Positions 1-64,000 of a DNA stretch of 64,000 nucleotides are shown in pieces (the stretch's first letter is position 1; the number at the start of each line of letters is the position of its first letter). The stretch lies in contig JANWXM010000010.1 of assembly GCA_025055285.1 (NCBI GenBank), positions 53,339 through 117,338 on the forward strand, in the 5' to 3' direction. The position numbers and the translations under genes are program-made. The notes under the pieces were generated by a model. That model had not been told where the DNA came from. It saw only the letters and a program-made list of their open reading frames with translations, and ran no database searches. Source of the DNA: Saprospiraceae bacterium (GTDB taxonomy: Bacteria; Bacteroidota; Bacteroidia; Chitinophagales; Saprospiraceae).

Positions 1-2
1 CT

Positions 3-458
3 GGGCGTTCGGCAGGCGGGTTGCTCATGGGTGCCGTAGCCAATTTGGCGCCTCAGCAGTTCCGCGGCATTATTGCAGGAGTTCCGTTCGTAGACGTAAT
101 CACCACCATGAGCGACCCTTCCATTCCGCTCACCACTGGCGAATACACAGAGTGGGGCAACCCAGCTGTGCGCGAAGAGTACGAATACATGAAGAAGTAC
201 TCGCCCTACGACAACGTCAAAGCCCAGGACTATCCGCATCTGCTTGTGTTGACTTCTTTTGCCGACTCTCAAGTGCAGTACTTCGAACCAGCCAAGTGGG
301 TTGCTCGCTTGCGCGACCTAAAGACAGATAAAAACACCCTGTTGCTTAAGACTAATATGACCGGCTCACATGGAGGGGCCTCTGGACGCTTCGAGCGCTT
401 GCGCGAGCGCGCCTTGGAATATGCCTGGATACTTGGTATTTTGGGCATGACGGAATGA
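3..458 (+). CDS. ptrB: Oligopeptidase B / prolyl oligopeptidase family serine peptidase, C-terminal part (5' truncated by window)
   Basis: Frame is open upstream of the ORF-track start; reads [14 protein letters not shown] (GxSxGG nucleophile motif), with D (SFADSQVQY) and H ([10 protein letters not shown]) regions as in S9A oligopeptidase B. Confidence 0.85.
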
Positions 459-748
459 CGCCAAATCCCGAGCGCTCCTTGCAAAGTGCAAGGAGCCTTC
501 GCACAGGTCGGTAATGAGAGAATCTCGGTTCCCATCGGATAAATCGGGCGGTTACGAGATGCTCGATGTGTTTTCAGGCTGGCCTTTTGCTCTATGCGCT
601 TCCTGCGGTTAAAAAATTAAAACCGCAAAGAATGCGGAGTAGACGACCTGAGGCAGTGGAATGCGCTGTCTTCCGTGCAGAACTTCAGCGCATGCGCATC
701 TACTGTCCTATAAACCTCTGGTTTACCGGAGGGTAGGGCGCGTTTTCG

Positions 749-2836
749 TCATTCTCGTTCCTCGTTCCAACGGAATCGCGCCTGGAGTTTCCACTCGCTG
801 AAGCGGCCAGTGGCGCCAGAGGGACTGCTGGGTACGCGCTGAATGGTCTGTTCGTAACGGGCTTCTATGCGCAGCCAAGGAGTAGCGCGCCACTGCAAGT
901 TGATGAAGTAGCGCGAGCCGCGGCCAGCAAAGCCCGGAATGCTCACGGCGGCAAAGAGGTCAGTTTCAAAAGCGTAGATACGGGCGTCGTAATCTTGGGC
1001 ATCGAAGATGACGAAGCGACCTAAGCCAGAGAGCCGCGCCTGAAGAGGCTTGACCACTACTTCATGGTAAGCCAAGAAACCGCGCAAGGGTGAGCCGCCA
1101 GCTACAGAAAAGTGCGTCCATTCGGCTCGGCTGCGCATTTCGATGCCATTGCCCACGCGATAGGCAGCGTGCAAGCGCAGGCGCTGTCGTCTGTGCTCGA
1201 GCAAAGGGCGCTCGGGGTATGCACTACTAGTGCGTTCTTTCACCTCTCGAAACCACAACACGTAGAAGGATACGCCTCGCTGCGGAGTCCAGATGAGGCG
1301 ACCCAGATACTCGCGTCCGAGCGAAGGCGCATTGGTTCCAAAGCGCAGCCAGGGGTGCCGCCAGAGATCGGCATAGGCGTTGATTTGCCATCGGCGCCCA
1401 AAGCGCACGTCGGCACCCCAATACAGCCCGTGTTCGTTGTTGGCCCTCGACGTTTCGGCGAGCGGAGCGGCGTATACGGCCTGGTAACGCGGCTCGAAAT
1501 AGCGGTGCAGTAATGCCATCGTCACTCGGCTATCGGTACTAAATAAAATGCCGTTCAAGGCTGCTACACCACCGTTTTGGCTGCGTGCTATCTCGCCAAA
1601 CGCGTACCAGTTGCGCTGTCTCCACGAGTAGTCAATGCTAAAAGAGGTCAGTTGCTGACCTTGAAAGGCGTAGCGCTGATGTGGCGCTGGCGTAGGGCGC
1701 CAGGGTATATCATACTGCAAGTGTAAAGCGTTAAAGGCTACCTGACCGTTGCGCCAACTACGGGCAAGCACAAAACCTCCAAGTCGTTCGCGTATCGCTT
1801 TCTCGCTCTGAATTTCAAGAGGAGTTCGATGAAGGCCCGACTGCTGAAGGGAGGTGAAGAAGCGCATCTCAGGTCCTGCTCCAGCGAGCGAGTCCATTTC
1901 CTGCCGCATATTGGCATCGCGTCGGCGATGGGATGCCAATATTGTGGCTTCCCACCGCTGACCTAGACGAAGTACGGCTGCTCCTCCGCGCAGGAAGAAC
2001 GCCTCGCCAAAGCCCAGGTAAGGAGCAATGCGCGGCCCGCTGCGCACAATAGCCATCGTTTCTGCGCTCTTCCCAGGTGCAAAGCGCGTTTGCAGCATTA
2101 GACCTTGGCCTATCCGCGCAGCGTAGTCGCCCATTGCTAACGTATGCACTACCGGATAAGCTCCTTGAACCCAAAAATGAGCGCTGTAAAAATCAAAGCC
2201 GCCTCGATTACTACCGCGAAAAAAGGCCTCACCGGCATCCTTTTCTGCCGTAAAGCCAAAGCGCAGGCGTTGGTCAAAGGTGTGCAAAAAGCGCATTCCT
2301 AGCCAGTCAGGGCTACCCTCCGCCTGTCGAACATTCCAGGGCACAGAGCGGCCCCAGCGCATGAGAAACTCACTGCGCCCAAACCACAGGCCCTGCCAAA
2401 CCGAGCCATATCGATCGTCTAAGCCCGTATTTACCCTCACAAAAGGCAAAAGACGGCGAATGTCAGCCAAGTCCCACCCCGGAATAGCCTGTAACTCATA
2501 GACATTTAGCAGAGGGCCTAGCTGTTCTCGGTAGTGAAGAAAATTTTCAATTTGCAGTTCGTTAAGCAATCGAAGAGAGGCTAGCTCCTCTCGGCTTATG
2601 CGATTGAGGTCGAGCGGGCGGCGACGCACATCCTCCAAAAATTCTAAGAGCATTTGGGCTTCAGCCTCATTGAGTTGTTCGTTTTCTCGAAAAAAACTCT
2701 CTAACAACTCCCCTGTGGTAGGCTCTTCCACTTGGCCCTGGACGGCGATGGGGAAGAGCATCGTAAGCAATCCTATCCAGCAGCAGAACAATCCTGCGCG
2801 CCATGGTTTAGTCTGGAGAAGACACGCCAGCTTCAT
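749..2836 (-). CDS. Helix-hairpin-helix domain protein with probable outer-membrane beta-barrel C-terminus
   Basis: N-terminal signal peptide, LDLNRISREELASLRLLNELQIENFLHYREQLGPLLNVYELQAIPGW (ComEA-like HhH pair), then a long region rich in aromatic/alternating residues. Confidence 0.7.
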   Translation of the reverse strand: MKLACLLQTKPWRAGLFCCWIGLLTMLFPIAVQGQVEEPTTGELLESFFRENEQLNEAEAQMLLEFLEDVRRRPLDLNRISREELASLRLLNELQIENFLHYREQLGPLLNVYELQAIPGWDLADIRRLLPFVRVNTGLDDRYGSVWQGLWFGRSEFLMRWGRSVPWNVRQAEGSPDWLGMRFLHTFDQRLRFGFTAEKDAGEAFFRGSNRGGFDFYSAHFWVQGAYPVVHTLAMGDYAARIGQGLMLQTRFAPGKSAETMAIVRSGPRIAPYLGFGEAFFLRGGAAVLRLGQRWEATILASHRRRDANMRQEMDSLAGAGPEMRFFTSLQQSGLHRTPLEIQSEKAIRERLGGFVLARSWRNGQVAFNALHLQYDIPWRPTPAPHQRYAFQGQQLTSFSIDYSWRQRNWYAFGEIARSQNGGVAALNGILFSTDSRVTMALLHRYFEPRYQAVYAAPLAETSRANNEHGLYWGADVRFGRRWQINAYADLWRHPWLRFGTNAPSLGREYLGRLIWTPQRGVSFYVLWFREVKERTSSAYPERPLLEHRRQRLRLHAAYRVGNGIEMRSRAEWTHFSVAGGSPLRGFLAYHEVVVKPLQARLSGLGRFVIFDAQDYDARIYAFETDLFAAVSIPGFAGRGSRYFINLQWRATPWLRIEARYEQTIQRVPSSPSGATGRFSEWKLQARFRWNEERE

Positions 2837-2918
2837 ACGTCAAGTACAAGCGAAATAGATGGGCCCGCAGTTGGGAAAGGGCACTATCCTCGGCATAGCG
2901 CCTATATGCGCATTTGCT

Positions 2919-2926
2919 CAAAGGTA
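2919..2926 (-). promoter_or_regulatory. TACCTTTG box upstream of 749..2836
   Basis: caaaggta on + strand about 82 nt before the start codon. Confidence 0.4.
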
Positions 2927-2963
2927 CGGGGCTAGCGCGGCCTGCTAAGCATGTTTGGCCTTT

Positions 2964-3851
2964 TCATTTAAAATTCTCGACGAGTCGAGCCACAACAATA
3001 CCCGCTTGACCCTTCTGCGAGCGTACGTAAGCTCCTAAGGACTGCGCTGTAACTACAACACAACCTTTTAGCGAGGAGGCGTGTAGGAGGTGTATTCGCC
3101 CGCTGTAGGATACGGCAAAGCCTAAATGAGCAAAATCCAGTCCTGGCTTGGCCGAGGCAATAGCGATAATGTCGCCCGGTCGGAGTTGATTTTCAATGTG
3201 CTCAATCAAACCTTTGGGGATCATATAGTGGACGCGGCGGCTAAGCCGTGTTTCCACTTGTTGGATGCGGCGCAGGGTTTTTGGGTCTTTCAAGGGCGGA
3301 TATTTCTCCGGATGTTTGCTCATAAAATCAATTTTTTTGCGGTAGGGACGCCCGCCAAGTTCGCGAGTTATGTCGCGCAAGTAACCCAAATCTTGAGCCT
3401 GTCGCAACCAACCAGACAAATAATGGACACGCGAGGCAAAGCCATCAATTGTGCCACCCCAGTAGCGCAATGCGCGCACGTAGTCGGCAATAGTCGCAAG
3501 GGAGGCATCCTTTTGCTCGGCCGCGAGAGCGATAGCAAGGCTGAGCTCCACGAAAGTCCAGCAATCTACTCGACGCGTCGAGATCGCCAGATACTCCTCT
3601 TCAGCTACGGGGAGCGTTCCATAACAGGTCCCCTTAAAGGACTCTGCTACTGCCAGCACTCGGGCAGTGACTTTATCGTAAGTACGGGCTATGGCGAGTT
3701 TTTCGGCTAATTCAACGGCGTCCGCCGAGTCTATTGGCCCAAGAGATAAAGTACTTTTTTCAGCTTGAGCAAGTGTATTGGCCTCAAACCATACCGGTAT
3801 TCCTAACCAAAACGGGACTACGAGCGCATAGAGCGGAAGCTGAATGTTCAT
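2964..3851 (-). CDS. DUF1460-type N-acetylmuramoyl-L-alanine amidase-like secreted protein
   Basis: Signal peptide; GTCYGTLPVAEEEYLAISTRRVDCWTFVELSLAIALA and DIIAIASAKPGLDFAHLGFAV resemble the DUF1460/NlpC-like fold. Confidence 0.75.
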   Translation of the reverse strand: MNIQLPLYALVVPFWLGIPVWFEANTLAQAEKSTLSLGPIDSADAVELAEKLAIARTYDKVTARVLAVAESFKGTCYGTLPVAEEEYLAISTRRVDCWTFVELSLAIALAAEQKDASLATIADYVRALRYWGGTIDGFASRVHYLSGWLRQAQDLGYLRDITRELGGRPYRKKIDFMSKHPEKYPPLKDPKTLRRIQQVETRLSRRVHYMIPKGLIEHIENQLRPGDIIAIASAKPGLDFAHLGFAVSYSGRIHLLHASSLKGCVVVTAQSLGAYVRSQKGQAGIVVARLVENFK

Positions 3852-3875
3852 CGCAAGTTTCTTCGAATGAGACTT

Positions 3876-4643
3876 TTATGTTGAGCGCGCCGCGCAAATG
3901 ATGGCCGAGAACTCATCGGCTCTTAAGGAAGCTCCGCCGATGAGACCGCCGTCTACGTCGGGCTGTTGGAAAAGCTGCGAGGCATTTTGAGCATTGCAAG
4001 AGCCGCCGTAGAGGATGGGTATAGCCTGAGCCGTTTCAGAAGAGTAGCGTTTAGCCACCAATTGGCGAATGGCGGCGTGCATTTCTTGCGCTTGTGCAGA
4101 GGAGGCTGTTTTGCCCGTTCCAATTGCCCACACTGGTTCATAGGCGATGACGACGCGGCGCAAATCAGTTTCAGAAAGGTGGAATAGGCTGGCGCGCAGT
4201 TGGCGCGCTACATAAGGGAGGTGGTGGTTGCGTTCGCGCACGGCAAGCGGCTCGCCACAGCAAAAAATCGGCGTTAAGTTATGGCGAAGCGCAACAGTGA
4301 CCTTGCGGGCCAACTGCTCATGAGTTTCGCGAAAATACTGCCGGCGCTCCGAATGGCCGAGGATAACGTATTGAGCTCCTACGGAAACGAGCATTGCCGC
4401 TGAGACCTCGCCTGTATAAGCACCTTGCTCCTCGTGATGACAATTTTGAGCGGCTAGGTAAAAGCCTTGGCGTTCGCGCAGCACTTCGCTAATTGCTTGC
4501 AATAGTGGACAAGGCACGGCGAACACCACGGTGGTGTTCGGTGGTGTTCGTTCGAAACGCGCCAGCACCTCGCGCACTAGCGTCAGACCTTCCTCTAGAG
4601 TTTTGTTCATCTTCCAGTTACCGGCAACAATAAAGGGTCGCAT
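3876..4643 (-). CDS. tpiA: Triosephosphate isomerase
   Basis: GNWKMNKT, GHSERRQYFRE, YEPVWAIGTGKTA, YGGSCNAQNA, DGGLIGGASL motifs. Confidence 0.97.
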   Translation of the reverse strand: MRPFIVAGNWKMNKTLEEGLTLVREVLARFERTPPNTTVVFAVPCPLLQAISEVLRERQGFYLAAQNCHHEEQGAYTGEVSAAMLVSVGAQYVILGHSERRQYFRETHEQLARKVTVALRHNLTPIFCCGEPLAVRERNHHLPYVARQLRASLFHLSETDLRRVVIAYEPVWAIGTGKTASSAQAQEMHAAIRQLVAKRYSSETAQAIPILYGGSCNAQNASQLFQQPDVDGGLIGGASLRADEFSAIICAARST

Positions 4644-4668
4644 AGGCCATTTAGAAAAAAGTTGCGCT

Positions 4669-4676
4669 CAAAGGTA
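4669..4676 (-). promoter_or_regulatory. TACCTTTG box upstream of tpiA
   Basis: caaaggta 25 nt upstream of the tpiA start. Confidence 0.5.
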
Positions 4677-4704
4677 GAGGGAAGCAGGCATTTGCATCGA
4701 TGCC

Positions 4705-4712
4705 TACCTTTG
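4705..4712 (+). promoter_or_regulatory. TACCTTTG box upstream of the XRE regulator
   Basis: TACCTTTG-CCGTT-ATG (4718); divergent to the tpiA box. Confidence 0.5.
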
Positions 4713-4717
4713 CCGTT

Positions 4718-6214
4718 ATGGGAAGAGATCGCCAATTGAAATGCATCTTACTCGGGCTGAAAGTCCGTCAGCTGCGCCAAATGCGCGGGTGGAATTTTGA
4801 GGAGATGAGTCGAAGAACCGGTATTTCACCCTCCTATTTGAATGAAATAGAGAAAGGGAAAAAGTACCCTCAGGTCGATACTTTAGAAAAATTGGCCGTA
4901 GCTCTAGATGTTTCGAGAGACTTTCTTACTTCGAGCCAATTACCTGCCCAATACGCACCCATTGAGAGACTATTAGAGAGCAACTTTTTAAATGAGTTAC
5001 CGCTGGATTTTTTTGGTATTCGCCCTCAGCAGGTTGTCGAGATCATGGCACGAGCTCCTGGCAAGGTCAATGCCTTCATCTCGGCCATGCTCGATATAGC
5101 GCGGCATTATTCGGTGCACAACGAGCATTTCTACTTCGCGGCTCTGCGCGCCTATCAGGAATTGCACATGAATTACTTTCCTGACCTAGAGGCTGAAGCG
5201 GTGGCCTTTTCCAGAGAGCATGGCCTACCAGCTCGCGGCCCAATTGTCGCAGAAATCTTAGCGCGCCTACTGACAGAGAAATTCGGATATACACTTGATT
5301 ATCAGCTGCTAGGGCAGCAGCCGCTTTTGCAAGGAGTGCGGGCAGCTTTTTGCGCTAAACGGCGCCTTTTGTTCCTACATCCGTTGCTCGACTCGCGCCA
5401 GCGAACCTTCCTGTTGGCTAAAGAACTAGGTTTTGCCACTTTACGCCTAGCTAAGCGGCCCTTAGCAACTCCGTGGCTGCGCGTGAACTCGTTCGAAGAA
5501 GTGCTCAACAATTACAAAGCAGCCTATTTCGCCGTAGCTATTTTGGTTCCACAGGCGGCTTTCATCGAAGACCTTCACGCATTTTTCCAGCAACCTGATT
5601 GGAAAGAAGAGCGTCTCTTAGCGCTTATGCATCGGTATCAGATAAGTCCAGAGGTGCTTTTCCAGCGTTTCAATGTGCTTTCGCACGCTTTTGGTTTGCA
5701 TAAAATTTTCTTCTTGCGCCTTATTTACGATATCGAGAGCCAGCGTATAGAGATTGACAAAGAACTGCATCTCAATCGCCGGCATCGCCCGCACGCCAGT
5801 GGTTTAGGACAAACGTATTGCCGACGCTGGCTTTCTACGGCTCTGTTTCAACAATTAAGCACAGCTACTTCTCCCTGGCCTGCAGAGACCCTCATGGCGG
5901 CCAAAGCCCAGCACATGATTTTTGCAGATTCTAAAGAGGAATATTTCTGTTTGGCGGTTGCAAAGACGGCTCATCCCACGCCCAACCGCCTTGTTTGTGC
6001 TATGCTGGGTGTAGATTGGGATGAGCATGCTCGCTCCGTTATCCGCTTTGCAGCCGATCCAACCCTCGAGCGTCAAATCGTGGGCGTTACCTGCGAACAA
6101 TGCGGCTGGCTCCAATGCCCGCAGCGCGCCGCACAGCCCATAGAGTATCGCCGACGTGAACAACGACGCCAAATCGAAATGGCATTGAACAACCTTCTCG
6201 AATGCTCTTCATAA
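4718..6214 (+). CDS. XRE-family regulator with ImmA/IrrE-like and ScfR/DUF2083-like C-terminal region
   Basis: HTH_3 N-terminus (LRQMRGWNFEEMSRRTGISPSYLNEIEKGKKYPQVDTLEKLAVALDV) plus long C-terminal domain with CEQCGWLQC. ORF track starts at 4700, but a TACCTTTG box at 4705-4712 lies inside that extension, so 4718 is preferred. Confidence 0.75.
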   Translation: MGRDRQLKCILLGLKVRQLRQMRGWNFEEMSRRTGISPSYLNEIEKGKKYPQVDTLEKLAVALDVSRDFLTSSQLPAQYAPIERLLESNFLNELPLDFFGIRPQQVVEIMARAPGKVNAFISAMLDIARHYSVHNEHFYFAALRAYQELHMNYFPDLEAEAVAFSREHGLPARGPIVAEILARLLTEKFGYTLDYQLLGQQPLLQGVRAAFCAKRRLLFLHPLLDSRQRTFLLAKELGFATLRLAKRPLATPWLRVNSFEEVLNNYKAAYFAVAILVPQAAFIEDLHAFFQQPDWKEERLLALMHRYQISPEVLFQRFNVLSHAFGLHKIFFLRLIYDIESQRIEIDKELHLNRRHRPHASGLGQTYCRRWLSTALFQQLSTATSPWPAETLMAAKAQHMIFADSKEEYFCLAVAKTAHPTPNRLVCAMLGVDWDEHARSVIRFAADPTLERQIVGVTCEQCGWLQCPQRAAQPIEYRRREQRRQIEMALNNLLECSS

Positions 6215-6227
6215 TTGGGTCTTCTCT

Positions 6228-7265
6228 ATGCTCGTTGGCAGTTCTCTTAAATACTGCTTCCTTTTGGGTGTTGTTGGTGGTGTGCTGTCGTCTTGTCGTT
6301 CTGCGCGCCCAACAGAGGATTTTTCACTCAGCACAGTACCCTCGCCACCTAATTACGCCCTATTGGATCATTGGGCCGCACATCCATTGAAAGCAGACGC
6401 TGCCGACCAAACACCGTGTGGCATAAGACGCCCTGAGGATGAGAATATTTTTGCCGACGTCTTCTTCATCCACCCCACCTCTTATTTTGGCCGGCGTCAA
6501 AGACCCGTCAAATGGAACGCCGACTTGAACGACCAACAGGTCAATGCGCGCACTGATAGGGGAGCTATTCTCCATCAAGCTACAATCTTCAATACTGCCG
6601 GACGTGTGTATGCCCCGCGGTATCGCCAAGCGCATTTAAAGAGCTTCTACACCCGTGACACGGCGAATGCTGCGTGCGCCCTAGAGTTAGCCTATCGCGA
6701 TGTAGAAGCTGCCTTTGACCATTACCTCAAGCACTATAGTGAGCAGAGGCCCCTCATTCTCGTCGGTCATAGTCAAGGCGCTTACTTAGCTATGCGTCTA
6801 TTGCGCGAGCACATAGAGGGCACTCCACTTCAAAGCCAACTCGTTGTCGCCTATTTGGTTGGTTGGCCTGTTCAGAAGGATTTCTTTAAGCAAATACCCC
6901 CTTGCGATTCTGCCGAACAAGTAGGTTGTTTCTGCTCGTGGCGAACTTGGAGACGCGACGCCCGCCGGCAATTGCCGCCGCAGCCCAATGTCGTCTGTAC
7001 CAATCCGCTCACTTGGACAACCCGCGAGAGCGAGTATGCCAATCGTTCGCTCAATCTTGGCGCTGTTTTGCGCAATTTATGTGTCATCTATCCGGCGCTC
7101 ACCGATGCTGAAATATGGAAAGGATACCTGTTGGCTTCGAAGCCGTGTTTTCCAGGAAGTTTTCTGTTAAACCGAAAAAATTATCACGTTGGAGATTTGA
7201 ATTTGTATTACTTTAACGTGCAACAAAATGCTGAAAAGCGCGTCAAAGCGTTTATTCGGCGGTAG
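6228..7265 (+). CDS. DUF3089 alpha/beta-hydrolase-like lipoprotein
   Basis: Lipobox-like LSSC; DVFFIHPTSYF...; GHSQGAYLAMRLLRE nucleophile elbow; DUF3089-like layout. Confidence 0.75.
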   Translation: MLVGSSLKYCFLLGVVGGVLSSCRSARPTEDFSLSTVPSPPNYALLDHWAAHPLKADAADQTPCGIRRPEDENIFADVFFIHPTSYFGRRQRPVKWNADLNDQQVNARTDRGAILHQATIFNTAGRVYAPRYRQAHLKSFYTRDTANAACALELAYRDVEAAFDHYLKHYSEQRPLILVGHSQGAYLAMRLLREHIEGTPLQSQLVVAYLVGWPVQKDFFKQIPPCDSAEQVGCFCSWRTWRRDARRQLPPQPNVVCTNPLTWTTRESEYANRSLNLGAVLRNLCVIYPALTDAEIWKGYLLASKPCFPGSFLLNRKNYHVGDLNLYYFNVQQNAEKRVKAFIRR

Positions 7266-7298
7266 TCAATTGTTCATGATTATCTAACTTTCTCAAAA

Positions 7299-8126
7299 AT
7301 GACAAGACAACTCTTTATCTGTCTGTTGATTTCGGGTGTTCTAACTGCCTGTACCAAGACAGCGTTCACGGGCCGGAAACAAATGGCGCTTATTCCGGCG
7401 AGCGAACTAAACCAGATGAGTTTTTCGGAATATCGGGCCTTCCTGAAGAAGAACCCAACGCTAGCCTCAGGACCTGAAGTAGAACTCGTACGTCGCGTGG
7501 GCAATGACATAAAAGAGGCCGTGGAAGTCTACTATCGGGCTCAAGGAAAAGCTAATGAGCTGCGCAATTTCGCTTGGGAATTCAACGTCGTTGACAATCC
7601 AGCAGCGAATGCTTTCTGCATGCCAGGCGGAAAAGTGGTAGTGTTCACAGGTATACTAAAGATCACTCAAAACGAGGATGCCCTTGCAGTCGTGATGGGT
7701 CATGAAGTAGCCCACGCTTTAGCTAATCACGGCAATGAACGCATGAGTCAACTGCTTTTAGCGCAATTGGGCCTCACCTCTCTGCAAGTGGCCTTGGCTA
7801 GCAAGCCCGCTCAAACACGTGACATCCTCCTGGCTGCGGCAGGCTTTGGTACTCAAGTAGGTGTTCTCTTGCCCTTCAGCCGTAAGCACGAAACTGAGGC
7901 CGACGAAATTGGCCTCTACTTGATGGCCATGGCGGGATATGACCCTAATGAAGCTGCGCCATTCTGGGAGCGCATGAATCGCTCGAGCGGCGGCGCTCCG
8001 CCCGAATTTCTTAGCACGCACCCCGACCCGTCGAAGCGCAGCGAGCGGCTGAAGCAACTCGTACCTAAAGCGCGCGCTTATGCCATGAGGTATCCGGTGC
8101 CCAACAGCTCAAAAAATCGCCGCTAA
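7299..8126 (+). CDS. M48 family metallopeptidase lipoprotein (BepA/LoiP-like)
   Basis: Lipobox LTAC; VMGHEVAHALANHG (HExxH), ETEADEIGLYLMAMAGYDP, FLSTHPDPSKR. Confidence 0.9.
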   Translation: MTRQLFICLLISGVLTACTKTAFTGRKQMALIPASELNQMSFSEYRAFLKKNPTLASGPEVELVRRVGNDIKEAVEVYYRAQGKANELRNFAWEFNVVDNPAANAFCMPGGKVVVFTGILKITQNEDALAVVMGHEVAHALANHGNERMSQLLLAQLGLTSLQVALASKPAQTRDILLAAAGFGTQVGVLLPFSRKHETEADEIGLYLMAMAGYDPNEAAPFWERMNRSSGGAPPEFLSTHPDPSKRSERLKQLVPKARAYAMRYPVPNSSKNRR

Positions 8127-8132
8127 CAAGAG

Positions 8133-8591
8133 TCATTGAGGCTTAGCGGGAAAGGTATCTGCGGGCGGAAAAACTAGTTCCTCCTCGCCAGGTAGCAAAG
8201 TATCGGCCGCGGGCGTAGCAAATCCCTCCACGCGGTGCACTAACCATCGGCCATCTACTCGTTTGAGAATAAGTGTATCAGGAAGGTATTCGCCCAACTC
8301 GTCTTCGATTTCATAGCTGCAAATCGCAGAATCGCCTATGACGACACAGCGCAAATTGCGCAAATACGTGTGCGTCACCTCTGCCGAGTCATCTTGTACC
8401 AAGGCATCTAAAAAGTCTACATAAGAACGCGCTAACTCCGTACTGTACAAACGAGCTGAGTCGAAGCGATTCCGGTCAATATACTGTTGCCACAGGAGGA
8501 CAACCTCCTCAGGTTCAGAGGGTTCAGAAGATTCACATTGAAAAGTTATCCATATGAGAAAACATGCGCATAGGCGCAAAAGGAAACGCAT
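8133..8591 (-). CDS. Hypothetical lipoprotein (DUF4878/NTF2-like layout)
   Basis: N-terminal hydrophobic segment with Cys (ITFQC); a TACCTTTG box precedes it on the minus strand (8618-8625). Confidence 0.55.
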   Translation of the reverse strand: MRFLLRLCACFLIWITFQCESSEPSEPEEVVLLWQQYIDRNRFDSARLYSTELARSYVDFLDALVQDDSAEVTHTYLRNLRCVVIGDSAICSYEIEDELGEYLPDTLILKRVDGRWLVHRVEGFATPAADTLLPGEEELVFPPADTFPAKPQ

Positions 8592-8617
8592 ACCCGCGAA
8601 CGTAATTTTTTATTGAG

Positions 8618-8625
8618 CAAAGGTA
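8618..8625 (-). promoter_or_regulatory. Candidate -7 box TACCTTTG (Bacteroidota TAnnTTTG) for 8133..8591
   Basis: caaaggta on + strand, 26 nt upstream of the start codon. Confidence 0.5.
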
Positions 8626-8671
8626 TACATCGCCTTCTCCGTTGCTCACCTCTTTCCATTTACACCTCAAG

Positions 8672-8703
8672 AAAAAAAACCGCCTCGACTTTTGCCGAGG
8701 CGG
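8672..8703 (-). terminator. Intrinsic terminator downstream of tRNA-Val
   Basis: Minus strand CCGCCTCG-GCAAAAGT-CGAGGCGG followed by TTTTTTTT (8-bp perfect stem, U8). Confidence 0.85.
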
Positions 8704-8713
8704 AATTTCTATG

Positions 8714-8788
8714 TGGGCGCAGGAGGATTCGAACCTCCGACCCCCTGCTTGTAAGGCAGGTACTCTAAACCAACTGAGCTATGCGCCC
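8714..8788 (-). tRNA. tRNA-Val (anticodon TAC)
   Basis: Minus strand GGGCGCATAGCTCAGTTGG...CCTGC CTTACAA GCAGG...GGTTCGAATCC...TGCGCCC-A; complete cloverleaf, no encoded CCA. Confidence 0.95.
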
Positions 8789-8798
8789 ATAGCGAGCG

Positions 8799-8806
8799 CA
8801 AAGGTA
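8799..8806 (-). promoter_or_regulatory. TACCTTTG -7 box of tRNA-Val
   Basis: Box ends 10 nt upstream of the tRNA 5' end; TTG at 8828-8830 (minus strand) is a possible -33 element. Confidence 0.65.
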
Positions 8807-9111
8807 GGTGCCTCGTCTTCTTATTGCCAAAATTTTTTGGAAAAAACAATTCTCTAGAATTTTCGAAGGTAAACACGAAGGAAAGAAGGCGAGCAGAAGG
8901 CCATTAATAGAAAATGATTCTTAACTAATTGGTTATTAGGTTTTTAATCTTAAATGCAGCGAATAATAACTTTCAACAAATGCGCTTTTTTCGAATCCTT
9001 TCCTGTCGCCTCAAAGTGGTTTTCGCTTCAAATTGGCTGATGAGTAAACTAAATCTTCGCTTTAACTTCGCTACACATAAAGTTAACTAACTGTTCTCAT
9101 TCTCAAAGAAG

Positions 9112-9948
9112 ATGACCTCTCGCAAAGGGTTTGAACAAATATACGAACAATGGATAGAGAGGCCCTCTGCTGCTTACCGCAAGCAGTTGGGGCCAGCAGT
9201 CAACCTGAGCACAGAAGCTTTTGAAGCATTTGTGCAGCGCCTGCGCTCCTATCGGGCTGACTATCCGACGATGGCCTTCTGGATTGTTCTGGACTATGCT
9301 TCCCTGAGAGCGATGCTCTGCGAAGGCGATGCGGATGTTTTTGGCTCTGCCATACGCTCCAAACGCGAATTGTTGACGCGCATCCATCCGCAATACCTGC
9401 TGCCTTATTTGCGCTGGCGAAAAGCAGTTTATGAGCTAATGGTGGTTTATCCGGAAAAAGTGTGCTCGCCACTCAAACACGTGTTTCGCATCTGGGTGCC
9501 TTTGAGGACGCATTCCGGACAGTATTGGTGGTTTTGGATAAACTCTCTAATCTTACAACTGGACGCAAATCAGCGCATTACCACGACATTGGAAACATTT
9601 TATCGCGATAATCAGTGGTCAAAGCATAATCTGCGACCAGTAGAGGCCAGTCTGTATGCTCATGACCCAAAAGAAGAATCGCTAAACACGGAGCTGGCCA
9701 TGCAGTTTTCTCTACAATTGGCAGAGCTTTTTACGGATGCTGAGTTAGAGCTGCTGGCCCTTTATGCAAATGGGAAAAATACCCGCGAAGTACTAAGCGC
9801 GAGAAAGTGGTCGCTTCATACTTTGCACGAATATAATACACATCTCCTGCGAAAGGCACGCGAATTGTTTGTTTACGATTTCAAAAATGCTCGCCACTTT
9901 GCCGAGTATTGTAAGGAGCGTCGAATTCTTCAGTTCAAGCCTCGATGA
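9112..9948 (+). CDS. Uncharacterised protein with LuxR/GerE-like C-terminal helix-turn-helix
   Basis: C-terminus FTDAELELLALYANGKNTREVLSARKWSLHTLHEYNTHLLRKARE resembles a LuxR-type HTH; N-terminus not recognised. Confidence 0.5.
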   Translation: MTSRKGFEQIYEQWIERPSAAYRKQLGPAVNLSTEAFEAFVQRLRSYRADYPTMAFWIVLDYASLRAMLCEGDADVFGSAIRSKRELLTRIHPQYLLPYLRWRKAVYELMVVYPEKVCSPLKHVFRIWVPLRTHSGQYWWFWINSLILQLDANQRITTTLETFYRDNQWSKHNLRPVEASLYAHDPKEESLNTELAMQFSLQLAELFTDAELELLALYANGKNTREVLSARKWSLHTLHEYNTHLLRKARELFVYDFKNARHFAEYCKERRILQFKPR

Positions 9949-10057
9949 GATTTTCCCTAATGTAGGGGTTTGATGGTCAACGCGAATGACCCTACCTTAG
10001 CTGCACTAAACATCATCAAAGTACGCTACGACTTTTTTTCGTTTTCAAATTGATGGG

Positions 10058-10091
10058 ACTGCTCGCGGCCGAGAGGGGGGCGGGCAGTTTT
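10058..10091 (+). terminator. Probable intrinsic terminator after 9112..9948
   Basis: ACTGCTCGC ... GCGGGCAGT (9 pairs incl. one G-U) followed by a T-rich stretch. Confidence 0.5.
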
Positions 10092-10332
10092 CTGTTTTAA
10101 AGACCTCGTTTAAAGCGCGTTCAATATTGAGAGCATTGAGGGTACTGAAGTGCCAAAGTATTTAAATTTTGACCTACAACCCCGGCTTAGAGATGAATAT
10201 CCAGCACCCAATGGGTGAAGTTTCTATTTGTCCTGCCGCATTAGAGGCGTAAACCGTCGAAACAGTTCATCGCTCATAGGTTAGCAGCGTTAATGCTTTT
10301 CGGAGAGATCAAGCCTCAAGTAAAGTTTTAGT

Positions 10333-11976
10333 TCACAATTTTTCAAGGAGGGTTTTGGAGGCATTTAAGCAATGTCGCACTGACAATCCGCCTTTTCGAG
10401 CGGCCATCACTCCATAGCGTAGGTCATGAATTGCCTCTTTGCTGTGGGCATCAGGATTAATACTAATGCGCACGCCATACTGCAATGCCTTGGGAATGAG
10501 CGTCCAATCGAGGTCGAGGCGGTGTGGATTAGCGTTCAGCTCTATAGCTACGCCGCGGCGAGCACAGGCCTCAAAGACAGCGTCCCAATCTATCGGATAA
10601 CCCGGCCGGCTCAGCAGAAGGCGCCCCGTAGGATGACCCAAGATAGTCGTGTAAGGGTTTTCTATGGCTCTTAAGAGGCGTTGTGTGGCCTTTTCCTGAC
10701 TCATGTTTAGGTTGGAATGCACCGAGGCAATAACGAAGTCAAATTTTTTCAATACGGCCTCTTCGTAATCGAGCGATCCGTCCGACAAAATATCGCTTTC
10801 AATGCCCTTGAGGATGCGAAAAGAAGCCCATTCAGCATTTAGAGCATCAATTTCTTCCATTTGGGCAAGTACGCGCTCGGGTTTGAGGCCGTTGGCGTAA
10901 AAAGCCGACTGGCTATGGTCGGTGATGCCGATGTAATCATAACCCTGTTCACGGGCATACAGGCACGTTTCGCGCAAAGCATGGAGACCATCGCTCCAAT
11001 GAGTGTGCACGTGTAAAATACCGCGAATGTCGGCTTCCGTAATTAACTCAGGGAGAGCATCTTTTTTCGCCAAATCTATTGAGCTGGCATCCTCACGCAG
11101 TTCAGGAGCGATAAACGGCAGGCCAACTTTTTCGAAGACCTCTCGCTCGGAGCGAAGCGAAGCTCCCTTGAGTTGAGGAAAGGCAGAGAAAAAGGCCTGG
11201 ACGAATTGAGGCGATCCCGTGGTTTCGAACAGGCGCAGGCCAAATTGGTCGGCACGACAGTGGAACAGGCGCAGCGGCGTCTGGCCTTCCAATTTGAGGT
11301 AGTACACGTCATTCTCAATGCGCTCGACCACAAGTGCCTCACCTTGAAGGGCGGGAGTGAGCGCTCCATCGTAGCCCACTAGCAGATCCAGATGACGTAT
11401 TACCGGACAGCATCGGCGTATTTCACCAGTGGGTGCTACAAGCGCGCCAGACAGTCGGCCCGAAAGCCACGCGCCTACGAAATCGGCAGCTGCCTCAGCG
11501 GTAGGGTAGTGAAGTTGTTCGCGGCTGCGCAGGTAGTATTCCAACTGGTTCTTGAGCGCTTCTTGGGTCTTCAGACCAAAGCCCTTGGTGGCAATTAAAC
11601 GGTTCTCATTACAAGCGTACCACAACTCGCCTATATCCGTGATCCCCATCTCTCGCCAAACCACGCGTACTTTCTTTGGACCGAAACCATTGATGCGAAG
11701 CATTTCTAATACGCCCGGCGGAGTCTGTTGACGTAGTTGCTCCAAAATCTTCAATTTTCCCGTGCTCAGTAGCTCGCGAATCTTTTTCGTAATAGCAGGT
11801 CCAATGCCTCGAAAGGTCTGGATCTCAGCGTCCGTTAGTTCACTCAAAGGGCGCTCCACCTTGCGAAGCGTTAGGTAGGCACTTCGATAAGAGCGCACGC
11901 GAAACTCGTCGGCCTCGTGCAATTCCATGAGGTCAGCCAATTCGTTAAAGGCTTCCGCAACATCGCGATTAGTCAT
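10333..11976 (-). CDS. polX: PolX-family protein (HhH + degenerate X-family nucleotidyltransferase + PHP domain)
   Basis: HhH motifs (FRGIGPAITKKIRELLSTGKL; INGFGPKKVRVVW), TGSPQFVQAF, PHP motifs HVHTHWSDG, ITDHS, KGIESDIL, ASVHSN, GHPTGRL, NPDAHS. Confidence 0.85.
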   Translation of the reverse strand: MTNRDVAEAFNELADLMELHEADEFRVRSYRSAYLTLRKVERPLSELTDAEIQTFRGIGPAITKKIRELLSTGKLKILEQLRQQTPPGVLEMLRINGFGPKKVRVVWREMGITDIGELWYACNENRLIATKGFGLKTQEALKNQLEYYLRSREQLHYPTAEAAADFVGAWLSGRLSGALVAPTGEIRRCCPVIRHLDLLVGYDGALTPALQGEALVVERIENDVYYLKLEGQTPLRLFHCRADQFGLRLFETTGSPQFVQAFFSAFPQLKGASLRSEREVFEKVGLPFIAPELREDASSIDLAKKDALPELITEADIRGILHVHTHWSDGLHALRETCLYAREQGYDYIGITDHSQSAFYANGLKPERVLAQMEEIDALNAEWASFRILKGIESDILSDGSLDYEEAVLKKFDFVIASVHSNLNMSQEKATQRLLRAIENPYTTILGHPTGRLLLSRPGYPIDWDAVFEACARRGVAIELNANPHRLDLDWTLIPKALQYGVRISINPDAHSKEAIHDLRYGVMAARKGGLSVRHCLNASKTLLEKL

Positions 11977-12246
11977 ATGTGCTGGATGATTTCTGTCAGG
12001 GAGTGCCTGCTGGGCAAAGATGCAACAGCGAAAGTAACTTCGTTCAGTGCAATAAGTAGGCGAAAATTTCCAAGTTCAGCAGTGAGCAAAGAGTAAGACA
12101 GCTCACGAGTGTCTGCGGCTTGAATTTAGAACCAAAGGCCACAGGCTCCTAACAGCGCAGAGGTCTTTTCTTTGTCCAGCAACGAGAGGGCTGAGCAGGA
12201 TTTTTGAAGCGATGCTCCGACCTTCGCGGCGTAAAACGACGCGATT

Positions 12247-13494
12247 ATGCATGTCAACCGACTGAGTCTTCTTCATCCCGCTGTCATCGTGTCGGCTTTG
12301 GGTTATTTTGTAGATGCCTTTGATATACTTATCTTTGGCGCCGTCCGGCTAAAGACGTTGCGCGGCTTAGGCCTAGAGGGGCAATCCCTGACGGACGCGA
12401 CGCTCAGTATTCAGAGCTGGCAAATGGCCGGCATGTTTGTGGGTGGAATTGGCGCCGGCATTTTGGCCGACCGCATCGGGCGAGTGCGGGCGTTGTATTT
12501 TTCGATTGCGCTGTATTCCGTGGCTACGATGTTGTGTGGGATGGCCAGTTCCGTGGAAGCTTTCCTCGTTTGGCGCACAATAGCAGGTATTGGACTAGCA
12601 GGCGAGTTGGGCACAGGCGTTACGCTGGTGGTAGAGAGTCTTCCTCAGCGGTGGCGAGGCTTGGGCGCTACTATCATGGCTTCGTTCGGGATGTTAGGAG
12701 CGGCGGCGGCGGGCACGACGGGTTGGTGGGTAAACGATTGGCGCCATGCTTATTACATTGGCGGCGCGTTAGGACTTCTTCTACTGGCATTGCGTCTTTC
12801 AGTAGGCGAGAGTCCTATTTTTGAGCGTGCTCTAAGGCAAGAGGGAATTTCGCGTGGCAACTTTTTGGCGTTTTTCTCCAATTTCGAGCGTTTCAGTCGC
12901 TTAGTCAAATGCTCGCTGCTAGGCATTACGACGTGGTTTAATGTGGGCATTCTGATGACCCTATCGCCCGAATTTGGCGCAGCCAAAGGCCTTGTGGAGC
13001 CCGTAGATCCGGCGCTGGCAGTAGTGTTTTTCCACGTCGGTATGGTAGCGGGCGATGCTGCAGCAGGGCTCCTCAGCCAATGGCTGCGCAGTCGGTTGCG
13101 CGCTTTGCGCTGGTTCTTATGGGCGCAAGCAGTGTGCGTGGCAGCGTATCTGTTTGTACCGTTTTCAAGTGCCGCCTTTATGTATGTTATGATTGTCCTG
13201 TTGGGTTTTGCAGGTGGTTACTGGGCAGTATTTATCACGCACGCTGCGGAGCAGTTTGGCACCAATTTGCGCGCTACAGCAGCTGGTGCAGCACCGGCAC
13301 TAGTTCGTATAGCCTTCGTTCCTATTTCGACCGCATTTCAAGGACTGAAAGCGCCTTCTGCCTTTGGCGATCCGCTTTTGGCCGCGGCCGCCGTTGGTGG
13401 GGCATGCATCGGCCTAGCACTTTTGGCCTCTATTCAGTTGGAAGACCCTTTTGCCAAAAACCTAGACTATGTTGAGCGCAAGGCAATGGGCTAA
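12247..13494 (+). CDS. MFS transporter
   Basis: ~12 hydrophobic segments; GILADRIGRVRAL loop motif; sugar/metabolite:H+ symporter-like. Confidence 0.85.
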   Translation: MHVNRLSLLHPAVIVSALGYFVDAFDILIFGAVRLKTLRGLGLEGQSLTDATLSIQSWQMAGMFVGGIGAGILADRIGRVRALYFSIALYSVATMLCGMASSVEAFLVWRTIAGIGLAGELGTGVTLVVESLPQRWRGLGATIMASFGMLGAAAAGTTGWWVNDWRHAYYIGGALGLLLLALRLSVGESPIFERALRQEGISRGNFLAFFSNFERFSRLVKCSLLGITTWFNVGILMTLSPEFGAAKGLVEPVDPALAVVFFHVGMVAGDAAAGLLSQWLRSRLRALRWFLWAQAVCVAAYLFVPFSSAAFMYVMIVLLGFAGGYWAVFITHAAEQFGTNLRATAAGAAPALVRIAFVPISTAFQGLKAPSAFGDPLLAAAAVGGACIGLALLASIQLEDPFAKNLDYVERKAMG

Positions 13495-13503
13495 ACACCT
13501 AAA

Positions 13504-14604
13504 TTACTGTTTAACAAAAAGATACGATGTTTGTTTGCCTGCCGATATGCATTGAAACAGGTAACTACCTGCAGGCAAATCGTAAGTAGGAATTTCTAGG
13601 GATCCACTCCCTGCGACGCTGCCCTGCTGCCAAAGGCGGCCGAATAAGTCAACAATTTGCCAGCGTATTTCGATGTCTTCGGCGAACATGGAGCTCGTTA
13701 CGCGCAAAAAATCTCGAGCTGGAGAAGGCAAGAGATGCACTTCGCCCGCTACTTTCGGCACATAGACCTCTTGGATAGGACTGTAAGAGAACGAACCATC
13801 TGTATCTGTCATCCGCAATCGGTAGTAATTCACGCCAGGCAAAGGACTAAGGTCGTTGAATTCATAGCGGTTTGGTTCAACTGCGTAACCCGCTGCCTGC
13901 ACACGACCGATGGCCTCAAAACGAGCGCCTGGCCCTCCGCGCTCTACCTCAAAGTATGCACTGTTGTATTCAGTGGCTGTACTCCAGTGCAGATAGGTGC
14001 TTTTGCCTGTGTAGCGAGCCTCAAATTGGAGCAGTTCTAGCGGCAGCGAGAAGTTTTCGCCTACTGCAAAATCGTCTATGCGGAAGTTGGGTGGCGTCGT
14101 GCAGTTCATATTTACTTGAGTCACATAAGAAAAGCGGAAACGTAGGTTGGATACATTTTCAGCACTGGAGGGAAGATCATAGGAAACCGCGCTCCACGTC
14201 GTAGTGGCTCCATCCGCTACGTCTGAGGAGATGGTATTCCAGTTAACTCCGTCGCTGCTCCATTCAAGCGATACTGGGGTGTTATGTGCGTTTGAACGTC
14301 GACGTCCGAAGCCTACCCGGATGTTTGTTCGCCCTACTGTACTGATAACACCGCTGACTGTGACCCGCACGGTTTCTCCCGTAGGATTGCAGTCGTCCAT
14401 ACGGACGTTGTAACTACCAGAGGCAGGTGGCGGGTTATATCCACTGCTTTGGGATTGGTTGTTGACTACCACACGTGAGTCGCTGGGCGTCCATCCGGGA
14501 GGAAAAGCGGGGCCGTGTGAATTGAAAGACTGTAAATAAAAAATTTGCCCAGACAGAGCACTCGCCAAAGCCGCAAACAAGGCAATGAGTATGGTAATTC
14601 TCAT
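13504..14604 (-). CDS. Secreted protein with T9SS C-terminal sorting domain (paralog A)
   Basis: Signal peptide; jelly-roll-like region; LLPSPARDFLRV...DLFGRLWQQGSV...LPAGSYLFQC typical of T9SS type A domain. Confidence 0.8.
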   Translation of the reverse strand: MRITILIALFAALASALSGQIFYLQSFNSHGPAFPPGWTPSDSRVVVNNQSQSSGYNPPPASGSYNVRMDDCNPTGETVRVTVSGVISTVGRTNIRVGFGRRRSNAHNTPVSLEWSSDGVNWNTISSDVADGATTTWSAVSYDLPSSAENVSNLRFRFSYVTQVNMNCTTPPNFRIDDFAVGENFSLPLELLQFEARYTGKSTYLHWSTATEYNSAYFEVERGGPGARFEAIGRVQAAGYAVEPNRYEFNDLSPLPGVNYYRLRMTDTDGSFSYSPIQEVYVPKVAGEVHLLPSPARDFLRVTSSMFAEDIEIRWQIVDLFGRLWQQGSVAGSGSLEIPTYDLPAGSYLFQCISAGKQTSYLFVKQ

Positions 14605-14751
14605 AGCAGCTAAATTCTTTAAAAATGAGAAAAAGCGCGCTTCTTTGGCGCCCTCGAAAGAAGTCCCAAAATTGGCGCTCTCTTTCTATTTTTCCAGCAC
14701 AGGGGAGTAAATTTTACGTTGACTTAATGCGCTTCGAGAGGCGGGGCTGCG

Positions 14752-15858
14752 CTATAACTTTTGAAACCGCTTAGTCATCAGCCTGTTGTTCACTGTGCAC
14801 TGGAACACATAGTTGCCAGCGGGCAGGGCATCTACTGGTATGCTCCGTGCGTCGTTGTCGGTAGCGTTGCCTTGTAGCCAGACGCGGCCCAGCAGGTCGA
14901 GAATTTTCCAGTGGGCATCTGAGGGCGCGCCTCCTCCCGAGGCGGGGTAAGCGACGTTCAAGAATGCTCGAGCGGGCGAAGGAAACACCTGCAGTTCGCC
15001 TTCCCTCGTCGGCGCATAGACTTGAAGTGCCGGGCTGTAAGCATACGTCCCATCGGCGTCAGTCATACGAAGGCGATAATAGTTGATGCCAGGTAACGGA
15101 CGTTCGTCTAAGAATTCATACCTCCGTACCTCGAGCGAATGCCCGGATGCGCCGATACGGCCGATGGGCTCAAAGCGGGCGTCTTCGCCGCCGCGTTCGA
15201 TGTCAAAGTATGCGCTGTTTTGCTCCGAGGCGGTTGTCCAGAATAGCCGAACAGCAGAACCTACGACTTGAGCGTCGAAGCGAAGCAATTCTATGGGTAG
15301 CGAAAAATTTTCACCCACTGCAAAATCATCTAAGCGGAAGGCGGGCGGCGAGGCCGTGCAACTGGTATTCGTCTGCGTCACATAGGAAAAGCGAACGCGG
15401 AGGTTAGGTACGTTTTGGGCGGCCGGAGGCAGATCGAAATAGATTAACTTCCAACCCGTGCTGACGCTGTCGGTAATGTTGTTGGAAATCGTGTGCCAGG
15501 TCGTACCGTTGGCGCTCCATCGAATAGAGATGGGACGACTAAATCCGCCGCCGCGCCAGATGCCAAAACCTACGCGAATGTCAGTACGGTCTACCGTGCT
15601 AATTACGCCGCTCACAGTGAGTTGTATGGTGTCACCTGTGGGTTCGCAGTCCCATAAGCGCATGTTGTAGCCACCCGACGCATTAGGTGGTCCGTAACCG
15701 CTGCTGGGCTCAGCATCATTTGGCGTTACGCGACTGCTATTTGTAGACCACCCCGTAGGAAATGCTGCAGAAGGGAATGTTTGCAGGTAAAAGAGCTGGC
15801 CTGGGAGTATTTGTGACGAGAAAACGATAAAGAGGATGGTAAGGGTGCTGCTTTTCAC
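14752..15858 (-). CDS. Secreted protein with T9SS C-terminal sorting domain (paralog B)
   Basis: Colinear with 13504..14604 (shared blocks VTVSGVIST/LTVSGVIST, FRIDDFAVGENFSLP/FRLDDFAVGENFSLP, NYYRLRMTDxDG); VFPSPARAFLNV, LPAGNYVFQC. Confidence 0.8.
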   Translation of the reverse strand: MKSSTLTILFIVFSSQILPGQLFYLQTFPSAAFPTGWSTNSSRVTPNDAEPSSGYGPPNASGGYNMRLWDCEPTGDTIQLTVSGVISTVDRTDIRVGFGIWRGGGFSRPISIRWSANGTTWHTISNNITDSVSTGWKLIYFDLPPAAQNVPNLRVRFSYVTQTNTSCTASPPAFRLDDFAVGENFSLPIELLRFDAQVVGSAVRLFWTTASEQNSAYFDIERGGEDARFEPIGRIGASGHSLEVRRYEFLDERPLPGINYYRLRMTDADGTYAYSPALQVYAPTREGELQVFPSPARAFLNVAYPASGGGAPSDAHWKILDLLGRVWLQGNATDNDARSIPVDALPAGNYVFQCTVNNRLMTKRFQKL

Positions 15859-16745
15859 GATAACTATAACCGGTTATTTGACCTTGTCCTAATCATCATA
15901 AGTTCTACAAATTTCTCGCCTATTTTTCTAAAACAGGCCCAAAGTCTGCATGTAAAACTGCCCTTATGCACTCCGACTTATAAGCGCTCATTCCGCCATC
16001 TTTAGACAAAAGTCTTTTTTCTGTCAAAACATCGGAAGATGGGCGCTAATTTTGTTTGCCTTTGAAAGGCTATTCTTTACTTTTTTATAATATACTGCAA
16101 GCCCATATTGAAGGTATTTTTTAATAAATGCTCTAGAATTTTTCGCTCTTCTATTTAAATTAAAATACTCCGAAGGTTGGAAATATCAAAACTTTACTGA
16201 TTTTGACTTGTTGTCTAGCCATTTGTGGTGCGGATTAGCTCTATTAAAGAAGTACCAGCCTTTACACCTCTAGCATCTAAGTCGTTCTTTGTACTGTGGG
16301 CAAGTATAGCTGATAGTGGGACAGTTTCTCAAAACTGCACCGATACGCTATGCGCTACACCAGGCTGTGCTGATAATACACCAAAGTTGCATGCAGGCGC
16401 TACACCGCAACTATTGCCTAGTTTATCGCTTATCCGCTGGTGTTGCGCACGCTATGGGCAAAGCGATAGGCCCTGTCTCGAACTGAAGCGCCGTATGCTG
16501 AGGCGTATTCACTAGCGAACGGCTCAACTTCAGCAGCAGTTTTAGCCCAGCGCACGGGCAAGAGAGAGGAACTCGGGTGCTTTGAGGATTTCCGGTAAGA
16601 AGAGAGCACTGCTATTCCCGCTGAAAAGGGTGGCGTCGTTGTCAGGCATGCATGCAATAAGAGTTGCTATAGGATAGATGCAACATTTAAAACGCCTGAT
16701 ACATTCTAGGCAATTCTTTACCCTTCCTTTTAGAGTCCCATACTT

Positions 16746-18656
16746 ATGAAGTCCAGTCTTACTTTTTTCCCTCGTTTAGTCCACCAACGCCTTTTGTTGG
16801 AGAGACTTTTTGCCTCCCTTGTAGCAGGTGCATTCTCGATGCTTGGCTATTTCCCTGCTTTTTGCCAACCAGCAGAAGCCTTGACGGATGATTCCAATCT
16901 AGAAATCATGGGATGCGCCGACCTCAAGGTTGCTTTTTACGTCGAAAGGGCATTTATCGGCGGCTGCCCAGCTGCTCGAATCCGTATGCGCTCTTCAGAA
17001 CCTGGCAAAATGCTGCGCGTCAGGCGATTGGAGTTCGATCTTTTACTCCATAATCCCTATCCTATCCCAGAAGTTGTATTCGACAATTGGCCGGATATCC
17101 GCTGTGCGCAAGTTGGTTGTGTAGATGGCCCTCGGTGTTGGAAAATAGACTCCGTAAACAGCAGATTCTTCTACTGTTTTCACACCAGCGTTGACAACCC
17201 AATAGAATTTGTTCTGGATAATCAGCCGAGTTTCCTATTGATTTACAAGAGTCAGCTAAATGATTGCATATCGACACCCATCCCTCTTCATCCAAGAATA
17301 GAAATTGTCGAGAATGATGGTCAAGTTAGCGTCTGTTGGCTACACCCGGTCATGAGAGTATATAGATTTTGCCCTGGAGAGGTGGGCGTTCGCCTGAAAA
17401 CAACCAGCGACAAAACGGTATCCGTTGCTTCCCTGATCATTTCTCCTGCAAATAACTGTACTAACCCCTGTCCTGTGGACACAATACCTTTAGGAAAAGG
17501 TCTTTGTGAGGTGTGTACAACGTGCGACTTTGTGCGCGTCCAGCCGTATTTGGACAACGATTACCTCAACGGCGTCAGCACGTACGATCTGGTGTTGCTT
17601 CTTCGACACTACAGAGGAATCAAGCCGTTTAAGACGTTCTATCAGTTCTTGGCCGCCGACGCCAACAGAGATTTTTCAATTGATACTCTGGACTGGATTA
17701 CCCTGCGTCGTTTGATTACGGGAGAGTCTCTTACTTTGCCGCATGGCTCGTGGCGGTTTGTAGAACCCGCCAACATCATTCCCTATCCCTTTAATCCACT
17801 GCTTTCCTACGTACCCGACTTTGCCATTACGCCCAACCCGCCCACTTCAGAGCTTTCTTTCGTAGCTGTTAAAATAGGCGATCTCAATGGGAACGCCACT
17901 TCAGATGGACTTACCGACGAAGACTTCGAAGATCGCACCAATAAACCAAACCTATCACTACCCGTTGCCATTGGCTATGCCGGAGCCTCTTATCGCAAGG
18001 GCCAAATCTTTTCCATTCCCGTTGCCTACAGCAGCACTCGTCCTTTGGTAGGCTATCAGATGGGCCTTCGCTTCGACCCAAGGCGTGCTGCGCTTCGAGG
18101 CATATCGGCTGGCGAGATGCCTGGCTTCAGCAGCGACAATTTTGGCCTAGCGCGTGCACAAGCGGGCGAAATTCGAGCGCTCTGGGTGTCGCCAACTGGC
18201 GAGCCTGTGGCCTTCAGTCAGCCAGCGACTGCGTTGTTTTACCTGACGTTCGAGGCACTCACTGACTTGGGGCCTTCGGAGACATGGCTTGATCTGGCCT
18301 CCGACCTACTGCTGGGTCAGATGTGGGATGCTGAAGACAAGTCCTACGCTATCGTGCGGGCGCCTGCGCTTTCGCAACCAGAAGAGGTTTCAGGGGGTGT
18401 GCTAGACGCAAGCATACAGCCTAATCCGACAACGTCGGAGGCATACCTTTCGTTGCGGCTGTCCGAGGCCATGCCCATTCAGTGGGCTATTTGGAGCGCC
18501 GAGGGTCGGCTAATAGGGCAATGGCGCCAAGCATCGCTGGCAGCGGGCGAGCACATACTCCGCTTGCCGGAGACGGCAGCGTTGCCGTCGGGCATGTATG
18601 CAATAGAAGTCGTTGGAGGGCAGACGCGCCGTATAGAGCGCTTTTTTAAGCATTAG
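16746..18656 (+). CDS. T9SS cargo with dockerin-like and cohesin-like regions
   Basis: DNDYLNGVSTYDLVLLLRHYRGIKPFKTFYQFLAADANRDFSIDTLDWITLRRLITG (dockerin-like), VGYQMGLRFDPRRAALRG... (cohesin-like), C-terminal IQPNPTTSEAYLSL...LPSGMYAIEV. Confidence 0.75.
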   Translation: MKSSLTFFPRLVHQRLLLERLFASLVAGAFSMLGYFPAFCQPAEALTDDSNLEIMGCADLKVAFYVERAFIGGCPAARIRMRSSEPGKMLRVRRLEFDLLLHNPYPIPEVVFDNWPDIRCAQVGCVDGPRCWKIDSVNSRFFYCFHTSVDNPIEFVLDNQPSFLLIYKSQLNDCISTPIPLHPRIEIVENDGQVSVCWLHPVMRVYRFCPGEVGVRLKTTSDKTVSVASLIISPANNCTNPCPVDTIPLGKGLCEVCTTCDFVRVQPYLDNDYLNGVSTYDLVLLLRHYRGIKPFKTFYQFLAADANRDFSIDTLDWITLRRLITGESLTLPHGSWRFVEPANIIPYPFNPLLSYVPDFAITPNPPTSELSFVAVKIGDLNGNATSDGLTDEDFEDRTNKPNLSLPVAIGYAGASYRKGQIFSIPVAYSSTRPLVGYQMGLRFDPRRAALRGISAGEMPGFSSDNFGLARAQAGEIRALWVSPTGEPVAFSQPATALFYLTFEALTDLGPSETWLDLASDLLLGQMWDAEDKSYAIVRAPALSQPEEVSGGVLDASIQPNPTTSEAYLSLRLSEAMPIQWAIWSAEGRLIGQWRQASLAAGEHILRLPETAALPSGMYAIEVVGGQTRRIERFFKH

Positions 18657-18845
18657 ACAAGTAGCGTCCTAGAACGAATGCACTATCCTCAATGAGGCAA
18701 GGCCATAAAATTCTATCCGCCTAGCCTCGTTGCGATTTTTGAATACTTACAAAACCTTACTTGTGTCTTGTTTGGGTAAGTTTCCAAAGGTTAGCTAATT
18801 GATCAACGCATGAAGAAGCTTTACAGCGAAGAGACGCGAGCACTC

Positions 18846-18920
18846 CGTTCAACACGCCTCCACTTTCCTGCCGCACGACCGCTCAGGAAGGATGGACGGG
18901 AAAGTGGAGTTGGTGGAACG
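18846..18920. repeat. 75-nt imperfect inverted repeat between convergent genes
   Basis: CGTTC-n7-CTCCACTTTCC-n30-GGAAAGTGGAG-n6-GAACG. Confidence 0.8.
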
Positions 18921-19020
18921 ATGTTGCTCTTCACCCTTATATCCAGTTGCAAAGACGCAGTCTTCGAACCTTAATATGTAAGACCTGTGTCAAAGACCTT
19001 AAGCCATGTAAAAGTCAGAA

Positions 19021-20559
19021 TTACTTCACGATAGACAGTTTTGCCGTACCGAGCACCTGACCGTCGCGCAGCACCTGGCAGATGTATAGGCCCTCGGGCA
19101 GACCTGCAAGCGATAAAAATACCATTTTCACGTTTTCTGCCACCGTGCCACTTTGCACCAGCGTGCCCGTAGGGCCGTATATCCGATACTGCGTCGTTGC
19201 ATGGCTCGTCCAGGTTTCGGGCAGTTCCAACATCACGTGGTCTTGCGCTGGATTAGGGTAGAGGCGTAGGCCGCCGTTGGGCAGCCCTGATGCCTCGGCG
19301 GCGTTGACCGTCAGCGTATCGCAGGGCGAGCCCTTCAGCGCCCCAAGGCGATAATTGGGGTGCACCGGAGTGGCAAGGACATACCAGTTGGGTAACTGCA
19401 GGCCGTGTTGGACCATGTTGCAATCCTTGCCCTTCAGGTCGGGTTTGTCTATGTAGTTCAGAAAATACGTCCCATTGTTGGGCGCGACATAGATTTTTCC
19501 GTCCATGGCCAACTGGCATTCGCCGAAAGTGGTGTTAGCACCCGGGCAAGGCGAACAGAAGCCATCCCAAACGGCCACGGTATCCACGGAGGCGGCCACG
19601 TCCAGCTCCCACAGGTCGTACTGCATGGCCCAGACGCTGGCGGTGATGTACAAGAAGCGGGAGTTGGGCGATATGGCCACTCCGCCGAAGGGCTGCTGCG
19701 CGGGCAGTTGTATCCAGCGGAAGTTGCTCAGCCGCCCCGTGCAGCGGTCAAAGTCGAAGATGCGGTGGCCGTTGCGGGCATCGGAGTCCACATAGACGCT
19801 GCCATCGGGCGAGAAGACGTTGGTGCCTCCCGCGTCGCGTTTGACCGTCGGGTCTGGCTTATATCCAACAAATTGTGTAAATGAGTCAATGATGCCTGTA
19901 TCATTGAACAGTACAGTATGGTAAGAGGCGGTCAAGTAGTCTGGCACCACAATCCACCAGTCGCGCCCATTGGCATGGCGGGTGGCAGCAGGGTACTCCA
20001 TGGCCCAGGCGTTCACCAAAGGTCGGTTCTTGAAAATCACCTTGCCCGCTCCGTTGTTGGAAGACATATCTACAAGAGTGTGAAGCAGTGGGCGTAAACA
20101 AATGCCAGGTAGGGCAGGGCCGCAATACACAAAGGTTTGATGAATGATGTGGTACCAGTTTCTATTGTGCGTACCAGGCAGGATAAAAAGTGTTTCAGTC
20201 AAGGGGAAAGCGAGCTGCGTACCGTAAGTCGGAATCGGGTATTCGCCCGGGGAAAAGTTCAAACTGTCTCCGTTTTCGATTAGTTGATGGTTCTTGTTGC
20301 GCACCTGCCCGCCGTTGGTGTAGAAGAGCAAGTTGCCCTCCGCGTCGCTCATGGTACAGGTAGCACCCCATGTCTCGATAGGGATGACACCAGCCTTGAC
20401 GGTCGGAGGCGAGGTAGCAAAATCAATGATATTGGCCAAATAAGGAGGCCAACTGTTCAAGGAATATCCCGAAATCCAAAAGCGGTCATGCTTTTGGGCT
20501 TGAGCAGGTACGGCCCATAGCAGGGCCATTGAAAGCGAAAAGATGAACCATTTTTTCAT
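19021..20559 (-). CDS. Secreted T9SS cargo, probable beta-propeller-like
   Basis: Signal peptide; FSPDGSVYVDSD..., GVAISPNSRFLYIT..., MDGKIYVAPNN blades; C-terminal LYPNPAQDHVMLEL...GLPEGLYICQV sorting domain. Confidence 0.8.
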   Translation of the reverse strand: MKKWFIFSLSMALLWAVPAQAQKHDRFWISGYSLNSWPPYLANIIDFATSPPTVKAGVIPIETWGATCTMSDAEGNLLFYTNGGQVRNKNHQLIENGDSLNFSPGEYPIPTYGTQLAFPLTETLFILPGTHNRNWYHIIHQTFVYCGPALPGICLRPLLHTLVDMSSNNGAGKVIFKNRPLVNAWAMEYPAATRHANGRDWWIVVPDYLTASYHTVLFNDTGIIDSFTQFVGYKPDPTVKRDAGGTNVFSPDGSVYVDSDARNGHRIFDFDRCTGRLSNFRWIQLPAQQPFGGVAISPNSRFLYITASVWAMQYDLWELDVAASVDTVAVWDGFCSPCPGANTTFGECQLAMDGKIYVAPNNGTYFLNYIDKPDLKGKDCNMVQHGLQLPNWYVLATPVHPNYRLGALKGSPCDTLTVNAAEASGLPNGGLRLYPNPAQDHVMLELPETWTSHATTQYRIYGPTGTLVQSGTVAENVKMVFLSLAGLPEGLYICQVLRDGQVLGTAKLSIVK

Positions 20560-20563
20560 ACAA

Positions 20564-20571
20564 CAAAGGTA
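20564..20571 (-). promoter_or_regulatory. TACCTTTG box 4 nt before the start codon of 19021..20559
   Basis: Minus strand TACCTTTG-TTGT-ATG. Confidence 0.55.
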
Positions 20572-20825
20572 GATAGAAAAAGCCTCCTGTGCCGTATGAG
20601 CGCAGGAGGCATAGACCGATGGGTTTAATCGCTAGTTCATTGCCTTATCATAGGCAATTTAGACTTCAGATGTCACCTACAGGGGCAGAATTAGCGTTTG
20701 AAGAGATGAGGTATTTGCGGTTGCACAGCAGGGAAAGGCTGCTGAAGCATCCTGAAAAAGCGGCGTCGTTTTCTCGAGGGAGAAAAAGTTTTTGAAGGGT
20801 ACGCGTTTATAAGAAAGCGTCGTCA

Positions 20826-20833
20826 TACCTTTG
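20826..20833 (+). promoter_or_regulatory. TACCTTTG box upstream of rpsP
   Basis: TACCTTTG about 80 nt upstream of the rpsP ATG. Confidence 0.5.
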
Positions 20834-20914
20834 CGGCCCTGAAAAGCCCAGTGCTATCCGAGTATAGGGAGCTGGGCGAGATCCTATCTCTAACAAAAAA
20901 TTTTCATACATCGC

Positions 20915-21400
20915 ATGGCAGTAAGACTCCGCCTCCAACGTCGAGGCCGTAGAAAAGCACCTTTTTACCACATTGTTGCTGCTGACGCGCGCGCTCCGCG
21001 CGACGGCCGCTTTATTGAAAAGCTGGGCACATACAACCCGCTGACACAGCCAGCTACGATCGAGTTGAACGTGGATCGGGCCTATTACTGGTTGATGAAT
21101 GGGGCACAACCGACTGATACTGTGCGCTCTATTTTGCGTCATAAAGGCGTTCTGTATAAGAAACACCTTATGCTGGGCGTAAAGAAAGGGGCGCTTACGC
21201 TCGAAGAGGCAGAAGCTCGTTGGAATGCCTGGAAAGAAGCTAAAGAAGCGCGCCTTCAGCAATACCGGGAAGCCACTGCAGAAAAGAAACGCCAATTCCT
21301 GGCTGCCGTAGACGGCACGCCGAAGGCAAAACCTACAGCAGCGCCTGAATCCGGAGAGGGAGTATCTGCGCCTGCTGAAGCGGATAGCGTCGCCGAGTAG
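20915..21400 (+). CDS. rpsP: 30S ribosomal protein S16
   Basis: [42 protein letters not shown]. Confidence 0.97.
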
Positions 21401-21464
21401 CCTGCGAAAAAAAGCTATTCAGCAATGAATTGAGAAAAATCTGGCGAATAAGTAGCACATATGT

Positions 21465-21488
21465 AGCAAAGGTTTTCCTACCTTTGCT
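21465..21488 (+). promoter_or_regulatory. Perfect 9-bp inverted repeat containing a TACCTTTG box
   Basis: AGCAAAGGT-tttcct-ACCTTTGCT; the TAnnTTTG box is 21479-21486. Confidence 0.55.
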
Positions 21489-21508
21489 GCGCAATCCTGA
21501 GTGTTTGA

Positions 21509-21548
21509 GACCTGGCAAGGCATCGAGGAGCTTTGCCAGGTCTTTTTT
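21509..21548 (+). terminator. Intrinsic terminator / possible leader attenuator
   Basis: GACCTGGCAA ... TTGCCAGGTC (10-bp perfect stem) followed by T6. Confidence 0.85.
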
Positions 21549-21555
21549 CAAAGAT

Positions 21556-22986
21556 ATGTCTTTCTATTTTGCCTTTTCCAGCGCTATGCAAATTCTAGAT
21601 GATAAGTATTACGACCGGTTGAATGACATTGCTCACGCTATACAGAGCTCAGAACTGCTGCAAAAATATCGGGAAGACGAGTCAGAGGAAAATTATCTAA
21701 TGCTGCGTCGCGCCTTCGAGCCCGCGATTGCAGAATTATACCACGAAGTAGCGGAACACGCGCCTCTTCAGCTAATAGACTTAGAGAAGACGCTCCTCAA
21801 CCCCGTGTTCGAGGGACTCTTCATGCCGCGCATCTTGGGCTACTCAGTCCTGCGCGGAGAAATCAACGAGCAATACCGCTATGTTCGGCCCAACGATCAC
21901 TTCAAAGAGGTGCTTTTGGCTATCTGCAGCAGTGTGCATTTCGACCACTTGAAAAAACGCATCGGTCAAAGCATCCAAGTCGGTTTTGCGCTCAGCAGCG
22001 ACATTTGGATAACCAACTTGCTAGACCAGATTCACAACCGCCGTATTCGGTATTTCCTACAGCAACAAAAGAACGAGCGCTATCGCGACCTAAAGGAGCG
22101 GCAGGCGCTTTACCAACGGTATATCCGGCAGTTCCACAACGAATTCTTCTATTCTGCTGAATTCCCGCAGACGCGCGGAGCCATGAAAGCCAACTTCTCA
22201 GCACTGCGCCTTTTTCTGCTCAAGCGTTTCGAGGCCGGCGGCGACAATACCAGTTTAAAAGCTCAAACCCTTGAATTTTTGGCAAATCCCGAGTTCCAAA
22301 ATTCAGAAGAATATGTCCAAATGCTCGCTTTGGTAGGCAACTTTCTCGACCTGACCGAAGAAGAACGCCAACAAGTTGCCCAGCATTTTACTCGAGAGCA
22401 GGTCAACTTCCCTGACTTTGAAGGCCATTACCTCGCTTTTTTGGCAGAATTGTACCAAAACCACGCGGCCCTCATGACGCCTGAAGCAGACTTGCGCATG
22501 GCACGCGTAGTCAGCTTATGCAGGCCAGGGAGAGTGGCGGATTTTTATCGGGTGGCTCAAGTCATCCACAGCTTGGGTTACGTACACCCAGATGCTATTG
22601 AGGCCGTACGCGATTTTTACAACTCGCATGAGGGCTTGTCTCTGGAAAACAAGTGCTTGCGTCTGCTTATGCTCCATTACTTTACGCGCTGGTTTAAGGG
22701 CATTTCTGAAATGGAATATGGCGACTTCTTCGAAATGAGCAAGATTTTCCATTTGTACATGCGAATTTTTGGCAATCAAGAATTCAATCAAGCCCTAGAA
22801 GAATCCGCTCAAGCGTATTTGGAACGTCTTCTAAAGGTATATACCGATAGACGCGGCAAAGACTACCAAGATATTCGGAAGTTTGCCAAGGGTCAAATGG
22901 TAGAAATGGGACTTCTGACAGAGAAGGAAGCCGATAAAATTTTCCGCGTTCGGCGTTCGCGTCGCAAGGTGGACGAAGAAGCTTAA
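21556..22986 (+). CDS. Uncharacterised ~475-aa protein
   Basis: Long ORF; ORF track starts at 21430 but that extension spans the terminator 21509-21548, so ATG 21556 (or 21586) is preferred. No family recognised. Confidence 0.7.
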   Translation: MSFYFAFSSAMQILDDKYYDRLNDIAHAIQSSELLQKYREDESEENYLMLRRAFEPAIAELYHEVAEHAPLQLIDLEKTLLNPVFEGLFMPRILGYSVLRGEINEQYRYVRPNDHFKEVLLAICSSVHFDHLKKRIGQSIQVGFALSSDIWITNLLDQIHNRRIRYFLQQQKNERYRDLKERQALYQRYIRQFHNEFFYSAEFPQTRGAMKANFSALRLFLLKRFEAGGDNTSLKAQTLEFLANPEFQNSEEYVQMLALVGNFLDLTEEERQQVAQHFTREQVNFPDFEGHYLAFLAELYQNHAALMTPEADLRMARVVSLCRPGRVADFYRVAQVIHSLGYVHPDAIEAVRDFYNSHEGLSLENKCLRLLMLHYFTRWFKGISEMEYGDFFEMSKIFHLYMRIFGNQEFNQALEESAQAYLERLLKVYTDRRGKDYQDIRKFAKGQMVEMGLLTEKEADKIFRVRRSRRKVDEEA

Positions 22987-23050
22987 ATTAGGCAGCAACT
23001 TTTTCATTTACCATCAGCCGGCCAACGGTTTACTGTTTTATACAAGCAGC

Positions 23051-24676
23051 ATGGAGGTACTAATATTTTTAGTTGTCTTATACATTTTGCTCGCTATCAG
23101 TAGAGTAAAAATCTATGAAAAAGCGGGAATCCCCGGCTGGAAAGCGCTAGTGCCCGGATTAGCGGCGGTAGAATGGTGCAAGCTAGTTGGTCGAAAACCT
23201 TGGTATGCCGCCTGGTTGTTGTTTCCTATTGTCAATATTTTTATATATGCTGGCCTGTGTATAGACACCGTGCGGTCGTTCGGCAAACATTCCTTTTGGC
23301 AGGCTGCCTTGGCTGTTATTTATGCGCCAATTCCATTTTTTCTCATCGGGCTCAACCCGAGGGACAAATACAACGGCCCTATTTTGGAGCAAGAGCGCGA
23401 GTTCCAAAAGCAGTACGCCGAAGCAAAAGCTAAGGGCGATAAGGTAGCCTTGCGGCGCTTAGAGACAAACAATCCGTTCAAGAAGTCGCCCTTGCGCGAG
23501 TGGGTAGAGGCCATCATTTTTGCTGTGTTTGCTGCCGCGTTTATTCGCATGTTCCTCATCGAGGCCTTCGTCATTCCAACTTCCTCGATGGAGGGCAGCC
23601 TGAAGGTAGGCGACTACCTGTTTGTTAGCAAAGCGCACTACGGCATTCGCATGCCGATGACCGTATTGCAGTTTCCACTCATTCACAATCGCTTCAGTCA
23701 AAAGAGCAGCGGCTTTCTCGCGCGAGAATCCTATCTGAAAAAGCCCTCACTGCCGTATTTTCGTCTGCCAGCGTTGGAACAAATCGATCGAAACGAACCT
23801 GTAGTGTTCAATTTTCCAGCGGGTGATAGCGTAATCATCACGCCTGGTCGAACTTATGATATTTACCAATGGCGGCGCGAAATGGAACTGCTACAGCGTT
23901 TAAATCGCCCGCAACCCCCTATGCCGCCCGTAGTGGTGCGGCCTATTGACAAAAAAGACCACTATATCAAGCGCTGTATTGCATTACCTGGCGACAGTCT
24001 GCAAATTCGCGATGGACAAGTGTATATCAACGGTCAACCCGCCGTTAACCCGCGACACCTCCAGTTCGCTTATTACATTCGAAATCAAGAGGGAGGCATG
24101 CTCAGCTTGCGCAAATTGGAAGAAATTGGCGTAAACCTTAGTGATGCCATCCCAGTTGAACTGCCTACTGGTGAACTGCGCCGCTATTACAACCTCGACG
24201 CAGAACAAGTGGCCAAAGTCAAGTCTTGGGGCGCAGGCATTACAGTGGAGCGTTTTGAACCCGGAGCGCGTCCAGGATATGTCTTTCCCAACGATGCCGC
24301 TCAATACGGCCACTGGACGGTGGATAATTTTGGACCCATCTACATTCCCAAAAAAGGGGCTACTGTCAGCCTCACCCCCGCTAGCCTACCTTTCTACGAG
24401 CGCATCATTCGGGTCTACGAAGGACATAAATTAGAGATTCGCGACGGCAAGTACTTCATCGACGGAAAAGAGACCTCCACCTACACTTTCCAGCAAAATT
24501 ACTATTGGATGATGGGCGATAATCGCCATAACTCCGAAGACTCGCGCATTTGGGGCTATGTACCCGAAGACCACGTTGTTGGAAAACCTCTCTTTATCTT
24601 TTTCTCTACGAAAAACGCCAGCTTGCGCAACGGAATCAACTGGAACCGGCTCTTCCGCTCGGCTAGTCAGATGTAA
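23051..24676 (+). CDS. lepB: Signal peptidase I with N-terminal multi-TM extension
   Basis: IPTSSMEGSLKVGDYLFVSK (Ser), DHYIKRCIALPGDSLQI (Lys), MMGDNRHNSEDSRIWGYVPEDHVVGK. Confidence 0.95.
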   Translation: MEVLIFLVVLYILLAISRVKIYEKAGIPGWKALVPGLAAVEWCKLVGRKPWYAAWLLFPIVNIFIYAGLCIDTVRSFGKHSFWQAALAVIYAPIPFFLIGLNPRDKYNGPILEQEREFQKQYAEAKAKGDKVALRRLETNNPFKKSPLREWVEAIIFAVFAAAFIRMFLIEAFVIPTSSMEGSLKVGDYLFVSKAHYGIRMPMTVLQFPLIHNRFSQKSSGFLARESYLKKPSLPYFRLPALEQIDRNEPVVFNFPAGDSVIITPGRTYDIYQWRREMELLQRLNRPQPPMPPVVVRPIDKKDHYIKRCIALPGDSLQIRDGQVYINGQPAVNPRHLQFAYYIRNQEGGMLSLRKLEEIGVNLSDAIPVELPTGELRRYYNLDAEQVAKVKSWGAGITVERFEPGARPGYVFPNDAAQYGHWTVDNFGPIYIPKKGATVSLTPASLPFYERIIRVYEGHKLEIRDGKYFIDGKETSTYTFQQNYYWMMGDNRHNSEDSRIWGYVPEDHVVGKPLFIFFSTKNASLRNGINWNRLFRSASQM

Positions 24677-24790
24677 AATTCCACCAACTAGGTGCCAGTC
24701 ACATAAGGCATCTTTCGCCTTGTACTCATCGGTGCGCTTAAAAACCCGCGCAAGGGGAGATCTTTGCTGAGCATATCTGTACGCGAGAAG

Positions 24791-26305
24791 ATGAACGCCA
24801 CCGCGAGGCGCCTCATTCATGTCGTTGAGAGGTGGCTCCTGCTGCCGGGACTCATAGCTGGAGCAATAGTAGGCGTGGCATGTGTCCAGCATGACCCGTT
24901 TTTTTGGGATACGGTGCAATTGGGCAGTAAGCATGCGCACTTTTTCTACGAAAATGGGCTCCACTGGGCTCCCTTGCCTCGGGAAATAGACAGCGGGCAT
25001 CCGCCGACTCTTGGCTATTATTTAGCATGGGTATGGAGTGTGTTCGGCAGATCGCTTCCCGTTAGCCATTGGGCCATGCTTCCTTTTGTAGTGGGCACAG
25101 TCATTTTGCTGTTTCGCCTTGGCACGTGCATAGGCGGTAAGCGTTGGGAGGGTGCTGGGTTGGTGTTGCTTGCAGCGGCCGACCCAGTATTAGCCACCCA
25201 GAGCAGTTTGGTTGGGCCGGATATCGTCCTGAGTTGTTTTTTTCTACTAGCTGTATGGGCGCTGTGGACTACTCGCTTAGGATGGGCAGCAATAGGCGTG
25301 GCTGGCCTGTGTGTAGTCAGTCTGCGCGGTATGATGGTTGCTGTTGCCCTATTAGCTTGGCAGGTATATCTTCTTCAGCGACGGGAAGCTTTCATTTGCC
25401 GACAGCTCTTGGAACCTGCAGGCAAACCTGCTGAAGTAGAGCATCCCACTTTGCCCCGGCGTCTTTGCCAATGGTTAGGAAGTTTTTGCCCTCTAATTGC
25501 CGTGTTTGCGCCAGGCTTCGCCCTTGCCGGTGGATTTCTCCTTTGGCATCATCAAGCCGTGGGCTGGACGGGCTTCCACGCCGCTTCTCCGTGGGCGCCC
25601 GCCTTTGAGCCTGTACGAGGGACAGGGTTGTTGCGCAACGTCGCCATTCTGGGCTGGCGATGGGCCGATTTCGGCCGAATCTTCGAGTGGATAGGGTTGA
25701 TCATCTTGTTTTTTGCCCTGTTCAAAAATCGCCGGGCGCTAGCAGGGCAGCCCTGGCTCTCCTTACTCAGCTGCACAAGCCTGTTTTTGTCGCCTTCGGC
25801 GATTCTTTATCAAAACCTCTCCGCACATCGGTACTTTTTGCCCATCTTTCTGGCGTTGCACCTCTTCTTTTGGTATTGCTTAAAAGCAGTTCCTTGCTCG
25901 GAAGCCAAACGCCTTGTTCTAACTGGCGCAGTGATGATAGGTTTGGCGTGTGGAAATCTTTGGATTTATCCACATGGAATTGCTATAGGGTGGGATGCAA
26001 CGCTTGCCCACAGGCCATATCATACCTTGCGCGCGCAAGCACTTCATTTTATTGAGAAAAATGCTCTACCACTTGCGCAAATAGGCACAGCTTTTCCTAA
26101 CCGAAACGCAGGTAAACATCTCCTACTCAACTGCGACGAGCGCATGTGGGCCGAATTCGACCCGAGAACCAATAAATACTGCCTGATTTCCAATGTTTTC
26201 AATGACGTATCGCCTGAAGACCGCACTTACCTCCGCCAACATAAGCGCCTGATGTGGTCAGCCCAAAAAGGCGGCGTATGGATGGAGTTATATGGGCCCA
26301 AATAG
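24791..26305 (+). CDS. Multi-pass membrane protein, glycosyltransferase family 39-like
   Basis: Many TM segments; early acidic loop DPFFWDTVQLGSKHAHFFYENG resembles GT-C enzymes. Met 24791 preferred over TTG 24764. Confidence 0.6.
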   Translation: MNATARRLIHVVERWLLLPGLIAGAIVGVACVQHDPFFWDTVQLGSKHAHFFYENGLHWAPLPREIDSGHPPTLGYYLAWVWSVFGRSLPVSHWAMLPFVVGTVILLFRLGTCIGGKRWEGAGLVLLAAADPVLATQSSLVGPDIVLSCFFLLAVWALWTTRLGWAAIGVAGLCVVSLRGMMVAVALLAWQVYLLQRREAFICRQLLEPAGKPAEVEHPTLPRRLCQWLGSFCPLIAVFAPGFALAGGFLLWHHQAVGWTGFHAASPWAPAFEPVRGTGLLRNVAILGWRWADFGRIFEWIGLIILFFALFKNRRALAGQPWLSLLSCTSLFLSPSAILYQNLSAHRYFLPIFLALHLFFWYCLKAVPCSEAKRLVLTGAVMIGLACGNLWIYPHGIAIGWDATLAHRPYHTLRAQALHFIEKNALPLAQIGTAFPNRNAGKHLLLNCDERMWAEFDPRTNKYCLISNVFNDVSPEDRTYLRQHKRLMWSAQKGGVWMELYGPK

Positions 26306-26439
26306 CGCTTTGAGGGCATATCGACCTATCTTTAAAAGCGAAAGCGCCTAAAAGGCATTGAAGTTGCTGTCTTGTTTATCGGGTGATAATTTTTTTATAA
26401 AAAAGGTTGAGGCTGTTGTTTGTTAAAAACAAAATGTTT

Positions 26440-26447
26440 TAACTTTG
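26440..26447 (+). promoter_or_regulatory. TAACTTTG box with TTG 17 nt upstream
   Basis: TTG (26420-26422)-N17-TAACTTTG. Confidence 0.55.
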
Positions 26448-26479
26448 TGCGCAATTTTGTCTAACCCTTAAAACTCTGC

Positions 26480-26487
26480 TACTTTTG
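26480..26487 (+). promoter_or_regulatory. Second TAnnTTTG box (TACTTTTG) with TTG 20 nt upstream
   Basis: TTG (26457-26459)-N20-TACTTTTG; overlaps the ORF-track TTG start at 26485. Confidence 0.5.
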
Positions 26488-26541
26488 GGCGCGCAAAAAA
26501 TAGCTATACGGCAAAAGCCTTCTACGTCAACGGTCACCGAC

Positions 26542-28416
26542 ATGGCAGAAGTTCGCTACACAGAAGCTGAAATCAAATCGCTCGATTGGCGCGAGCATAT
26601 TCGCTTGCGCCCCGGTATGTATATCGGCAAGTTAGGTGACGGGAGCAGTCCGGATGACGGTATTTACGTCCTTCTCAAAGAGGTGCTCGATAACTCGATC
26701 GATGAGTACACCATGGGCTTTGGCAAGCAGATCGAGGTGAGCATCGCCGACGGCAGCGTCTACGTACGCGATTATGGGCGAGGTATTCCGTTAGGAAAGG
26801 TTGTAGACGTCGTTAGTCGTATCAACACAGGGGCAAAATACGATAACAAGGCATTCAAGAAATCAGTAGGCCTCAACGGTGTAGGTACCAAAGCTGTCAA
26901 TGCCCTATCGGAGCGGTTTAAGGTGATTTCCTATCGCGATGGCCAGTCGAAGTGGGCCGAGTTCGAATACGGCAGATTGGTCAAGGAAAGCAAGTTAGAG
27001 CCAACCAATGAGCCTAACGGCACGGCGGTTTTCTTCAGACCTGACTCAGGTATGTTTCGCCACTATCGGTGGGTTCCTGAGTATGTCGAGCAGCAGCTCT
27101 GGAATTACGCATACCTAAACGCCGGGCTAAAAATTATTTTCAACGGCAAAGTCTTTCAATCTAAGAACGGCTTACTTGACCTGCTGACGAAGAAAACGAG
27201 CGCAGAGCATATTCGATATCCAATTATCCACTTGGTAGGTGAGGACATCGAGATCGCCCTTACACACGGCGAACATTACGGCGAGCAATATTACTCATTT
27301 GTCAATGGACAACACACTACTCAAGGCGGTACACACCTCAATGCCTTTAAAGAGGCATTAGTCAAGACAGTGCGCGACCATTTCAAGAAAAATTTTGATG
27401 CTAAAGATATTCGCGAGAGCATCATCGCCGCCATTAGTGTTCGCATTGAGGAGCCAGTGTTTGAGTCCCAGACAAAGACGCGTCTAGGGTCTGAACGCAT
27501 CAGCCCGGATGGGCCAAGCATCCGCACTTGGATGAGCGATTTTTTGTGCAAGGCTTTAGATGACTACTTGCATAAAAATCCTGACACGGCAAAAGAAATG
27601 CTTAAGCGCATTCTCCAGTCGGAGCGCGAACGCAAGGATATCGCTGATGTGAAAAAATTGGCCAACCAGCGAGCAAGGGCGGCAAACATCCACAACAAGA
27701 AATTGCGCGACTGCCGCTATCACCTCAACGAAAAAGGGCCAGAAGAAAAGCGATTGGAGTCCACCCTATTCATCACTGAGGGCGACTCGGCTAGTGGCTC
27801 TCTCACAAAGGCTCGCAATGTAGATACGCAGGCCGTCTTCAGCCTACGCGGAAAACCGCTTAATTGCTACGGACTTACTAAAAAAATCGTCTACCAAAAC
27901 GAAGAGTTTAACCTCTTACAACACGCCCTCAACATCGAAGACTCTATCGAAGATTTGCGTTACAACCGCGTTGTCATCGCTACAGATGCAGATGTAGACG
28001 GCATGCATATCCGATTGTTGATGCTCACGTTCTTTCTGCAATTCTTTCCCGATTTGGTACGCAACGGTCATCTCTACATTTTAGAAACGCCGCTTTTCCG
28101 CGTGCGCGACAAGCACCAGACGTTCTACTGTTACTCCGAAGCTGAAAAGTTGGAAGCTATTCAGAAACTGCGCGGCAAGCCTGAAATTACGCGCTTTAAG
28201 GGCCTAGGCGAAATCTCACCTTCAGAATTCAGCCGATTTATTGGGCCCGATATGCGCCTTCAGCCCGTCATTTTTCACGAGAGAACTAATCTAGACCAAA
28301 TACTAGAATATTACATGGGCAAAAATACGCCTGAACGCCAAGAGTTTATAATTGAAAACTTGCGAGTAGAGGTGGATGTAGCCGATGGATTGCCTCTTGA
28401 AAAGGAAGAAAAATAG
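26542..28416 (+). CDS. parE: DNA topoisomerase IV subunit B (type IIA topoisomerase ATPase subunit)
   Basis: [70 protein letters not shown]. Start at [10 protein letters not shown]. Confidence 0.92.
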
Positions 28417-28484
28417 GCTCATGTTTTTGGAGGTGTAGGGCCTCGGCGCATCTCTTTTCCTACAGGTGTGCTCTAAAATAGCAA

Positions 28485-29513
28485 CTAGTAGCTACTCTCG
28501 TCCAGGCGGACTTTCCCCTTAAAAGTCCAGAAAACGAAACTCGTGTACACAGCTACTAAAGGAGTGCCGATGAGTGCTATGAGGAGCAAGAGGCGCATCG
28601 TTTTCTCGCTAGAAGCCGCATTATACACCGTAATGCTGTTGATAGGTTGATTAGGAGCGTAGACAAGATACGGAAACACTTCCACGGCTACTGTAATCAG
28701 CAGAAGAGCTATCGTAACGGCTGAACTGATAAATGCGCCTAGGTATTGCCCTTTGCTCAAATGGCGAGGGATATTGGCAACGACCAATAACATAGTCAAC
28801 GGCAACACAAAGAACACCGGCTGTGCCCGTATCCGGTCGCTTAAGTGAGGTACATAGAGCAGCGTGTAAACCGTGGTGATGCCAAAGAGGACAATAAAGG
28901 CGATGGTGAAATCGCGCGCTAGTGAAGTGATCATAGCAAAGAGACGCCCCTCTGTTTTCAAAGCAAGGAAAATAGCCCCGTGCATACCGAAAAGGGCTAG
29001 CGTTGTCAAGGCAACTAGAAGCGAAAAGAAATTAAAGAAGGATAGCCAATCTCCGACAAATTCATGATTTTCATCTAAAGGTATTCCGAGCACTATATTC
29101 CCTAACATGAGACCCAACGAGAACGAAACAACAGTACATGCTGCGAAATATGTAGCGTCCCACAGGCGTCGCCACCAAAGCCAGGGTTCTTTGCTGCGGA
29201 ACTCAATGGCTACGGCGCGAAAAATCAGCCCCATTAGAAAAACAATAAAGGGTACATAGAAAGCCGAGAAGATCGTAGCATAAGCCATGGGAAAGCCCGC
29301 AAAAAGCGCTCCTCCTCCAATAATGAGCCATACTTCATTGCCATCCCATACCGGTCCGATAGCGTTTAGGGCTATGCGACGACTTCGTTCCTCCCTCAAA
29401 AACAAATGCAGCATGCCCGCTCCCAGGTCGAAGCCATCTAAAATGGCATACCCTGAAATTACGGCTCCAAACACTAAGAACCACCACGTAGGATAGTCGA
29501 TACCTAAAAACAT
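28485..29513 (-). CDS. cydB: Cytochrome bd ubiquinol oxidase subunit II
   Basis: TWWFLVFGAVISGYAILDGFDLGAGML, GPVWDGNEVWLIIGGGALFAGFP. Confidence 0.96.
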   Translation of the reverse strand: MFLGIDYPTWWFLVFGAVISGYAILDGFDLGAGMLHLFLREERSRRIALNAIGPVWDGNEVWLIIGGGALFAGFPMAYATIFSAFYVPFIVFLMGLIFRAVAIEFRSKEPWLWWRRLWDATYFAACTVVSFSLGLMLGNIVLGIPLDENHEFVGDWLSFFNFFSLLVALTTLALFGMHGAIFLALKTEGRLFAMITSLARDFTIAFIVLFGITTVYTLLYVPHLSDRIRAQPVFFVLPLTMLLVVANIPRHLSKGQYLGAFISSAVTIALLLITVAVEVFPYLVYAPNQPINSITVYNAASSEKTMRLLLLIALIGTPLVAVYTSFVFWTFKGKVRLDESSY

Positions 29514-29524
29514 GCCGCAATCGC

Positions 29525-30913
29525 TTACGAGGAGGGTGTCATCAAGGGATTCTCCCGCCGAGAATAAGGCTCGTTTTCTTCATGAGAAATAACCCCTGGA
29601 CCTTGCTGAATTTTACGATTTAGCAAGTAGATAAATAGTAGAAATAGTACGGTGTAAACAAAGAAGAAGAGAATGAGTGAGAAAAGCACTTGATTAGCGG
29701 TAACATTTCGAGAAAGTGCTTCGCTGGTGCGTAGAAGGCCGTACACTACCCATGGCTGGCGTCCCATCTCGGCAGCAAACCATCCTGCTTGGTTAGCTAT
29801 TTGAGGAAGTAAGACGGCCCACACGAAGAGATGCATCAACCATCGCGTCTGAAAAAGACGTCCTCGATACCACATCCATACACCTAGTAAAGATAAAGCA
29901 ATAAGAATCAGACCAATGGTAACCATCAAGTGATATAATTGAAAAATAGCGTTTACCTGAGTTGGTCGGTTGTCTGGCGAGAAGCTTTTCAATCCTCGAA
30001 TAGGTGCATGAAAACTACCCTGGCTCAAAAAAGAGATACCCCCTGGGATGGCCAAACCCACTGTCCTTTGTTGTTTTGCATCGACCCATCCAAATAAATA
30101 CAGATCAGCGGGTGCCAGTGAATCGAAGTGACCTTCAAAGGCCGCTAATTTAGTAGGTTGATATTTAGCAACAATCTCTGCGCTCCGATGTCCCGTTAAC
30201 AGTTGAGCACAGCTAAATACTGTGGCTACTACCAGAGCAATTTTGAAAGCCGGTTGCGCAATGGTTTCATGGCGTTTTTTGAGAATATACCAGGCATTCA
30301 CACTCATGACGAGAAAGGCTCCCGCAAGAAAAGCGCCAATCCATACGTGTAAGAGGCGATCCACACTCGAGGGATTGAACACCATCGCCCAAAAGTCTGT
30401 GATCTCCGCGCGGGCCTCCAGGCCCTCTCCCACGATGCGATAGCCTGCGGGCGTCTGCTGCCAAGAGTTTGCCACCACGATCCACACGGCAGAAAACATG
30501 GAACCCAGCCAGACCATAACCGTTGAGATGAAGTGCACTGCAGGAGGCACACGATTCCATCCAAAAAGCAGTATACCTAAGAAGCCTGCTTCCAAAGCGA
30601 AAGCAAAAATACCCTCTGCTGCTAAAGCGGAACCGAAAATATCGCCCACATAGCGTGAATAAGTGGCCCAGTTAGTACCAAATTCAAACTCCATCACAAC
30701 ACCTGTCGCTACGCCCAAGCCAAAGATAAGGGCAAAGATCTTAATCCAAAAACGCGTCATCTGTTCGTACTCTTTTTTTCGAGTACGCAGGTACATCCCC
30801 TCCATAATGACTAGGATCAGACCTAGCCCAATGCTCAAGGGCGGATACAGGTAGTGAAAAGCTACGGTATAGGCAAATTGAACACGCGCAAGAATTTCGA
30901 CATCCATGTTCAA
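29525..30913 (-). CDS. cydA: Cytochrome bd ubiquinol oxidase subunit I
   Basis: [73 protein letters not shown]. Confidence 0.96.
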
Positions 30914-30936
30914 AAATTTCGACGTCCATGTTTAAA
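30893..30936. repeat. 22-bp imperfect tandem duplication across the cydA start
   Basis: aatttcgacatccatgttcaaa / aatttcgacgtccatgtttaaa, 20 of 22 identical, directly adjacent. Confidence 0.85.
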
Positions 30937-30948
30937 TTGGACTCCTAA

Positions 30949-31263
30949 TTAGCCTAACTTAGGGCGCAGACTCGTCCATGCGCCGCCGTTATAGGCCTTG
31001 ATGCCGTGCTTACTCAGTAGCTCTGCCGCTAATCGGCTGCGCATGCCACTGCGACACACGGTAATTACCAGCGCATCTTTTCTTTTGAGCGCTGCTATTT
31101 GATTAGGCAGGTGGTCGAGCGGGATGTTAATCGAACCCGATAGATGACCGGCGCGATATTCTTCTAGTGTACGTACGTCAACAACAACAGCGCCTTGTTC
31201 TATAAGTTCTTTAAAATTCACTTTCGGGCCAAGCCCTAGCCATCGCCTTAACAAGCTAAGCAT
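30949..31263 (-). CDS. Rhodanese-like domain protein
   Basis: VVDVRTLEEYRAGHLSGSINIPLDHL, active-site loop CRSGMRS. Confidence 0.9.
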   Translation of the reverse strand: MLSLLRRWLGLGPKVNFKELIEQGAVVVDVRTLEEYRAGHLSGSINIPLDHLPNQIAALKRKDALVITVCRSGMRSRLAAELLSKHGIKAYNGGAWTSLRPKLG

Positions 31264-31275
31264 GATGTTACTAGT

Positions 31276-31563
31276 TTAATGTGTGAGCATTTGGTGGCGC
31301 ATTGTATTCAATACGTCCTCTAAACTACCACCGTTATGTACGTCGGAAACACCTGCTTGCCGAAGGATCTGAACAGCCATGCCACTGCGATTACCGCTGC
31401 GACAATACAATATGCGAGGCGCTGGCATAGCAGCAATCTCGGAAATCCGATGAGGAATAGTATCTAACGGGATATTGATGGCTCCTTCCGCGTGGCCAAG
31501 ACGATATTCCTCTGGTGTACGCACGTCGATAAGTGTAGCGTTTGACAGGTTGCTTTGCTGCAT
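31276..31563 (-). CDS. Rhodanese-like domain protein
   Basis: LIDVRTPEEYRLGHAEGAINIPLDTI, active-site loop CRSGNRS. Confidence 0.9.
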   Translation of the reverse strand: MQQSNLSNATLIDVRTPEEYRLGHAEGAINIPLDTIPHRISEIAAMPAPRILYCRSGNRSGMAVQILRQAGVSDVHNGGSLEDVLNTMRHQMLTH

Positions 31564-31680
31564 CGTTTTAGTTCTTTTTGTTGAAAATTAGGTAGTGCAA
31601 AGGTGCAGGCATATGCCTTCAACGGGTCGTGACGGAAGTCACTGTTTAGCTCGCCATTCTTCGCGATTTTGTTGACTTTT

Positions 31681-32946
31681 TTATTTCAAGACTTCTTTAA
31701 ACTCGCTTAAGTTTGGCTTATACTTCCTCGGTCGCCGTTTTTCGTACTCATAAATTGCTCGACTTAAGGTCCTTAAGAAAGGTCTTCCTATCGTTTCGTA
31801 TTCGTAACGATCGTCGTTGAAGATGCCATCGGCATTACAGAGGAGGGTAGCAGCGAGGATCCACTCTATTCCATTGTCAAAATCGACCAAATAGGCGACA
31901 TCTGTCATAGTGCCGTATGCCAGACCAACTTTGTTGAAGATACGAAGAGGGCCTTTGTAAGTTTGAGATGCTTCAGGGAAGAGGAAGAATTTTACGTAGT
32001 GGTCGGGGTATTGGGTGGAGTCATAACGGGGCCAGTCGCATTCACGTGGAAACAAGCCCATATATCGCCATATAAAGCGATAATCATCTTCCGTTAGGTC
32101 GAAGCGATAGCGGTCGGGCACAGCGCGAGGGAACAGAACGGCGCGCAGCATCTGCTCCATGTCGCTAAGAGCGAACCAGTTTTTGGTCTGCATATTAAAG
32201 GGCTCGTTGATAACCTCTCCGGCGGCATTTACCCATCCTCTACCCAAGGCGGTGGTGTGCTGAGGGTTAAGCCACTTTTGTTGGCCTACTTTTTCCTCCT
32301 CTCGATAAATGAGCTGACCCTGAGGGTCGTAAAATTCAATCGGGCTGGCGTATCGCTGGTCTCGATTGGGTGCATAGAAACGGTGTACAATACCTGTGCG
32401 CAGGTAACCCTTCTCGCGCAGGGTCTGGTTGATGTAGTCTATTCCTAAAAATTCGAAAAGCCGGTTGTAGGCGGGATTGTCGCTTACGACAAAGATTTTC
32501 CGAATATCATGCGCGATAGTAAGTTGTCCGTTTGGCGCAGTAGAGTCAGAAACGTATCGCTGTTGAAACGGACGTAGCGAATCTATCCGATAAGGTGTAT
32601 CTCGGTGGAGGGTAGGGTAGCCTTTTTGGCGAAGGCGATTGATTTTTTCTAGAGCTAGCAGGGCCAGTGGCATTTTGACCATGCTAGCCGGGTAAAAATA
32701 GCGTGTGCTATCGGCATGATAGCTGAATGTGCGGAAGAGTGGTGTTCCGTCGGCCTGGCGGTCAATCTGTGTGTACAAAATTTGCAGTTGGTACCTCTGA
32801 GGATGGTCTAACACTTCGCGCGCAATAGAATCTTGCCGCAGCGCACTTAGAAGAGTCAAGAGAGGGTCTTCTGGCTGTTTCAACTTTTTTCCCGGAGAGC
32901 AACTGCTCCCGCAAATCGCTAGAAAAAATATCCAATGAAGTTTCAT
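31681..32946 (-). CDS. Serine hydrolase lipoprotein, class A beta-lactamase-like fold
   Basis: Lipobox-like CGSSC; SMVK (SxxK), VVSDNPAYNRLF (SDN), NKVGLAYGTMTDVAYL (KxG). Confidence 0.75.
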   Translation of the reverse strand: MKLHWIFFLAICGSSCSPGKKLKQPEDPLLTLLSALRQDSIAREVLDHPQRYQLQILYTQIDRQADGTPLFRTFSYHADSTRYFYPASMVKMPLALLALEKINRLRQKGYPTLHRDTPYRIDSLRPFQQRYVSDSTAPNGQLTIAHDIRKIFVVSDNPAYNRLFEFLGIDYINQTLREKGYLRTGIVHRFYAPNRDQRYASPIEFYDPQGQLIYREEEKVGQQKWLNPQHTTALGRGWVNAAGEVINEPFNMQTKNWFALSDMEQMLRAVLFPRAVPDRYRFDLTEDDYRFIWRYMGLFPRECDWPRYDSTQYPDHYVKFFLFPEASQTYKGPLRIFNKVGLAYGTMTDVAYLVDFDNGIEWILAATLLCNADGIFNDDRYEYETIGRPFLRTLSRAIYEYEKRRPRKYKPNLSEFKEVLK

Positions 32947-33500
32947 TTTCCTCTTTTTAGAAGGTTAATGTATGCTCACGCGCAAGGCACTAGACTTTGG
33001 TGGAAGTAGCCTCGCATGCGCTCATCGAGAGGGAGTGTTTAAAGAAGATGTACACAATGAACAAACCCGTTCTGGGCGCAAAACTCGTAGAGGGCATGCG
33101 TCTTTTTTTACCGTTTCTAGTGTTTCATTCTAATTTGGAAGGAGTTAAAGGCAATAAAAATGCCTCACAGGTTACTTTCAGGATTTATGCCCGCTAGATA
33201 TGGGACTTTTGCCTAGCTAGCCGTAGGTTTAACAATCTGTTTTGGGTTAGCCTGCAGCTGGAAACATTCATTTATTGGCGGAGAAAGACGCTTTGCCCTA
33301 TTCATTAGGTCTGGAAATGGCCCTCTAGCTGGTGGAGTAGACATTGACGTGTGAAGTACTATTTGCGACTTTGGTCAGCAATTGGAGCAACACGCGCTAG
33401 AGAGGCAAAGGCATTCTATCGAATAGCGGATTTTGGTTAAATTTTAAGTTGAGAAACTAGGGAGGTGTTCGTTGGCCTTAATCACCTAAGCCGGGCGCGT

Positions 33501-33508
33501 TACTTTTG
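33501..33508 (+). promoter_or_regulatory. TACTTTTG box upstream of the ECF sigma gene
   Basis: TAnnTTTG overlapping the ORF-track GTG start at 33508. Confidence 0.5.
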
Positions 33509-33561
33509 TGAGCATTTTTAAACTGAGCCTTGGTTACCCTGGGCGCGCGAAGAGCATCAAT

Positions 33562-34158
33562 ATGGCGAACACAAGTTGGAGCGATGAGGCCTTAGTGTCA
33601 GGTATTCGAGCGGGCGGAACGGCGCGTGAAGAAGCGCTTAAGCGCCTCTACCTGATGCCAGGCTTGCGCGATACCGTTACTCGATACATTATGGCAAACG
33701 GCGGTTCTCAACAGGATGCTCAGGATATCTTCCAAGAAGCATTAATCATCTTAGATCGCAACATTCGCGAAGGACGCTACGAGGCGCGCAGTGCCCTGAC
33801 TACCTATTTTGTCGCTATAGCTAAGTGGCGCTGGGTAACGGTGCGTCGCCAGCAAAACCGATACACAGACTTGAGCCCAGCGCATTATGACACTCTCGTA
33901 GAAAGTCCTGAGGCAGAAACCATTCGCATCGAATACCGCGCGCTGTTTGAGGAGGCTCTGGCCCAGATCGGTGAACGCTGTCGCGAACTGTTGCGTTTGT
34001 ATCAGTTGGACTATTCAATGGAGGAAATCGCTCAGCTAATGCGCTATAACAGCGCTGATGTAGCGAAGAAGGAGGCTTATCGCTGTCGAATGCGCTTTCG
34101 CGAGCTGTTGCAGAGCAATCCGGCCTTTGCTGTCCTGATAGAAAATCGTCGCCTCTAA
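33562..34158 (+). CDS. RNA polymerase sigma factor, ECF/sigma-70 family
   Basis: DAQDIFQEALIILDRNIREG (region 2), CRELLRLYQLDYSMEEIAQLMRYNSADVAKKEAYRCRMRFRELL (region 4). Start moved to MANTSWSDE. Confidence 0.85.
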   Translation: MANTSWSDEALVSGIRAGGTAREEALKRLYLMPGLRDTVTRYIMANGGSQQDAQDIFQEALIILDRNIREGRYEARSALTTYFVAIAKWRWVTVRRQQNRYTDLSPAHYDTLVESPEAETIRIEYRALFEEALAQIGERCRELLRLYQLDYSMEEIAQLMRYNSADVAKKEAYRCRMRFRELLQSNPAFAVLIENRRL

Positions 34159-34192
34159 TTACGCTGACGTCACAAATAAAACCTTTCTTGCC

Positions 34193-35143
34193 GTGCTGCG
34201 CTTTGAACAGATAGAAAGATACCTTGCTGGCAAGATGCCACCTGATGAGCGCCAGCTTTTCGAGGCCGAGATGGCCCAAAATGCTGAATTAGAGGCTTTG
34301 GTCAACCAGCATCGTTTGGAGCGAATTGGCCTAGAGCTGCTCGTCGAAAAGGATTTGCGCGCAAAAATGCAAGCATGGGACCGAGAGACGGAACTCTTGC
34401 GGCAGCTTCAACCCAAGCGGGCTGCTAGGCGCCCTTTATACATGATGTTGCGCGCTGCTGCCTTGATAGCCGTTCTTGTCCTAGGTTACTGGTGGTTGCG
34501 CGAGCGCGCGTCTGATGAGCCCGCACCTCAATCCAACATCGTTCAGACGCAGCCTAAATCTCAAAAACGGCCCTCGGAGAAAAGCAAGCCTAGGATTCAA
34601 CCAGACAAATTTGAAACACCAACTACTTCTGGTGAGATGGCTCAGCACGAGCTGCCCTCCAATGCCATCGAGGAGATGCAACCCGGGAGCTCTGCTGTAG
34701 ACTATGCTGCCCTTGCTGACGAGTTCTTCGTTGAGCGCGATTTCTTGCCTCCTAGCGGCGTGAAGAGCGGTTCAAGAAGTTACCTAGAAGGTCTAAGAAG
34801 CTTACAAAGTGGTCATTATCAGGATGTGATTGCTTCTTTCAGACCTGAACTTTCGCCAGTGCCCACTGCCGAAGAAATGCTTCAGCAAGAGCTCTTGGCT
34901 GTCGCCTACTTCAAAAATGGCCAGTACGCCGAGGCGGAGATGGCTTTCCGCCGCATCGCTAGCAGTGGGCTGCAGCCTTATGCGCAGCGTGCAGAGTGGG
35001 GGATCGTACTGGCTATTCTCAAACAAATGCCTCAGCGTCAAAGTGCTCTGAAGGCTGCACTAGAAGCTATTTCTGCGCAGCACCCATTCTACGCAAAAGC
35101 TCAGTACTTGAGAGAGCGCCTGCAAACTGAGCTCAGCAACTAA
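34193..35143 (+). CDS. Single-pass membrane protein, putative anti-sigma-like with TPR-like C-terminus
   Basis: Cytosolic N-terminus FEQIERYLAGKMPPDERQLFEAEMAQNAEL, one TM (AALIAVLVLGYWWL), C-terminal helical repeats; adjacent to the sigma factor. Confidence 0.6.
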   Translation: MLRFEQIERYLAGKMPPDERQLFEAEMAQNAELEALVNQHRLERIGLELLVEKDLRAKMQAWDRETELLRQLQPKRAARRPLYMMLRAAALIAVLVLGYWWLRERASDEPAPQSNIVQTQPKSQKRPSEKSKPRIQPDKFETPTTSGEMAQHELPSNAIEEMQPGSSAVDYAALADEFFVERDFLPPSGVKSGSRSYLEGLRSLQSGHYQDVIASFRPELSPVPTAEEMLQQELLAVAYFKNGQYAEAEMAFRRIASSGLQPYAQRAEWGIVLAILKQMPQRQSALKAALEAISAQHPFYAKAQYLRERLQTELSN

Positions 35144-35192
35144 AAAGTAGCACGGTCTATCGCCCAGTGCCCAACAAAAGGCTATCTGCCCT

Positions 35193-35200
35193 TACCTTTG
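35193..35200 (+). promoter_or_regulatory. TACCTTTG box upstream of the mutA-like gene
   Basis: TACCTTTG 18 nt before ATG 35219; overlaps the ORF-track TTG start. Confidence 0.55.
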
Positions 35201-35218
35201 CCTTCTGTAGCTGCGCAT

Positions 35219-36379
35219 ATGAGTTTACCTGAAGACTTTTTTGCAGATTTCCCGCCAGTTAGCAAAGCAGAATGGCTAGAGCGGATTGCTAAAGACCTCA
35301 AAGGCAAAGCCGTAGAAGACCTGTACTGGCAACTTAGCGATGAGTTGCGCATAGACCCCTTCGCTCACCCTGACGACCAACCGCAACCTCCCTTGCCTTT
35401 GAGTGAAGAGGTGCACCATTGGTCTATTAACGAAGATGTTGAGCAAGCCAATCCACAAGCAGCCAATCAGCAGGCATTAGAGGCGTTGGCCTTTGGCGCG
35501 GAAAGCATATCCTTCACTCTTTTGGACTTAGGGCAATTATCCACTCTTACTGAAAACATCTATTTAGATTACATTGAATTAAACTTCAGCGGCCAAGCGG
35601 TAGATGCTGCTCCGGCTGCTGTGTTGCATAACCTAGGAGAGGAAGCCCAGCGACGCGCAATACCTACTAACCGCTTACGAGGTGCACTCTATTACGACCC
35701 TTTGGCGCGCTCAAGGCCCGTCGACTGGCGTTATCTGAGCGATTTGGTGGCTTATGCGCGCGAGGCCTTTCCTGGCTATCGCGTCCTGAGCGTAAACGGA
35801 GGCTCGACGTACGTGGGCCCTGCTCAAGTTGTGCAAGAGCTAACTCGCCTGCTTCAGCGCGGAAATGAGTACTTGCGCCAGGGAGCCGAGCGCGGTATTG
35901 ACCCGGCAGCCCTCGCTGCGCAAATGCAATTTTGCCTTGAGGTGGGCAAGAGCTACTATGTAGAAATTGCGCGCCTGCGCGCCTTTTGTTTATTGTGGTT
36001 AAATATTTTGCAGGCATGGCGCATTCCTTTAGAGTATCCAGTGCTCGACGTGCGCTTTGCACCTGCTGCTTATACAGAGGAATTGTATACCAACATGATC
36101 CGAGCGACGACGATGGCTATGTCCGCTGTATTAGGCGGAGCTCGGCGCCTTACGGTGTTGCCGTATGACGCGGGTCGTGAACACTTGGCAAAATCCCCTC
36201 AGACGTTTAGCCGGCGCATTGCCCGCAATGTTCAGCATTTGCTTAAATTGGAAAGTGGTTTCGCCGAATTAACCGACCCCGTGGCGGGCAGTTATTTTTT
36301 GGAGAAATTGACAGCTCAGTTGGCTACGCATGCGTGGAAAGCCTTCTCTCAAGCGGAGGGCTCTTTTTCAGGCATGTGA
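35219..36379 (+). CDS. mutA: Methylmalonyl-CoA mutase small (beta) subunit-like protein, short C-terminus
   Basis: SLPEDFFADFPPVSKAEWLERIAKDLKGK, VNGGSTYVGPAQVVQELTRLLQRGNEYL, MIRATTMAMSAVLGGARRLTVLPYD, ELTDPVAGSYFLEKLT; ends ATHAWKAFSQAEGSFSGM*. Confidence 0.8.
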   Translation: MSLPEDFFADFPPVSKAEWLERIAKDLKGKAVEDLYWQLSDELRIDPFAHPDDQPQPPLPLSEEVHHWSINEDVEQANPQAANQQALEALAFGAESISFTLLDLGQLSTLTENIYLDYIELNFSGQAVDAAPAAVLHNLGEEAQRRAIPTNRLRGALYYDPLARSRPVDWRYLSDLVAYAREAFPGYRVLSVNGGSTYVGPAQVVQELTRLLQRGNEYLRQGAERGIDPAALAAQMQFCLEVGKSYYVEIARLRAFCLLWLNILQAWRIPLEYPVLDVRFAPAAYTEELYTNMIRATTMAMSAVLGGARRLTVLPYDAGREHLAKSPQTFSRRIARNVQHLLKLESGFAELTDPVAGSYFLEKLTAQLATHAWKAFSQAEGSFSGM

Positions 36380-37130
36380 AAAGTTTTCCTCGTCCTGAAC
36401 ATGCCTTGGCCAGTGTACTGCTAGCGTGCTCGACTTTTCTTGACGAGGTGTCGAGATATTCTTGCTCGGCTCTAGCGACAAAGAACTCCCTCCGATAAAC
36501 CTAAAGGCCGCAGGAAGTAGATAAAGAATTTTTTGGTCATAAACTGACCAAGCAAATACTCTCTGTTGAAACGGTTGTTTGACTGTTTCACACGGGAGCA
36601 GGCATACTAAGCGTCCCATAAAAACCCACGTAAACAAGTGGCGCAGGGCGAGATCACCTCTCCTCATTGAACTTTCTGACAAACAACACATCACAGAGAA
36701 AGGTCTAGAGCAACACAGCAAGCTTTCGAGAACAAGAGCTTTCACGGCACAGGTCAGATGCTACCGCTCCATGCCGCCTACACGAGACCTCAAAAATATT
36801 AATTGGGAAGCCAGCCTTGCGCTGTAGCCTGAGCTTTAAAGAAGCGACCCTTAGAGCTGCCCGTTGGACGTCTTAGCATCAGACGGTCAGCGCGCCGTTT
36901 GTACCCGGCGATGTTTTGTTGCTTGCGCTCGAAAGCGACAATTTCATTCAATAAACGCTCTTTGACAGCGCCTCGTTGAAAGGGCTTTTCTAAGGGTTGG
37001 TATTTAAGGTAAAGCAGCTGTTTCGTCCATGAGACGTGTAGTTTTTTATAAAAATATCTATTTTTCCGCCCGCTTTTGCTCGGACGCGATAATTGCGTGT
37101 TTTTTATCACAATTAAAAATATTTCTGTGT

Positions 37131-40100
37131 ATGAAACAACGTCTACTATGCTGTTTAATAGGGAGTTTGTTAGGATTTGGCCCATTATTAGGGCAATTGC
37201 CAAATGGAAGCACGGCGCCTAATTTTACCGTGGTGGACATCAACGGCAACTCCCACACATTGTATACCCTGCTCGATCAGGGCAAAACGGTGTACATAGA
37301 CTTCTTCGCTACGTGGTGTGGTCCTTGTTGGAATTACCATAATTCTCATGCGCTTCATCAAATTTGGGAACAATACGGCCCTCCAGGTACTAATGAGGCT
37401 TTCGTTCTCATGATCGAGGGCGATTGTAACACGAACACAGCATGTATCAACAATCCGCCAGCGTGCAATGCCAGCACTCAAGGGAACTGGGCAACTGGAA
37501 CGCCTTTTCCTATTGCCGACAATTGCAGCGTTCGAGCGCAATACCAAGTGACCTATTACCCTACTATTTATATGGTATGCCCGGCCGACCGAAAGATTTA
37601 CCTCGTAGGCCAACAACCAGCATCTGGGTTATGGGCAGCGCGCAGCGCGTATTGTCCACCTCTAGCAGTGAACGTAACCGTGACTAATGTGCAGCACGTC
37701 CGTTGCTATGGCACCAGCACTGGCTCGATTTCGATTACGGCTTCGGGCGGCAGCCCTCCGTATACTTACCAATGGTCGAACGGAGCGACTACGCAAAACC
37801 TCACTAATATTCCAGCAGGTGTATATACGTGCACAGTCACGAATGCTCAAGGGTGGACAGGTACTACTGGCCCCATTACTGTAGAAGATCCTCCAGCACC
37901 GCTTGATTTACAGATTGTTCAAGTAACACCAGTAGGTTGCCAAGGAGTCTTAGGCAGCATTGAGGTTGCCTCTTCTGGCGGCTGGAGTAATCACGTTTAC
38001 GCTTGGAGTAACGGTAAGACGGGAACAAAGGTAGAGGGACTAACGGCGGGAACATATACCTGCACGGTTACCGATCAGCGCGGTTGCACAAAGACGGTTA
38101 CTCAGGTCATGCCTCCACCTACCAATCCAACAGTCTCTATAGCACCACCTGGAGTCATCACCTGTGCTGTGCCCAGGATTCAGCTACAAGGTTCAGCGTC
38201 AGGTGGTTATAGTAATTCGTATTCGTATCAATGGACGGCTTCAGGAGGAGGTAACATTGTTTCGGGGGCGAATACGCCTACGCCTGTAGTTAATGCGCCA
38301 GGCGTTTACATTCTTCAGGTGACGGAGGAAGTGACTAAATGCCGAGGATTAGCTACAACAATTGTCACTGCAAATACTACTTTGCCTGACGCGAATGCAG
38401 GCCCTGACACCAACGTTACCTGTTTGGTTCCCAAGATAAAGCTGCAAGGAACAGCATCGACAGGCTCCAATTTCTTCTATGTGTGGAGCACCTACGGCGG
38501 CGGCCGCATCGTCTCGGGAGATAGTACCTTGACGCCGCTGATTGATTCAGGCGGCTACTACGTCCTCCGCGTTACAAACACGATTAACGGCTGCGTGCGA
38601 CGCGATACTGTATACGTTGCTCCAAAGAATTTGCCTCCTAAAGTAACTATTTCCCACGGCCCAATTAATTGCACGGCACCAACAGTAACTTTAAATACGA
38701 CCACAAGTGCTTCTAAACCTTCGTTTTCTTGGACGGGGCCCAACGATTTTACTTCTACCGAGCAAAGTCCGACGGTGTCTGTTGTGGGAGTGTATGCCCT
38801 TGCTGTACTAGACTCTGCTACAGGCTGCTTAAGGCGAGACACTACAGTGGTTCGCATAGACACCATTCTGCCTAGTGTTGAGGCTACGGGAGGAAAATTC
38901 ACTTGTGTGGTAGACTCCATTGTTTTGAATGCGGAGACACAGTCTAGTCGCGTGGTTTATGCGTGGACAGGGCCTGAAGATTTTGAAAGCGATGCCTCCA
39001 ATCCTGTCGTCAGGGTGGCGGGCGCCTACGTCCTCATGGTCACCGATACAGTTAATGGATGCATATCCACGGATACTGCATGGGTACTTTACGATACTCT
39101 CCCTCCTGCTGCAAGTGCGACGGCTCCCAGCGCGCTTAATTGCAATACTTTTCAAGTCACGCTGGACGGAACAGCTTCAGCGCAGGGAACACATTTTAAC
39201 TATCTATGGACAACACCGGACGGGCACATTGTTTCGGGCGACACCACCTTACAGCCTGTGGTGGACGCGGCAGGCACATATGTCCTTCTCGTTACCGACA
39301 ATGCGCGAGGTTGTACGGCCACAGCTAGTATCCAAGTAATTCAGCGTCAGCCTGTTATTGCCGAAGCGGAACAGTATCAGGCAGTCTCTTGCTCTGGCGG
39401 TAACGATGGCAGTGCCGTGGTGCAGGCTAGCGGCGGCAGCGGTGAGTTCTCCTTCTTGTGGAGCACAGGTGAAGAAACTGCTCAAGCAACTAACCTCGCT
39501 GCCGGCACATACACTGTAATTGTCACCGATACGGAGGGCTGCAGTGCTGTTGCAAGCGTAACCGTTCATCAACCTCCTGCACTAAACCTGCAGGTTTCCG
39601 CTACGCCGCAATCAGCAGCTGACGTCAATGACGGTAGCGCTATTGTTCAGCCTTCCGGGGGTACAGGGAACTATACTTATCAGTGGAGCAACGGAGAAAC
39701 CACGCCGACCATTGCCAATCTTGCGCCAGGCATATATACAGTTGTGGTCACCGATGAAAATGGCTGTACAGCATCGCAATCCGTAGTAGTCAACGCTTTT
39801 GACTGTACCCTTGATGCTGTTGCTACGTACACAAATGTCACGTGTTTTGGTGCTCGCGATGGCACCGCTCGAATTCTTGTCAGCGGCGCAAATGAGCCCG
39901 TCCGTTACACGTGGAGCCATGGAGCAAATACTGCCGAAGTAAGTCAGCTCAGCCCAGGTACCTATACTGTTCAGGTGTTGGACAATGCCAACTGTGCTGA
40001 TGTGCTGCAAATTACGATTACTCAGCCTGAACGTCTGATCGCAAATGCCTCAGCCACAGGAGAAACTTTTGTGGGCGGAAAGGATGGCACGGCTGTCGCC

Positions 40101-41699
40101 AATCCTACAGGCGGTACGGGCTCCTATACTTTCCTCTGGAGCAATGGCGAGACGACAAAAAGCCTTAGTGGGCTGTCGCCTGGAGTATATACTGTTACTG
40201 TTACGGATGAAAATGGCTGTACAACAGTACAATCGGTTACTGTCAATCCGTACGGATGCACTTTGAGTGCTCTGCCTGTAGCCACTCATGTACGATGCTT
40301 TGGCCAAAAAGACGGCGTCATTTCCGTGCAGCTAGGAGGCGGCACACCTCCTTACACCTATGCGTGGAGCACGGGCGAGAGCTCGCCCTCTATCCAAAAC
40401 TTGGGCCCAGGCAGCTATGCGGTTTCTATAGTAGATGCAAAGGGCTGTGCGCTAGTCGTCGAAGCAGCCATCGAGGAGCCCGAGCCGCTGGCCATAGAGG
40501 CTGAGGTGGCCCATCCGCTGTGTGCACACGAACCTACAGGTGCAATTCGGACGACAGCGTCCGGCGGTGTGGGAGCTTATACCTACACTTGGAGTACAGG
40601 GCATCAGGGCAGCGAGATTGAGGGCATTCCCGCTGGCACTTATGTGCTAGAGGTGAGCGATGCCAATGGGTGCACGGCAACGGCTGCATACACCCTCTCT
40701 GTGGCTGATGCTGAACCACCCGTTATTGTGGTGCAAAACACCACACTGGAGTTGGGCGCTGATGGAGTAGTGGCTGTGTCTTTAAGTGAATTGAAAGCTG
40801 TGGTTAGCGATAATTGTGCTGTAGACCGCGTAACGATTGAGCCAACGGTCTTCGATTGTTCCAATCAGGGCCGACAGAAAGTAACTGTTATGGCTTTTGA
40901 CAACAACGGCAATATTACTGTTTTAGAGGAGTTTGTGGATGTCGTAGACCGCACGGCACCGGTTGTATCCTGCCCGGCCGATATGAGGGCTTGCTGGTAT
41001 GATAATACTGTCCAGTATGCGGCACCGGTTGCTCAGGATAATTGCCTATCTGCTGGTGGCGTTTGGAATCTGGAGGAGGGCCTGCCGAGTGGGTCAGCAT
41101 TTCCGGTAGGAAAAACTACACAAACTTACACCTACACCGATGCGGCGGGTAACACGGGTCGCTGTTCGTTCAGCGTAACTATCACGCCACCTATTGAAGT
41201 GCCTGCTCCTGTGGTCACTCACGACGTTGGCACCCAGTTTATAGGAGCCATTGACATCTCGCCAGTTGGAGGCACGCCACCCTATCATTTCCGATGGACG
41301 AATGCCCAAGGCGATGTCGTGGGCACGAACGAAGACCTAAGAAACATTTCAGCAGGTCGTTACAGCGTTGAGATTCGCGATGCCGATGGCTGCGCAGTAA
41401 CCGTGCGCGATATTTCGGTAGATGATCTGGTGCGCGTACGCGAACCAGAGTGGATGCAAGGTCTCGTGTTGCGGCCCAACCCGACGAGTGGTATTGCCGA
41501 ATTAGTGCTATTGCAGCCTGCCCCTGCTGATGCGGAAGTTGCTCTTGTTGACGCTACGGGCCGCCTGATTTATGCCGAGCGCCTGAGCCATCAGCGTGTT
41601 TGGCGCCTAGATGCCACTCACCTACCGGAGGGCGTGTATTGGCTTCGTCTGCGTTCATCGCAGGGCATAGGTATCCGAAAGGTCGTGGTAGCACGTTAA
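37131..41699 (+). CDS. Giant T9SS cargo: thioredoxin-like N-terminus + SprB/PKD-like repeats + HYR-like domain + T9SS sorting domain
   Basis: Signal peptide at MKQRLLCCLIGSLLGFGPLLG; FFATWCGPCWNYH (CxxC); many YTYQWSNG..TxxxxNLxxGxYTVTVTDxxGC units; HYR-like DNCAVDRV...VVDRTAPVVSCPADM; C-terminal LRPNPTSGIAEL...LPEGVYWLRL. ORF track start 37029 precedes the signal peptide. Confidence 0.85.
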   Translation: MKQRLLCCLIGSLLGFGPLLGQLPNGSTAPNFTVVDINGNSHTLYTLLDQGKTVYIDFFATWCGPCWNYHNSHALHQIWEQYGPPGTNEAFVLMIEGDCNTNTACINNPPACNASTQGNWATGTPFPIADNCSVRAQYQVTYYPTIYMVCPADRKIYLVGQQPASGLWAARSAYCPPLAVNVTVTNVQHVRCYGTSTGSISITASGGSPPYTYQWSNGATTQNLTNIPAGVYTCTVTNAQGWTGTTGPITVEDPPAPLDLQIVQVTPVGCQGVLGSIEVASSGGWSNHVYAWSNGKTGTKVEGLTAGTYTCTVTDQRGCTKTVTQVMPPPTNPTVSIAPPGVITCAVPRIQLQGSASGGYSNSYSYQWTASGGGNIVSGANTPTPVVNAPGVYILQVTEEVTKCRGLATTIVTANTTLPDANAGPDTNVTCLVPKIKLQGTASTGSNFFYVWSTYGGGRIVSGDSTLTPLIDSGGYYVLRVTNTINGCVRRDTVYVAPKNLPPKVTISHGPINCTAPTVTLNTTTSASKPSFSWTGPNDFTSTEQSPTVSVVGVYALAVLDSATGCLRRDTTVVRIDTILPSVEATGGKFTCVVDSIVLNAETQSSRVVYAWTGPEDFESDASNPVVRVAGAYVLMVTDTVNGCISTDTAWVLYDTLPPAASATAPSALNCNTFQVTLDGTASAQGTHFNYLWTTPDGHIVSGDTTLQPVVDAAGTYVLLVTDNARGCTATASIQVIQRQPVIAEAEQYQAVSCSGGNDGSAVVQASGGSGEFSFLWSTGEETAQATNLAAGTYTVIVTDTEGCSAVASVTVHQPPALNLQVSATPQSAADVNDGSAIVQPSGGTGNYTYQWSNGETTPTIANLAPGIYTVVVTDENGCTASQSVVVNAFDCTLDAVATYTNVTCFGARDGTARILVSGANEPVRYTWSHGANTAEVSQLSPGTYTVQVLDNANCADVLQITITQPERLIANASATGETFVGGKDGTAVANPTGGTGSYTFLWSNGETTKSLSGLSPGVYTVTVTDENGCTTVQSVTVNPYGCTLSALPVATHVRCFGQKDGVISVQLGGGTPPYTYAWSTGESSPSIQNLGPGSYAVSIVDAKGCALVVEAAIEEPEPLAIEAEVAHPLCAHEPTGAIRTTASGGVGAYTYTWSTGHQGSEIEGIPAGTYVLEVSDANGCTATAAYTLSVADAEPPVIVVQNTTLELGADGVVAVSLSELKAVVSDNCAVDRVTIEPTVFDCSNQGRQKVTVMAFDNNGNITVLEEFVDVVDRTAPVVSCPADMRACWYDNTVQYAAPVAQDNCLSAGGVWNLEEGLPSGSAFPVGKTTQTYTYTDAAGNTGRCSFSVTITPPIEVPAPVVTHDVGTQFIGAIDISPVGGTPPYHFRWTNAQGDVVGTNEDLRNISAGRYSVEIRDADGCAVTVRDISVDDLVRVREPEWMQGLVLRPNPTSGIAELVLLQPAPADAEVALVDATGRLIYAERLSHQRVWRLDATHLPEGVYWLRLRSSQGIGIRKVVVAR

Positions 41700-41718
41700 G
41701 CGCTTTGCACCCTCGAAA

Positions 41719-41768
41719 AAATTAGAGACCTTGCGGCCACTGACGGCTTTGCGAGGTCTCTAATTTTA
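41719..41768 (+). terminator. Intrinsic terminator of the giant T9SS gene
   Basis: aaattagagacct ... aggtctctaattt, 13-bp perfect stem followed by T-rich tract; A-tract on the other side. Confidence 0.8.
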
Positions 41769-42086
41769 TACCTGATCTCACGCAGACGACCTAGAACGCC
41801 GTTTGCCAAAGGTTGCACCGCTCTGACCATTCTGTAATTGTCCGATTTATCAAGTAGAACAGCGCAAGACTACCTCACCATCTGATTTACCATCTCAACA
41901 AACAGCACATCGCGAAGGAATGCCCACGGCAAGTGGAGGGTTTGTTAGTAAAAGGGAGCATCTGAGGGTAGACGCTTCAACCAATCAGCTTAGACGCTGA
42001 TAAGACGCTCTACTCCAAGGGTGCGTGACGTCAGTTTGCAGATAAGTTGCTCCTTCTTGTTCTTGTTTAAGAGCTCGTAAGGTTTG

Positions 42087-45000
42087 CTAGCGATTGTTCC
42101 CGCCACCTGAGCCTGAGGAAGTGCGCTGTTTTCGGATTTCTTCTTGAAGCCGCTGCAATTCAGCTTGAGCGCGTTGGATTTCGGCTTGTAGCGCTTGAAG
42201 TTGTTGCTGAGCGCGTTCGATTTCTTGTTGTTTTTGAACGAGCTCCTGTTGTTTCTGGCCGATTTTCTGTTGCTCTTCGCGAATTTTCTCGCCTACCTCA
42301 GCGCGAATGCGAGCGATTTCGGCTGCGCTCTCTTGGCGGGCAGTTTGCACAGCTTGGGCGGCCTCTTTTTGAGCAGTAGCGGCTTCTTCTGCAGCGCGTT
42401 TGCGGGCCTCCTCGACCTCTGCGGCGTACTGCCTGCGTTTGTTTTCTGCTTCTTTGCGGGCGTTGGCAACCTCTTGAGCAGCTTGATTTCGGGCTTCTTC
42501 CATTTCGCGACGCGCGCGCTCTTGGGCCTCGCTCACCTCTCGGGCAAGGGCAGTTTTGCGCTCTTCGGCCTCGCGCCTAGCTTGAGTAATAGCCTCCAAG
42601 GCTTGCTGCTTAGCCATTGCTACTTCGCGAGCCGTTTGTTCTCTCGTTTTGGCTACTTCTGTTGCGGCTTCTTCTCTCGCCTCAGCAATGGCTTCGGCAC
42701 TTTCTTGACGGGCGCGAGCGGCATTTTCTCGAGCAGCTTTGATTTCTTCTGCAGCCTGTTGATTGGCGGCTGCAATTTCTTGCGCCGCACGCTCGCGAGC
42801 GGCAGCGAGTTCGGCAGCTAGGCGCTGGCGCTCTTCTGCCGCGCGCTCGCGAGCGAGGCGGATGCTATCGGCCTCTGCACCGCGAATAGCTGCAATGATT
42901 TGAGCACTCTGACGCCTGGCTTCAGCAATAGCATTGGCTGATTCTTCTTGCGCACGCACAGCAGCTTCTCGGGCTGCAGCAATCTCTTGAGCAGCACGTT
43001 CGCGAGCAGCAGCAATCTCAGCAGCAGCCCGCTCTCGAGCAGCTTGAACCTCTTGGGCTGTGGCCTGGCTCATCTCTTGCTGCTTGCGGCGCGCTTCAGC
43101 AATAGCTGCGGCGGCTTCTTGTTGAATTTGTTGAATTCTCTGCTCGGCAATCTGCTTTGAGGCATTGATCTCTTCGGCGTATTTGCGCTGCGCCTCTTGT
43201 GCGCTCAAGTTAGCACCCTGCACACGCGCTAGGGCCTCTTCCTGCGCCTTTGCAATTTCTTGAGCAGCGCGTTCGCGGGCGCGCTGAACTTCTTCTGCGC
43301 TCTCCTGCTTTATTCGGGCCTCTTTTTCCTTGATAGCGATCAAAACTTTGTTGGTCTCTTCTTGGATTTTGGCAATTTCTTCGGCAGCGCGTTGACGGGC
43401 CAACTGCACAGCAGCAATTATGGAGTCGCGCTGCTGCTGAGCGCGTCTTTGAGCTTCTGCTATTGCGCGATTGGCCTCCTCCTGAATCTGCTGGACACTT
43501 TGAGCCGCTCGCTGGCGATTCTCGGCTACCTCCTTGGCAATGTTTGCTTTCTCTAACTCCGCTTGTTCGCGATGTAGCTGAACTTCGCGGCGAATGCGCT
43601 CAATCTCGTCGGCCGCTCGTTTTTTAGCTTCAGCCACCTCAAGAGCAAGCGCTTCTTTCTGTTTAGCAGTGCTTTCGCGCAAGTCAGCGAGCTCAGAGGC
43701 GCTGTTTTGTTCCAAAAGAGCTTTCTCCTGAGCTGCTTTGCGGCGCGCTTCAGACACTTCGTTGGCAATGCGTTGTTTCTCTAATACGGCGTTTTCTCGC
43801 ACTCGGGCCACTTCATTAGCAGATTCTTCGCGGACTTTGAGGATCTCATCGGCTGCTGCGCGTTTAGCTTCCTGGAGGTCTAAAATCGTCTTTTCCTTTT
43901 CCTGTTGAATGCGTTGGCGGGCTTCTGCAATAACGCGAGTATTCTCCTCTCGGATACGGCGCAGCTCTTCCTCAGCGTTCGCACGAGCCGTCGTGATCTC
44001 ATCGTTGTATTGAAGTTTTGATTGTTCGAGGCGCTCTTTGATTCGAGCAATTTCAGCGGCGGCATTCTCGCGCGCTTTTTGGACTTCTTCGGCAGCAGCA
44101 AGTCGAGCCTTTTGGATTTCTTCAGCAGCTTTTCGGCGTTCTTCCTCTACGTTCAAAAGTAGGCGCGCCGTAATGGAATCGGCCCGCTGTCGGCTTTCTG
44201 CAATGGCTGCTTGCGCTTCTGCTCGGGCGCGTTCGATTTCCGCTAAGCTGTTTTTGCGCGCTTCGAGCACTTCGTTGGCATATTCTAATTTTTTCTGATT
44301 TGCCGCTTCGCGTGCAGCTGCTACCTCTTGCTGGAGCTGGAGCTTGATGGCTTCGGCGCGATCGCGCTCTGCCTTTATCTCTGCCCGCACGGCTTCCTTC
44401 GTTTTCTCTAAGTCGCGTCTTAAGCTAACCAATTCTTCGTCGCTAACAGGCGCATTCGACGAGGTCGGTCGAGTACCTATAGGGACATTCCCTACCGAAG
44501 ATTTATCAGCACTTTTGTCGGCACTACCTTGAGCCGTAGAGCTAACCTTTCGCTCGACCTCTGCGCCAGGAGTATTTTTTACGGCGTTTTCCTCTAGAGC
44601 GTTGTGAAAGCAAACGCATAAGTTACGAAATTCACTCTGCCGATTGGGATTTACAGTGAACTTGTATTTCTGGCGTTCTACGAAGTTGATGAAGTGGATG
44701 TCTGTGATGGTGGTACTGGCCAACCAGCGCACTGCTTCCAAATCTAGACGAAGGTTATTGCGATGGGTAGGGACGTTACCGCCGACAACTTCGCCCAGCG
44801 AAATGAACTTGTACACTCGTTCTTTTCCGGTGAAATCTACGAAGACAACTTGGTCATCTTGATTCAGTTCTGTACCACCAATTGAAGTGACCCGGGCATA
44901 AATGCCCTTCTCATCGGTAAAAAAAGCGATACTATAGTTGTAACTGCCTCGCACTATCACTGTCACATTGTCGGTTCGGACTATTTGAACACCCGAAACT

Positions 45001-45116
45001 TTTTTGTTCTCCTTGATAAGCATTGAGCAATCCTGAGCGGGTGCATAGGCTGAGAGAGCACCTAATGCAGCGATTAGGACGAGGCTGCGAGAGGGAGTAA
45101 AAGTAAAAAGTGCCAT
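42087..45116 (-). CDS. Secreted ~1009-aa coiled-coil protein with hendecad/heptad repeats
   Basis: Signal peptide (SLVLIAALGALSAYAPAQ), ~200-aa globular N-terminus, then >700 residues of A/E/R/Q-rich helix (ARERAAQEIAA-type units), C-terminal heptads (IREEQQK IGQKQQE LVQKQQE ...). Confidence 0.85.
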   Translation of the reverse strand: MALFTFTPSRSLVLIAALGALSAYAPAQDCSMLIKENKKVSGVQIVRTDNVTVIVRGSYNYSIAFFTDEKGIYARVTSIGGTELNQDDQVVFVDFTGKERVYKFISLGEVVGGNVPTHRNNLRLDLEAVRWLASTTITDIHFINFVERQKYKFTVNPNRQSEFRNLCVCFHNALEENAVKNTPGAEVERKVSSTAQGSADKSADKSSVGNVPIGTRPTSSNAPVSDEELVSLRRDLEKTKEAVRAEIKAERDRAEAIKLQLQQEVAAAREAANQKKLEYANEVLEARKNSLAEIERARAEAQAAIAESRQRADSITARLLLNVEEERRKAAEEIQKARLAAAEEVQKARENAAAEIARIKERLEQSKLQYNDEITTARANAEEELRRIREENTRVIAEARQRIQQEKEKTILDLQEAKRAAADEILKVREESANEVARVRENAVLEKQRIANEVSEARRKAAQEKALLEQNSASELADLRESTAKQKEALALEVAEAKKRAADEIERIRREVQLHREQAELEKANIAKEVAENRQRAAQSVQQIQEEANRAIAEAQRRAQQQRDSIIAAVQLARQRAAEEIAKIQEETNKVLIAIKEKEARIKQESAEEVQRARERAAQEIAKAQEEALARVQGANLSAQEAQRKYAEEINASKQIAEQRIQQIQQEAAAAIAEARRKQQEMSQATAQEVQAARERAAAEIAAARERAAQEIAAAREAAVRAQEESANAIAEARRQSAQIIAAIRGAEADSIRLARERAAEERQRLAAELAAARERAAQEIAAANQQAAEEIKAARENAARARQESAEAIAEAREEAATEVAKTREQTAREVAMAKQQALEAITQARREAEERKTALAREVSEAQERARREMEEARNQAAQEVANARKEAENKRRQYAAEVEEARKRAAEEAATAQKEAAQAVQTARQESAAEIARIRAEVGEKIREEQQKIGQKQQELVQKQQEIERAQQQLQALQAEIQRAQAELQRLQEEIRKQRTSSGSGGGNNR

Positions 45117-45396
45117 AAGTAATGCTTGTGATAGTTAAGAAAACGGTTTGAGCAAGGCGCTATTTCGATGAAAGGATTTTTAACGCATGTGAGCGTTGGA
45201 AAGCAAGTGAGCAGATGAGTTTGTGCTGCGGAAGAAAGTTTCCGGCAGCAGCCTGTCAAGAAGGAGCGAGCATTCCTTTCTGTCTCGAAGCAGCCCAGTT
45301 GGCTTACTTTCTTCGCATACCAGAGGACAGCATGCATCTACTGCCATCTTTCTTTAAAGCGCTAAAAGTACTGAAAAAGTTTTCTTTTGATGGAAA

Positions 45397-46773
45397 TCAT
45401 AGAAATAATGAACTGCGGATTTCGTCTACCTTGCTTACTAATTCCAACCTTATAGAAAATTTATTCATGCTCAGGCCTTTTGCATTTAGGCGTGGAATAT
45501 ACATTTGGCGAAAGCCGAGGCGTGCAGCTTCGGCAATGCGTTGTTCGATGCGGCTGACGGCGCGAATTTCGCCACTAAGTCCTACTTCACCAGCGAAGCA
45601 GACGTCGGACGGGATGCTAATGTCGAGTAGAGAGGAGATTAGCGCTGCAATAACGGCTAGGTCGAGCGCGGGGTCGTCGACGCGGATGCCACCCGCTAGA
45701 TTGAGAAAGACGTCGCTCGTGCTAAAGAAGTAGTCACATCGCTTTTCAAGAACAGCTAAGAGCATTTGCAAGCGACGCATGTCAAAACCCGTGGCCGAGC
45801 GCTGAGGAGTGCCGTAGACAGAGCGGCTGACTAACGCCTGAGTTTCAATGAGCAAGGGCCTAAGCCCTTCGACAGTAGCGGCGACAGCACAACCACTAAG
45901 GCTTTCTTCACGCTGGCTTAGAAGCAATTCAGACGGATTGCTCACTTGCCTTAGACCGTCAGACCGCATTTCATAAATACCCAGTTCGTCAGTACTGCCA
46001 AAACGGTTCTTTAAAGTGCGCAATAAGCGATAAGTGTAGTGGCGGTCGCCTTCGAACTGCAGGACGCAGTCTACAATATGTTCTAGCAGTTTAGGGCCAG
46101 CAAGGTCGCCTTCTTTATTGATGTGGCCGATGAGAAAGACGGCTATGCCCGTGTCTTTTGCAAAGCGAAGAAATTCGGCGGCGCATTCGCGCACTTGAGC
46201 GACGCCTCCAGGAGCACTTTCCACGTAAGGACTGCTCATCGTTTGAATAGAATCTACGATGAGCAGCTGAGGGCGCAGTTGGTTGGCTTGTTGGAAGATT
46301 TTGGCGGTATTTGTTTCCGTTAGTACGTAGCAGTCGGCCTGGCCACTGGGTAGGCGGTCTGCGCGCATCTTGATTTGCTCTTCACTTTCTTCTCCGCTGA
46401 TATAGAGTACTTTGGCTGGTATTTGCAGGGCTACTTGCAGCAGCAGCGTGCTTTTTCCAATGCCAGGTTGACCCCCAACGAGCACGACCGACCCGGGTAC
46501 GATGCCACCGCCCAGCACGCGGTTGAGTTCTTCGTCGGGCGTACGCAGGCGCTGAATTGTACCTGTTCGGATGGCTGGTAATGGTGTAGCTTGGGCAGCG
46601 AGCCGAGCTGTTTCAGCGCTCCAGGTGCGGCGCTTCTCTTCAGGAAAGGTCTCGCCAAGAGCAATTTCCTCCCGGTACGTGTTCCAAGCACCACATTGAG
46701 GGCATTTGCCCATCCATTTAGGTGAAGTGGCTCCGCACTGGGTGCACAGAAACACAGTTTTTGTCTTTGCCAT
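45397..46773 (-). CDS. radA: DNA repair protein RadA
   Basis: CTQCGATSPKWMGKCPQCGAWNT zinc finger, GGQPGIGKSTLLLQ Walker A, KNRFGSTDELGIYEM (KNRFG motif). Start at MAKTKTVF. Confidence 0.95.
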   Translation of the reverse strand: MAKTKTVFLCTQCGATSPKWMGKCPQCGAWNTYREEIALGETFPEEKRRTWSAETARLAAQATPLPAIRTGTIQRLRTPDEELNRVLGGGIVPGSVVLVGGQPGIGKSTLLLQVALQIPAKVLYISGEESEEQIKMRADRLPSGQADCYVLTETNTAKIFQQANQLRPQLLIVDSIQTMSSPYVESAPGGVAQVRECAAEFLRFAKDTGIAVFLIGHINKEGDLAGPKLLEHIVDCVLQFEGDRHYTYRLLRTLKNRFGSTDELGIYEMRSDGLRQVSNPSELLLSQREESLSGCAVAATVEGLRPLLIETQALVSRSVYGTPQRSATGFDMRRLQMLLAVLEKRCDYFFSTSDVFLNLAGGIRVDDPALDLAVIAALISSLLDISIPSDVCFAGEVGLSGEIRAVSRIEQRIAEAARLGFRQMYIPRLNAKGLSMNKFSIRLELVSKVDEIRSSLFL

Positions 46774-46777
46774 AGCA

Positions 46778-47575
46778 TTAGTTGGAGGGTCCTTCAGCAC
46801 AGGTAACGGGAGGGCCCAGCCATCGATCTAGGGCCTGTTGATACAGTTCAAAGGTGCGCAAGTTATGGTGTGTGCCGCCCGTAATGAGGACAAACTCATC
46901 TCGATCTTTTAGGCAAGCGCGCAGACGTCCGGCACTGCTAAGAGGCACGATGCGGTCGTGAGTGCCGTGAAGAATGAGCACGGGTATTAAACATCGACAC
47001 AAATAGCGGTCATTGGGCAAAAGAATGGTAGACCGAAAGGAGGCTTGGTAACGACCCAAATGAGCAGCCAATAGGCCAGCAAAACTATCGAAGGGGGTTT
47101 CCAAGAGAAGTCGATGTGCACTCACATGTGCAGCTAGATAACACGCTGGCGCAGAGCCTAATGAGCGACCATAGATCACAAGTTGCCCGCCCCGGTGGCG
47201 TTGAGAAGTCCATTCGTATACCAAGCGCGCATCTTCGTAGAGAGCGTGTTCACTAGGCGTTCCCGTGCTTTTGCCGTAGCCTCGATAATCCGGAATAACG
47301 AAATCGTAGCCGCGTCGAGTGAAGTCGATGTGTATAAAGCCCCAGCGCTGTAGGTTGCCGCGATTGCCGTGGAAATACAAGAGGGTGCCCCGGCGCTGTG
47401 TGCAGGGCGTAGGGAAATAAAGCACGTTGAGGCGCGTGCCGTCGGGCGTGTTTAGGAAGAATTCTTCGAAAGAGGCATCACCGAAAGCAAAGCGATAATT
47501 ATCAGGCAAAGAGCGCGGTCGAAACAACGCTTTTTGCTCGAGATATCTGCTAACAGGCTGAAATAAGGAGAGCAT
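46778..47575 (-). CDS. Alpha/beta hydrolase (BEM46/YqiA-like)
   Basis: LYFHGNRGNLQRWGF, VIPDYRGYGKSTGTP, YGRSLGSAPACYLA, LILHGTHDRIVPL. Confidence 0.88.
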   Translation of the reverse strand: MLSLFQPVSRYLEQKALFRPRSLPDNYRFAFGDASFEEFFLNTPDGTRLNVLYFPTPCTQRRGTLLYFHGNRGNLQRWGFIHIDFTRRGYDFVIPDYRGYGKSTGTPSEHALYEDARLVYEWTSQRHRGGQLVIYGRSLGSAPACYLAAHVSAHRLLLETPFDSFAGLLAAHLGRYQASFRSTILLPNDRYLCRCLIPVLILHGTHDRIVPLSSAGRLRACLKDRDEFVLITGGTHHNLRTFELYQQALDRWLGPPVTCAEGPSN

Positions 47576-47593
47576 AAGGAAGTGGAAGCAGGG

Positions 47594-47944
47594 TTAGTCT
47601 TGAAGCTTGGGATTTTGAGCATGGCGAAGGGCATCGCGGCGCGTCTTTTTTTCTAAGTTTTTCTGTAGGGCAGTTGACAAATCTACTCCTGTTTGATTCG
47701 CTAGGCAGAGGAGCACAAAGAGCACGTCGGCCATTTCATCTGCTAAGTCTTGCTGGGCAGTAGCTGCTTGTTCAGCCGTTTTGAACGACTGGTCGCCGTA
47801 GAGGCGTGCCATGAGGCGGGCGACTTCCCCTACCTCCTCCATGAGAATTGCGGTGTTTGTGAGTTCGGAAAAGTAGCGCACGCCAATGGTGCGAATCCAT
47901 TCATCTACTGCCTGCTGAGCTTGTGTAATCGTCATGGCCGGCAA
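47594..47944 (-). CDS. MazG-like nucleotide pyrophosphohydrolase
   Basis: LMEEVGEVARLMARLYG ... DLADEMADVLFVLLCLANQTGVDL (EExxE...ExxD). Confidence 0.88.
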   Translation of the reverse strand: MPAMTITQAQQAVDEWIRTIGVRYFSELTNTAILMEEVGEVARLMARLYGDQSFKTAEQAATAQQDLADEMADVLFVLLCLANQTGVDLSTALQKNLEKKTRRDALRHAQNPKLQD

Positions 47945-48066
47945 ATTTTGGTATTATTCTTGACTTATTGCGAAAGGTACTTCCGTTAAGCGACTTATTT
48001 TACTGAAAATCAGCTATTGTGTTCTATTGCCCTACTTTGGCCCAAAATCGAGAAATTTGCAGGATT

Positions 48067-50415
48067 ATGAAAGTAACGACGCATGTTTTGCTTTTTGTGC
48101 TTGCGTCGGGTTTTTCAGCGGCTCAAAAGCAGCAGCTCGCTTCATCACAACCTTTAGTTGTAGAATTTTCCCTACCGGGTGGCTTCTACACAGAGGGTGT
48201 GGAAGTTCGGCTTTCGGCGCCGCAGGGAGCTGTCATTTACTATACGACCGACGGTTCATATCCGTCAGTGAATGCCATGCGCTACAGCCGGCCTTTGCGC
48301 ATTTCTCGGACGACTGTCGTTCGCGCACTGGCTCGGTGCGGTCAGGTAACTGGTCGCGCCACAGGACAAACGTATTTTATCGGCGAGCCACCCACGAAGC
48401 TTCCCGTCTTATCGGTCGCTATCAATCCAGTTATCCTTTTTCACCCTGAGCGAGGAATTTTCCGGGAAGGCCCTTTTGCCGATACTACCTCAGAACATCG
48501 CCCTGGCGCCAACTTTTGGACGCGCCGAGAGTTTGCTTGTCACGTTGAGATTTATGAAAATGATGGAAGATGTGTGCACAACAGCGCCGCAGGTTTTCGC
48601 TTATTCGGCGGCTACAGCCGCATCTTTCCACAAAAAAGCATTGTGCTCGTAGCGCGCAGTCGCTATGGTAAGAAATTTTTCCGCCACCGCATCTTTGGCC
48701 CTGACCAGCCGAAGAAGTTCAAGTACTTGGTGTTGCGCAATGGTGGTAGCGATTTTGCCGGAGCCCATTTTCGCGATGAACTCATGAACCGCCTTACTGA
48801 CGGCTGGGGGTTAGAGAAGCAGGCTTTCCGGCCAGCCCTGCTCTACCTCAATGGACAATATTGGGGGCTTTATCACCTTCGAGAGAAAGTCAATGCGCGT
48901 TTTTTGGAAGACCACGCTGAGGTAGACCGCGATTCGCTCGACCTACTGGAACACCAGCGCCACGTGCGCCATGGCTCCAACGAGCACTATCTGCGCCTGT
49001 TAGAGTACATCCGCACTCACGACCTTGCCGTCCAAGCGCATTACGAATGGGTTTGCACGCAGATGGACGTAGAAAATTTTATGGATTATCAAATAGCCCA
49101 AATATATTGTTTTAATATTGACGCCGGAGGTAACACTCGCTATTGGCGGCCGCAACGCCCAGGTGGGCGCTGGCGCTGGATACTTTTTGATACCGATTGG
49201 GGCTTTGGCCTACACGATCCGAATGCCTGGCGAGCAGACGCCATCGCTTTCTTCACCGAGGCAAATGGGCCGCATTGGCCCAATCCACCCTGGAGCACGT
49301 TTCTGTTGCGCAACCTTTTGCGCAATCGCGAATTTCGCCACCGGTTTGTCAACCGCTTTTGCGATCGGCTCAACACCTCGCTGAGCGCTGACCATGCTCT
49401 TCGGCAAATCGAGTGGTTCGAACACATTTTAGGCCCAGAGATGCCGCGTCACTTGCGCCGGTGGCGTCGGTCAGAGGCCAATTGGCGCCGCCATGTAGAT
49501 ATTATCCGCCAGTTCGCTCAACGCCGTCCGGCAGTGTTGTTCGAGCACTTGGCCCAACACTTTCGTCCTGGTGCACCGGCCTACCTCCACCTGACAGTAG
49601 ACGAGGGTGGCTCAGTGGTCGTCAACAACACCATCACTATAGGTACTGGTGCTTTTGACGGCAGGTATTTCGAACACATTCCAATAAGCCTGCAGGCAGT
49701 GCCTGCTGTGGGTTATCGCTTCGCTGGTTGGGAAGGGATTGACCGCCAAGGGCGTGTTATTGAAGTTTACTTGCCATCTCACGACACGCTTCATGTGCGT
49801 GCTCGTTTTGTGGCCGACCCTCACCCACTGGACGGCGTAGTTTTCTTCAATGAAATAGCGGCTGCCGGCCAAAAAACAGGCGATTGGGTGGAGCTTTTCA
49901 ACGCTGGAGAAAAAACCATTCGGCTTAAAAACTGGGTGCTTCGAGACGCTCGCAACAGCTGGAATCTGCCTGATGTCAGTATTGCTCCTCGAGGCTATTT
50001 GGTCCTTTGTCAAGACACAGCAGCCTTCCGAAAGCAGTTCCCTCACGTGCGTTGTATTACAGGAGATTTTCGCTTCGGCCTCAATAAACAGGCGGAGCGT
50101 TTGCTCCTTTACACCGCTGATGGGCGTGCAGTGGACAGCGTCTCCTTTGCCATCGAAGCGCCGGAGGGAGAATTTACTCTTGACCTTCTGATGCCCTCAT
50201 TAGATAATGCCAAGTTTGAGCATTGGGGGATTCTTCCCGGGCCGGGCTCGCCTGGAGCAGCGAATCCACTCTTTCATGCCCACATTGTGACTCGTCAAAA
50301 AGAATTCGCTGTTCGAATTGGGTTAGCGGTTGGCGTATTGTTGCTCCTTGTCGGCGCGCTCTTGTTGCGCCGCATGCACGCCTATGCTGTTGGGAGTCCG
50401 AAAAGTTTATTTTGA
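48067..50415 (+). CDS. CotH kinase-like secreted protein with chitobiase/FN3-like N-terminus and lamin-tail-like domain
   Basis: VIYYTTDGSYPSVNAMRYSRPL; WGLYHLREKVNARFLEDH and FDTDWGFG (CotH); FFNEIAAAGQKTGDWVELFNAGEKTIRLKNWVLRD (LTD); C-terminal TM. Start at MKVTTHVLL. Confidence 0.85.
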   Translation: MKVTTHVLLFVLASGFSAAQKQQLASSQPLVVEFSLPGGFYTEGVEVRLSAPQGAVIYYTTDGSYPSVNAMRYSRPLRISRTTVVRALARCGQVTGRATGQTYFIGEPPTKLPVLSVAINPVILFHPERGIFREGPFADTTSEHRPGANFWTRREFACHVEIYENDGRCVHNSAAGFRLFGGYSRIFPQKSIVLVARSRYGKKFFRHRIFGPDQPKKFKYLVLRNGGSDFAGAHFRDELMNRLTDGWGLEKQAFRPALLYLNGQYWGLYHLREKVNARFLEDHAEVDRDSLDLLEHQRHVRHGSNEHYLRLLEYIRTHDLAVQAHYEWVCTQMDVENFMDYQIAQIYCFNIDAGGNTRYWRPQRPGGRWRWILFDTDWGFGLHDPNAWRADAIAFFTEANGPHWPNPPWSTFLLRNLLRNREFRHRFVNRFCDRLNTSLSADHALRQIEWFEHILGPEMPRHLRRWRRSEANWRRHVDIIRQFAQRRPAVLFEHLAQHFRPGAPAYLHLTVDEGGSVVVNNTITIGTGAFDGRYFEHIPISLQAVPAVGYRFAGWEGIDRQGRVIEVYLPSHDTLHVRARFVADPHPLDGVVFFNEIAAAGQKTGDWVELFNAGEKTIRLKNWVLRDARNSWNLPDVSIAPRGYLVLCQDTAAFRKQFPHVRCITGDFRFGLNKQAERLLLYTADGRAVDSVSFAIEAPEGEFTLDLLMPSLDNAKFEHWGILPGPGSPGAANPLFHAHIVTRQKEFAVRIGLAVGVLLLLVGALLLRRMHAYAVGSPKSLF

Positions 50416-50865
50416 GAAGCTGTACGAATCAACAGCCATCTCTTAGAACTCGTTGCTCGCTAACGACAAGACAGACCGCTAATCAGTTAGAGGAAGTATT
50501 CTCTCCCTCCTCTAGACCTCAACAGTTAGAAAGAGGGCTTTCATCAACATCCGGTATGGTTAGCAAAAGCTCTTTTACCGGGCGTTCTGTCCTTCCGAAA
50601 GTTCATTCACTCTGGTATCCCATCTTGCGAATAATGTGTTGTTTATCGGGGTATTGATGTGCTGTAGGTGGAGTGCTGCTCGCTCCGCTAATAAATCGGG
50701 CGATTGCAGGAGAATAAAGTTGCTTGCTCAGGAGAGCAATGCGACCAAAGGCAACCAACATGCTGCTGCGTTTGCATGAGGTCAGATCTTCATTCTCTTC
50801 CCTGGAGGTGAGCATTGGCTGGCATATTGAGTAGTCCAAAGGTAGACCAACAGCGCCAAATTTGG

Positions 50866-51957
50866 CTACTCTTCTATTGGTCCTTCACCCACTTTATCGG
50901 GCAAGTAGAAGCCCTGTTCGCAATAGGATTTCAACTCGCCTTCTACCCAAGCGCGAACCCTTGCGGCGTATTCAGCCGGATAGAGTAGGTGAACATTCGG
51001 GCCGGCATCAAGAGTGAAATACACCGGCAATTGGGTTTGCTGCCGGAAAGTGCGTACGCGATGAAGAATGGCTATTGTCCCCGGCTGGAGGAGTAGATAA
51101 GGCGGCCGGCTACACATCATGAGGGCATGTAGGGCAAGGGCTTCTTCCTCTGCGATTTGCCCAAAGGTTTCTATGTCACCGCTGCGGAGTGCTTCCACGA
51201 GTAGCACTGTGCGCAGGCGAGCCTGGGTATAGCGCGTTTCTGCAAAAGGATGGCCTTCCATAAGGGCATGTCCTGCTCGGCTGCTAACAGCCTTTTCAGC
51301 AGCGCTCACCACCAGAATATCGTCGTGAAAAGTTTTAAATACTGGATGGATGAGTTCGTGCAGCGGCGTCGCATATTCGTCAGAAGCACCAGGCACCACT
51401 GGAGTCTCTCCCCACAGGACAGCGTAAGGATAAATGGAGCGACAGGCACTGCCACTGCCTAAGCGAGCTACATACGAAGCCTTGCGGTCAAATTCAGCGT
51501 CGTCATTTAGCGTCTGAAAGAAGCGGTCTTCCAACGAGCACAGGCATAAGGCCAAGGCAGACATGCTCGAAGCAGAAGAGGCAATGCCAGCCGAATGGGG
51601 GAAAGAGTTGAACGTGCGAATAGTTAGTTTTAACTGGCGTAAAAAAGGAAAAATGGGCGCTACGTTAGTCAGGAAAGTTGTTACTTTTTGCTGAAAAGAT
51701 TCATGAGGTTGGTCATTAAAGAAAAAGGTCAAATCTATCTTCGGATCTGGGTCTTTCTTTAGGGCATATTCCATCGTCATTTGTGTATAAGCAGCGGTCA
51801 AAGTAAGGCTTAAAGATGGGTTTTGCGGCAACTGAATGCCGCGTTTGCCCCAATATTTGACAATGGCAATGTTGCTCGGACTGCGCCAGGAAACTCTCCC
51901 AGGTTCGGGCGGGCGAGAAGAATCGAGCACAAGGCGCGGGTTTTCGTAGGTAGCCAT
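50866..51957 (-). CDS. mvaD: Diphosphomevalonate decarboxylase
   Basis: SPSNIAIVKYWGKRG, PSLSLTLTAAYTQ, NSFPHSAGIASSASSMSALALCL, GSGSACRSIY. Confidence 0.93.
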   Translation of the reverse strand: MATYENPRLVLDSSRPPEPGRVSWRSPSNIAIVKYWGKRGIQLPQNPSLSLTLTAAYTQMTMEYALKKDPDPKIDLTFFFNDQPHESFQQKVTTFLTNVAPIFPFLRQLKLTIRTFNSFPHSAGIASSASSMSALALCLCSLEDRFFQTLNDDAEFDRKASYVARLGSGSACRSIYPYAVLWGETPVVPGASDEYATPLHELIHPVFKTFHDDILVVSAAEKAVSSRAGHALMEGHPFAETRYTQARLRTVLLVEALRSGDIETFGQIAEEEALALHALMMCSRPPYLLLQPGTIAILHRVRTFRQQTQLPVYFTLDAGPNVHLLYPAEYAARVRAWVEGELKSYCEQGFYLPDKVGEGPIEE

Positions 51958-52025
51958 GCTTTAGTTTCGTGTAAGACAGGGATATTGCTCTTTTACCTCT
52001 AAATAAGGCAAGAGGGAATTTTTCC

Positions 52026-54116
52026 TTAATCGTTTCGCACGGGCAGGAAAGCGTATTCGCGTCCATACCGAAGCATTTGTTGGACGAAGTCTGTTTCTGC
52101 CGTTGCGCGTACGTCGAGGATGTTGCCTTTTTCGTCTTTTATGAGAAGTAAGCGAGGTTGGACGAAACCAGAATAAGGCTTTGTAGGTAGGCTAGCATAG
52201 CGCTCCCGTACTTGCTGCACAAGAGCTGGGTCTACACGTATGCCATATGTCTCTACCAACCGACGGGCAGCATTAAAATCGCCCTCTGACTTGATGCGCT
52301 GCACTTCGGCGAGCAGTTTTCCGAAAAGTTCGCGCACTCGGGCGTAGTTCCGGATATCGAAGTAGGTTTTGCCATTTCGCACAACTTTGACCACTGCACT
52401 GTCGCGTTGCGCCTGTTCTAGGACCCAAGAAGAGATTAAGTGGCGGTTGCGCATGTGGTCTTGCTCGATGTTCTGGCCAGGTTGAATCCGGCGCAGTTGC
52501 TGAAGTAGGCCATTGCGCAGGTAGTAGTCGTAACCCGTTCGATAGGCTAATGTATCGGGCAAAATTCCCCATTCAACCAGCTTCGGGTCAGGCAGAAAAT
52601 ATAGGGCTACGAGGTCGGCGCGCGTTTCTTCTATCGTGCTGGCGTACTGCTTAAGGGTAGCGCTTGGCTGAGGTACACCGGGTTTAAGCTGGCCACTGGC
52701 GTGGCCAATGACTTCGTGCAAGGCGGTATGCACTTTACTGACGAGCTCACCATATTGCTTGGCTAGAGCAATCTCCTCCTCATCGTGAGCAAATTCTGCG
52801 GTAGCCACTGCTCCGCCCGAGCGGGCATAAGCGTTCTCGATGTTGTTTAAGCTGATTGACTTCGAGCCATAGTGAGCGCGTATCCATTCCGAATTGGGCA
52901 AGTTAATGCCGATGGGAGTGGAAGGTGCGCAGGCACCACCTTCCATAGCGACGTTGATAACGCGATACGAGATGCCCTTAGCTTCTTTTTTTCGATAGGC
53001 AGCTGGAATAGGGCTATTGTCCTCGAAATATTGGGCGTTGCGGCTGATAATGGCCATCTTGCGCGAGGCCTCCGGATCGTTATATTGCACGACGGCCTCC
53101 CAATCACCCTTGTATCCCTTAGGGTCATGATAGACTTCGATGAAGCCGTTGATGAAATCTACCATGCTTGCCGTATCGCGCACCCAAGCGATGTTGTACT
53201 CGTCAAATTTGCGCAGGTCGCCCGTGCGATAGTACGCTATAAGCAAGCGAATAACCTCTTTCTGCTGTTCGTTTTCGGCATAGGGTAGAGCTTTCTCTAG
53301 GTTCTCGATGATTTTGTCGATGGCCGGGCCGTACATGCCATCGCCAGCGCGCCAAACGCGCTCGTACGGCTTACCACCGGGCACGCCTATGAGCTTAGAA
53401 TTTAGGCCTACGAGGGGTGGGCGATCGCCCGCAGCGCGAAGTTGTTGTTGGTAAAAGCGGTCAACTTCTTCGGCAGTAATATTTTCGTAAAAGTGCACGG
53501 CAGAGGTAAGGACGACGTCAACGTCCGCAGCTTTGTTGGTGCGCTTTGGAAGAAAAGTAGTGTCGAACATCACGCGTCTTAAAGTATCTAGCAGCGCAGT
53601 TGGCGTTTGGTCCTTGCTCAACGGCAGTGCTTTGGGATCTGCGCCGTTTACCAGGCGAGCAAAGTACTCGAAGGAAAACTCGGGCAAAATTTTCGTCTCG
53701 TTGTAGTGGTGATGTATGCCGTTGCTAAACCAGACGCGTTTTGCGTAGGTCTCGAATGCTTTCCATTCCGGTGTGTTTCGGTCGCCCTTCCATGTCTCAA
53801 AAATAGCCTCTAGGGTCTTGCGGACGGTCAAGTTGTACTTGCAGTGCTGGTCATAAATAATGTCGCGTCCTGCTAGGGCAGCTTCGCTGAGATAATAGAT
53901 GAAAATTTTTTGCCGCAGGGTTAATTCATCCCATCCCGGAAGGTCGTAGCGCAAAATTTGTATGTCGGCAAAAGAGTCTAGAATAATGCGTTCTTCTAAA
54001 GAGTCCTTTTTCACGGAGGGAGGAGAAGTTTGGCTGCAAGCAACGCATTTACCTGCAAGAAGAAGCAGAAGCAGTAGGCGAAGAAAGCTAGACATAGGCT
54101 CGGCGATTGAAAACAA
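52026..54116 (-). CDS. M49 family peptidase (dipeptidyl-peptidase III-like) lipoprotein
   Basis: LHEVIGHASGQL (HExxxH) and EETRADLVALYFL (EExxAD) zinc motifs; lipobox-like ACS. Confidence 0.88.
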   Translation of the reverse strand: MFSIAEPMSSFLRLLLLLLLAGKCVACSQTSPPSVKKDSLEERIILDSFADIQILRYDLPGWDELTLRQKIFIYYLSEAALAGRDIIYDQHCKYNLTVRKTLEAIFETWKGDRNTPEWKAFETYAKRVWFSNGIHHHYNETKILPEFSFEYFARLVNGADPKALPLSKDQTPTALLDTLRRVMFDTTFLPKRTNKAADVDVVLTSAVHFYENITAEEVDRFYQQQLRAAGDRPPLVGLNSKLIGVPGGKPYERVWRAGDGMYGPAIDKIIENLEKALPYAENEQQKEVIRLLIAYYRTGDLRKFDEYNIAWVRDTASMVDFINGFIEVYHDPKGYKGDWEAVVQYNDPEASRKMAIISRNAQYFEDNSPIPAAYRKKEAKGISYRVINVAMEGGACAPSTPIGINLPNSEWIRAHYGSKSISLNNIENAYARSGGAVATAEFAHDEEEIALAKQYGELVSKVHTALHEVIGHASGQLKPGVPQPSATLKQYASTIEETRADLVALYFLPDPKLVEWGILPDTLAYRTGYDYYLRNGLLQQLRRIQPGQNIEQDHMRNRHLISSWVLEQAQRDSAVVKVVRNGKTYFDIRNYARVRELFGKLLAEVQRIKSEGDFNAARRLVETYGIRVDPALVQQVRERYASLPTKPYSGFVQPRLLLIKDEKGNILDVRATAETDFVQQMLRYGREYAFLPVRND

Positions 54117-54138
54117 ACTCGATAAAACCGGCTGGAAA

Positions 54139-54164
54139 GAAAAAAGCCCTGTATGTGCCAGGGC
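54139..54164 (-). terminator. Intrinsic terminator downstream of tRNA-Glu
   Basis: Minus strand GCCCTG-gcacata-CAGGGC followed by TTTTTT. Confidence 0.7.
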
Positions 54165-54204
54165 AGTGAAAGTCCTCGGTTTTTGGGCAATGAAGGCTTT
54201 TTAG

Positions 54205-54276
54205 CAGCCCGTACGGGAATCGAACCCGTGTTTCATCCGTGAAAGGGATGCGTCCTAACCCCTAGACGAACGGGCC
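54205..54276 (-). tRNA. tRNA-Glu (anticodon TTC)
   Basis: Minus strand GGCCCGTTCGTCTAGGGGTTAGGACGCATCC CTTTCAC GGATGAAACACGGGTTCGATTCCCGTACGGGCT-G. Confidence 0.95.
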
Positions 54277-54300
54277 AAAGTTCGGCTGGAAAAAGCGTGG

Positions 54301-54308
54301 CAAAGGTA
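54301..54308 (-). promoter_or_regulatory. TACCTTTG box of tRNA-Glu
   Basis: TAnnTTTG 24 nt upstream of the tRNA 5' end. Confidence 0.5.
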
Positions 54309-54471
54309 GTGGTAAGTGCAGCGTATTTACAAAAAGAATTTTTATTTTTCTTTACAAAAGATCACTAGTTCGCTCAATGGAGTGCCATTTGAAGGTCAAC
54401 AAGGGTTGCCTGAAGCTCAGCCATAAGAGCTTCGCTGCTTTGGTAGTTGAAGATGCCAAGCGCAGAAAGTG

Positions 54472-54479
54472 TACTTTTG
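54472..54479 (+). promoter_or_regulatory. TACTTTTG box upstream of paaZ
   Basis: TAnnTTTG 28 nt before the ATG; TTG at 54447-54449. Confidence 0.5.
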
Positions 54480-54507
54480 CCTTGAAGAAAGTCTATATTA
54501 AGCAAAC

Positions 54508-56568
54508 ATGAAAAAGATACAAAACTATGTATTGGGACGCTGGGTAGACGGCGAGGGCGATGGCGTGCCTCAATACAATGCCTACACAGGAGAGGTAATT
54601 TCTACGGCGTCCGACGAAGGATTAGACTACGGAGCTATTTTGGAGTATGCCCGCCAGAAGGGCAATCCGGTGCTTCGGCGCATGACGTTTCCCGAGCGAG
54701 GGCGCATGCTCAAGGCATTAGCCCTTTATTTGTTTGAGCGAAAAGAGCAGTACTACGCCATTAGTTATTTGACTGGCGCTACTCGAGCTGACTCCTGGAT
54801 AGACATCGAGGGTGGTATTGGGAACCTCTTCACATACAGTAGCTTACGGCGGCGTCTGCCTGACGAGCCCTACTATGTAGAGGGCGAGCCTGTACGCTTG
54901 TCCAAACAGAATACCTTCATTGGCCACCATATTTTGACGCCCAAACGCGGTGTGGCGGTGCACATCAACGCCTTCAATTTTCCGGTGTGGGGCATGTTAG
55001 AAAAAATCGCTGTAAACTTGTTAGCAGGTGTGCCGGCGGTAGTGAAGGCTAGCGAGCAAACTTCTTTTTTGACTGAGGCAGTGATGCGCGATATTGTTGC
55101 TTCAGGTATTCTTCCTGAGGGCGCTCTCCAATTACTCGTGGGTCGAGGGCGAGGCTTGCTCGACTACGTTCAGAGCCAGGATGTGGTGACCTTTACCGGT
55201 AGCGCAGAGACGGGTCGGAAGTTGCGCACGCATCCAGCCATCATTGCGCATAGTGTGCCCTTCATCATGGAGGCTGACTCTCTAAATGCCGCTGTACTAG
55301 GGGAAGATGCTGAGCCAGGTACTCCAGAGTTTGACCTGTTTATCAAGGAGATTCGTCGAGAGATAACGAGCAAGGCGGGCCAGAAATGTACGGCCGTGCG
55401 ACGCATTCTTGTGCCAGAGCGGCTCATAGAGGCAGTACAGGAGGCCTTAGGTAAGAGTTTGGCACAAACGGTGGTGGGCAACCCTGCGGTACAGGGAGTG
55501 CGCATGGGCGCCCTCATCAACCGCCATCAGTTGGCGCGAGTGCGCGAAAGGCTCCAGCTGCTAGCTCAAACTACGCCAATCGTATACGGCGACCCTGAGG
55601 TCTTTGAGGTAGTCGGCGCTGATCGAGAGCGCGGCGCGTTTTTGCCGCCCATTTTGTTGCGCAATGATGCTCCTAAGCGCTATACGCTCACGCATGAGAC
55701 AGAGTGTTTCGGGCCAGTGAGCACGCTGATACCTTATAAAACCCTTGAAGAAGCCGTCGAAATTGTCCGCATGGGCAAGGGCTCGCTCGTGACGACGATT
55801 TGTACCTATGACCGCCGCATTCAGCGCGAATACGTGCTGGAAGCTGCCGCCGATCACGGTCGCATTCTGATGCTCAATCGCGATTCGGCTCCAGAAAGCA
55901 CAGGCCACGGTTCGCCTATGCCTCTACTGGTTCATGGAGGTCCAGGTCATGCAGGAGGAGGAGAGGAAATGGGCGGCCTTCGAGGAGTCTTTCACTACAT
56001 GCAACGCACGGCCATTCAAGGCCATCCGTCAGATATCACTCAAGTGACCAATCAGTACCAGCCCGGTGCCCAACAAACGGAGACACCAATCCACCCTTTC
56101 CGAAAATACTTTGAAGATCTCTTCGTCGGCGAAACCCTTGTCACCGCAAAACACACCGTTAGTGAGGCAGACATTCACAACTTCGCCAACGTTAGTGGCG
56201 ACCACTTCTATGCGCACATGGATGCAACCTCGCTAGAAGGTACGCCCTTCAAAGGGCGAGTTGCTCACGGTTATTTCGTGCTCTCCAAAGCAGCAGGTCT
56301 GTTCGTAGACCCGCGTAAGGGACCAGTATTGCTTAATTACGGCCTCGATGAATGTCGCTTCATCAAGCCTGTATACCCAGGTATGACCATTGGCGTACGC
56401 CTCACCGTAAAGGAGAAGATTGCTCAAGAACACGATCCTTCCCGGGAAGGAGTGGCGGCTATCCCGAGAGGCATTGTCAAATGGTGGGTAGAGGTTTACG
56501 ATGAAACCGGAGAAACGGTAGCCGTTGCCACAATCTTGACCATGGTGCGCCGTCGCATAGACGCGTAA
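54508..56568 (+). CDS. paaZ: PaaZ-type bifunctional aldehyde dehydrogenase / enoyl-CoA hydratase
   Basis: N-terminal ALDH ([37 protein letters not shown]) fused to MaoC-like hotdog ([26 protein letters not shown]). Confidence 0.93.
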
Positions 56569-56577
56569 TGCGAAAAG

Positions 56578-56937
56578 CTACGACGTCCGAGGGAGGATCT
56601 CTGTCTTTTCTCCGAAGTAATGGGCAAAGCGCGCCATATCCTCGGCGAGTTCGCGGTTGTTTGTAGCGCGCAGATAAGTTTGGCTGAGCGAACGCAAGAT
56701 TTGGTAGATAAAGCGATCCATCTCCTGAACCTGCATCTCGTTGGTCCACAGGTCAATGCGAAGGGTATCTCGGCTGTTTTTGTCAAAGAGAGCCAATGAC
56801 ATTGCTTTGCACTCTTCCATGTGGCCAGGAGCGTGCATATCAGTGGCCGCCCACTCGATCTTTACAGGAATGCGCTCGTGATCTAGCCCAACGCGTAGGG
56901 TAATGTCGCTAATCTTGGCAATTTCCGTCCTGTCCAT
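56578..56937 (-). CDS. gldC: Gliding motility protein GldC
   Basis: ISDITLRVGLDHERIPVKIEWAATD ... EECKAMSLALFDKNSRDTLRIDLWTNEMQVQEMDRFIYQ. Confidence 0.9.
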   Translation of the reverse strand: MDRTEIAKISDITLRVGLDHERIPVKIEWAATDMHAPGHMEECKAMSLALFDKNSRDTLRIDLWTNEMQVQEMDRFIYQILRSLSQTYLRATNNRELAEDMARFAHYFGEKTEILPRTS

Positions 56938-57060
56938 GTAAGATAGTCGTCAATGGTGATATAAAAAGGCAAACGTACAAATTCCTTTCACAATAAAGCG
57001 ATGCCCTACCTCTTGGGGCAGGGCACCGCCTTTGCCATTGTGGCCTAATCAGGCCTTCAC

Positions 57061-57381
57061 TCAGCTTAGGTGAGCGTTAATTTTCGCCGCAAATTCTTGT
57101 TTGGAGCGCGCTCCTACGAGGCGGTCGATCAATTGGCCATTTTTGAAAAATAAGAAAGTAGGAATCCCGCGCACATTGTATTTCACGGGTACCTCGGCGT
57201 TTTCGTCCACGTTTAGTTTTCCAATGACGGCACGTCCCTCGTACTCGCGAGCAAGTTCTTCTACGATGGGATTCATCGCCAGGCAGGGACCACACCACTC
57301 TGCCCACAAGTCAACGATAGTTAATTTATCGCTCTTCAGCACTTCATTCTCAAAGGTATCGTCTGTGAACTTTTGTACCAT
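57061..57381 (-). CDS. trxA: Thioredoxin
   Basis: DLWAEWCGPCLAMNPIVEEL, VRGIPTFLFFKNGQ. Confidence 0.96.
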   Translation of the reverse strand: MVQKFTDDTFENEVLKSDKLTIVDLWAEWCGPCLAMNPIVEELAREYEGRAVIGKLNVDENAEVPVKYNVRGIPTFLFFKNGQLIDRLVGARSKQEFAAKINAHLS

Positions 57382-57448
57382 ACTAATAAAAAATTTGTAT
57401 TTGGTGAATACACTGCCTGCCCAAACACGGCAGGGAGAAAAAGGTTTG

Positions 57449-57456
57449 CAAAGGTA
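57449..57456 (-). promoter_or_regulatory. TACCTTTG box upstream of trxA
   Basis: TAnnTTTG on minus strand, 67 nt upstream of the start. Confidence 0.45.
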
Positions 57457-57481
57457 TGGCAGTTTGCCTAAATTTTTTCTG

Positions 57482-59503
57482 CTAAGGAGATCTGCCCGAC
57501 GATGTGCCTGATGCTGTAGGCTCGGTATCTGTTCTGTCCAAGAAGCGCCAACCTACGCCAAAGCGTATTGCTCCGATGGGCTGGGCGTAGTGAGCAGTTT
57601 GAAAGAAAAGCCGGCCTCGCGTCCAGGGCAGTTGAGGGTTTTCGAATCGAAAGAAGAAGCGAAAAGACGCCACCTTGAACGCAGCAAAAAGGTCTACCCA
57701 GGGATAGGCAACAGCTGTGAAGGTGTCCTGTAGGTGAAACTGAGCAGTAAGAGGCTGGTAAGCTTCAGGGCGAAAGGCGCTGTTCATTCGGAAATCCAGA
57801 CCAGCCTCGAGCAACAGTCGTCTTTGAAAGAGGTATCCAGAGTGATAAAGGGCTGCTTTTACGAATTCCTTTGGCAACCGGATCACTTCCTCGCGGCTGA
57901 AACGCTGAGCGGCCAGCGTTAGGTCGAGGCGCAAGCGCCCTAAGCGGAGTTTTTCACTTACGAGCAGTTGGGCTATTTGCAAAGGCAAGCCTGTTTGGGC
58001 AGGCATTGCGCGCTGGTCGAAATAAAGATAATGATAAATCTGGTGCGCCGAAGCTGTTACAGAAAGGCCGATGAACGGTAAGACATAGGTCGCAGAAAGC
58101 GAGTTTTCTATTGGTTTTTCAAATGAATTTCGCCAAAAAGGTCGTTGGCTGACCCCCAATCGGTGTGCCAGCAATGACGGTGGATAGCGCTGGCTAATCA
58201 GCGCAGCTTGTAGCTCTCCGATGGGGCCTAAGTTTATTTTCATCTGACCTTGAAGTTGGTATTCTCCGAAATTGAATCCCAGGCCAATGCTGCTTTGCAC
58301 CTTTAGGGTGAAGTGCTTGGAAGGAGCCAAGTATAGGCGCCCTGTCAGGAAGAGGTTTTGCAAGGAGGTGTCGGTAAACGGCTCCTGACTCCACCGCAAG
58401 AAGGTATGTTGAGCACCTACGCCCAACAGGTAAGCCAGGGTCTCGGTGTTCCTAGCCTTAAAGGTGGTTAATTCGACGCTGTTTTCTAGTTGCCTAGAGT
58501 CGGCGTAGTGTCGAATGCCACGGCGATCGACCAGAAATGCGCCAAAAAAAGTTGAATCCTCGTTCAGCGGTTGCCCTGGGCGGCTTCCTGGGTCAGAAAA
58601 TTTAAAGCGCGCCGCACTCCAGTTCGTTCGATGGGAAAGTCGAAGGCGTCGCTTACCTTTGAGAGAATCGCTCGTAAACATCCAGTGATTGATCCACGAG
58701 AAGGCAGTATGTGCCTGTCGGGTAAGGGCTTGTAAGTCAGGCAGACGAATGGTGGCGCCAATAGGACCGCCTAAGAGGCCTCCAGTTACTTCTTCAGGGT
58801 TGGCTATTCCGCCATTTTCCTGCTGCCGGCTGACATTGCGCGCAGCAATGAAGAAACTGTTCCAACGAGGGCTCACAGGATACCATACGCCGCAACTAAG
58901 GGCCATGTGTCGCACTGCCTGGTACGCGTATTGACCTGTATTCGCAATATTCTGGTGGAACAGGGAAAAATTGACGCCTCGGGCGAAGGTGCGCGAAAAC
59001 TTCACGCGAAGCATAAGGTCGTTCTGGCGCGCCCCTTGTGAGACGAATAAATCGGTTAATGCCCGTCTAGTTGGGTAAAAAGCTAAGTTGTCTGCGTGTA
59101 AATAGTATAAATCAAAAGCACTATATCCTGTATGCACCCCACGGCGAGGCCTAACAAAGAAAAACAGTGGGCGCGCCGAGGAACCTAAATTGCCCAACGT
59201 ACCCCAATCTATTTGAGGCTGGCGTGCAGGGTCGTACATGCGAAAGGAAAAATCGGGGAGCGTGTCGTCATCGGGGTGGAGATGCTCGGGAGAGGAGGCA
59301 TACAGGTGATACAAATTTGTGCTGTCGTCTGAATTCGAGGAGGTACCAGAAGTGTCTCTTCGCACTTGGGCCTTAAGGTCGAGAGTTCCACAAAATGCTA
59401 ATACATTGACAAGAAATAGAAGCGCCTGTTGGGCAAGCAGTTGCAGAGTGCTGTTTTTCTTCGTTTTCTTCGACACGGTGTTTGTTGATCCGACTTGAGC
59501 CAT
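57482..59503 (-). CDS. Putative porin (Bacteroidota outer-membrane beta-barrel)
   Basis: Leader, aromatic-rich alternating strands; FYPTRRALTDLFVSQGARQNDLMLRVKFSRTFARGVNFS layout typical of Bacteroidota putative porins. Confidence 0.7.
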   Translation of the reverse strand: MAQVGSTNTVSKKTKKNSTLQLLAQQALLFLVNVLAFCGTLDLKAQVRRDTSGTSSNSDDSTNLYHLYASSPEHLHPDDDTLPDFSFRMYDPARQPQIDWGTLGNLGSSARPLFFFVRPRRGVHTGYSAFDLYYLHADNLAFYPTRRALTDLFVSQGARQNDLMLRVKFSRTFARGVNFSLFHQNIANTGQYAYQAVRHMALSCGVWYPVSPRWNSFFIAARNVSRQQENGGIANPEEVTGGLLGGPIGATIRLPDLQALTRQAHTAFSWINHWMFTSDSLKGKRRLRLSHRTNWSAARFKFSDPGSRPGQPLNEDSTFFGAFLVDRRGIRHYADSRQLENSVELTTFKARNTETLAYLLGVGAQHTFLRWSQEPFTDTSLQNLFLTGRLYLAPSKHFTLKVQSSIGLGFNFGEYQLQGQMKINLGPIGELQAALISQRYPPSLLAHRLGVSQRPFWRNSFEKPIENSLSATYVLPFIGLSVTASAHQIYHYLYFDQRAMPAQTGLPLQIAQLLVSEKLRLGRLRLDLTLAAQRFSREEVIRLPKEFVKAALYHSGYLFQRRLLLEAGLDFRMNSAFRPEAYQPLTAQFHLQDTFTAVAYPWVDLFAAFKVASFRFFFRFENPQLPWTRGRLFFQTAHYAQPIGAIRFGVGWRFLDRTDTEPTASGTSSGRSP

Positions 59504-59922
59504 GTTCCTACTGACGCATGTCTCGCGCCAAAGGTGGGCATTTGTGGTGTACTTTTAGTGATAGAAACGAGGTTGGCGCGCAAAGTTAGACGCAGATATG
59601 GCATCTCCTATTGAGAAGAGCCGCCTTGAAAAATTTGCCAGATTACTTGCTCGACTAGGGCGCGGTGCCAATCTGCCAAATAGCCTACGAGCGCTACCAA
59701 ACCTTTATTCGAGTGCATTGCAGTTTCTCTCATACTTAGAAGAGGAAGATTGAAGGGAAGCAGGCCCGCTGCAGACAAACGAAAATTTGTCCTTGACTAC
59801 CACATTGGGTCTGTTCGCACAAGAGAAGTTTTGCCAATTCGATAAAACGAGTAAAACGTTTAGAGAGGGAGGCCGTTGTCGAGCATTCTACAGGCGAAGT
59901 AATTTTAACTGCTTGTCTTTGA

Positions 59923-60795
59923 TCATCTTAGATACAGTAGCCATGCGAAGGCGCCAATCCAGCCCAGCAGCATTAATTGCAAGAAGGCATCGTGCAATAG
60001 TGCGCGCGTAGGTGATTCGGTACGGCCAAAGACGAGCGTCAGCTGTAGGTAGCGCAGGATGCCCGCAATCACGAAGAAAGCCGTGTAGTAGATGCGGTCA
60101 CTGCCCATGCGCTCTGTTACTTCGGGCGAGAAGCAGTACATCAGGTAAGCTACGATTGTCACCGTTGAGCACATCACCATGGCGGCGTCTAGAAAAGGGA
60201 GATTATACCCTTCCAAGGCCTTTCGAAAAGTATGGCCGCGCATGGCAACGATATATTCGCCGCGGCGTTTGGCTAAGCCCAAAATGAGCGCTAGGAGAAA
60301 AGTCATTACAATAAGCCAATGAGAGACCTCAACGCCTGTAGCGGCGCCGCCGGCTAACACGCGCAGCAGAAAGCCCGTGCCGATGAGGCTGATGTCTATG
60401 ATGGCGATGTGTTTGAGCCAGAAGGTATAAAGCGCATTGATGCCTGTGTACAGAGCACAGATGAGCAGTACCGTTGGGTTAAGAAAATACGCCAGCGCAA
60501 ATCCTCCAGCGGATGCTGCAGTAAGCAACAAGAAAGCCTCGTGCTTGCGGATGGCGCCGCGGGCCATGGGCCGGTTCTGTTTATCGGGGTGGTTGCGATC
60601 TTGTGGAGCGTCTACCCAATCGTTCAAAATGTAAACGCCTGAAGATACTGCCGAGAAGGCAACAAAGGCCAACAAAGCGCTGCGCATAATGCTTTCCTCA
60701 ATTAGCCTCGCTGCAAAAAAGGCCGGCAACAGCACGAACAAATTTTTAACCCAGTGCTCGAAGCGAAGCAGCTGCAGGAGGTCGCGAAAAGTCAT
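59923..60795 (-). CDS. UbiA-family prenyltransferase (decaprenyl-phosphate phosphoribosyltransferase-like)
   Basis: LRFEHWVKNLFVLLPAFFA, YILNDWVDAPQDRNHPDKQNRPMARG; multi-TM. Confidence 0.88.
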   Translation of the reverse strand: MTFRDLLQLLRFEHWVKNLFVLLPAFFAARLIEESIMRSALLAFVAFSAVSSGVYILNDWVDAPQDRNHPDKQNRPMARGAIRKHEAFLLLTAASAGGFALAYFLNPTVLLICALYTGINALYTFWLKHIAIIDISLIGTGFLLRVLAGGAATGVEVSHWLIVMTFLLALILGLAKRRGEYIVAMRGHTFRKALEGYNLPFLDAAMVMCSTVTIVAYLMYCFSPEVTERMGSDRIYYTAFFVIAGILRYLQLTLVFGRTESPTRALLHDAFLQLMLLGWIGAFAWLLYLR

Positions 60796-61376
60796 AAGCG
60801 AAGCTCGGTTTTTGGACAGATCAGGCGCTCTAAAACCTTAGGGTAGTGTTCATGCTCTAGAGCCTGGACTTTCCGAGCAATCTCCTCGGGGGAGTCTTCC
60901 GAACTGATGTAGCAGCGCGCTTGAAAGATGATATCGCCCTCGTCGTAGCGCTCGTTGACGTAGTGAATGGTGATTCCTGTCTCGCGCTCGCCGGCCGCTT
61001 TGACGGCCTCGTGCACGCGCATGCCGTACATGCCTTTTCCGCCATACGCGGGCAACAAGGCTGGGTGAATGTTGACCATGCGCTGCCAATAGGTTCGAAC
61101 CAAATAAGGTGGCACCAGCCATAGAAAACCCGCTAGCGCGATGAATCCAATTTTGTATTCGTTTAGTACAGTGAGCAATTGCTCACTTTCGTAAAAGGAA
61201 ATTCGGTCTATAACGTGGGTTGGTATGTGGCGTTCTCTCGCTATGCTTAGCACTGGTGCATCGGGTTTATTGGAGACAATCAGGCGCACACGCGCGCAGG
61301 AGCTATGGGCAAAATAATCAGCAAGGCAACGCGCATTACTACCTGTACCCGAGGCAAATACGGCAATATTCGTCAT
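60792..61376 (-). CDS. purN: Phosphoribosylglycinamide formyltransferase
   Basis: FASGTGSNARCLADYF, NIHPALLPAYGGKGMYG, GITIHYVNERYDEGDIIFQ. Confidence 0.95.
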   Translation of the reverse strand: MTNIAVFASGTGSNARCLADYFAHSSCARVRLIVSNKPDAPVLSIARERHIPTHVIDRISFYESEQLLTVLNEYKIGFIALAGFLWLVPPYLVRTYWQRMVNIHPALLPAYGGKGMYGMRVHEAVKAAGERETGITIHYVNERYDEGDIIFQARCYISSEDSPEEIARKVQALEHEHYPKVLERLICPKTELRL

Positions 61377-61382
61377 GCGTCC

Positions 61383-62741
61383 TCACAGGATGTGGATCAG
61401 ATCATAGGGCGTAATGATGTGTATTCCGCCAGAACGGTCGCGCGCAAGAACAGCGGGCACTGTCTTGTTGAAATAGCGACTTAATTGGCTGATGGGCATA
61501 TCATCGTTTACGATAGGTAAGGGTTCTTCCATGAATTCGTATACTGTTTTTTGACTATTTTCCAATGGATTTTGCAATAACAAGCGCAACACCTGGCGCT
61601 CTGTGATTACGCCAACGATCTGTTCGCCCTCTAATACAGGTAACTGGCTAATGTCGTGAGCTTTCATTTGCTGAAAAGCAACCTGTAAAGTATCAGTTTT
61701 TTGGACGGCGTAGAAATGCCGGTCTTTTTTATGGGCGATGATATCGGCTACCTTGAGTTCGTCATCCAGAAAGCCGCGCTGGCGCATCCATTCGTCGTTG
61801 TAAATCTTGCCCACATAGCGACTGCCGTGGTCGTGGAAAATAACTACCACGACGTCGTCCTTCGTCAAACGATGGCGCAATTGCCACACCGCTCCTATTG
61901 CGCTACCGGCTGAATAGCCCAACAGCAGCCCTTCTTCACGCGCCAATCGCCTCGCCCAAATGGCGGCGTCTTTATCCGTGACTTTTTCGAAAAGGTCGAT
62001 TAGTGAAAAATCTACATTGGCTGGCAGAATGTCCTCGCCAATTCCTTCCGTTACATAAGGATATATTTCTTTTGGGTCAAAAATGCCTGTTTCATGGTAT
62101 TTTTTAAACACAGAGCCGTACGTGTCTACTCCCCAAACTTTTATGTTGGGATTTCGCTCTTTGAGGTACTTGGCTACGCCAGAAATAGTTCCGCCCGTGC
62201 CTACGCCCGCGACAACATGCGTTACTTTTCCGTCGGTTTGATCCCAAATTTCTGGCCCCGTACTCTCGTAGTGCGCTTGGCGGTTCGATAGGTTGTCGTA
62301 TTGGTTACACCAAAACGAGTTAGGGATTTCCTGGCTTAGCCGGCGCGCCACGGAGTAGTACGAGCGCGGGTCGTCGGGCTCCACGTTCGTTGGGCATACG
62401 ATGACCTCTGCACCCATGGCTTTGAGGATGTCTATCTTCTCCTTGCTCTGCTTGTCGGTAGTGGTAAAAATGGCCCGATAGCCGCGCACGCAGGCTACCA
62501 AAGCTAGGCCCATGCCCGTGTTTCCACTGGTACACTCAATGATGGTCCCCCCCGGCTTGAGTAGTCCCTGCGCTTCGGCATCGTCAATCATTTTGCGCGC
62601 CATGCGATCTTTAATAGAGTGCCCAGGATTGAACGTCTCTACCTTGGCTAATACTAGAGCAGGAATATCAGCTACCACTCGGTTGAGTTTTACCATCGGC
62701 GTGTTACCGATAGTTTCCAATATATTGTTTTTGTATTTCAT
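61383..62741 (-). CDS. Cystathionine beta-synthase (PLP domain + CBS pair)
   Basis: NPGHSIKDRMARKMI, IIECTSGNTGMGLA, GVGTGGTISGVAKYLK, C-terminal CBS repeats. Confidence 0.92.
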   Translation of the reverse strand: MKYKNNILETIGNTPMVKLNRVVADIPALVLAKVETFNPGHSIKDRMARKMIDDAEAQGLLKPGGTIIECTSGNTGMGLALVACVRGYRAIFTTTDKQSKEKIDILKAMGAEVIVCPTNVEPDDPRSYYSVARRLSQEIPNSFWCNQYDNLSNRQAHYESTGPEIWDQTDGKVTHVVAGVGTGGTISGVAKYLKERNPNIKVWGVDTYGSVFKKYHETGIFDPKEIYPYVTEGIGEDILPANVDFSLIDLFEKVTDKDAAIWARRLAREEGLLLGYSAGSAIGAVWQLRHRLTKDDVVVVIFHDHGSRYVGKIYNDEWMRQRGFLDDELKVADIIAHKKDRHFYAVQKTDTLQVAFQQMKAHDISQLPVLEGEQIVGVITERQVLRLLLQNPLENSQKTVYEFMEEPLPIVNDDMPISQLSRYFNKTVPAVLARDRSGGIHIITPYDLIHIL

Positions 62742-62763
62742 TAATAGAGCTCAGAGTTAAAGG

Positions 62764-63543
62764 TTAGAGAGAAGAGGTCAAATGCGGCTTTTCCGATAGA
62801 AACGTGTGCTTAGCAATATGCTTCAACATCGTTTGCTGTACTTGTTCGCGCAGATAAGGGAGGTCTTCTAACGTCATACCCACTGTTTCGATGGGTTTGC
62901 TCCAGACGATATGGACGACGCCTGGGCGCAGGTCTAATCCGTCGGCCTTTCCACAAATTTCGCGCATGTTGGTCAGCGTTTGAACGGCGATGGGCGCCTG
63001 GGTCTGAATAGCCACACGGAAAGCACCGTCGTAGAATGGCCCGAGCGGCTCGGCGGTACGGTTGCGACGGCCTTCAGGATACACGAAAATGCTCCAGCCT
63101 TTCGCCAAGCGCTCTCGCAGCAGCATCAGGCTGCGCGCTCGGCTAGCAGCATCGCTCCGGTCTACTGATAGGCACATTTTCTTGACTACCCAGCCAAAAA
63201 TAGGTACACGATGCAACTCTTGTTTGGCTAGGAATTGAAAAACTCCCGGATAAGCGCGGGCATTGACGATGAAATCCAGCGCCGATACGTGGTTGCTCAC
63301 AATGACGTAGGAGCGCTCGGGCGAAAGGTACTCGCGCCCTTCTACCCGCAGGCGTATGCCAATGAGCGCCAGATAGATGGGAGTGAAAATGTGGTGCAAA
63401 AAGTACACGTTGCGGCGCAAAGCGCGCTCACCTGGCGTTAGGGCCATGTGCAACAGCAGCACAGGCACGCCCAACACTAACATGAGCAATAAGAAAAGCA
63501 CCACGGCATAAACCGCCCAAATCTTTCGCAAAACAGCCACCAT
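62764..63543 (-). CDS. plsC: 1-acyl-sn-glycerol-3-phosphate acyltransferase
   Basis: VSNHVSALDFIV (NHx4D) and FVYPEGRRNRTAE. Confidence 0.92.
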   Translation of the reverse strand: MVAVLRKIWAVYAVVLFLLLMLVLGVPVLLLHMALTPGERALRRNVYFLHHIFTPIYLALIGIRLRVEGREYLSPERSYVIVSNHVSALDFIVNARAYPGVFQFLAKQELHRVPIFGWVVKKMCLSVDRSDAASRARSLMLLRERLAKGWSIFVYPEGRRNRTAEPLGPFYDGAFRVAIQTQAPIAVQTLTNMREICGKADGLDLRPGVVHIVWSKPIETVGMTLEDLPYLREQVQQTMLKHIAKHTFLSEKPHLTSSL

Positions 63544-63551
63544 TTCGGCTG

Positions 63552-63559
63552 CAAAGGTA
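63552..63559 (-). promoter_or_regulatory. TACCTTTG box 8 nt before the acyltransferase start codon
   Basis: Minus strand TACCTTTG-CAGCCGAA-ATG. Confidence 0.55.
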
Positions 63560-63625
63560 GCACCCTGAGGCTCTTTGCACCATACGGGAAGCTCTTCAGC
63601 CTAACCGAAAGCAACGCGCTTCCAC

Positions 63626-64000
63626 TCACCGCACCACCAACCGCAGCGCTGCCCCCTCGACCTCCACCGCATACACGCCTGCCGGAACACCCGCCAGCGG
63701 CAGCCACAACCGCTGCGCACCCGCAGGCAACGCCCACGACCGCACCAAGCGACCCTCCGCCGACCACAGCCGAACCTCCAACGAACGCTCCACCGGCTGC
63801 AACAGCGACAACCACGTGCCCGCCTCGGAAGCCGCCGGGTTGGGCTCCACACGCCCACCCGCCAACAGCGCGCCGGCCTCCCAGGCACTCGTCTTCACGC
63901 CCACCACAATGACCGGCGTGACCAACTCACAGCCGTTCGCATCCACTATCGTGGCCACGTACGCGCCCGGACGCAAACCCAGCAGGTGAAGACCCGTGCC
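63626..64000 (-). CDS. C-terminus of a large T9SS cargo protein with SprB-like repeat (truncated by window)
   Basis: GLHLLGLRPGAYVATIVDANGCEL (SprB-like) then VEPNPAASEAGTWLSL...LWSAEGRLV...VPAGVYAVEV sorting domain; TGA at 63626-63628. Confidence 0.85.
   Translation of the reverse strand, partial: GTGLHLLGLRPGAYVATIVDANGCELVTPVIVVGVKTSAWEAGALLAGGRVEPNPAASEAGTWLSLLQPVERSLEVRLWSAEGRLVRSWALPAGAQRLWLPLAGVPAGVYAVEVEGAALRLVVR

Follow-up and report, generated by a model that had tools for sequence, protein, structure and literature searches.

Does the 40-residue helical super-repeat flagged in this Saprospiraceae locus reflect a real structural order, how far does it extend, and what might a secreted rod built from it do? 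The first-pass annotation of this 64,000-nucleotide window (the whole stretch of DNA analysed) placed the repeat at 42309..43094, in what it took to be a giant secreted coiled-coil protein. These coordinates map exactly to residues 675–936 of a minus-strand open reading frame of 1009 residues, a product that is long yet not giant. To our knowledge, hendecad rods have been little explored, and the very regular rods of mixed 7- and 11-residue blocks that we know of come mainly from Streptomyces Scy/FilP.

Here, we describe an unannotated secreted family that carries this pattern, clean and long, across at least 59 genera, delimit the repeat and the sites at which its length changes, and propose a putative role for the rod in the cell envelope.

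Gene and domain layout

The gene and its parts are as follows.

42087..45116, minus strand: whole gene, called as an open reading frame of 1009 aa; founding member of an unannotated family in the Saprospiraceae
45036..45116, minus strand: signal peptide, residues 1–27; hydrophobic stretch and small-residue end in nearly all orthologues
44577..45035, minus strand: N-terminal beta-domain (N-domain), residues 28–180; from alignments and an AF2 model of pLDDT 91, with two invariant cysteines
44436..44576, minus strand: linker, residues 181–227; length freely variable between relatives
42309..44435, minus strand: coiled-coil rod, residues 228–936; from autocorrelation, Fourier analysis, the block HMM and an all-helical AF2 model
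43614..44435, minus strand: frozen segment A, residues 228–501 (274 aa); length identical in 110/111 family proteins
43479..43613, minus strand: joint J1, residues 502–546; 17 length changes and a 7-7 defect near 511–524
42594..43478, minus strand: frozen segment B, residues 547–841 (295 aa); length identical in 105/111 family proteins
42387..42593, minus strand: joint J2, residues 842–910; 9 length changes and a dip in AF2 confidence at 849–880
42309..43094, minus strand: region first flagged, residues 675–936; block parse equal to the 18-11-11 segmentation
42117..42308, minus strand: C-terminal heptads, residues 937–1000; lag 7 (z 5.0), lag 14 (z 4.5) and a heptad run in the block parse

The signal peptide, already proposed at first pass, is supported by the sequence; it was read by eye, with cleavage expected near the boundary between AQ and DC. 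Pfam and NCBIfam scans of the 1009-residue protein returned no family above cut-off, and a PDB sequence search gave no match. We recognised no membrane anchor, lipobox, autotransporter domain or type IX sorting tail in it; Por_Secre_tail was absent from both scans, and the chain ends in heptads. The window's own genome holds a single copy of the gene.

A 40-residue repeat fills nearly the whole rod

Identity autocorrelation of the rod (residues 230–936) peaked at lags of 40 (z 13.0) and 80 residues (z 12.7), followed by 91, 29, 51, 11, 18, 58 and 69, all sums of 7 and 11 and thus expected from a 7-11-11-11 unit. Within residues 675–936, the 11- and 40-residue peaks that had been set beforehand as the check on the segmentation were both present (z 8.0 and 7.7), ahead of 80, 51, 91, 29, 69 and 18. 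The super-repeat in this region therefore stands, but its confinement there does not: the 40-residue lag was as strong in residues 230–674 (z 8.9), and the repeat spans residues ~228–936. The hydrophobic Fourier peak of the rod lay at 3.63–3.64 residues and the further peaks were harmonics of 40 (40/18, 40/15, 40/14, 40/8, 40/7, 40/4 and 40/3). A harmonic-comb scan over fundamentals from 30 to 60 reached its maximum at exactly 40.0, with a secondary peak near 50.9.

The order of the blocks was read with a block HMM that allowed either size, 7 or 11 residues, and was trained only on 79 proteins whose rods share at most 50% identity with the window protein. Of the 18 inter-heptad gaps in the window rod, which was held out, 12 were exactly three hendecads, whereas the same blocks in random order gave a mean of 1.9 such gaps and a maximum of 7 (5000 permutations); the model scored the rod at 297, against -251 ± 14 for shuffled residues. 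A block parse of residues 675–936 reproduced the 18-11-11 segmentation, with 18 = 7+11, and the rod comprises ~17 units of 7+11+11+11 residues that take up nearly all of ~228–936. Irregular stretches are the first ~50 residues, the 7-7 defect near 511–524 and, close to the C-terminus, a pair of additional hendecads. Plain heptads make up the final ~60 residues, as first noted (lag 7, z 5.0).

Periodicity was retained in homologues: in a first set of 70 Saprospiraceae proteins, lag 40 was the best in 64 and lag 80 in the remaining six. An eye effect of biased A/E/R/Q/K composition has a negligible chance of explaining the pattern. The composition is indeed strongly biased, but composition-keeping shuffles never came near the observed values, the pattern was recovered by a model trained without close relatives, and its register is maintained in 111 proteins.

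A rod family within the Saprospiraceae

Searching with the N-domain gave a match in 127 of 248 Saprospiraceae genomes, representing 59 of 100 genera. Of the 37 genomes sampled from the same genus, 34 carry an orthologue, counting the window's own. Outside the Saprospiraceae there was one match only, in a genome of a related family, among samples of 299 genomes of the order and 398 of the phylum; phage records held no match. Members share a signal peptide, a ~150-residue beta-domain, a variable linker, a ~700-residue rod of period 40 and C-terminal heptads, and 111 complete proteins showing signal peptide, N-domain, linker and rod pattern were aligned. Because about half of the Saprospiraceae genomes lack a match, the rod protein is not essential to the lineage. 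The 41 sampled genera without a match include near-complete genomes, and the pattern of presence and absence among genera could be set beside their cell shape or lifestyle. The family has a cultured carrier, Lewinella cohaerens DSM 23179 (L139), which makes it testable. A search of the literature for coiled-coil work on Saprospiraceae gave no result.

An outgroup homologue of 868 aa from a related family (G058, L064 5894..8500) keeps the head and has a different rod unit, with an 18-residue lag (18/5) and a hydrophobic period of 3.604 as against 40/11 in Saprospiraceae.

Rod length changes in blocks at two joints

Twenty-nine complete proteins of the same genus align with zero gaps across residues 221–937; variation is seen in the signal peptide, linker and C-terminal tail. 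Across the family, the lengths of segments A and B are frozen (in 110 and 105 of 111 proteins) despite pairwise rod identities as low as 23% (in the first set of 70 proteins). We reconstructed length changes at the joints by parsimony on a tree of 107 of the 111 proteins, setting aside four with large or ambiguous segment changes. J1 underwent 17 changes (18 residues five times, 22 four times, 11 four times, 29 three times and 15 once) and J2 nine (11 residues five times, 29 three times and 22 once), so that 25 of the 26 pooled changes measure 11, 18, 22 or 29 residues. The linker, by contrast, underwent 72 changes of sizes 1–18, and its C169–E228 length is near-continuous among relatives; the C-terminal heptad tail differs in length as well.

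Indel counts depend on the alignment, though the net lengths were taken between anchors of strong conservation. Net differences in rod length kept phase with a 40/11 helix (mean cosine 0.77, reached by none of 20,000 random draws), and linker length differences showed no coherence (mean cosine -0.07, p 0.59). Read from these alignments, the rod gains and loses length almost exclusively at J1 and J2 and in complete 7- and 11-residue blocks, as a precision-built structural component of the cell envelope would. The expectation that repeat number would vary in units of 40 was thus not borne out, the changes being blocks of 11, 18, 22 and 29 residues at two joints. The spectrum of indels documents with unusual directness the length changes that a coiled coil tolerates in nature.

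Some of the family sequences derive from MAGs and may contain assembly errors. Three proteins (L218, L219 and L220) lack ~72–98 rod residues, mostly in segment B, and in three others segment B is longer by 3 or 7 residues; both may be real or an assembly effect. One protein of 1379 aa (L215) carries what looks like a partial second rod copy at a constant offset of 429 residues, or 39 hendecads, which may also be an assembly error. Growth by whole 40-mers was not seen among homologues, and this ~429-residue repeat is likewise no multiple of 40.

Rod geometry and chain orientation

Hydrophobic periods fell between 3.633 and 3.637 residues (40/11, or 3.636) in 70 Saprospiraceae proteins, close to the 3.63 residues per turn of an undistorted alpha-helix (PMC9858780), so supercoiling should be minimal. 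The almost untwisted rod of hendecads and heptads predicted at first pass agrees with these values. From coiled-coil geometry, a helix of 715 residues, each adding 0.15 nm, would make a near-straight rod of ~107 nm if fully extended.

The hendecad seam has A at h1, A or S at h5 and V or I at h9 (94–95% hydrophobic), flanked by E at h8 and K or R at h2. With E and K/R on opposite flanks, a parallel in-register pair attracts and an antiparallel pair repels; parallel in-register pairing gave 31 attractive pairs and one repulsive. Hendecad dimers need small core residues (PMC9858780). Judged by the flanking charges and small core residues, the rods are probably parallel and in register, and probably form a dimer. 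A charge-stagger scan of the rod revealed no preferred lateral stagger and no significant long-range peak.

The AF2 model of the full-length protein has a helical rod but is of low confidence (mean pLDDT 68, pTM 0.29), and it was not used for topology. Within the rod, confidence was lowest at 401–417, 511–526 and 849–880, the latter two coinciding with J1 and J2, and the helix of the monomer was broken at 516–522. This break, and the similar frozen lengths of A (274) and B (295) on either side of a joint, would suit a hairpin in which the chain folds back at J1 and pairs A with B antiparallel in an SMC-like arm of ~45 nm. We consider such a fold unlikely: the flanking E and K charges would repel in antiparallel pairing, changes at J1 are phase-locked (11, 15, 18, 22, 29) unlike those of a free loop such as the linker, and L218–L220 have a shorter B with A unchanged. 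SMC arms are also coiled coils whose length is under periodic constraint (PMC5344682), but they consist of antiparallel heptads with ATPase heads, and their constraint comes from the superhelix (~91–99 residues) rather than from the 7/11 helix phase seen here.

In distant orthologue pairs, rod identity (0.42) matched that of the N-domain (0.39) and dropped to 0.25 when the rods were shifted by 40 residues. This drop on a one-unit shift indicates that each unit is individually distinct and that the repeat is old.

The N-terminal head domain

The AF2 model of the N-domain (pLDDT 91) shows a beta-domain with a C-terminal helix, and two cysteines are invariant in the family alignment. Foldseek against the PDB returned nothing at E<=1e-3, only weak Ig-like or appendage matches, and profile searches of the PDB and Pfam with the N-domain alignment yielded nothing convincing. 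In a few Saprospiraceae genomes the domain also precedes TPR and CHAT domains (L211, L212, L213, L214 and L175), with up to four copies in L213. Because it is shared with TPR/CHAT proteins, it looks like a lineage-specific recognition module.

A putative extracytoplasmic scaffold

The family points to a putative structural element of the Saprospiraceae envelope. We give a probability of about one in two to the reading that this lineage-specific secreted protein forms an extracytoplasmic, intermediate-filament-like structural scaffold, a proposal in which function, location and oligomeric state are all inferred, as the first-pass annotation already said of any spacer, ruler or filament role. 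In such a scaffold, rods would be laid out along the envelope and joined to one another laterally or by their ends, the head would bind an envelope partner, and J1 and J2 would permit length change in whole helical blocks only, keeping the rod faces in phase.

The periplasm is a few tens of nanometres wide. A rod of ~107 nm exceeds this width, and we recognised neither an anchor nor a lipobox nor a type IX tail; both points suggest that the rods run along the envelope. The rod is also highly conserved, surface positions included, which favours interactions along it over a bare spacer; maximal divergence is what has been reported for spacer rods (PMC5082667). Several observations weigh against the scaffold: the rod charges gave no preferred lateral stagger, the neighbourhood offers no partner gene, the full-length AF2 model has low confidence, and about half of the Saprospiraceae genomes lack a match.

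It is unlikely that the protein acts as a lone molecular spacer or ruler, the rod setting a fixed distance between N-domain and C-terminal end without polymerising. The strict length of segments A and B is what a ruler needs, and Omp-alpha of Thermotoga maritima, a 50-nm extracytoplasmic coiled-coil rod that spans the periplasm, sets a precedent (PMC5082667). Omp-alpha is an outer-membrane protein, however, whereas the Saprospiraceae rod is about twice as long and has no recognised anchor at either end. Its ~107 nm far exceeds the usual periplasm, its sequence is conserved as much as the globular domain, and relatives still differ by as much as ~70–100 residues in the total length of the rod.

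A surface or extracellular fibre or adhesin, reaching the outside by an unrecognised route across the outer membrane, appears quite improbable. A long secreted rod with a small head would fit it, and the head domain recurs on other apparently secreted family proteins, but the rod protein has no type IX sorting tail, though its neighbour at 37029 carries one, and neither a lipobox nor an autotransporter domain was found.

Of the systems already known, the Scy/FilP group comes closest to the proposed scaffold. Scy and FilP form dimeric rods of great length, composed mainly of hendecads and rich in alanine at the core (PMC9858780), and FilP builds striated filaments out of its parallel coiled-coil dimer (PMC6599971). 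The Saprospiraceae rod is likewise long, hendecad-based and alanine-rich at its core, a shared feature and not homology: the Pfam scan detected none with Scy/FilP, and the DivIVA family (an N-terminal domain with a GYD motif) was absent from the scan of the protein and 28 N-domains. The Streptomyces proteins are cytoplasmic, actinobacterial and DivIVA-like at the N-terminus, whereas the protein described here has a signal peptide and a beta-domain. Lacking a DivIVA-like N-terminus and being secreted, it at most works like Scy/FilP and is not a member. The repeats differ too: Scy reportedly has a repeat of 51 residues (Walshaw et al. 2010), one hendecad above 40, and our comb scan had its maximum at 40.0 with only the secondary peak near 50.9.

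By role rather than by sequence, the proposed scaffold may be likened to CrvA of Vibrio cholerae, which is secreted and polymerises in the periplasm (PMC7695739); the same kind of role is proposed for the Saprospiraceae rod by inference. Peripheral stalks of rotary ATPases are hendecad coiled coils rich in A, E and R (PMC6131620), but they measure about 14–15 nm (A-/V-type), form part of a membrane enzyme, and have neither signal peptide nor 40-residue order.

More tentatively, and with odds that we put well below even, the family may represent a new class of extracytoplasmic bacterial cytoskeleton, a "periskeleton" assembled from ~107-nm near-straight parallel rods that have a 40-residue, 11-turn unit and whose length is quantised at two joints. 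If this were true, its evolution would amount to a natural experiment on the ways in which a coiled coil can grow or shrink.

Genomic surroundings

The rod gene neighbourhood holds no telling partner gene; its neighbours are mostly housekeeping genes that differ by clade. At the gene itself, the Bacteroidetes promoter consensus had no match, and sigma-70 and terminator scans gave nothing above chance. The convergent neighbour (37029..41699, plus strand) encodes a SprB-repeat/HYR protein of 1556 aa, which has a thioredoxin-like stretch at the N-terminus and carries a type IX sorting tail. On the other side, 48019..50415 (plus strand) encodes a CotH-kinase protein with lamin-tail and chitobiase-C-like domains.
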